Origin: Candidatus Liptonbacteria bacterium RIFCSPLOWO2_01_FULL_56_20
GTDB lineage: Bacteria; Patescibacteriota; Minisyncoccia; UBA6257; 2-01-FULL-56-20
NCBI GenBank assembly: GCA_001818655.1
Contig: MHLC01000022.1
Location: 2,319-34,761, forward strand
Length of the DNA stretch: 32,443 nt
Reading direction: 5' to 3'
How positions within the stretch are numbered: position 1 is the stretch's first letter; each line of letters begins with the position of its first letter. Under the pieces are notes generated by a model. It was not told the origin of the DNA and ran no database searches. It was given only the letters and a program-made list of their open reading frames with translations. This document shows positions 1 through 32,443 of this stretch, piece after piece. Made by a program: the position numbers and the translations under genes.

Positions 1-1024
1 AAAGGTGTTGCTGGGGCGGCGTTTTGCGCGGCCCGCGGATCACCAGTTTTCCTTGGATGTAGTAGTTTGCGGACGGTATCGCGTAGGTACACGTGCGTTG
101 TACCGGACACCGGCCGCAGGAGCGTTCGTAGGTCCGTACTTGCGCGGGGCTCCAGACGAGCGGCACGGCGTCAATTCTAGTTTTCCGCCCCTTCTTTTTC
201 TTGTCGGTGGTGCTCAAGTTCCCCGGGTATTGGGCGCAGAGCGCGTACGACAAGAGCCAAACGGCGTCGCAGAGCCGTACCGGGTTAACTCGATGTCTCC
301 GGCAGTAGCGGTAGACCAGCCGCCGCACGCTCGCGAGAACCGCTTCGATATAGAGCCCGTTGCCGTTCAGTTCGCTCGGCGCGTGGCCCGTCGTGATGAG
401 CCGGTTCGCGAACACCACCCTGAGGACGTGGAAGTCCACGGGAATAGGGAAGTGGAAGCGGTCCACGAATCCGGCGTCCATCAGGAAATAGATGAGCATG
501 GAGACCATCTTTCCCTGGAAGCCGTAGAACCCGCGGTGCCGCGCTTTTTTCTTGCCGTTGTTTTTGATGCGCGCGCATGCCGCTTTGTAGCTCTTGACTC
601 CTCGCAAGAGTTCTGTGGGGTCTGACCACCACTCGTCGCGCAGCCGCCTGAAATTCAAGACCCAATTGCGGCTGATCTCGCTTGCCTGGAACCCAAGGCC
701 GACGCTGCGCAGGATGTCGCTGATCTTTTCTTTCTGCCAGTCGTCTATCCGTTCCGGCAGGAAAAGCATGGGATACCGCTCGTAGATTTCTGCGAGAGCG
801 CGTATCGCGACGTAGCTCTCGATACCTCCGCGCATGTAGTAGCACGCGCAGAACAAGAAGAGCGCGTGTTCTCGCGTGCCGAGCTTCAAACTCGGCGGCA
901 GGTTCTCGCGCGCCTGCGGCGGCGTGACCCACGGCAGGTTGTACGGGTATTCCTTGTCTTGGAGCGCCTGGAGCAGGCGCCCAAAGACCGCTTCCGCCCT
1001 CTTGCGGTGTGTGCGTATCTTCAC
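1..1024 (-). CDS. Hypothetical protein, possible HhH-GPD/endonuclease III-like Fe-S DNA glycosylase family; partial, runs off the left edge
   Basis: Minus strand opens with GTG at 1024 preceded by GGAGG (..TTTCTGGAGGGCGCCC-GTG). My translation is stop-free to position 1: VKIRTHRKRAEAVFGRLLQALQDKEYPYNLPWVTPP...FYGFQGKMVSMLIYFLMDAGFVDRFHFPIPVDFHVLRVVFANRLI...CGRCPVQRTC... HhH/'PVDxHV'-like stretch and C-x2-C-x5-C. Absent from the ORF track. Confidence 0.7.
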   Translation of the reverse strand, partial: MKIRTHRKRAEAVFGRLLQALQDKEYPYNLPWVTPPQARENLPPSLKLGTREHALFLFCACYYMRGGIESYVAIRALAEIYERYPMLFLPERIDDWQKEKISDILRSVGLGFQASEISRNWVLNFRRLRDEWWSDPTELLRGVKSYKAACARIKNNGKKKARHRGFYGFQGKMVSMLIYFLMDAGFVDRFHFPIPVDFHVLRVVFANRLITTGHAPSELNGNGLYIEAVLASVRRLVYRYCRRHRVNPVRLCDAVWLLSYALCAQYPGNLSTTDKKKKGRKTRIDAVPLVWSPAQVRTYERSCGRCPVQRTCTYAIPSANYYIQGKLVIRGPRKTPPQQHL

Positions 1025-1181
1025 GGGCGCCCTCCAGAAAGAGAAATTGTGAAAGGATGCTCTTGCGTGAGTTTAGCTCGTGGGTGGCTTTGCGGTCAAC
1101 CTATGCCTCTGGCATAAAATAACATGAGCGATCTATTCGCTTATTCGCGCGAATGAGCGAATAGTTGAGTTATAAAATACG

Positions 1182-1217
1182 TGCGGCCCGGGCAGTTAGA
1201 CAAACTGCACCGGGCCG
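1182..1217 (-). terminator. Rho-independent-type terminator downstream of the DksA/TraR gene
   Basis: CGGCCCGG GCAGTT AGACA AACTGC A CCGGGCCG hairpin; minus strand continues into T-rich ...ACGTATTTTATAAC. Confidence 0.75.
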
Positions 1218-1230
1218 ATGTGGTCAGGCC

Positions 1231-1662
1231 TCAAATCTCAAAGAGGCCGTGGCTGGCGTTCTGAGCGCGCCGATAAGCCAGTATGCGCTCGTGCTGGAGC
1301 GCAAGCTCGCGGGCTTCTTCACAGTCCTTGCAGCGGACCGCGAACGGCAGTGCCCGCAGGCGGCGCTCGAAGATCTCCTTGCCGCACTCGAAGCAGTAGC
1401 CGTAGGAGCCCTGCTCGAGACGCGCGAGCGCTTCGCGGATCTTCGTGAGCACCTCGGCCTTCATCCGGACGAGCTCGCGTTCGATGTCCTCCTGGATGCT
1501 CATTTCCGCCAGTTCGGCAAGATCTGCGCCGCTAGCCAGCGGCTCTTGCTGTCCGGCATCGCGAAGCATGCCGTGTACGTCCGCCAGGATTTCTCGCCGC
1601 CGCCCCTCGAGGATCTCCTTCAAAGCGGCGCGTCGTTCTTCGGTCATCGGCGTTTTCCCCAC
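1231..1662 (-). CDS. DksA/TraR family C4-type zinc finger protein
   Basis: 143 aa; '...ALARLEQGSYGYCFECGKEIFERRLRALPFAVRCKDCEE' is the DksA/TraR zinc-finger signature. Confidence 0.9.
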   Translation of the reverse strand: MGKTPMTEERRAALKEILEGRRREILADVHGMLRDAGQQEPLASGADLAELAEMSIQEDIERELVRMKAEVLTKIREALARLEQGSYGYCFECGKEIFERRLRALPFAVRCKDCEEARELALQHERILAYRRAQNASHGLFEI

Positions 1663-1697
1663 GGCTCACCTCCTACGTCAAGATTGCACCGTAGTCA

Positions 1698-1726
1698 ATA
1701 ATAGCACGTTTATTATGTTTAGTCAA
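1698..1726 (-). promoter_or_regulatory. Sigma70-type promoter for the DksA/TraR gene
   Basis: Minus strand TTGACT-N17-TATTAT (AGTCAA at 1721-1726, ATAATA at 1698-1703 on +). Confidence 0.65.
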
Positions 1727-1732
1727 ATCTGC

Positions 1733-1761
1733 TTGCCATCCGTGAGGGGAGGTGCTATGCT
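1733..1761 (+). promoter_or_regulatory. Sigma70-type promoter for rplJL
   Basis: TTGCCA-N17-TATGCT, divergent from the DksA/TraR promoter. Confidence 0.55.
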
Positions 1762-1839
1762 ACTTCCACGTTCCGAAGACCGCGGGGGCTAGAAACGGCT
1801 TAATCATCCCGCTGAGGAAGCAAGCTTTTATGCATGCTT

Positions 1840-2025
1840 TTGTCGCCCGGAGCGGGCGATTTGTCGTTTAGGGGCGTCCATCGCCGTTGGCGGTGTGCTC
1901 GATTTTGCGAAACCTTACGGTTGGCAAAATCAGCAAAGGTCGAAGATAGATAAATGAAGTCCCGATGCAGAGATCGGGACATGAGAGTTCCTAAGCTCAT
2001 TAGGAATTCGCTAAGGCAACTCTAC
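1840..2025 (+). ncRNA. Structured rplJ 5' leader (candidate L10 autoregulatory leader)
   Basis: Consecutive hairpins: CGCCCGGAGCGGGCG; GATTTTGC-GA-AACC-TTAC-GGTT-G-GCAAAATC (1901-1931); GTCCCGAT-GCAGAG-ATCGGGAC (1959-1980); TTCCTAA-GCTCA-TTAGGAA (1988-2006), just upstream of rplJ. Confidence 0.55.
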
Positions 2026-2547
2026 ATGAAAACCAAAGCGCAAAAACAGGAAGAGCTGGACAAGGGACGCACACTGCTCGGCAAGAGCCAGGCAGTGCTT
2101 TTGGTTGACTTCAGCAAGGTCAAGACATCGGCTTTGCGCAGTCTGCGCCAGGAGCTCAAAAACAACCAGAGCCCGATGCTGGTCATCAAGAAGCGGCTTT
2201 TGAGCATCCTTCTCAAAGAGAAAGGATTGCCCTTCGACGAGCTCAGGGCGAGCGGCGGCATGAAGGCGCCGCTCGGCACGATTTTCGCTTCCAATCTGGA
2301 GCAGGCCGCAGGTTTCGTGTACCGCTTTTTCGCCGCACTGGAGAAAGAGAAAAAAGTGGACTCGGCCAAGGTAAAATTGCTTGGCGGTTATGACCTCTCG
2401 AAAAACGAATTCATTCCGGCGGAGCGCGCCGTATTCATCGGTCAACTGCCGCCGCGGGAAGTGCTGTTGGCGCAGCTGCTCTATATGCTCGCCGCCCCGA
2501 TCCGTTCGTTCCTGTATGTGCTTGACCAGAGGGCCAAGAAGATCTAA
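2026..2547 (+). CDS. rplJ: 50S ribosomal protein L10
   Basis: MKTKAQKQEELDKGRTLLGKSQAVLLVDFSKVKTSALRSLRQELKNN...; start chosen at 2026 rather than the upstream in-frame ATG at 1954, which lies in leader hairpins. Confidence 0.93.
   Translation: MKTKAQKQEELDKGRTLLGKSQAVLLVDFSKVKTSALRSLRQELKNNQSPMLVIKKRLLSILLKEKGLPFDELRASGGMKAPLGTIFASNLEQAAGFVYRFFAALEKEKKVDSAKVKLLGGYDLSKNEFIPAERAVFIGQLPPREVLLAQLLYMLAAPIRSFLYVLDQRAKKI
2229..2249. repeat. Short palindromic element inside rplJ
   Basis: GCCCTTCGACGAGCTCAGGGC; same pattern as 31949-31969 (GCCCTTCG-RCRR-GCTCAGGGC). Confidence 0.55.
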
Positions 2548-2623
2548 CTGGTCGAGTGATGAACTCGTCGAAGCATTAAGCGAAAAGTCAAAACAAACAA
2601 CCTAAGGTCGAAATCAAAAAAAC

Positions 2624-2992
2624 ATGAGCGAAAAATTCGATAAACTTATCTCCGAAATTGAAAAATTGTCCGCGCTGGAGCTCGCGGAACTGGTGAAAGC
2701 GCTGGAAGAGAAATTCGGCATTTCGGCTGCCGCGCCGATTGCGGCAGGCGCAGGCGGAGCCGCCCCTGCTGAAGAAGAAAAAACGAGCTTCAACGTGCTC
2801 CTTAAATCCTCTGGTGAGCAGAAGATAAACGTGATCAAAGTGGTCCGCGAAGCGACCGGCCTGGGGCTCAAGGAATCCAAGGATATGGTGGACGGCGCGC
2901 CAAAGACGGTCAAGGAGGGGCTGAAGAAGGAAGAGGCAGAAGAGTTAAAGAAAAAGCTGGAAGCGGCCGGAGCAACAGCGGAGATACAATAG
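2624..2992 (+). CDS. rplL: 50S ribosomal protein L7/L12
   Basis: [38 protein letters not shown]...[48 protein letters not shown]. Confidence 0.97.
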
Positions 2993-3050
2993 ATAGAGAG
3001 TAGGAGATATCCGAAGATAGCGAGTAGGGAGTAGGAAGTAGGGGTATCCG

Positions 3051-3081
3051 AAAGAGCGCTCTTCACAAAGGGCGCTTTTTT
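3051..3081 (+). terminator. Rho-independent terminator after rplL
   Basis: AAAGAGCGC TCTTCACAAAG GGCGCTTTTTT. Confidence 0.75.
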
Positions 3082-3101
3082 GTTTTATGATGGCCTAGAA
3101 T

Positions 3102-3283
3102 GCGCCCATAGCTCAGTGGTAGAGCGTCCCGTTCACATCCGCCTGCCAAAGCGCGCGTTTAGCTCAGTGGTAGAGCGCTTCGTTCACATCGAAGAGGTCG
3201 CTGGTTCGATCCCAGCAACGCGCACCATAAAAGCGGCGGGCAGGTCGGGAAGGCCTGAAGCTCGATCTTTCATGGGCGCACCA
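3102..3283 (+). tRNA. Interrupted tRNA-Val(CAC): outer tRNA halves flanking a nested tRNA
   Basis: 5' half 3102-3138 GCGCCCA TA GCTCAGTGGTAGAGC G TCCCG TTCACAT; 3' half about 3246-3283 CGGGA AGGCC TGAAG CTCGATC TTTCA TGGGCGC A CCA. Acceptor (GCGCCCA/TGGGCGC) and anticodon stem (TCCCG/CGGGA) pair perfectly across the insert. Confidence 0.65.
3153..3227 (+). tRNA. tRNA-Val(CAC), intact, CCA encoded, nested inside the tRNA at 3102-3283
   Basis: GCGCGTT TA GCTCAGTGGTAGAGC G CTTCG TTCACAT CGAAG AGGTC GCTGG TTCGATC CCAGC AACGCGC A CCA; all arms pair. Confidence 0.95.
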
Positions 3284-3331
3284 TTCTCTCATTCGCGCGA
3301 ATGGTAGAATGAGGAGAATGATCAGGCGACC

Positions 3332-3871
3332 ATGAAACGCGCGCTTATTTTCGGTACAATAGTGGTGGCGGGCATCCTTGTGTACGCCGCCGCGTTGCAG
3401 AAACCGGCTGCGCCATCGCAACAACAAACCATGCTGCTCACAAGTTCCGCGTTCGAACAGAACGCATACATCCCCAAGAAATTCAGCTGCGAGGGATGGA
3501 ACATTAACCCTGAGCTTTTGATCCAGGGCGTGCCTCAAGAGGCAAAGAGCTTGACATTGATCATGGATGACCCGGACGCGCCACGGGGCACGTTCACGCA
3601 CTGGCTCGTGTGGAACATTGATCCCACGACGACTGTGATAAAAGAAGAGAGTGTGCCTCCGGGCAGTATCGAGGGCGCAAACGACGCGGGCAAGATTGGC
3701 TACATTGGCCCATGTCCGCCTCCGGGCGCGCCGCACCGCTATTTTTTCAAACTGTACGCACTTGATGTTTTACTTGACCTTAAATCAGGCGCAAGCAAAA
3801 CCGAACTTGAAGCCGCGCTCCGCAGCCACAGTGAGGCGCAGACAGAGCTTGTCGGCCTTTACGCGCGATAA
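3332..3871 (+). CDS. YbhB/YbcL-type Raf kinase inhibitor-like (PEBP family) protein with N-terminal membrane anchor/signal
   Basis: SSAFEQNAYIPKKFSCEGWNINPELLIQGVPQEAKSLTLIMDDPDAPRGTFTHWLVWNID...GYIGPCPPPGAPHRYFFKLYALD. Confidence 0.92.
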   Translation: MKRALIFGTIVVAGILVYAAALQKPAAPSQQQTMLLTSSAFEQNAYIPKKFSCEGWNINPELLIQGVPQEAKSLTLIMDDPDAPRGTFTHWLVWNIDPTTTVIKEESVPPGSIEGANDAGKIGYIGPCPPPGAPHRYFFKLYALDVLLDLKSGASKTELEAALRSHSEAQTELVGLYAR

Positions 3872-3881
3872 CGAGCGCGCG

Positions 3882-5561
3882 TCAAGGCGTTAACGCGCCT
3901 TCGTAAACGGTGTTGATCCGTTGCACGACTACGATCTCAAAGCCCTTGGAAGTGTTTTCTGCGCCTGACGTGAGCGTCACGGTGATGGGATACGTGCCCG
4001 GGGTCGTGGGGAAGCCCGAGATGGTCGCGGGCGCGCGGCACGGCGCCATAATGCAGACCGCTGGCGTGAGGGTGAGCCCCGGCGGGAGATTGCCCGCGGT
4101 GATGCTCCAGACATAGGTGCCTGCGCCGCCCTGGGCAACGAGCGCCGCCTCATATTTTTCGCCTTGGACGACCTGCGGGAGGGATTCCGTGTTGATCATA
4201 AAGAACTGGAGCGGCATAACCTGGAAGTTCGCCGTATTGCTCGTCCCGTTCTTGTTCGTGACCGTGATGGGATAGCTTCCCGGCGCAAGCACGACTTGAG
4301 CGCAGGACGCGAATGGCGCGCAGGGCGTTGCGGGGATCGCGAACGTAAGCGTTTTCCCGTCCGGAGACGAGAGGTCCTGGACCGCGCGCGTGACGCCGGC
4401 GAAGCTTATATGATTCTGCGTCGGCGTGAATCCGAATCCGCCAAGGGTCACTTGCGTGCCTACGCTTCCCGAGCCGGGCGTGATCGTGGTGATGATGGGG
4501 ATCGCCTCCACCTCGTTTTTGTCGCGTATGCGGATGCTTCCGACATCGGTGATCATGTTATTTATCTCGTCCAGTACGCCTTCTATGGTCACGAAAATGT
4601 CCGTTTTGAGGGTGCTTGTGACGGTGACGAGCTTTGCGTCGCGCGTCCGGATCACAAAACTGCCGTCTCCGGCGTTGATCTGCGTGATAATGCCGTCAAT
4701 GGACTGCTTTTCCCTGGCGATTTTCGGCTGGGAAAGGTCGCGGATCACTTCGGCCTCAACGACTTGGGCGTTCGCATCCAATGCCGATCCGTAAATATTC
4801 AGCTTGTCGCCGATCGCGATGCTGTTGAACGCGATATTCCCCCGGTTGCGGTCAAGGATGATGGTCTTTGACGTGACCCGCACCTCGTATTTTCGTACAA
4901 AATCGAGCTGTGGCCGCACGAGCGGGGGAACCGCGATGCTCCGTCCCGCGGCGCTCTCGTCGAGCGAGCGGACGCCCAAGGGGCAGGGCGCCTCTGTTTT
5001 CGCGCCGTTCCAGAAGCCGTAGCACGGATACTCCGGCCGCTGGATCACAATGAGCGTCTGCGGGCTTCCGGCTGCGACGCCGATCACTTCGGTGTTATCG
5101 AGCTGGATAAAGGTTCGCTCAGGCGGCTTTGAAAGATTGCGCACGATGAGCCCGCGGATCGAACCATCGGTGTTATAGAAGCCGTAGACGTTGATGAGAT
5201 CGCCTACCGAAAAATCCGAAAACGCCGCGGCTTGACGTTGTTTCAAGAGAAGGATGGTTTCTGCAGTGATCTGGATGCGGTAGCCAACTTCCCGGGGCGA
5301 GGGGCATATGGCAGATTCGCCTCGCACCGCGCTTTCGCTCGGGAACCGCAGACAGCTTACCGAAGCTGCGAGCGTGGCCGCGGCAAAGATTTCCGCAGGC
5401 AGTCCGCCCGAAGAGATCTGCGTGATCCGCATCGACGGAAACTGAAGAATATCTCCTTCGTCAATAATTGCAGGCGCAGCATATGCGTTATTCCCTGCGG
5501 AATAAGGGATAATGACAAGCGCTGCCGCAGCCGCGATGATGAGTAATAAGTTCTTCGCCAT
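3882..5561 (-). CDS. Secreted/surface protein with IPT/TIG and putative Ig domains
   Basis: Start at MAKNLLLIIAAAAALVIIPYSAGNNAYA (signal peptide); 'ITTITPGSGSVGTQVTLGGFGFTPTQNHISFAG' TIG motif; 'GGAGTYVWSITAGNLPPGLTLTP...ISGFPTTPGTYPITVTLT' putative-Ig motif. Confidence 0.85.
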   Translation of the reverse strand: MAKNLLLIIAAAAALVIIPYSAGNNAYAAPAIIDEGDILQFPSMRITQISSGGLPAEIFAAATLAASVSCLRFPSESAVRGESAICPSPREVGYRIQITAETILLLKQRQAAAFSDFSVGDLINVYGFYNTDGSIRGLIVRNLSKPPERTFIQLDNTEVIGVAAGSPQTLIVIQRPEYPCYGFWNGAKTEAPCPLGVRSLDESAAGRSIAVPPLVRPQLDFVRKYEVRVTSKTIILDRNRGNIAFNSIAIGDKLNIYGSALDANAQVVEAEVIRDLSQPKIAREKQSIDGIITQINAGDGSFVIRTRDAKLVTVTSTLKTDIFVTIEGVLDEINNMITDVGSIRIRDKNEVEAIPIITTITPGSGSVGTQVTLGGFGFTPTQNHISFAGVTRAVQDLSSPDGKTLTFAIPATPCAPFASCAQVVLAPGSYPITVTNKNGTSNTANFQVMPLQFFMINTESLPQVVQGEKYEAALVAQGGAGTYVWSITAGNLPPGLTLTPAVCIMAPCRAPATISGFPTTPGTYPITVTLTSGAENTSKGFEIVVVQRINTVYEGALTP

Positions 5562-5636
5562 GGTCACAGTGCATATTATACTACGAATCTCTGCACGAGG
5601 CGTTACATAGTCGCACTGCGCTATCCACAGGGTATC

Positions 5637-5665
5637 TTGACGCAGGTCTGGATCAACGCTATTGT
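5637..5665 (+). promoter_or_regulatory. Sigma70-type promoter
   Basis: TTGACG-N17-TATTGT. Confidence 0.5.
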
Positions 5666-5677
5666 TAGCCAATTCCC

Positions 5678-5800
5678 ATGCAGGCGTTTAACTTCGCAAC
5701 CAAGGATTTTGCAGCCGCACTTCGCACGTGCTGGCTGCTTTTCGGCATTTACTTTATTGGCCGACCAACGGATCAGGAGGCGACTACCGCAATGTTCTAG
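5678..5800 (+). CDS. Candidate small protein (40 aa, one hydrophobic segment)
   Basis: MQAFNFATKDFAAALRTCWLLFGIYFIGRPTDQEATTAMF*; 12 nt after a candidate -10 and followed by a hairpin at 5828-5855. No clear SD. Confidence 0.3.
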   Translation: MQAFNFATKDFAAALRTCWLLFGIYFIGRPTDQEATTAMF

Positions 5801-5827
5801 AGAAAAGTATTAACAAGAACGAACTTG

Positions 5828-5855
5828 CAAGAGCCCCTGATCCGAGGGGCTCTTG
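5828..5855 (+). terminator. Strong hairpin, possible terminator
   Basis: CAAGAGCCCC TGATCCGA GGGGCTCTTG perfect 10-bp stem. Confidence 0.6.
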
Positions 5856-5951
5856 TGTTATGCGGCCTGAAAATCGTCCGGCTGCGCAGGTGCAGATGAA
5901 CGATTTTCAGATCGCATGGTGCGGTCTGAAGCACATTAGTGAGGGGGCGTT

Positions 5952-6518
5952 ATGCAGCAGGGCAGGACAACTCCGGGAGAGCCGGCGATTGAGCGCATCT
6001 TTGCGTTCAAGGGAACAGTAGGGGAGCGAATTCTTGAAGAGATTGCTCATCCTACGGCGCAGCCGATGCGCCACAAGCGGGTTTTCGGAACGATGTGGGT
6101 CCGAAAGTGGGGAGCAGACGGTCATGAGGCTTGCAGAGGCATCGTGGTCGTAGGCACCACACGTATCCCGCTCATGCTTGAGAAAGGCATGGCGGTTGCG
6201 GACGAGCCGAGGACGCTCGTTATCCAGCAGGTGCCGGGATGCAGGCATTCGCTCAAGCCCGCGGTAAACGGCAGCCGGGCAACTATTCTTGAGGTCGGAA
6301 GCGAACTGAACGAGAATCGGCTTAAGGGATTTGCCTGTCAAGTTGTTGCGGCCTTCGTGATCCACGGCTTTTGCTGGAAAGATCGCAACGGCAAGGAGCT
6401 GCAAGAGCCCTATGGCGACAGGGTTGACCCTGTTGCGAAAGCAAGGCGAAAGGCAAAGAAAAAGGCGAAGCAGCCACAAAAGCCTGACAGCTACGACCGC
6501 TACCTCGGCATTTGGTAG
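5952..6518 (+). CDS. Hypothetical protein with basic C-terminal tail
   Basis: 188 aa ORF, SD-like GAGGGGG upstream of ATG; preceded by inverted repeat CTGAAAATCGT...ACGATTTTCAG. Confidence 0.6.
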   Translation: MQQGRTTPGEPAIERIFAFKGTVGERILEEIAHPTAQPMRHKRVFGTMWVRKWGADGHEACRGIVVVGTTRIPLMLEKGMAVADEPRTLVIQQVPGCRHSLKPAVNGSRATILEVGSELNENRLKGFACQVVAAFVIHGFCWKDRNGKELQEPYGDRVDPVAKARRKAKKKAKQPQKPDSYDRYLGIW

Positions 6519-6749
6519 GCCTTTGGTAGCGCTGTCCTTTCTGCTCTTGCCGCCCAAGTTTACGGGGAATCTGCTGCTCTGGCCCAAGCCGGAGAATTGC
6601 CGGTTCCCCGCTTCTTTTTTCAAAACATTTGGGTTAGATTGGTAAAGATGAAAATCCTGCGCACGAGGTTTAAAAAAGACCGGGTTCGTCCGTTGTAATA
6701 AAACCGGCCGAGTACCGCAGGATAAACAGGTTTTTCGGAACGTGAAGCT

Positions 6750-7745
6750 ATGAAACTATCTATCGGTATTGTGGGGCTGCCGAATGTGGGCAAGTCAACT
6801 CTGTTCAACCTCTTGACCAAGCAGAGCGTTTTGGCGGCCAATTACCCGTTCGCGACCATTGACCCGAACGTGGGCGTGGTCGCCGTGCCGGACGAGCGGG
6901 TGGATACGCTCGCAGAGATGAGCAAGTCCAAAAAGAAAATCCCCGCGGTCGTGGAGTTCTATGACATCGCAGGACTGGTGAAGGGCGCTTACAAGGGCGA
7001 GGGGCTTGGCAACCAGTTCCTCGCGCACATCCGTGAAGCGCAGGCGATCGTGGTCGTACTGCGCGTATTCAATGACCCGGGCGTGGTTCATGTGGAGAGT
7101 ACCATAGATCCTCTGCGGGACATGGGAACCATAAATACGGAATTGGCGCTCAAAGACCTGGAAACCGTGAACAAGCGTTTGGATAAAGCAGAGGGCGAGG
7201 CGCGAACCGGCGATAAAAAGGCGATAAAAAATATGGAGGTGCTTAAAACGGTCAAAGCAGAACTGGAAAAAGGGAATTTGATCCATCAATTCGGCGAAGA
7301 GGAAATCGTGCGGGAGATGCAGCTTTTGACCTCAAAAAAACAGCTGTATCTCCTGAACGGCGATGAGGCCGACGTGAGCGCAAGATTGGAAGCGGAGATA
7401 AAAAAACTGGGCGCGGATTATTTGGTCGCGAATTTGGCAGCGATTAAGGATCTGGGCGAGCTCATAAAAAAAGCGTATGCGATCCTGGATCTTATAAGCT
7501 TTTTAACTACCGGCGAAGACGAAACCAGGGCGTGGACTATCAAGCGCGGCACCAGGGCCCCGGAAGCGGCCGGCGTGATCCATACTGATTTTGAGAAGAA
7601 TTTCATCCGCGCCGAGGTCGTGAATTGGAAAAAGCTGCTTGAGTCAGGCGGATGGAGTCAGGCCAAGCAAAAAGGGCTGATACGGCTCGAAGGTAAGGAG
7701 TATGTGGTGCAGGACGGGGACGTGATGGTGGTGAGGCACGGGTAG
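6750..7745 (+). CDS. ychF: YchF family ribosome-binding ATPase (Obg-related)
   Basis: MKLSIGIVGLPNVGKSTLFNLLTKQSVLAANYPFATIDPNVGVVAVPDERVDTLAE...YDIAGLVKGAYKGEGLGNQFLAHIREAQAIVVVLRVF. Confidence 0.97.
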   Translation: MKLSIGIVGLPNVGKSTLFNLLTKQSVLAANYPFATIDPNVGVVAVPDERVDTLAEMSKSKKKIPAVVEFYDIAGLVKGAYKGEGLGNQFLAHIREAQAIVVVLRVFNDPGVVHVESTIDPLRDMGTINTELALKDLETVNKRLDKAEGEARTGDKKAIKNMEVLKTVKAELEKGNLIHQFGEEEIVREMQLLTSKKQLYLLNGDEADVSARLEAEIKKLGADYLVANLAAIKDLGELIKKAYAILDLISFLTTGEDETRAWTIKRGTRAPEAAGVIHTDFEKNFIRAEVVNWKKLLESGGWSQAKQKGLIRLEGKEYVVQDGDVMVVRHG

Positions 7746-7760
7746 TTGACGTGCGCCGAG

Positions 7761-8369
7761 CTAAGACCGCCGTTCCAGCGCACTACCCAGCGTTTCGTCG
7801 TCCGCAAATTCTATCTCGCCGCCCGTGGGCAATCCTCGCCCCAGGCGGCTTACTGTTTTCGCGAGCGGCGCAAGTTCTTTCATAAGGAGCGAGGCGTTGA
7901 AATCTCCCGCAGAAGTAGGGTTGAACGCGAGGATTACCTCTTTTGCCTGCCCGCCCAATTCTTTTTCAATGAAGCGCTTGAGATTCTGCAGGCGCAGTTT
8001 TTGCCATTCTTCCAAAATGCCCGTCTTCGGAATTATCCCGAGGATGCAGTAGCGGCCGGTGTATTTTCCCGTGTTCTCAAGCGAGAGGAGGTCAGTCTCT
8101 TTTTCCACGATCATGATCACGCCAGGGTCGCGGCTCGGGCTCTCGCAGATATGGCAGAGACGGCCGGGATTTTGATGGACGAAAAAGCAGCGCTCGCAGA
8201 TCTTCACCCGGCCGAGCTCGTCAAGGTCGCGCGCAAGGCCGTGGATGGCATCGCCGCCCTGCGCGACAAGATAAAACGCCAAGCGGGTCGCCTGGCGGGG
8301 GCCGATCGAGGGAAGCTCGGCCAAGCGCTCAATAAGTCTTTTCGCCGACTCCGGCAGGTTCGCTTTCAT
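7761..8369 (-). CDS. recR: Recombination mediator RecR
   Basis: LAELPSIGPRQATRLAFYLV...CERCFFVHQNPGRLCHICESPSRDPGVIMIVEKETDLLSLENTGKYTGRYCILG. Confidence 0.96.
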   Translation of the reverse strand: MKANLPESAKRLIERLAELPSIGPRQATRLAFYLVAQGGDAIHGLARDLDELGRVKICERCFFVHQNPGRLCHICESPSRDPGVIMIVEKETDLLSLENTGKYTGRYCILGIIPKTGILEEWQKLRLQNLKRFIEKELGGQAKEVILAFNPTSAGDFNASLLMKELAPLAKTVSRLGRGLPTGGEIEFADDETLGSALERRS

Positions 8370-9723
8370 ATTCTGAATACTTTTTGTCTATGCTGCGGAA
8401 GGTAACGCGTTCTGGATCGAACATAAGGTTCACGCTTCCCAGGGGGCCGTTGCGGTGTTTCCCGATGTTGATCTGCGCTACGTTCTGCTCTTCAAGCGGC
8501 ACGTCTTGCTTGTCGCGGTCTTTGCGGTAGATGAAGAGCACCACGTCCGCATCCTGTTCAATGGCGCCGGATTCCCGGAGGTCGGAGAGTTTGGGTATTT
8601 TGCTGTCCCGTTGGTCAACGGCGCGCGAGAGCTGGGATACGGCGAGCACCGGCACTTGGAGTTCGCGCGAGAGCGCTTTTAGGCCCCGCGAGATCTCGGT
8701 TACCTGCTGGACCATATTGTCCGAGTTGCGGCGCGGGAGGATGAGTTGGAGGTAGTCCACGACGATGAGGCCAAGTCCGTGCTCTATCTGGAGCCGGCGC
8801 GCCATTGAGCGCATCTGCATGATATTCGGGGATGGCGTGTCGTCGATGAATATGGGCGCCTGCGAGAGGCGGTCGAGCGTGTGCTGGATCATTTCGAACT
8901 CCGCGTCGTTCGTGATGCGGCCGGTGCGGAGCCGCCACAGGGGCACGCCTGACTCTGCCGCGATCAGGCGGTCGATGACCTGCTCGCGCGACATTTCGAT
9001 CGAGAAGATGCCGACCGGCACATGGGCCTTGAGGGCGGCGTTCCGCGCGATGTCTAAGGCGAGCGTGGTCTTGCCGAGTGATGGCCGCGCTCCGATGACG
9101 ATAAGGTCCGATTTCTGGAGGCCCGAGAGGAGGCTGTCTAAACCGTCGAAACCGGTTGGCACGCCGCGGAGCGCACCCTTGTGCGCGTGGAGCTTTTCTA
9201 TCCGCTCGTAGGCGTTCCGCAGCTCCTCTCGGAGCGGGACGAAGTTTTGCGGGATGGATTTTTGCGAGATAGAAAGTATCTTCTGCTCCATCTCGTCCAT
9301 CAGGTCGTCGAACTCCTTGGCCGGCTCAAAAGCGTTCTCCGTGATCTCCGCGGACGCGCGGATGAGGTCGCGGAGCACTTTTTTCTCTTTCACGATCTTC
9401 GCGAAGTGGTCGACGTGCGATGACGTGGCGACGCGGTTCGTGAGATCGGCGAGGTAGCCAGAGCCGCCGACGTCGGCGAGGACACCCTTTTCCGTGAGCC
9501 GGTTCGTGAGGGTGAGGAGGTCAACGGGCTGGCGCTTCTCGTAGAGATCGAGGATGCTCTCGTAGATCTTTTCGTGCGCCGGGGTGTAAAAATCTTCGGG
9601 CGCAAGCAGGTCCGCGACTTTGATGACCGCGTCTTTGTCTATCAAAAGCGAACCCAGGACCGATTGTTCGGCCTCGATGTTCTGCGGGGGGAGCCTAAGC
9701 GTGTCTTTTTTCTTTGGCGGCAT
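8329..9723 (-). CDS. dnaB: Replicative DNA helicase DnaB
   Basis: PQNIEAEQSVLGSLLIDKDAVIKVADLLAPEDFYTPAHEKIYESI...DLIVIGARPSLGKTTLALDIARNAA...GLIVVDYLQLI; 3' end overlaps recR by 41 bp. Confidence 0.97.
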   Translation of the reverse strand: MPPKKKDTLRLPPQNIEAEQSVLGSLLIDKDAVIKVADLLAPEDFYTPAHEKIYESILDLYEKRQPVDLLTLTNRLTEKGVLADVGGSGYLADLTNRVATSSHVDHFAKIVKEKKVLRDLIRASAEITENAFEPAKEFDDLMDEMEQKILSISQKSIPQNFVPLREELRNAYERIEKLHAHKGALRGVPTGFDGLDSLLSGLQKSDLIVIGARPSLGKTTLALDIARNAALKAHVPVGIFSIEMSREQVIDRLIAAESGVPLWRLRTGRITNDAEFEMIQHTLDRLSQAPIFIDDTPSPNIMQMRSMARRLQIEHGLGLIVVDYLQLILPRRNSDNMVQQVTEISRGLKALSRELQVPVLAVSQLSRAVDQRDSKIPKLSDLRESGAIEQDADVVLFIYRKDRDKQDVPLEEQNVAQINIGKHRNGPLGSVNLMFDPERVTFRSIDKKYSEYESEPAGVGEKTY

Positions 9724-11082
9724 GGTTCTTTGGGTGTGTCCTGGGTCCCTTTGGGGTGTCTTCGACTATGTATCCTAACCCTTCTATTTCTTTTCTCAAG
9801 AGGTCTGCCTGCGTAAACTGTTTATTTTTTCTGGATCTCTCGCGTTTTCGGACAAGTTCTCTGATTTTGGCCGGGATGGGAGGGCTTTTAATGGCTTTTT
9901 TCAGGCCAAGCAGGTCCAGTAGAGGCCCGATATTCATGCGGGAATCGCGCACCTTGGAGACGACCGACAGGGCCTTGGCGGTGTTGAGGTTGTTGTAGAG
10001 CGCCGCACGGAATGCCGATTCTACTCTTTTGGAAGCAAGGGTCTTGTTCTCGGAGGCCGCAGCATTCAGGCGGGAGATCGCGCGGAGGTCGTTCCCCATA
10101 TCAGCAGAGAAGTTCATCTGCGTTCCGTAATTGGTTTGGAGCGCGACATATCTGAATGCCAGACCGGCATGCGGCGTTATCCGCCTGAAGTGATCCAGCG
10201 CGTAAAAATTGTTTTCCCGTTTTGCCATCTTGCGGCCGTTGACCAGGAGGTGCTCGCCGTGCACCCAGTACCTGACGAATGGCTTGTAGATCGGCTGGCT
10301 CTGCGCGATCTCGTTCGTGTGGTGGGGGAATATGAGGTCCACGCCGCCGGTGTGGATGTCGGTCGGCTCCCCGCCGAATGCTTCGTAGTTCATAACCGAG
10401 CACTCGATGTGCCAGCCCGGCCGGCCGTCGCCCAGTTCCGCGTCGCGCCAGAAAATTTTTCCGTCGGATCTATCGCGGCCTTTCCAGAGCGCAAAGTCGC
10501 TCAAGTTTTCTTTTTCGTAATCGTCCACCCTGACGCGCGCGCCTGTTTTTTTGCCCCGTAAGAAATCTTTGCCGACTAACGCGCCGTAGTCCCCGAATTT
10601 TTTCTGGTAGTTCTGGATGCTGAAATACACGCCATCCGTGGATTTATACGCGTAGCCGAGCTTGATGAGCTTTTTGATGAAGCCCCTGATGGCGTTGATC
10701 TTGTCCGAAACGCGGATGAACGTGATGTGTTTCGGGTCTGTCGGCACGTTTACTTCCCGAAGGTCGTTCTTGAATTTTGCGATAAAGCGGCCGGTGTACG
10801 CGCGCAATTCTTTAGGCGTGGCGCGGCTGCCGAATTCGTCCACTGTGCGTTTGATGGTCTTGTCGTCCACGTCAGTGATGTTCATTGCCCAGCGGACCTT
10901 GCAGCCGTTGTATTCCAAAGTGCGGCGCAGGATGTCTGCGAAAATATAGCTCCGCAGGTTTCCGATGTGCGCTTCGTCATACACCGTGGGCCCGCAGGTA
11001 TATAAGTTACCGTTTTGCCTTTGAGCGGCTTGAATACTTCGAGCTTGCGCGTGAGGGTGTTGTAGAGTTTTAAAGCGGCCAC
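9695..11082 (-). CDS. cysS: Cysteinyl-tRNA synthetase with apparent 1-nt frameshift near the N-terminus
   Basis: Downstream frame (9695-10984): YDEAHIGNLRSYIFADILRRTLEYNGCKVRWAMNITDVDDKTIKR...HIECSVMNYEAFGGEPTDIHTGGVDLIFPHHTNEIAQS...KMAKR. N-terminus (MAALKLYNTLTRKLEVFKPLKGKTVT) is in another frame (GTG at 11082). Confidence 0.88.
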
Positions 11083-11153
11083 GGCTGTATTTTACTCCTT
11101 TTTTACTGCCCTAAAAAGCGTTCCGGCCAGGAATAGTCCTGGCCGGGTTGACC

Positions 11154-11498
11154 TCATGGTATGTTTGCCGAGCGGACGAAGTCCACAACATGCTCCGCGT
11201 CAGAGAGCCGTGAGCGGACGCGGGGGTCATCATGACGGCAGAAGACGACCACCGGACCCCAGCGCTTCGAGTTCGTGATCCTCTCTTCGGCGTCTGAGTC
11301 GTGCCGCACGCCGAGGACGAGATAGGTATCGAGGGCGGGGAGGTCGCCTTTTTCGCAGATCAGTGCGTTGCCCAGGAATGCAGGCGCGTTTCCCGTGATA
11401 CCTTCCTGCACACAGACGAGACCGCTCTCCGAGACTGATACCTGAAGCAGGGTGCCGTCATAGAGTTCTGCCAGCCAGCTCGCAATCGGTTTAGGCAT
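11154..11498 (-). CDS. Hypothetical protein
   Basis: 114 aa with GGAGG upstream of ATG on the minus strand. Confidence 0.6.
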   Translation of the reverse strand: MPKPIASWLAELYDGTLLQVSVSESGLVCVQEGITGNAPAFLGNALICEKGDLPALDTYLVLGVRHDSDAEERITNSKRWGPVVVFCRHDDPRVRSRLSDAEHVVDFVRSANIP

Positions 11499-11556
11499 AT
11501 GTCATCCCTCCAGCTGGTTATGTTGTAGCAGTAAAATCGCTGGGAGGCAATAGAGT

Positions 11557-11584
11557 TTGCGTAATTCTGCAGGTATGGTATAAT
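11557..11584 (+). promoter_or_regulatory. Sigma70-type promoter
   Basis: TTGCGT-N16-TATAAT followed by AAAGGAGG and ATG at 11603. Confidence 0.65.
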
Positions 11585-11602
11585 GTAGAAAGGAGGTGCG
11601 GA

Positions 11603-11941
11603 ATGAAATTGACAGCAGTAAGACGGTGGTTCCTGATTGGGCTCGGCTTGTCGCTCGTTCTGGGCGTCGGTGCCATCTATTCGGAATCCGAGGGGTACAT
11701 GCGGTTGCCGATGCTCCTGTATCTGATGACCACGGTTGCAGCCAGTTTTTTCGCGTTCATCGCCAGTCGGACCGGACAGGGCCTCGCTGATTTCTTCGAC
11801 GGGGTTCATCGTCCGATGGGGCGGGGCCGCAACGCGGATCGCGACTCTTTTCCGCGTTCAAGCAGGTTCTGCCTGGGCTACGCTCTTCCGCTGGGGGCAT
11901 TCATCGGCGGGAAGATCGTCCTGGCCTATATCTACCCATAG
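11603..11941 (+). CDS. Small hypothetical membrane protein
   Basis: 112 aa with hydrophobic segments; promoter and AGGAGG upstream, terminator downstream. Confidence 0.7.
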   Translation: MKLTAVRRWFLIGLGLSLVLGVGAIYSESEGYMRLPMLLYLMTTVAASFFAFIASRTGQGLADFFDGVHRPMGRGRNADRDSFPRSSRFCLGYALPLGAFIGGKIVLAYIYP

Positions 11942-11968
11942 GCCACAGATGTCATGGGCAAAGAGAGC

Positions 11969-12005
11969 CCGTCCTTGCAAGTTAAGACGGGCTTTTCTGT
12001 TTTAT
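11969..12005 (+). terminator. Rho-independent terminator
   Basis: AGCCCGTC CTTGCAAGTTAA GACGGGCT followed by TTTCTGTTTTATT. Confidence 0.8.
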
Positions 12006-12016
12006 TCTATACCCGC

Positions 12017-12060
12017 GTCTTCTTAACAAATCCCGCGGCCGCGGGATTTGTTAAGAAGAC
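12017..12060. repeat. 44-nt perfect palindrome (copy 1)
   Basis: GTCTTCTTAACAAATCCCGCGG|CCGCGGGATTTGTTAAGAAGAC. Confidence 0.95.
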
Positions 12061-12241
12061 AGGATCTATAGTTATCAAGAATTTTGACGTAGAATTAATA
12101 ATCTATGGCTTGCGGCCGCTCTTTGCATATTAAAGCATGTTGATTAGCATTCTTGACCTATCCGACAGGCCCCTCGGCCGCGGGCTCGGGACCGAACGGC
12201 TCAAGGTCTGCGACCGCCCTGATTTTCACTAAGACCATTGA

Positions 12242-12268
12242 TTAGCGGTCTTGACACTCGACTGCTAA
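12242..12268 (+). promoter_or_regulatory. CIRCE operator (HrcA binding site)
   Basis: TTAGCGGTC-N9-GACTGCTAA versus the CIRCE consensus TTAGCACTC-N9-GAGTGCTAA; directly upstream of hrcA. Confidence 0.88.
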
Positions 12269-12280
12269 TCGCCCTATACT
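12251..12280 (+). promoter_or_regulatory. Sigma70-type promoter of the hrcA operon, overlapping CIRCE
   Basis: TTGACA-N18-TATACT; ATG of hrcA begins 9 nt after the -10. Confidence 0.75.
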
Positions 12281-12289
12281 TGACCCATT

Positions 12290-12967
12290 ATGGAGCCGCG
12301 CACCACGGGCATCCTCAAGGCCGTTATCAGCGAATTCATAGAGAGCGGAGAGCCGGTGAGTTCGGAATGGCTCTACGAGCACCATGATTTTGGCATCAAG
12401 CCCGCCATGATCCGGTTGGAATTGGGCGGCCTCACGGATAAGGGCTACCTGGTGCAGCCGCATACTGCGGCAGGGCGGGTCCCGTCCGACAAAGGGCTCG
12501 CATTTTTCGCGAAAAGCGCGATAGAAGAGGATGCGCCCGCATGCGGCGAAGAGCTTCTTGGCCTTTTCCGCGAGCAGGCGTGGCCGGAATTCCTTTCGGA
12601 ATTCTCTTCGGAGCTTGATATCTTGGGTGCGGCGTCGGTGTTCCCGGAGCGCGCGGCGTATAAAAGCATGCTCACTAACCTGGTTGACCATTTTGACTGG
12701 CCGCCTTCGGAGATCAGGGACCTGGTCCGTGATTTTGAGAATCTGGATGAGCGGCTTGGGAAGATGGGAGGCGCGTTTCAGAGCGACATCCAGGCGTTTA
12801 TCGGCCGTAAGAGTCCGGTCACGAAGAGCGAACACCTCGCGGTCATCGCCGGGAGCTATGGCGTGGACGGACACAGGGTGTTCGTGTGCGCGATCGGGCC
12901 GAAGAGGATGGATTATAAGAAAACCGCAAAGGTCATGAAGGGATTAAAAATAGCGAGTAGAAAGTAG
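12290..12967 (+). CDS. hrcA: Heat-inducible transcription repressor HrcA (short/divergent)
   Basis: ILKAVISEFIESGEPVSSEWLYEHHDFGIKPAMIRLELGGLTDKGYLVQPHTAAGRVPSDKG; first gene of a grpE-dnaK-dnaJ cluster, CIRCE upstream. Confidence 0.9.
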   Translation: MEPRTTGILKAVISEFIESGEPVSSEWLYEHHDFGIKPAMIRLELGGLTDKGYLVQPHTAAGRVPSDKGLAFFAKSAIEEDAPACGEELLGLFREQAWPEFLSEFSSELDILGAASVFPERAAYKSMLTNLVDHFDWPPSEIRDLVRDFENLDERLGKMGGAFQSDIQAFIGRKSPVTKSEHLAVIAGSYGVDGHRVFVCAIGPKRMDYKKTAKVMKGLKIASRK

Positions 12968-12992
12968 CGAGTAGGCAGGAAGCAGGAAAAAC

Positions 12993-13508
12993 ATGAACGA
13001 AGAACAAAAACAAAATAGCAATAAAGAAGAAGCGGCAAAACCAGAGATGAGCGAACTTCAGAAGTGCGAAGCGCAGAAAAATGAGTATCTCGCGGGCTGG
13101 CAGCGCGCGAAAGCCGACCTCATCAACTATAAAAAAGAGGAGTTGCAGCGGCTTGAGGAGTTTGCCAAGTACCACGGCGCTGAATTCATGCGGGAGCTCA
13201 TTGCCGTGCTTGACGCATTTGATCTGGGGCTCGCAGCGCTTGAGAAGCAGGGATCCGTAGAGAAAGGGATCTATATGATCCGGGCGCAGATCGAGGACAT
13301 ATTGAAGAGCCACGGGCTTACGAAAATTCCCATAAGGGTCGGCGATCCGTTCGACCCCGCGGTCGCGGAAGCGATCGCCGAGGCAGAGTCAGGAGAACCG
13401 CCGGGAACCGTTCTCGAGGAGATCGAACCCGGGTACCGGCTCCACGATAAGATCCTTAGGCCAGCGCGAGTAAAAATATCAAAAGGTCAACCAGCAAGTC
13501 ATCAATAA
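12993..13508 (+). CDS. grpE: Nucleotide exchange factor GrpE
   Basis: YLAGWQRAKADLINYKKEELQRLEEFAKYHGAEFMRELIAVLDAFDLGLAA...RVGDPFDPAVAEAIAEAESGEPPGTVLEEIEPGYRLHDKILRPARVKIS. Confidence 0.95.
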   Translation: MNEEQKQNSNKEEAAKPEMSELQKCEAQKNEYLAGWQRAKADLINYKKEELQRLEEFAKYHGAEFMRELIAVLDAFDLGLAALEKQGSVEKGIYMIRAQIEDILKSHGLTKIPIRVGDPFDPAVAEAIAEAESGEPPGTVLEEIEPGYRLHDKILRPARVKISKGQPASHQ

Positions 13509-13517
13509 CACAACACC

Positions 13518-15452
13518 ATGCCAAAAATTTTAGGGATAGATCTGGGAACTACGAATTCTGCGGTCGCGGTCACGGACAGCGGCGAGCCGCGCATTTTAGA
13601 GACCGTTGAAGGCAATCGCACCATGCCTTCTATCGTCGCGGTGAGCAAGGCAGGGGAACGCCTCGTGGGGCTTTTGGCCAAGCGGCAAGCCATCACCAAT
13701 CCCAAGAACACGATCTTTTCCGTGAAGCGCCTGATCGGCCGCAAGTGGAGCGACCCAGAGGTTCAGCGGGACAAGGGGTGGCTACCCTATGACATAGTGG
13801 AAGGTCCGAACAGCAGCGTGCGGGTGAAAATGTCCGTCGGAGGCGGATCCGCCTCTGGCGGAGGCGACTATTCCTCGGAAGAGATCTCCGCGTTCATCCT
13901 GGGCAAGCTCAAGGCGGATGCGGAGGCGAAACTCGGCGAAAAAGTGGAAGAAGCGGTCATTACCGTGCCCGCGTATTTCGACGATTCACAGCGGCAGGCG
14001 ACCAAGAATGCCGGGGAGATCGCTGGATTCAAAGTGAGGAGGATCTTGAACGAGCCGACCGCGGCAGCGCTCGCCTACGGGTTTGGGACAGGGAAACAAC
14101 TCCGACGCTCGCAAGGCGAGGCCGGAGCCCCAGGCGAAGCGTCGGGAAAGAACGAAAAGATCGTGGTGTACGACTTTGGCGGCGGCACGTTCGACATCTC
14201 GGTTTTGGAGGTTGGCGACGACACGGTGGAGGTCAAGGCGACCGGTGGCGACACGCATTTGGGCGGCGACGATTTCGACAAGCGTGTGATCGAGTATCTT
14301 GTTGCCGAATACAAAAAACAGGAGGGCATTGACATCTCAAAGGATCCGCTCGCGCTGCAGCGCCTCAAAGAGGCGGCCGAGCGCGCGAAACACGAGCTCT
14401 CGACCGCGGTCGAAACAGAGATCAATCTTCCGTATGTGAGCTCGGACGCGTCCGGCCCCAAGCATTTTCTGATGAAGCTTACGCGGGCTAAGCTTGAATC
14501 CCTGGTGAAGGACTACATTGACCGTTCGATCGAGCTCACGCGCGCGACCGTTACCTTGCCCCAGCCAAAAGGCGCGGGGTTCAAACTTCCGGAGATCAAT
14601 GAAGTGATCCTCGTCGGCGGCCAGACGCGCATGCCGGCGATGGTGGAGGCGGTCAAGAACCTTTTCGGCAAGGAGCCGCACAAGGGCATCAACCCGGACG
14701 AAGTGGTGGCGATCGGAGCCGCGGTCCAGGCAGGGATACTGCAGGGCGACGTGAAAGACATCCTGCTCTTGGACGTCACGCCTCTTGCCTTGAGCATCGA
14801 GACCTTGGGCGGCGTGGCTACGCCAATGATACAGAAGAATACTACGGTCCCTACGGCGAAGACCCAGATCTTCTCGACCGCGGGCGACAGTCAGACGTCG
14901 GTCGAGGTGCACGTGCTGCAGGGCGAACGCCCCATGGCGCAGGACAACAAGACGCTTGCGCGGTTCATGCTGGACGGCATTCCGCCATCGCCGCGCGGCG
15001 TGCCGCAGATCGAGGTGACATTTGACATCGACGCGAACGGCATCCTGAACGTGTCTGCGAAAGACAAGGCCACGGGTAAATCGCAGTCCGTGCGCATCGA
15101 GGCATCCACCGCGCTTTCAAAGGAAGAAGTCGAGCGCCTGCGGCGCGAAGCCGCGGAGCATGCGTCCGAGGATACAGCAAAACGCGAGACCGCAGAGTTG
15201 CGTAACCAGGCAGAAAGCCTGATCTATGTGGCGGAAAAAGCGCTTCGCGAAGCAGGAGACAAGGTAAGCGAAGACGTGAAAAAATCAATAAACGAGAAGA
15301 TCGAACAGCTGAAACAAGTAAAAGACGGCGGCGCAAAAGAAGCGATACAGGGCGCGATCGCAGGGTTGAACGCCGAAATTCAAAAAATAGGCCAGGCGTT
15401 CTATAATAAGGATCAAGATGGCGGGGCTAATTCAGCACCAGAGTCTCATTGA
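13518..15452 (+). CDS. dnaK: Molecular chaperone DnaK (Hsp70)
   Basis: [39 protein letters not shown]...[38 protein letters not shown]; two low-complexity insertions noted in findings. Confidence 0.98.
13832..13861. repeat. Short palindromic element within dnaK
   Basis: TCCGTCGGAGGCGGATCCGCCTCTGGCGGA with AGGCGGATCCGCCT palindrome; related element at 18117-18142. Confidence 0.7.
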
Positions 15453-16479
15453 GCAGGCCGCGCGTCGCGAGGTCGTCCGGCCGAAGAAGTTTTACGCGCC
15501 GCTTGTTCTTGACGCGCTCGTCGTCGTCTCTGCGTTCGGCCTCGCGGGCGCGTATAAGGGTTACCTTGCGGGCGGGGCGCCGCTCGGCGCGTTGCTTGCC
15601 GCGCTCGCGCTATTTGCCGTTCTCTCGGTGCTCGCGATGCTTCTTACCAAGGCGTTTCGCCGGAGGCTCGTCGTGCTCGCGATCGAAGTCGTCGCGCTAT
15701 TCCTGCCGTTCTACGACACCCCGGTCGCTTACCCGTTCCAATTTTTGACGCTCACTGCGCTTGCCGCATTCATCGTCCTCGTGTTCGGGGAATACATGGG
15801 CGCGCGGGCGCTCGACAATACGATCAAGATCCAGTTCTTTCGGGTCATCCAGCCGCAGCTTTCACGTCTTATTACGGCGATGGTGCTCTGCGGGGTGATC
15901 CTGTATCTGCCGTACTGGGGCGCGCAGGGAAGCTTCCTTTCTCTGGAGAATTTTAACCGCATGTTTGATTTCGGGATCGGCCCGGTCAAGCAGTTCTATC
16001 CCGAGATAACCTTCACTGGTTCTTTCGGAGATTTTGCGGATGCCATGACGCGTTTACAGCTGAAGAACGACGCGAGGTTCCGCCTGCTCTCGCCAGCAGA
16101 ACAGGAGCGTACGATCCGAGATACCGCAGAACAGCTCCGCGTGAGCCTCTCCGCGAGCCTCAAGTCGGACATTTCGGCAGACAAGCCACTGGTCGTCGTG
16201 TTCTACGATTTTCTGGTGAGCATGCTCGCGCAGTGGCGCGAGACGTTCGGGAACCAATTTCTCTTCGCGTGGGCGGCGATGCTGTTTTTGATCGCGAGAA
16301 GTCTCGGCGTGGTGTTCTACTGGGCAAGCGCGGTCATCGCGTTCTTCGTATATCAGGCGCTCATTGCGGCTAATTTCATCCGCGTGACTGGCGAGACGGG
16401 CGTGCACGAAGTGCTTGACTATTATGCGCCTTACCACAACAATAACGGGCGGATAGACGAAGGGCGGCGGGAGCCATAA
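15418..16479 (+). CDS. Multi-pass membrane protein of unknown function, between dnaK and dnaJ
   Basis: 353 aa, several hydrophobic segments; start overlaps the dnaK 3' end by 35 bp; 20 bp before dnaJ. Confidence 0.85.
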
Positions 16480-16499
16480 CGGCTTAGGCCGGTTGTTTT

Positions 16500-17621
16500 A
16501 TGCCAAAAGATTACTACAAAATTCTAGGGGTGGAGCGCGGCGCATCCGAGGAAGAGATAAAAAGAGCTTACCGGAAGCTCGCGCACAAGCACCATCCCGA
16601 CAAAACTGGCGGCGACGGGAAAAAATTCAAGGAACTGAACGAGGCGTACCAAGTGCTCTCGGACAAGCAGAAGCGGGCGCAGTATGACCGATTCGGCACC
16701 GCAGAGCCGTTCATGGGGTTCGGCGGCGGCGGCACCGGGCCGTTCTCCGGATTTGATTTCGGGTTCTCCGCAGGAGGCGGGCCCTCTTCGGGCTGGGAAG
16801 GGTTTGACGGCCAGGGATTCCCCGATATGGGCGGTTTGGGTGAGATCTTTGATTCGTTCTTTGAGGGATTGGGAGTGCGCCCGCGCAGGCCCGTATACCG
16901 GCGCGGGTCAGATATCGAGGTGACGCTCGAGATATCGCTTGAAGAAGCGTTCCGCGGCGCGACCAAACCGCTTGCGGTAACGACGCTCACACGCTGCGAG
17001 CGCTGCAAGGGGCAGGGAGGCGACCCTGCCGCGGGGTCAAAAGCGTGCGCGGCGTGCAACGGCCGCGGCGAGGTGCGGGAGGAGCGGCAGACGTTTTTCG
17101 GCAGTTTCGCGCAGGTAAGAACCTGTAGCGCGTGCCGCGGCGCGGGTCAAATCCCGGTGAAGGTCTGCAGCGCGTGCGAGGGGAGCGGCAGGATCTCCGG
17201 CGCGCGCAGCGTGCAGATAGACATCGTGCCGGGCATTGAAGACGGCCAGATCGTAAAGCTAAGCGGTATGGGGGAGGCCGGCGAGCGGGGGACTGGCGCA
17301 GGCGGCCTCTACGTACGCGTGAAGATCCACCCGCACCCGGTGTTCGTGCGCAAAGGAAGCGACCTTATCGTTACCAAGGAACTTAAAGTGGTGGGTCTTT
17401 TGCTCGGTCGGAAAATAGAGGTGCCGACCATAAGCGGCGGGAAAGCGTACGTAGAAATTCCCGCGCATTTCAACCTTAAAGAGAACCTTCGTATCCCCGG
17501 AGAAGGCATGCCGCGGTTCGGCAGTTTTGGCAGGGGAGATCTTTTTGTGAGTTTTATCATTAAGGCGCCCAAGAAAGTGGACGCAAAAATCGCAAAACTG
17601 CTGGAGGAAATGGAGGGATAA
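16500..17621 (+). CDS. dnaJ: Chaperone protein DnaJ
   Basis: [57 protein letters not shown]-rich region, CxxCxGxG zinc repeats ([32 protein letters not shown]). Confidence 0.98.
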
Positions 17622-17644
17622 GGGCAGACGCGCCATCTTTTTGT

Positions 17645-17682
17645 TTCTTAACAAATTCCGCGGCCGCGGAATTTGTTAAGAA
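17645..17682. repeat. 38-nt perfect palindrome (copy 2)
   Basis: TTCTTAACAAATTCCGCGG|CCGCGGAATTTGTTAAGAA. Confidence 0.95.
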
Positions 17683-17795
17683 GGTGAATCGGTTTGAACC
17701 TGACGGCGAAGAACCGAGGGCCGCCGCGAGCAAAAGCAGCGGCCCCTTAAAATTTGAAAATTCGTTTATAAGCATATAAAATACGCGTGGAATAT

Positions 17796-18047
17796 GCCCC
17801 GGTAGCTCAGTCTGGTAGAGCAGCTCCCTTTAGGCTTACGCCTCACGGGTTCGCTCATCGAAAATACAAACAGTCTTAATTGTCCGCTTGGTGCCCCCTT
17901 AGCTCAGTCTGGTAGAGCAGCTCCCTTTTAAGGAGACGGTCGTAGGTTCAAATCCTACAGGGGGCACCAAGCGGGGGATATGTTTGTATTCTTTCTTCGC
18001 TGCCCGTGATAAGGAGATGGTCCTAGGTTCGAATCCTAGCCGGGGCA
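17796..18047 (+). tRNA. Interrupted tRNA-Lys(TTT): outer tRNA halves flanking a nested tRNA-Lys
   Basis: 5' half GCCCCGG TA GCTCAGTCTGGTAGAGC A GCTCC CTTT (17796-17831); 3' half TAA GGAGA TGGTC CTAGG TTCGAAT CCTAG CCGGGGC A (18010-18047). Joined halves give the loop CTTTTAA, as in the inner tRNA-Lys. Confidence 0.75.
17893..17969 (+). tRNA. tRNA-Lys(TTT), intact, CCA encoded, nested inside the tRNA at 17796-18047
   Basis: GCCCCCT TA GCTCAGTCTGGTAGAGC A GCTCC CTTTTAA GGAGA CGGTC GTAGG TTCAAAT CCTAC AGGGGGC A CCA. Confidence 0.95.
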
Positions 18048-18091
18048 CAAAGGCGAAGTTTGCTTATTCGTTTTCGTCTCACTGCCATTAC

Positions 18092-18160
18092 TAAGCAGAT
18101 GGTCCCAGGTTCTCGTGCCGGAGGCAGATCCGCCTCCGGCGGAAAATCCTGGCCGGGGGA
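18092..18160 (+). pseudogene. tRNA 3'-half remnant with a palindromic element inserted in its T loop
   Basis: TAAGCAGATGGTC CCAGG TTC-[..GCCGGAGGCAGATCCGCCTCCGGCGGA..]-AAAT CCTGG CCGGGGG A; resembles the 3' half at 18010-18047. Confidence 0.65.
18117..18142. repeat. Short palindromic element in the tRNA remnant
   Basis: GCCGGAGGC-AGATCC-GCCTCCGGC; same family as dnaK 13832-13861. Confidence 0.75.
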
Positions 18161-18209
18161 CAAAAGTGTTCTTGCCAAAATCCTCAAAAATCTGTTAGGA
18201 TAAGTCGCG

Positions 18210-19451
18210 ATGCGGAATCAGCAAGCTTTGTTTCTCGCGCTCATTGCGCTCACCGCGGTTGCCGCCGCGTTTTTCGTGTATCCAGGGTCGCCTTTCGGCA
18301 AATGGCAGCCGTGGCGGCTGGGACTTGACCTTGTGGGCGGGAGCCACCTCGTGTACGGCGTGGATCTTTCGAAAGTCGCGTCTGGAGACCAGGATTCTGT
18401 CTTAAACGGCCTTCGCGACGTGATCGAGCGCCGCGTGAACCTTTTCGGCGTTTCCGAGCCGCAGGTCTATGTCGCGAAATCTGCGGGCGAGTCCCAGCTT
18501 GTCGTAGAGCTCGCGGGCGTCTCTAACATTAGAGACGCCATCCGGCAGATCGGCGAGACCCCGCTCTTGGATTTCCGGGAAGTGGAGCAGGTCGGCTCGA
18601 GCACTATTTTCAACCCCACGAATCTCACGGGCCGCTATATCACAAAAGCAGAACTCACGTTCAATGAGACCACGCAGGCCCCGCAGGTCGCGATCTCTTT
18701 CAATACCGAAGGCGCCGGCATTTTTGAGCGGATGACCGAGGCGAACGTGGGCAAGCCGCTCGCCATATTCCTGGATAATGTGCCGATCGAGATCCCGGTC
18801 GTGCAGGAGAAGATATCGGGCGGCCAGGCAGTCATCAGCGGCAAGTTCACGTTTGACGAGGCGAAACAGCTCGTGGAGCGCTTCAACGCCGGAGCCCTGC
18901 CCGCCCCTATCACGCTTATTGACCAGCTCACTGTTGACCCGAGCTTGGGCGCGGACTCGCTTCGGAAAGCGATACTCGCTGGCGCAATCGGTACGCTTCT
19001 CGTCGTGATATTTATGATCGGCTACTACGGGACATTCGGCGTGTTCGCGTCGCTCGCGCTCGCGATCTATATTTTTCTCACGCTCGGCGTGTTCAAGATC
19101 ATCCCGATCACCTTGAGCTTGGCCGGGCTCGCGGGATTCATCCTCACGATCGGCATGGCGGTTGACGCGAATATCCTTATTTTCGAACGCGTGAAAGAAG
19201 AAACTAAAAAAGGCCTCTCTAAGGTCGCGGCGATACAGGAAGGGTTCCGCAGGGCGTGGCCGTCCATCCGCGATTCGAACACTTCAACCATTATCACCGC
19301 GGTCATCCTGTATTTTTTCACATCGAGCTTTGTCAAAGGGTTTGCGCTCACGCTCTTGGTCGGCGTCCTCGTGAGCATGTTTTCCGCGATCACCACCACG
19401 CGGCTTTTCCTCCGCGTATTTGTCCGCGACCCCACTCGTCCCAACCCCTAA
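18210..19451 (+). CDS. secD: Protein translocase subunit SecD
   Basis: WRLGLDLVGGSHLVYGVD...VIERRVNLFGVSEPQVYV...GFILTIGMAVDANILIFERVKEE. Confidence 0.96.
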   Translation: MRNQQALFLALIALTAVAAAFFVYPGSPFGKWQPWRLGLDLVGGSHLVYGVDLSKVASGDQDSVLNGLRDVIERRVNLFGVSEPQVYVAKSAGESQLVVELAGVSNIRDAIRQIGETPLLDFREVEQVGSSTIFNPTNLTGRYITKAELTFNETTQAPQVAISFNTEGAGIFERMTEANVGKPLAIFLDNVPIEIPVVQEKISGGQAVISGKFTFDEAKQLVERFNAGALPAPITLIDQLTVDPSLGADSLRKAILAGAIGTLLVVIFMIGYYGTFGVFASLALAIYIFLTLGVFKIIPITLSLAGLAGFILTIGMAVDANILIFERVKEETKKGLSKVAAIQEGFRRAWPSIRDSNTSTIITAVILYFFTSSFVKGFALTLLVGVLVSMFSAITTTRLFLRVFVRDPTRPNP

Positions 19452-19490
19452 TTCCTAACTACTAACTCCTAACTCCTATCTCCTATCCTT

Positions 19491-20396
19491 ATGAACATCG
19501 TCGGACATAAAAAAATATTCCTTACGATCTCTGTAGCGCTTATCGCGGCCGCGGTCATCGTGATAGTCGCGTTCGGGTTCCGCGCCGGCATTGATTTTAA
19601 CGGCGGAACGCTGTGGAGATTCGCTATTTCCGGAAGCGAGCCAAGCATGCAGGACCTTGAAGCGACGTTCACCAGCGACCTCGGGGTCTCTGAAGTGCGC
19701 GTGAACTACGATTCCGGCCGCGGCAACTTTCTTGCTCGGCTTCCCGCGATAACCGAGCAGGACCACCAGAAGTTTCTGGATCTCCTGACGGGCAAGTACC
19801 CCGCGTTTTCCGAATTGAGCTTTCAGTCCATCGGCCCTTCGGTCGGCGCGGAGCTCAAGCGTCGGTCGCTCATCGCGATAGGCCTTGTGCTCGTCGGGAT
19901 CTCGCTCTACATCGCGTTCGCGTTCCGGAAAGTGTACCGGCCGGTGAGTTCGTGGAAATACGGATGGGTGACGCTCGCATCGCTCCTTCACGACGTGCTG
20001 ATCCCGGCCGGGCTCCTCGCGATTCTCGGCCGCTTCGCGCGCGTGGAGATTGACACGAACTTCGTGGTAGCCCTCCTGGTCATTGCGGGTTTTTCCGTGC
20101 ACGACACGATCGTGGTGTTCGATCGCATCCGCGAAAATCTCTTTCTGGATCGCGGGAAGACCGGGTTCGGCGAGATAGTGAATCAGAGCATCAACCAGAC
20201 GCTCGCGCGGTCCATAAACACCTCGCTCACGCTCATCCTCGTGCTTCTCGCGCTCTATTTCACCGGCCCGGCCAACCTCCATTACTTCGTGCTCACCCTG
20301 CTTGTGGGCGTGACGACAGGGATCTACTCGTCCATTTTTATGGCGAGCCCGCTTCTCTTGGTATGGCAGCAGTGGAGCGCGCGGCGGGGGAAGTAA
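19491..20396 (+). CDS. secF: Protein translocase subunit SecF
   Basis: FGFRAGIDFNGGTLWRF...VIAGFSVHDTIVVFDRIRENL...INQTLARSINTSLTLILVLLALYFTGP. Confidence 0.96.
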   Translation: MNIVGHKKIFLTISVALIAAAVIVIVAFGFRAGIDFNGGTLWRFAISGSEPSMQDLEATFTSDLGVSEVRVNYDSGRGNFLARLPAITEQDHQKFLDLLTGKYPAFSELSFQSIGPSVGAELKRRSLIAIGLVLVGISLYIAFAFRKVYRPVSSWKYGWVTLASLLHDVLIPAGLLAILGRFARVEIDTNFVVALLVIAGFSVHDTIVVFDRIRENLFLDRGKTGFGEIVNQSINQTLARSINTSLTLILVLLALYFTGPANLHYFVLTLLVGVTTGIYSSIFMASPLLLVWQQWSARRGK

Positions 20397-20403
20397 TCCA
20401 CAC

Positions 20404-20432
20404 TTGACTGATTCCGGGGCATACTTTATAAT
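20404..20432 (+). promoter_or_regulatory. Sigma70-type promoter
   Basis: TTGACT-N17-TATAAT, 12 nt before the ATG at 20445. Confidence 0.75.
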
Positions 20433-20444
20433 TACCATACCAGC

Positions 20445-21476
20445 ATGATTGCCGTAACCAAGATATTCAATGCGTTTTGGGATGGCCTGGGAGACCGCGA
20501 AAAAGAGATCATCGTGGCGCGTTTTGGTCTCGATAAATCAGGGCGCATGCAGACCCTGGCGGCGCTCGGCGACCGATACGGCATTACCCGGGAGCGGGTG
20601 CGTCAGATAGAGGCCGCGGCTTTGAGCGCGCTTCGCGGGAAGATCTCGGAAAGCGCCGCGTGCACCGAGATATTGGAGAAAAGCAAGCGCTTCCTTAAAG
20701 AGAGCGGCGGCGCGGCAAAGAAAGAGAACCTCTTCCAGCACCATCGGACGTTCGCCGAAGGACTCGGAGAGAATCAGCTCGCGGTGCTGCTTGAGGCGTC
20801 CGGCGCGTTCTCGCTGTATCCGGAGGACAAGGATTTTTGGCCGTTCTATTATACGGACAAAGCAAGCCTGCGGAACGCAACGGCATTCCTCGGCCAGTGG
20901 GCGTCGTTCCTCGGGAGCAAGAGAGACCATGTGCTCTCCGGCCGCTACGGGGAATATTTGGAAAGTTTCCTCAAGCGGAAGGGGACGTCCAGGGCGCACG
21001 CCGCGAACTACTTGAGCATTTCAAAAAAGATCCATAAGAATCCGTACGGCGACATCGGACTCACCGATTGGGCGGAGATCCGTCCGCGGACCATCCGCGA
21101 CCGCATCTATCTCGTTTTGAAGAAGCAGCGCGACCCGCTCCATTTCCGCGCCATCGCGCGCACCATCAACGACGTGGGGTTCGGCGGCCGGAAAGCGTCG
21201 CCGCCCACCGTGCACAACGAGCTCATCAAGGATGAGCGGTTCGTGCTGGTCGGCCGAGGCATCTATGCGCTCCGCGAGCACGGCTATGAGCCGGGGACCG
21301 CAAAAGAGGTGATCAAGCGCGTCCTCACGCGTGAGGGGCCTCTGAAGCCGCGCGACGTGATCCTCGCGGTGCAGAAGGAGCGGTTTTTCAAACCCAATAC
21401 CGTGCTCGTGAACCTTCAGAACAAAGCGTATTTCCAGCGGCTTCAGAACGGCACTTATCACGTGAGGGAAACGTAA
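20445..21476 (+). CDS. Sigma-70 region 4-like HTH plus HARE-HTH-like domain protein
   Basis: N-term 'LGDREKEIIVARFGL...TLAALGDRYGITRERVRQIEAAALSALR' (sigma region 4); C-term 'HFRAIARTINDVGFGGRKASPPTVHNELIKDERFVLVGRGIYALREHGY' (HARE-HTH-like). Confidence 0.85.
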   Translation: MIAVTKIFNAFWDGLGDREKEIIVARFGLDKSGRMQTLAALGDRYGITRERVRQIEAAALSALRGKISESAACTEILEKSKRFLKESGGAAKKENLFQHHRTFAEGLGENQLAVLLEASGAFSLYPEDKDFWPFYYTDKASLRNATAFLGQWASFLGSKRDHVLSGRYGEYLESFLKRKGTSRAHAANYLSISKKIHKNPYGDIGLTDWAEIRPRTIRDRIYLVLKKQRDPLHFRAIARTINDVGFGGRKASPPTVHNELIKDERFVLVGRGIYALREHGYEPGTAKEVIKRVLTREGPLKPRDVILAVQKERFFKPNTVLVNLQNKAYFQRLQNGTYHVRET

Positions 21477-21493
21477 CTACTGCGTGCAGGCCC

Positions 21494-22858
21494 ATGAATC
21501 TCGAGGTCGCGGCAGCCATTTCACCCTTTCTCCGTTTTCTCGCGCTGACCTGGTGGTTGTGGGCGTTTTTCATTTTATTTCCCATCGCGCGTTCGGCGTG
21601 GCTTGCCTGGCGCCAGTTTGATTACAAGCATTCAGGGGAGTTCAAGGGTTTGGTTCTTGAGCTGCGGATACCCCGCGAGATCCGGAAGAGCCCGCGGGCG
21701 ATGGAGCAGGTGCTTATGGCGCTTCACTCTCTCCGGAATGCGCCTGGCGACCTGCGGGAGCGGTGGTGGGACGGCGAAGTGACGAAATGGTTCTCGCTCG
21801 AGTTAGTGAGTATCGGCGGCGAGATACATTTTTATATCCGCCTTCCCTACCATAAGCAGCGGAACCTCGTGGAGGCCGCGTTTTTTTCGTACTACCCCGA
21901 CGTGGAGATCGAAGAAGTGGACGACTACGTTGACCGTTTTCCAGAGAACGTGAACGCGATGTATGCCAAGGGGTACGACATGTGGGGGACGGAGATGGTG
22001 CTCACGCGCGAGGCGGCGTTCCCCATAAAGACGTTCTACGCGTTCGAGTCGCCCGACGAAGAAAAGCAATACGACCCGATCTCGGCATTTTTGGAAGTTC
22101 TGGGGAAAGTGAGGACGGAAGAGGTCGTAGGCATCCAGATGCTCATCGCTCCATCGAACTTCGACTGGTACAAAAAGTGGTTTCCCTTCGTTGAGAAGCT
22201 GAAGCAAACGAAAGGCGCCGAAGAAGCGAGGAAATTGAAGCATGCGTGGGAATTCCCAGAAGGGCCTCTGCCGGTCATCAACCCAGTGAAGCCAGGGAAA
22301 GATGAGTTCGGGGCATTTAAATCGCTTATGCGCACGCCAGGAGAAACGGATATTTTGAAAGCGGTCGAGGGCAACCTCTCAAAGCCGGCGTTCGATACCT
22401 TGATCCGGTTCATCTATGTCTCGCCGAAGAAGATCTACTACGACAGCTTCGCGCGGAGAGGGCTCGTCGGCGCGTTCAAGCAGTATTCGGCGCTCAACCT
22501 GAACGACTTCCTTCAGAACTTCGCGATGAGCACAAGGACGAGGATCTGGAATTGGCCTCACGTCGCTCCCAAGACGCGGAACGAGTACCGGAAAGAGCGC
22601 CTGCTGCTGAATTACCGCACGCGCGAGGTGCCGGAAGAAACGTTCATGGGGAAACTGCTCACGTCGCATTTTTTCAACTGGAATTTCTCATCGCGCCGCT
22701 TCGAGATGAACGTAGAGTGCCTCGCCACGCTCTTTCATCCGCCGACCTTTATCGTCCTTACCGCGCCGCACATAAAGCGCGTGGAGAGCAGAAAGGCGGG
22801 TCCGCCGGCCGGACTCGCGATCTTCGGCGAAGAACGGGAAATAGAGAAATATCAATAA
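21494..22858 (+). CDS. Conserved membrane-anchored protein of a putative conjugation/secretion-like operon
   Basis: 454 aa, N-terminal TM segment, soluble region; 3' end abuts the next gene (TAA at 22856-22858, ATG at 22859). Confidence 0.75.
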   Translation: MNLEVAAAISPFLRFLALTWWLWAFFILFPIARSAWLAWRQFDYKHSGEFKGLVLELRIPREIRKSPRAMEQVLMALHSLRNAPGDLRERWWDGEVTKWFSLELVSIGGEIHFYIRLPYHKQRNLVEAAFFSYYPDVEIEEVDDYVDRFPENVNAMYAKGYDMWGTEMVLTREAAFPIKTFYAFESPDEEKQYDPISAFLEVLGKVRTEEVVGIQMLIAPSNFDWYKKWFPFVEKLKQTKGAEEARKLKHAWEFPEGPLPVINPVKPGKDEFGAFKSLMRTPGETDILKAVEGNLSKPAFDTLIRFIYVSPKKIYYDSFARRGLVGAFKQYSALNLNDFLQNFAMSTRTRIWNWPHVAPKTRNEYRKERLLLNYRTREVPEETFMGKLLTSHFFNWNFSSRRFEMNVECLATLFHPPTFIVLTAPHIKRVESRKAGPPAGLAIFGEEREIEKYQ

Positions 22859-23359
22859 ATGTCCGCCCCATTCGACATCGGCCCCCTGCGCTCCCTGTTC
22901 GATATCGCGCGATTCATTTTCACCGCGGTGGATGTCGCGCTCATTGCGGTCTTCTTTTACGCGGTGTTCAGGGCCTTGCATTTCCGGCCGAAATTTTTAG
23001 CGGGAGGAAGGCCTTCAAAAAAAGTATTTACCCTTGGGGCAAAGCTCTATGAAGAGCGATGGGGGGCGATCATGCAGAAGTACGCTCAAGGGACGCCCGA
23101 GGGAATGCGCGTCGCGATCATTGAGGCCGACGCCCTGGTGGACGAGGCGTTGAAGCAGATGGGGCTGACCGGAGAACATATGGCAGACCGCCTCGCGCGG
23201 ATTCAGCCAGATGAGGTGACCACCCTCGAACGGCTCTGGAGGGCGCATCGGCTCCGGAACGACCTCGTGCATACCGCCGGGTTCCGCATCTCGCCGCAGG
23301 ACGCGAAGAACACGCTTGAGGATTACGAGGCCTTCCTCAAGGAAATAGAAGCGTTCTGA
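22859..23359 (+). CDS. Hypothetical protein with N-terminal TM segment
   Basis: 166 aa; between the membrane protein and the ATPase, same strand. Confidence 0.75.
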   Translation: MSAPFDIGPLRSLFDIARFIFTAVDVALIAVFFYAVFRALHFRPKFLAGGRPSKKVFTLGAKLYEERWGAIMQKYAQGTPEGMRVAIIEADALVDEALKQMGLTGEHMADRLARIQPDEVTTLERLWRAHRLRNDLVHTAGFRISPQDAKNTLEDYEAFLKEIEAF

Positions 23360-23367
23360 CACACGCC

Positions 23368-24810
23368 ATGCCCAAAGCAGGGAAGATACAGATAATCAAA
23401 TACGCGCCGCCGCCGCCGGAACTCCCGGTCTACGGGCAGGTGAATCCGAGCCAGGCGTCGTTTTTCGGCCGCACGAATTACGTGGCCTCGCTCGAGGAGA
23501 AAAAATTCATTTTCGGCATCAAGCGGGCCGACCGCCGCCGCCATCTCTATATGGTGGGGAAGAGCGGCGTCGGCAAATCAAAACTTCTCGAGCTCCTGAT
23601 TCGGCAGGATATCGCGTACGGATACGGGCTCTGCCTCATTGACCCTCACGGAGACGTGATAGAGGCGATACTGGATTTCGTGCCAGAGAACCGCATCGGG
23701 GACGTCGTCGTCATTGATCCGAGCGACCGCGAATACCCCGCTTTGTTCAACCCGCTCGCGAACGTTGACCCGGGTTTCAAGCACCAGCTCGCCCAGGGGC
23801 TGATCGAGGTGATGGAGAAGCAGTTCGGCGCGAACTGGACGCCCCGCCTGGAGCACGTATTCCGCTTCACCGTGCTCGCTCTCCTGGATTACCCGCACGC
23901 CACCATGCGCGGCATGATCTCCATGCTCACCGACCGCAATTACCGGCAAAAAGTGGTGGAGTATATAGAGGACGACATGGTGAAGCGCTTTTGGGCGATC
24001 GAATTCGCGGACTGGTCGGAGAAGTTTGATACCGACGCCATCATCCCGCTCGTGAACAAGCTCGGCCAGTTCCTCTCGGACCCGCTCCTCCGGAACATTT
24101 TCGGGCAGAAAGAGAACAAAATAGACCTTGATAAGCTGATGAGCGAGAAAAAGATCATCTTCATCAACCTCTGCAAGGGCCGATTAGGCGAGGAAAACTC
24201 GAGCTTTTTGGGTTCTATGTTCATCACGAAGATCAAGCAAGCTGGGATGGCGCGCGCCGCGCTCCCGGAATCAGAGCGCCGCGATTTCTATCTCTACGTT
24301 GACGAGTTCCACAACCTCGTGACCGAGACGTTCGAGAATATCCTCTCCGAGGCGCGGAAGTACGGATTGTGCCTCACGATCGCGCACCAGTATATGGGTC
24401 AGCTCATCCCGCGCGTGCAGGCGGCGGTCTTGGGGAACGTGGGGAGCATCATTATTTTCCGGGTCGGCGGGGAGGACGCGGTGAAGCTGAAGCCGGAAAT
24501 GGCTCCCATATTCGACACGAAAGACATGATCAACCTCGGGATGCAGGAGTTCTATATCAAGATGACCATTGACGGAGAGACCTATGACCCGTTTTCCGCA
24601 GAGACCCTTAAGGTATTGCCCTCGCCCAACCGTTCTCTGAAGAAAGAGATCGTGAAGCAGTCGCGGGATAGATACACCATCCCCGCGGATGCGGCCAAGA
24701 AGCTCATCGCCGGAGAAGAGGCAACGATCTTTCGGAGCGCGCAGGAAAAAGCGATCATTGAAGGGAAGAAAGGCGAGGCAAAAGAAGAAAATATCGAGCC
24801 GCTCATATGA
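23368..24810 (+). CDS. TraD/VirD4/TraG-like type IV secretion DNA-binding ATPase
   Basis: HLYMVGKSGVGKSKLLELLIRQDIAYGYGLCLIDPHGDVIEAIL...YLYVDEFHNLVTETFENILSEARKYGLCLTIAHQYMGQL. Confidence 0.88.
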   Translation: MPKAGKIQIIKYAPPPPELPVYGQVNPSQASFFGRTNYVASLEEKKFIFGIKRADRRRHLYMVGKSGVGKSKLLELLIRQDIAYGYGLCLIDPHGDVIEAILDFVPENRIGDVVVIDPSDREYPALFNPLANVDPGFKHQLAQGLIEVMEKQFGANWTPRLEHVFRFTVLALLDYPHATMRGMISMLTDRNYRQKVVEYIEDDMVKRFWAIEFADWSEKFDTDAIIPLVNKLGQFLSDPLLRNIFGQKENKIDLDKLMSEKKIIFINLCKGRLGEENSSFLGSMFITKIKQAGMARAALPESERRDFYLYVDEFHNLVTETFENILSEARKYGLCLTIAHQYMGQLIPRVQAAVLGNVGSIIIFRVGGEDAVKLKPEMAPIFDTKDMINLGMQEFYIKMTIDGETYDPFSAETLKVLPSPNRSLKKEIVKQSRDRYTIPADAAKKLIAGEEATIFRSAQEKAIIEGKKGEAKEENIEPLI

Positions 24811-24977
24811 TAGTGAGTAGCGAGTAGGAAGTAGCGAGTAGAGTGAATCGAGAGCGCAGGTAGGCAGTAGAGAGTAGGGGGCAGGAGCGAGATCACGGGA
24901 GCGGAGACAGAGACGTAAGATGACAGAGGCGGCCCAAGGCGCTATACTGCCGGTAAAGGTCGGATTTTCCTATTATT

Positions 24978-25283
24978 ATGGTATTCCTTTATATTACGTG
25001 CCCCACGCTTGAGGAGGCGAAAAAGATCAGCCACGAGCTCATCCGCCAGAAAGTGGCAGGATGCGTGAACATCGCTCCCATCCAATCCATTTACCGGGAC
25101 AACGAGGGAGCGAAAGAAGTGAGCGAATTTTCGCTGTTCGTGAAGACAATCGACTCGAAAGTCCAGGAAGTTGAAGACGTGGCGCGCGGCATCCACAGCT
25201 ACAAGGTGCCTTGCATCGCTACGTTTTCGCTCCACCGCCTGAATCGCGAGTACAAAGAATGGCTCGCGACCGCGATGGCGTGA
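24978..25283 (+). CDS. cutA: Divalent-cation tolerance protein CutA
   Basis: LYITCPTLEEAKKISHELIRQKVAGCVNIAPIQSIYRDNEGAKEVSEFSLFVKTIDSKVQEVEDVARGIHSYKVPCI. Confidence 0.93.
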   Translation: MVFLYITCPTLEEAKKISHELIRQKVAGCVNIAPIQSIYRDNEGAKEVSEFSLFVKTIDSKVQEVEDVARGIHSYKVPCIATFSLHRLNREYKEWLATAMA

Positions 25284-25310
25284 GATGAAGAAAGGGGACG
25301 AGGGAGTAGG

Positions 25311-25793
25311 TTAGAGCAGGTCGCGGCTGGAGTGAGCGGGCGAAGCGAAGTGAGCGAGTATGCCCACCGTGGTCCCCAGGATCAAGGAGAGAAGGATTTC
25401 GTTATAGGTGCGGATGAAAAGGTAGTGGAGCAGCGCGTAGAACGTGATGAACGTAACGATCATGGCGATCCAGCCGCTTAATTTCGAGGAGGTAACGTTT
25501 TTTACTCCGGCCAGAACAGAGAATCCGATCACTGCTCCGGCGAGCGCGAGCCCGAGGCTGAATCCCTGGAATATCTTGTTATGCGGGAACCCGACCTGGA
25601 GAAATACGCTCACCTGATAGATCAGCACGACCACAAAGAGCATGAACCCAGCCCAAAACCCCGCGCTTTTCACGTCGCCCTTCTTTTTCGCGAGGGATTT
25701 TGTGAAACCGAGCACAAACAGCAAAATGAGCGGGACAAGTATCCAGATCACGAAATCAAATGCCGACTTCAAGAGATTTTCCGCTTCGTTCAT
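25311..25793 (-). CDS. Hypothetical multi-pass membrane protein
   Basis: 160 aa with several hydrophobic segments. Confidence 0.7.
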   Translation of the reverse strand: MNEAENLLKSAFDFVIWILVPLILLFVLGFTKSLAKKKGDVKSAGFWAGFMLFVVVLIYQVSVFLQVGFPHNKIFQGFSLGLALAGAVIGFSVLAGVKNVTSSKLSGWIAMIVTFITFYALLHYLFIRTYNEILLSLILGTTVGILAHFASPAHSSRDLL

Positions 25794-25858
25794 AGCGCTA
25801 ATGAGTATCGTTATTCTATCATAATAACCGCAAAACGCCCACTGTTGAACTTACCGCC

Positions 25859-26167
25859 ATGATTATCCGGGGAAAGAGCTCGTTGCCGCGCGATATGCCA
25901 CTGGTCAAGGTGGTCGTTGATATCAAAAAGAACATTCTTGCCATGGGCTGCGACTTACATATTGACTGCGCTGATGAGCTTCTTGCCGATGGATCGGAAC
26001 GTAAAAACCTTTGGGGCGCGAACGTGTTTCCTGAAGAAAAGCGCATTGACTGTGTTTCGCTCATCAATATCCGCCCCGCCGACAACAACCGTTCGATGGA
26101 AATCACGATCCCCGAAATTCGCAAGCAGGTCGAAGAGGTAATTGCAGCCCTTCTTTTTAGAGCATGA
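25859..26167 (+). CDS. DUF5674-like protein
   Basis: VKVVVDIKKNILAMGCDLHIDCADELLADGSERKNLWGANVFPEEKRIDCVSLINIRPADNNRSMEITIPEIRKQVEEVI; recalled family pattern. Confidence 0.75.
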   Translation: MIIRGKSSLPRDMPLVKVVVDIKKNILAMGCDLHIDCADELLADGSERKNLWGANVFPEEKRIDCVSLINIRPADNNRSMEITIPEIRKQVEEVIAALLFRA

Positions 26168-26436
26168 CAGGGGATCGGTGGCGCGGGTTTGATAAACGCT
26201 TTCAGCTTCTCGCAATCGGCTCGGAGTTTGAACGCGCTCGCGTAGCCGAAGAGCGCGGACTGCAGGAAGATGTTCGCATGATGCTTGACCGCGCCCTGGA
26301 ATTGATAGATCTTTCACTGGGTGATCCAAAGTGGCGCGACGATGCGCCCATGCTTCTTGGCTTGCGCGACGAGGTGGTCGGGTTCCGGAACGGCGAGCGG
26401 ACGGGCAGCGTTGCCGTACTTTTTCAGGCGCTCTAG
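26164..26436 (+). CDS. Hypothetical protein
   Basis: 90 aa; ATGA overlap with the DUF5674-like gene. Confidence 0.65.
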   Translation: MTGDRWRGFDKRFQLLAIGSEFERARVAEERGLQEDVRMMLDRALELIDLSLGDPKWRDDAPMLLGLRDEVVGFRNGERTGSVAVLFQAL

Positions 26437-26439
26437 GAT

Positions 26440-28197
26440 ATGAACATCGAAACTAAGATTTGCCAGAACTGTGAACAGAGCTTCGTCATCGAACCGGAGG
26501 ACTTTACGTTCTACGAAAAGATCAAAGTTCCGCCGCCCACGTGGTGCCCGGAGTGCAGGGCAATCCGACGGATGGTGTTCTGGAACCAGTCGAATCTTTA
26601 TCGAAAAAAAGACTCACGAACGGGCGAGGAGATATTCTCGACTTACCCCGCGCGCGCGGATGTCAAAATTTATGACCATGACTATTGGTGGTCGGACGCG
26701 TGGGATCCAATGGAATTCGGCATGGCAATCGATTTTTCACGCCCATTCCTTGAACAGCTTAAAGAGCTGAATGCTAAAGTGCCCTTGCCGAGCAGGTCGG
26801 TCCGGGGCATGGTGAACAGCGACTACTCTAACCAGGCCTCTTACCTGAAGGATTGCTATCCTTGCTTCAACGGCGGGAACGCGGAGAATTGTTTGTACTG
26901 CGTGGCGTTTCAGCGGATCAAGGACACTATGGACGCGTACGCCGTGCTTGACCTTGAGCTGGGCTATGAACTTTATCAGGCAGGCAGCAGTTCCCGGTGC
27001 TTTTTCTCCTCTGATGTAGAAAATTGCAGGGACGTCTGGTTTTCGCGGGACTGCGTAGATTGCAGCGACTGTTTCGGCTGCGTGAACCTGCGGCATAAAC
27101 GATATTGTATTTTTAATGAGCAGTGCACAAAGGAAGATTATGAGAAGAACGTAAAGGCGCTTGATCGTGGTTCGCATGCCGCCGTGCAGGATATAAAGAA
27201 AAAACTGCGAGAATTATATCTTCGGTTGCCGCATAAATTCCTGCACGGCTTGCACAATGTGAACGTGTCGGGCGATTACGTCTACAATTCAAAAAACGCG
27301 CACGACGTGTTTGAGGCGGGAGAGTTGGAGGATGTGCGTTATTCAGAGAATCTCGCTACCGGCGTTAAGGACGCCTACGACTACACGAATTGGGGCGAAC
27401 ACTCGGAGTTGATCTATGAGGCGTCCTCTTGCGGAGATAATTGCAGGAACATTAAGTTCTGCTTTGATTGTTGGCCGGCGATGCGCGACAGCGAATACTG
27501 CTTGAGTTGTCATTCTTCCGGCAACCTGTTTGGCTGCGTCGGTCTGCGTAACAAGCAGTATTGCATTTTGAACAAACAGTATACCAGAGAAGAATACGAG
27601 GAATTATTACCGCGCATCATTGATCATATGACGGCGATGCCTTATACAAATCAGAATGGGAGGACATATCGCTACGGAGAATTTTTCCCGCCCGAGTTTT
27701 CTCCTCTCGCATATAACGAGACGATTGCCATTAATTACTATCCTAAGGCAAAGGACGCAGTCATGGCGTCCGGCTACCTCTGGCGCGATCCTGACGAGAA
27801 AGAGTACGAGGCGACCATGGGGGCGTCTGATCTGCCCGACCATATAAGCGACGCGAAAGACAGTATTATCGAACAGGTCATTCGGTGCGATTCATGTAAA
27901 AGGGCCCATAGGATACTTGACCGCGAGCTGGCGTTTTATCGGCGTTTTGTTATACCTCTCCCGCGGCTGTGTCATCGATGCCGATATACTGCGCGCTTGT
28001 CGATCCGCAATCCCCGGAAATCATATCGTCGTCGCTGTGAGTGCGCGGGGAAGAGTTCAGAAAACGGCATCTATCAAAACACCATCGCGCATTTCCACAA
28101 AAGCGATCCCTGCCCCAACGAATTCGAAACCTCTTATGCCCCTGGCCGGTCAGAGATCGTGTATTGCGAACAGTGTTACAATGCGGAAGTTGTATAG
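26440..28197 (+). CDS. Cys-rich multi-zinc-ribbon protein, paralog 1
   Basis: ICQNCEQSFVIEPEDFTFYEKIKVPPPTWCPECRAIRR...CSDCFGCVNLRHKRYCIFNEQCTKEDYE...LFGCVGLRNKQYCILNKQYTREEYE...YCEQCYNAEVV. Confidence 0.93.
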   Translation: MNIETKICQNCEQSFVIEPEDFTFYEKIKVPPPTWCPECRAIRRMVFWNQSNLYRKKDSRTGEEIFSTYPARADVKIYDHDYWWSDAWDPMEFGMAIDFSRPFLEQLKELNAKVPLPSRSVRGMVNSDYSNQASYLKDCYPCFNGGNAENCLYCVAFQRIKDTMDAYAVLDLELGYELYQAGSSSRCFFSSDVENCRDVWFSRDCVDCSDCFGCVNLRHKRYCIFNEQCTKEDYEKNVKALDRGSHAAVQDIKKKLRELYLRLPHKFLHGLHNVNVSGDYVYNSKNAHDVFEAGELEDVRYSENLATGVKDAYDYTNWGEHSELIYEASSCGDNCRNIKFCFDCWPAMRDSEYCLSCHSSGNLFGCVGLRNKQYCILNKQYTREEYEELLPRIIDHMTAMPYTNQNGRTYRYGEFFPPEFSPLAYNETIAINYYPKAKDAVMASGYLWRDPDEKEYEATMGASDLPDHISDAKDSIIEQVIRCDSCKRAHRILDRELAFYRRFVIPLPRLCHRCRYTARLSIRNPRKSYRRRCECAGKSSENGIYQNTIAHFHKSDPCPNEFETSYAPGRSEIVYCEQCYNAEVV

Positions 28198-28224
28198 CCA
28201 AGGTGGGTGTGTTATGCTGGGGTT

Positions 28225-28446
28225 ATGGCAAAAAGGCAATTTACTGCGGTTTATAAAAAATCCGGCAAGTGGTATCTCGGCTGGGTTGAAGAAATCCCCG
28301 GAGTGAATACGCAGGGTAGAACTCTTAGAGAGGCAAAAGCAAATCTGAAAGAGGCACTGCAGCTCGTCATTCAAACAAGCCGTTTAATGAGCCGTATTGG
28401 CACAGAAAAAGGGATTATCCGGGAACCACTGGCGGTGTCGGTCTGA
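28225..28446 (+). CDS. HicB-like antitoxin
   Basis: MAKRQFTAVYKKSGKWYLGWVEEIPGVNTQGRTLREAKANLKEALQLVIQ; start revised to 28225. Confidence 0.82.
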   Translation: MAKRQFTAVYKKSGKWYLGWVEEIPGVNTQGRTLREAKANLKEALQLVIQTSRLMSRIGTEKGIIREPLAVSV

Positions 28447-28462
28447 TTTTTTGAATTTCGCC

Positions 28463-28657
28463 ATGAAACGGCGTGACTTCATCCGGCATCTTTCTATGCA
28501 CGGCTGTATTTTCGTCCGCGAGGGTGCCAAACATAGCGTTTATTTCAATCCTGACACCAGGCGCATTTCCACTGTCCCGCGACATGCGGAAATCAACAAC
28601 TTCCTTGCCAAGAAAATCTGTCACGATTTGGGCGTTCCGGAAACTAAGCGGAAATGA
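28463..28657 (+). CDS. HicA-like toxin
   Basis: MKRRDFIRHLSMHGCIFVREGAKHSVYFNPDTRRISTVPRHAEINNFLAKKICHDLGV; start revised to 28463. Confidence 0.88.
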   Translation: MKRRDFIRHLSMHGCIFVREGAKHSVYFNPDTRRISTVPRHAEINNFLAKKICHDLGVPETKRK

Positions 28658-28682
28658 CCGTGCAAACCAAAACCTGCCAAAA

Positions 28683-28764
28683 CCCCGACGTTTCAGTCGA
28701 GGCCCCGAAGCCGACGCATCTGGTCGGCTCTCCGACAGAATCGTCGGCAGCCGGAGCGTCGGGG
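28683..28764. repeat. Inverted-repeat-bounded intergenic element
   Basis: CCCCGACG (28683-28690) ... CGTCGGGG (28757-28764), with internal GTCGGCTCTCCGAC-type inverted repeats. Confidence 0.55.
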
Positions 28765-28780
28765 CTGCTACAATAAAAGC

Positions 28781-30487
28781 ATGCCGAGCGAGACAAAGCG
28801 GTGTCAAAATTGCCAACGCGACTTCGTAATCGAGCCGGACGACTTCAATTTCTACGAGAAAATAAAAGTCCCGCCGCCGACGTTTTGCCCGGAGTGCCGG
28901 TTTCAGAGGCGTTTATTATTTTGGAATCCGATGTATCTCTATCGCCGGACATGCGATTTGTGCAAGAAGTTTAATATCTCGGTCTATCCACCGGATGCGC
29001 CGTATACGGTTTATTGTCCGGCGTGCTGGTGGAGCGATAAGTGGGATCCATTTGCCTACGGGCGCGAGTATGACTTCAGCCGGCCGTTTTTTGAGCAGCT
29101 GAACGAATTGTGGCATGAGGCGCCTCTTCTTGGGTTATCTATGGACCTGATGACTGCCGACACCTCGCCTTTCAATCATGACGCCGGCCATTTGAAAAAC
29201 TGCTATCTGCTGTTTCATGCGGACTTTGACGAAGATTGCGCCTATGGATATTACATAGGGCACAGCCAGACGATGTTTGACTGTGCCGCAGTGGAGCAAT
29301 GCCAGATGGGTTACGATTCTATGCATTCCTACCGCACGAATCACTGCATCGGTTCGCGCCACCAGCTTTCCGATTCTTTGGACTGCCTGTTCTGTCGGGA
29401 TTGCCAGAACTGCCAAAATTGTTTCGCCTCCGCGAATTTGAAGAATAAAAAGTATTACGCCTGGAACGAACCGCTTTCCCGGGAAGAGTACTTTGCGGAG
29501 ATCGCCAAATATGACCTCGGTTCTTATGCGACGTACCGTGCGGTTCAAGACAGAGCGGAGCAGCACTGGCGAACCCAAATACCCAAGTCGGAGTACAACG
29601 AGTTTGTGGAAAATTGCACCGGCCCGAATATATTTTTCTCCAAGAACACCAAGGACAGCATTGAGGTATTTAATACAGAGGATTCCCGCTATCTTTTCCG
29701 GCTATGGGGGCCGTCTAATAAGAACTGCTACGACATTTCCATGTGGGGGAATAATATTTCTTTTTGCTACGAGTGCTGCGCGGTGGGCGAAAACGCGGAC
29801 CTTATTTTCTTTTCGGATGAGCTGGGGATGAACCTTTCGGACGCGCAGTACTGCAAAGCATCAACTGGCGGCGCGCATCATTTCGGGTGCGTGTCAATGA
29901 AAAAAGGCACGTACTGTATTCTGAATAAACAGTATTCAAAAGAGGAGTACGCCGAGATGGTTGCGAAGATAAAGGACCATATGGACAAGATGCCTTTTAC
30001 GGATGCGAAAGGCAATGTATATCGTTATGGCGAATTTTTGCCTCCGGAAATGTCGCCGTTCGCCTATAACACCACGCTCGCCCAAAACTTTTTCCCTTTA
30101 ACTAAGACCGGAGCGCTGGAGAAAAAATACTCCTGGCGCGAAGCCGAACCAGAGGACTATGAAATGACGATGAAGGCCGCGGATTTGCCGGACCACATCA
30201 AAGACGTTCCGGACACGGTCTTGGATAAAAAAGTTGCCTGCGCGACGTGCGGCCGGGCGTACCGGATAATAAAAATGGAACTCGATTTTCACCGGAAGAT
30301 GAACGTATCCTTGCCGCGGGAGTGCCACTATTGCCGCATCAACACCAAGTTAAATTTATGGGTGAAAAACAACAGGCGCATCAAACGCGTCTGTACGGGC
30401 TGCGGAAAGGAGATGGAATCTCCCTATTCGGCGGCCGAGGCCGAAAGGGTTCTCTGCAAACAGTGCTACCAAGCAGAAATAGTATGA
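28781..30487 (+). CDS. Cys-rich multi-zinc-ribbon protein, paralog 2
   Basis: RCQNCQRDFVIEPDDFNFYEKIKVPPPTFCPECRFQRR...CQNCQNCFASANLKNKKYYAWNE...HFGCVSMKKGTYCILNKQYSKEEYAEM...LCKQCYQAEIV. Confidence 0.93.
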   Translation: MPSETKRCQNCQRDFVIEPDDFNFYEKIKVPPPTFCPECRFQRRLLFWNPMYLYRRTCDLCKKFNISVYPPDAPYTVYCPACWWSDKWDPFAYGREYDFSRPFFEQLNELWHEAPLLGLSMDLMTADTSPFNHDAGHLKNCYLLFHADFDEDCAYGYYIGHSQTMFDCAAVEQCQMGYDSMHSYRTNHCIGSRHQLSDSLDCLFCRDCQNCQNCFASANLKNKKYYAWNEPLSREEYFAEIAKYDLGSYATYRAVQDRAEQHWRTQIPKSEYNEFVENCTGPNIFFSKNTKDSIEVFNTEDSRYLFRLWGPSNKNCYDISMWGNNISFCYECCAVGENADLIFFSDELGMNLSDAQYCKASTGGAHHFGCVSMKKGTYCILNKQYSKEEYAEMVAKIKDHMDKMPFTDAKGNVYRYGEFLPPEMSPFAYNTTLAQNFFPLTKTGALEKKYSWREAEPEDYEMTMKAADLPDHIKDVPDTVLDKKVACATCGRAYRIIKMELDFHRKMNVSLPRECHYCRINTKLNLWVKNNRRIKRVCTGCGKEMESPYSAAEAERVLCKQCYQAEIV

Positions 30488-32301
30488 CAGAAACCCGCAA
30501 TTGCCAGAATTGTAAGCAGCCGTTCGTTATTGAACCGGATGACTTCGCGTTCTACGAAAAGATAAAAGTCCCGCCGCCCTCGTGGTGCCCGGAGTGCAGG
30601 ATGGTGAGAAGAATGGATTGGCGGAATGAACGCACCTTATATAAGCGGGGATGCAACGCTCCGGGGCACAACGAAGAGGTCATTTCCGTCTTCTCTCCGG
30701 ACAAACCATTCACGGTTTATGACCAAAAATATTGGTGGTCCGATCAGTGGGATACGCTAGCCACGGGGAAGAATTACGATTTCTCAAAACCCTTCTTCTC
30801 GCAGCTCAAAGGGCTCTTTGAGTCCACCCCGCTCCTCACGGTGTTCAATGGGAACGCGGTGAACTCCGACTACGCGAACCATACACGCGATAGCAAGAAT
30901 TCTTACCTCATTTCGGCGGGGATACAAAATGAAAATGTCCTCTATGCGAACCGAACGGCACAAAATAAGGATTCAGTGGATTTGTACCTAACCGATAAGA
31001 TGGAGGGCTGCTACGAAGATGTAAATTGCGGAACTTCGTATCGGCTTTTCTTCAGCTTCGGATGCGAGGATTGCCGGGACTCTTGGTTTTTATACGATTG
31101 CCGAAACTGCTCCAATTGCTTTGGGTGCGTTGGTTTACGGAATAAATCTTATTACATTTTCAATCAGCCCCATACAAAAGAGGGGTATAAAGAAGCTCTG
31201 CGGGGTTTTGACTTGGGGAGTCATCGCAGCATCGAAGATATTCGTAAAAGGCACCGGGACCTTGTAAGAATGTTCCCCAAGAAATTTATGTATTCTTTCA
31301 AGGTGGTCGGCGTGGTAGGCGACATTGTGGGGGAAACAAAAAATTGCCGTTACTGTTTCGATCTTTTGAGAGCCGAAGATTCTAAATTCATTGTTTGGGG
31401 TGGATTTAATCTGAAAGACGCGTTTGACGGATACGGCATGGGCGGCAATGCCGAGCTTCTCTACGAAGTTGTCGACGTTGGTCTCCAGGGCTCGAATGCT
31501 AAGTTTTCTGTAGTGGCATGGGGGTGTCATGATGTCCAATACTCATATAACTGTCACGGCTCCTTCAATCTCTTCGCCTGCGTCGGCCTCCGCAACAAGC
31601 AATACTGCATCCTGAACAAGCAGTACACCAAGGAAGAGTATGAAAAGTTGGTGCCCAAGATAATAGAGCATATGAACACCATGCCCTACGTGGACAAGCA
31701 GGGCAGGGTATACAAATACGGCGAATTCTTCCCACCCGAACTCTCGCCGTTTGCATACAACGAAACCATTGCCCAAGAATACTTCCCGCTGACCAAGGAA
31801 CAAGCGCTTGCCAAGGGGTATTGCTGGAAAGACCCGGAGACCAAGCAATATACGATAACCAAGAAACCAGAAGATCTGCCTGATCACATCAAGGACGTAG
31901 ACGATAGCATTCTCAAGGAAACCATTGGCTGCGCGCATGCAGTAAGTAGCCCTTCGGCAGGCTCAGGGCAAATTGGCAAGCCAATTTGCAACCATCAATG
32001 CACGACTGCGTTCAAGCTCATCCCCCAGGAATTGCAGTTCTACCGCAGAATGAACCTGCCCTTGCCCAGATTATGCCCTAACTGTAGGCACTACGAGCGC
32101 CTCAAACAGCGAAATCCATTAAAGCTCTGGCATCGAAAATGCACCTGCGCCGGAGCGAAGTCAGAGAACGGCGTCTATCAAAACACCATCGCGCATTTCC
32201 ACAAAAGCGATCCCTGCCCCAACAAATTTGAGACGTCTTATGCTCCGAATCGGCCTGAGGTCGTGTATTGCGAGCAGTGTTACAATGCGGAAGTTGTATG
32301 A
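30484..32301 (+). CDS. Cys-rich multi-zinc-ribbon protein, paralog 3
   Basis: MTETRNCQNCKQPFVIEPDDFAFYEKIKVPPPSWCPECRMVRR...CSNCFGCVGLRNKSYYIFNQPHTKEGYK...LFACVGLRNKQYCILNKQYTKEEYEKLV...YCEQCYNAEVV; start at the ATGA overlap, not 30247. Confidence 0.93.
   Translation: MTETRNCQNCKQPFVIEPDDFAFYEKIKVPPPSWCPECRMVRRMDWRNERTLYKRGCNAPGHNEEVISVFSPDKPFTVYDQKYWWSDQWDTLATGKNYDFSKPFFSQLKGLFESTPLLTVFNGNAVNSDYANHTRDSKNSYLISAGIQNENVLYANRTAQNKDSVDLYLTDKMEGCYEDVNCGTSYRLFFSFGCEDCRDSWFLYDCRNCSNCFGCVGLRNKSYYIFNQPHTKEGYKEALRGFDLGSHRSIEDIRKRHRDLVRMFPKKFMYSFKVVGVVGDIVGETKNCRYCFDLLRAEDSKFIVWGGFNLKDAFDGYGMGGNAELLYEVVDVGLQGSNAKFSVVAWGCHDVQYSYNCHGSFNLFACVGLRNKQYCILNKQYTKEEYEKLVPKIIEHMNTMPYVDKQGRVYKYGEFFPPELSPFAYNETIAQEYFPLTKEQALAKGYCWKDPETKQYTITKKPEDLPDHIKDVDDSILKETIGCAHAVSSPSAGSGQIGKPICNHQCTTAFKLIPQELQFYRRMNLPLPRLCPNCRHYERLKQRNPLKLWHRKCTCAGAKSENGVYQNTIAHFHKSDPCPNKFETSYAPNRPEVVYCEQCYNAEVV
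31949..31989. repeat. Compound palindromic element inside paralog 3
   Basis: GCCCTTCGGCAGGCTCAGGGC followed by GCAAATTGGC-AA-GCCAATTTGC. Confidence 0.7.
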
Positions 32302-32443
32302 CAAAAACAGGCCGAAGTCCCGCCGTAGCTTCAGCGGAAGCGGACGAAAGCTGCTACAATAGCGAGGTTGTATAATTGAGCGGCAGCAGCCGCTCGCGGA
32401 GCGCGCGGTTTTGTGGTAGAATTTTTCTGTCAAGAGCGCCTAT

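What the first reader, a model, noticed from the sequence alone, without database searches (positions are those of the whole stretch)
17796..18047. tRNA-Lys nested in the anticodon loop of another tRNA-Lys, with a helix-closed insert
The outer tRNA is split within its anticodon loop (CTTT | insert 17832-18009 | TAA GGAGA). Joining the halves gives a well-formed tRNA-Lys with perfect acceptor and T stems and the same anticodon loop (CTTTTAA) as the complete inner tRNA-Lys (17893-17969). The insert flanks are complementary in nested order: TCACGGG/CCCGTGA, AATACAAACA/TGTTTGTATT, and CCGCTTGGT/ACCAAGCGG (this last uses the inner tRNA's own ACCA). A small AGGC-TTAC-GCCT hairpin lies at the 5' junction. 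The whole folds as a helix capped by the inner tRNA. Inference: it could be an intron-like element carrying a tRNA. Alternatively, normal RNase P/3'-end processing of the inner tRNA could leave two outer halves held together by the helices, as in split tRNAs. At 178 nt including the tRNA it seems too small for a typical group I intron, and I saw no clear bulge-helix-bulge site.
Basis: partly seen in the sequence, partly recalled or inferred. Interest (0 to 1): 0.95.

Follow-up and report, generated by a model that had tools for sequence, protein, structure and literature searches.

The report
Russian-doll tRNA-Lys genes around mobile hairpins
In a group of tiny uncultured bacteria, the gene for one essential lysine tRNA sits inside a folded hairpin element that splits a second, spare lysine tRNA gene at its anticodon loop, and the same nesting recurs in many related genomes, which shows how a hairpin element can break a vital gene and still leave a working copy.

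Summary
The window is from a Patescibacteria (CPR) genome. A complete tRNA-Lys(UUU), the only one found in that 97.5%-complete assembly, lies inside an insert that splits an outer tRNA-Lys after CTTT. The joined outer halves fold as a perfect tRNA-Lys. A strict pattern finds the nest in 14 of 244 genomes of the order (13 genera, none in the reversed control); two genomes are doubly nested, and tRNA-Ile(GAU) is nested the same way. The insert is one form of a conserved element that Rfam does not hold: hairpin P1, then helix P2, a conserved internal loop (TTCGCTC/TCGCTG), and helix P3. P2 and P3 covary strongly. Most copies carry no tRNA. They are dispersed (up to 12 per genome, 77 of 384 genomes of the class), on either strand, inside and outside tRNA genes, with sharp edges and a preference for a following TAA. 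I read it as a mobile-like double-hairpin element, not an intron. Eight of 14 testable outer shells no longer fold as tRNA, and some junctions would give a wrong anticodon. How the replacement tRNA came to sit in the hairpin, and what moves the element, remain open.

The parts
17754..17782 (+). promoter-like site (TTGAAA, 17 nt, TAAAAT) upstream of the outer 5' half
   Evidence: consensus scan only
17796..17831 (+). outer tRNA-Lys, 5' half (acceptor start to CTTT)
17832..17843 (+). P1 hairpin AGGC-TTAC-GCCT at the 5' junction
   Evidence: a hairpin of different sequence stands here in the relatives
17843..17849 (+). P2, 5' strand TCACGGG
   Evidence: pairs with 18003-18009; covaries in relatives
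17850..17856 (+). conserved internal loop, 5' side TTCGCTC
   Evidence: invariant in 18 tRNA-less copies
17863..17872 (+). P3, 5' strand AATACAAACA
   Evidence: pairs with 17981-17990
17884..17892 (+). P4, 5' strand CCGCTTGGT (leader of inner tRNA)
   Evidence: pairs with 17966-17974
17893..17969 (+). inner, complete tRNA-Lys(UUU) with encoded CCA; the only Lys-UUU found in the assembly
17966..17974 (+). P4, 3' strand ACCAAGCGG
17981..17990 (+). P3, 3' strand TGTTTGTATT
17997..18002 (+). conserved internal loop, 3' side TCGCTG
18003..18009 (+). P2, 3' strand CCCGTGA
18010..18047 (+). outer tRNA-Lys, 3' half (TAA GGAGA to discriminator A)
18058..18091 (+). decayed element 3' end of an older, outermost layer (TTTTCGTCTCACTGCCATTAC)
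18092..18162 (+). third, decayed tRNA-Lys 3' half with a palindrome inserted at its T-loop

Best explanation
The insert is one copy of a mobile-like, non-autonomous double-hairpin DNA element of Paceibacteria: P1 hairpin, then P2, a conserved internal loop, and P3. It prefers sites followed by TAA, including the TAA of tRNA anticodon loops. In the tRNA-Lys and tRNA-Ile(GAU) form, the apex of P3 holds a complete copy of the tRNA, so insertion into a vital tRNA gene is survivable. The inner tRNA does the work. It is read from the promoter upstream of the outer 5' half and freed by ordinary tRNA end processing. The outer halves are a spent shell that later collects palindromes or decays. Because the tRNA repeats flank each other, homologous recombination can add layers (Russian dolls), remove one side, or homogenise inner and outer copies. 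Shown here: the anatomy, covariation, recurrence, dispersal, sharp edges, TAA preference and shell decay. Inferred: actual mobility, transcription and processing, and how the tRNA entered the hairpin.
For: Nest in 14 of 244 genomes of the order, 13 genera, none in the reversed control; nested tRNA-Ile(GAU) in three genomes, including a Ca. Vogelbacteria. Doubly nested loci in G074, Ca. Harrisonbacteria, and G006. The tRNA-less form covaries: 87% of cells paired, 16 of 21 pairs with two-sided changes, 54 such cells against 3-12 in slid controls. Dispersed in 18 of 38 family genomes, up to 11 copies, and 77 of 384 class genomes, up to 12. Near-identical G578 copies at unrelated loci stop abruptly at AAT|GAATCC and GCTAAAATAA. 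TAA follows P2 in 47 of 147 distinct candidate cores against 1.5% background. The inner tRNA is the only Lys-UUU found in the genome. Joined shells fold as tRNA in only 6 of 14 loci. Loci with only the 3' shell fit recombination losses (L003, L006).
Against: No mobilising enzyme found: Y1 transposase genes are no more frequent in element-rich genomes than in element-free ones (12/16 against 38/60, Fisher p = 0.55), and the 25 examined carry no clear element within about 1.5 kb. In the window the outer shell is intact, and six of its eight differences from the inner tRNA form three compensatory pairs, so both copies were functional tRNAs for some time; a simple recent duplication does not explain that. 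Nests always pair a tRNA with its own isotype, which random insertion does not predict. No empty-site comparison between close strains was possible.
Confidence: 0.62

Rival explanations
1. A new kind of small intron or split tRNA: the insert is removed, or the helices hold the halves, and the outer tRNA-Lys is also made and used.
For: Excision in the window gives a perfect tRNA-Lys with the right anticodon. Inner and outer differ by three compensated pairs. The junction is placed exactly in the anticodon loop, as introns are.
Against: Joined shells fail to fold as tRNA in 8 of 14 loci; L234, L236, L238, L003 and L006 would not restore the anticodon; the element also sits outside tRNA genes and antisense to them; no group I or II match. 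No copy was seen in a tRNA that lacked an intact relative inside or nearby.
Confidence: 0.1
2. The nest is a retained RNA structure that serves processing or regulation of tRNA-Lys, for example a long helix cut by a double-strand RNase before RNase P acts, with no role for mobility today.
For: P2 and P3 are kept by compensatory change. Leader and trailer of the inner tRNA share a motif in several genera (TTGTNYGC..GT-[tRNA]-ACTGYRCGGAA, read by eye).
Against: Most copies carry no tRNA and are dispersed. Closely related genomes have plain tRNA-Lys genes without the shell (L015, L018), and shells decay one side at a time.
Confidence: 0.13
3. A dedicated target-restoring transposon: the composite with its cognate tRNA is the unit that moves, homing to the same tRNA gene by its own enzyme.
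For: Same isotype inside and outside in all nested cases examined; same insertion point; G009 has three separate cognate nests (Lys-CTT, Lys-TTT, Ile-GAT).
Against: No enzyme seen; no composite found outside its cognate tRNA gene; recombination between the tRNA halves could give the same pattern without one.
Confidence: 0.12

Closest known systems
Mobile double-hairpin / repetitive hairpin-forming elements of fungal and sponge mitochondria (PMC2800124)
   Same: Small, non-coding, dispersed hairpins, sometimes inserted in genes, scattered in distribution, with compensatory changes in stems; mode of movement unknown.
   Different: Those sit mostly between genes or in rRNA or protein genes; no copy of the broken gene is carried in the hairpin apex, and no shared internal loop like TTCGCTC/TCGCTG is reported.
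Bacterial REP elements moved by RAYT transposases (PMC3733652)
   Same: Short palindromic bacterial repeats on the chromosome.
   Different: REPs carry GTAG or CGTC tags and RAYT genes are flanked by REPs or long inverted repeats; here the RAYT-like genes examined are flanked by other palindromes and carry no such element.
IS200/IS605-type insertion sequences and their miniature derivatives
   Same: From general knowledge: hairpin ends, insertion beside a short fixed target, no target duplication.
   Different: No linked Y1 transposase; the internal-loop motif and the nested tRNA are not features of that family.
Integrative elements that insert in tRNA genes and restore them
   Same: From general knowledge: the tRNA gene is the target and the element supplies the missing part, so the host keeps the tRNA.
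   Different: Those restore one half by a Campbell-type crossover; here a whole extra tRNA sits inside the insert, in a roughly 180-base insert with no integrase gene.
Archaeal disrupted tRNA genes linked to mobile elements (PMC3293823)
   Same: Proposes that a mobile element broke a tRNA gene and scattered a fragment.
   Different: Archaeal, 1.8-kb recombinase-encoding element; no nesting.

Membership tests
Group I or group II intron | match to the intron core models | tested here: not met
   Rfam cmscan, gathering and permissive
Group I or group II intron | exons kept in splicing-competent form | tested here: not met
   8 of 14 joined shells fail as tRNA; five loci would have an altered anticodon
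Archaeal-type tRNA intron / split tRNA | bulge-helix-bulge splice motif and splicing endonuclease | not tested
   reader saw no clear motif; the enzyme was not searched for
Bacterial REP / RAYT system | transposase gene flanked by the repeat | tested here: not met
   25 Y1 genes with about 1.5 kb flanks: no clear hit
IS200/IS605-type element | Y1 transposase in the genomes that hold the element | tested here: not met
   G000 has none; 5 of 38 family genomes, no association
IS200/IS605-type element | hairpin ends, fixed short target, no target duplication | tested here: inconclusive
   G578 copies: sharp ends, no duplication seen by eye, TAA preference
Mobile double-hairpin element (general kind) | near-identical copies at unrelated loci with abrupt ends | tested here: met
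   G578 copies
Described RNA family | match to any Rfam 15 family outside the tRNA | tested here: not met

The most novel reading that the evidence does not exclude
A previously undescribed way for a small element to invade essential RNA genes: it carries, or captures at the moment of insertion, a full copy of the very gene it breaks, in the apex of its own hairpin, so each insertion creates a fresh target and layers build up like Russian dolls, using a still unknown enzyme or RNA that recognises the conserved TTCGCTC/TCGCTG internal loop.
Probability: 0.27. Interest if true: 0.95.

Novelty: new variant of a known kind. Interest (0 to 1): 0.82.

Why it matters
Single-copy tRNA genes are thought to be closed to insertions unless the insert is spliced out or one end of the gene is rebuilt. 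Here an insert sits in the anticodon loop and the cell keeps its tRNA because a whole copy lies inside the insert. That gives a natural record, in layers, of repeated insertion into one of the most conserved genes. It defines a structured element family absent from Rfam, spread through a class of uncultured bacteria, whose mobiliser is unknown. It also warns annotators: with introns allowed, ARAGORN reads the window locus as a tRNA-Leu with a 176-base intron.

Tried and rejected
1) Intron or split tRNA: rejected as the main reading (see rivals). 2) Chance complementarity or misassembly: rejected; independent assemblies, two tRNA-Lys subtypes and tRNA-Ile show the same anatomy. 3) Y1/RAYT mobiliser: an apparent link (11 of 12 element-rich genomes outside the family) faded against a control of 60 element-free genomes (38 of 60; p = 0.09, or 0.55 with all 16), and the genes are flanked by different palindromes. 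4) Viral vehicle: five exact 18-base hits in IMG/VR, none with the structure. 5) Hits in Rhizobium, Paenibacillus and others in the named-genome scan lack the structure and are chance. 6) Inner tRNA closer to its own outer than to others (permutation p = 5e-5): real, but confounded by lineage and by gene conversion, so not used to decide the mechanism. 7) Literature: no paper found on a tRNA nested in a tRNA; only open-licence PMC papers were searchable.

Full report
CHECK. The window lies in a 648-kb assembly (G000, 97.5% complete) of a Patescibacteria lineage; relatives that bear the same features are named Ca. Liptonbacteria, Harrisonbacteria, Parcubacteria and Vogelbacteria. The locus stands between dnaJ (16500-17621) and secD (18210-19451), both on the + strand. 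ARAGORN and Rfam find only the inner tRNA-Lys(TTT), 17893-17969. The halves 17796-17831 and 18010-18047 join into a perfect tRNA-Lys(TTT). The inner gene is the only Lys-UUU among the tRNAs ARAGORN called in the assembly; a Lys-CUU gene lies elsewhere.

RECURRENCE. A DNA search of 101 relatives brought back loci with the same anatomy. A strict pattern (element 5' motif, AAA, then a tRNA D-arm) finds the nest in 14 of 244 genomes of the order, in 13 genera, and none in the reversed control; 4 of 384 in a sample of the class. The pattern is strict, so these are lower bounds: further nests were read in G003, G004, G006, G017 and G024. tRNA-Ile(GAU) is nested the same way in G009, G006 and a Ca. 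Vogelbacteria contig. G009 holds three separate nests: Lys-CTT, Lys-TTT and Ile-GAT. In every nested case examined the inner tRNA has the isotype of its shell.

RUSSIAN DOLLS. In G074 (Ca. Harrisonbacteria) and G006 two layers surround one intact tRNA. In the window an older layer survives on the 3' side: an element end at 18058-18091 and a third 3' half at 18092-18162, with a palindrome inserted at its T-loop (dispersed copies of the palindrome). Loci with only the 3' shell (L003, L006) look like recombination between the two identical 5' halves.

THE ELEMENT. The arms of the insert are one form of a general element. Forty places that carry the 5' motif were fetched: many are tRNA-less hairpins with the same P1 hairpin, P2, internal loop and P3. 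Eighteen of these, aligned, keep TTCGCTC on the 5' side and nearly keep TCGCTG on the 3' side, while P2 and P3 vary by compensation: 87% of cells paired, 16 of 21 pairs with two-sided change, 54 two-sided cells against 3-12 in the slid versions. Rfam holds no such family. A covariance model of this short form finds it in 18 of 38 genomes of the family, up to 11 copies, 77 of 384 genomes of the class, up to 12 copies, and only 8 of 380 in a sample of the phylum. The model misses nested copies because the tRNA lengthens P3, so G000 scores zero with it.

SITES. Copies lie between genes, between 23S and 5S rRNA (L119), in the anticodon loop of antisense tRNA-Ile(TAT) copies (L152, L157, L167), and in T-loops of tRNA-Ser and tRNA-Tyr fragments beside the intact gene. 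I saw no copy inside a tRNA that lacked an intact relative inside or nearby. TAA follows P2 in 47 of 147 distinct candidate cores against 1.5% in the flanks; the candidate set was found with lax rules, and copies are not independent. In G578 near-identical copies at unrelated loci end abruptly, at AAT|GAATCC on the left and GCTAAAATAA on the right, with no target duplication seen. That is the best evidence for mobility.

SHELLS. Joined outer halves fold as a tRNA in 6 of 14 testable loci (that script accepted the first offset that folded, so the isotypes it printed are not used). D-loop palindromes (L009, L241, L244, L080) and T-loop palindromes (L002, L092, L237, L243, L006, L240, L091) are common. 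In L234, L236, L238, L003 and L006 the junction base would give a wrong anticodon. P2 nevertheless stays paired at 67 of 70 positions with 13 distinct sequences in 14 loci. The window's own shell is intact, and six of its eight differences from the inner tRNA are three compensated pairs, 6:68, 7:67 and 50:66 in the 74-base numbering. Both copies were therefore working tRNAs for some time before or after nesting. I cannot exclude that the outer one is still used here.

MECHANISM. The simplest account: an element that favours TAA sites enters an anticodon loop; survivors are those with a full tRNA elsewhere or in the hairpin apex; transcription starts upstream of the shell (promoter-like site 17754-17782) and normal end processing frees the inner tRNA. 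Homologous exchange between tRNA halves then adds or removes layers, and repair of one tRNA from a nested copy would insert a new layer at exactly the same point, always with the cognate tRNA. These last steps are inference. The first entry of the tRNA into the hairpin is unexplained, and the conserved internal loop suggests a specific binding partner that I did not find. Y1/RAYT genes were tested and do not fit.

KNOWN KINDS. The nearest relatives in kind are mitochondrial double-hairpin elements (PMC2800124), bacterial REPs (PMC3733652) and tRNA-targeting integrative elements; none carries the broken gene in its hairpin. A mobile-element model for broken archaeal tRNA genes exists (PMC3293823). 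I found no paper describing a tRNA gene nested in a tRNA gene, in an open-licence library only.

Noticed in passing
window 18116-18143; also G000:C15 and G019: A dispersed palindrome (GCCGGAGGCAGATCCGCCTCCGGC) sits at the T-loop of the third tRNA half; unrelated palindromes sit in D- and T-loops of many shells in relatives, as if palindromes prefer hairpin loops as targets.
   Followed up: partly
window 17701-18300: With introns allowed, ARAGORN calls the locus tRNA-Leu(tag) with a 176-base intron, a likely source of wrong annotation.
   Followed up: yes
L242 and L239 inner tRNA-Lys: The inner tRNA-Lys starts with C1 paired to G72, where G1-C72 stands in its shell (L242) and in most relatives.
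   Followed up: no
L134 and L146 (G012): The hairpin element lies inside a larger repeat bounded by AGAACCCGTC...GACGGGTTCT.
   Followed up: no
L293-L316: RAYT-like Y1 transposase genes of Paceibacteria are flanked by perfect palindromes of their own, different for each gene.
   Followed up: partly
L119 (G021:C20:98900-99600): A tRNA-less copy of the element lies in the spacer between 23S and 5S rRNA.
   Followed up: no
nested loci, leader and trailer of the inner tRNA: A second small motif, TTGTNYGC..GT before and ACTGYRCGGAA after the inner tRNA, recurs in several genera.
   Followed up: no
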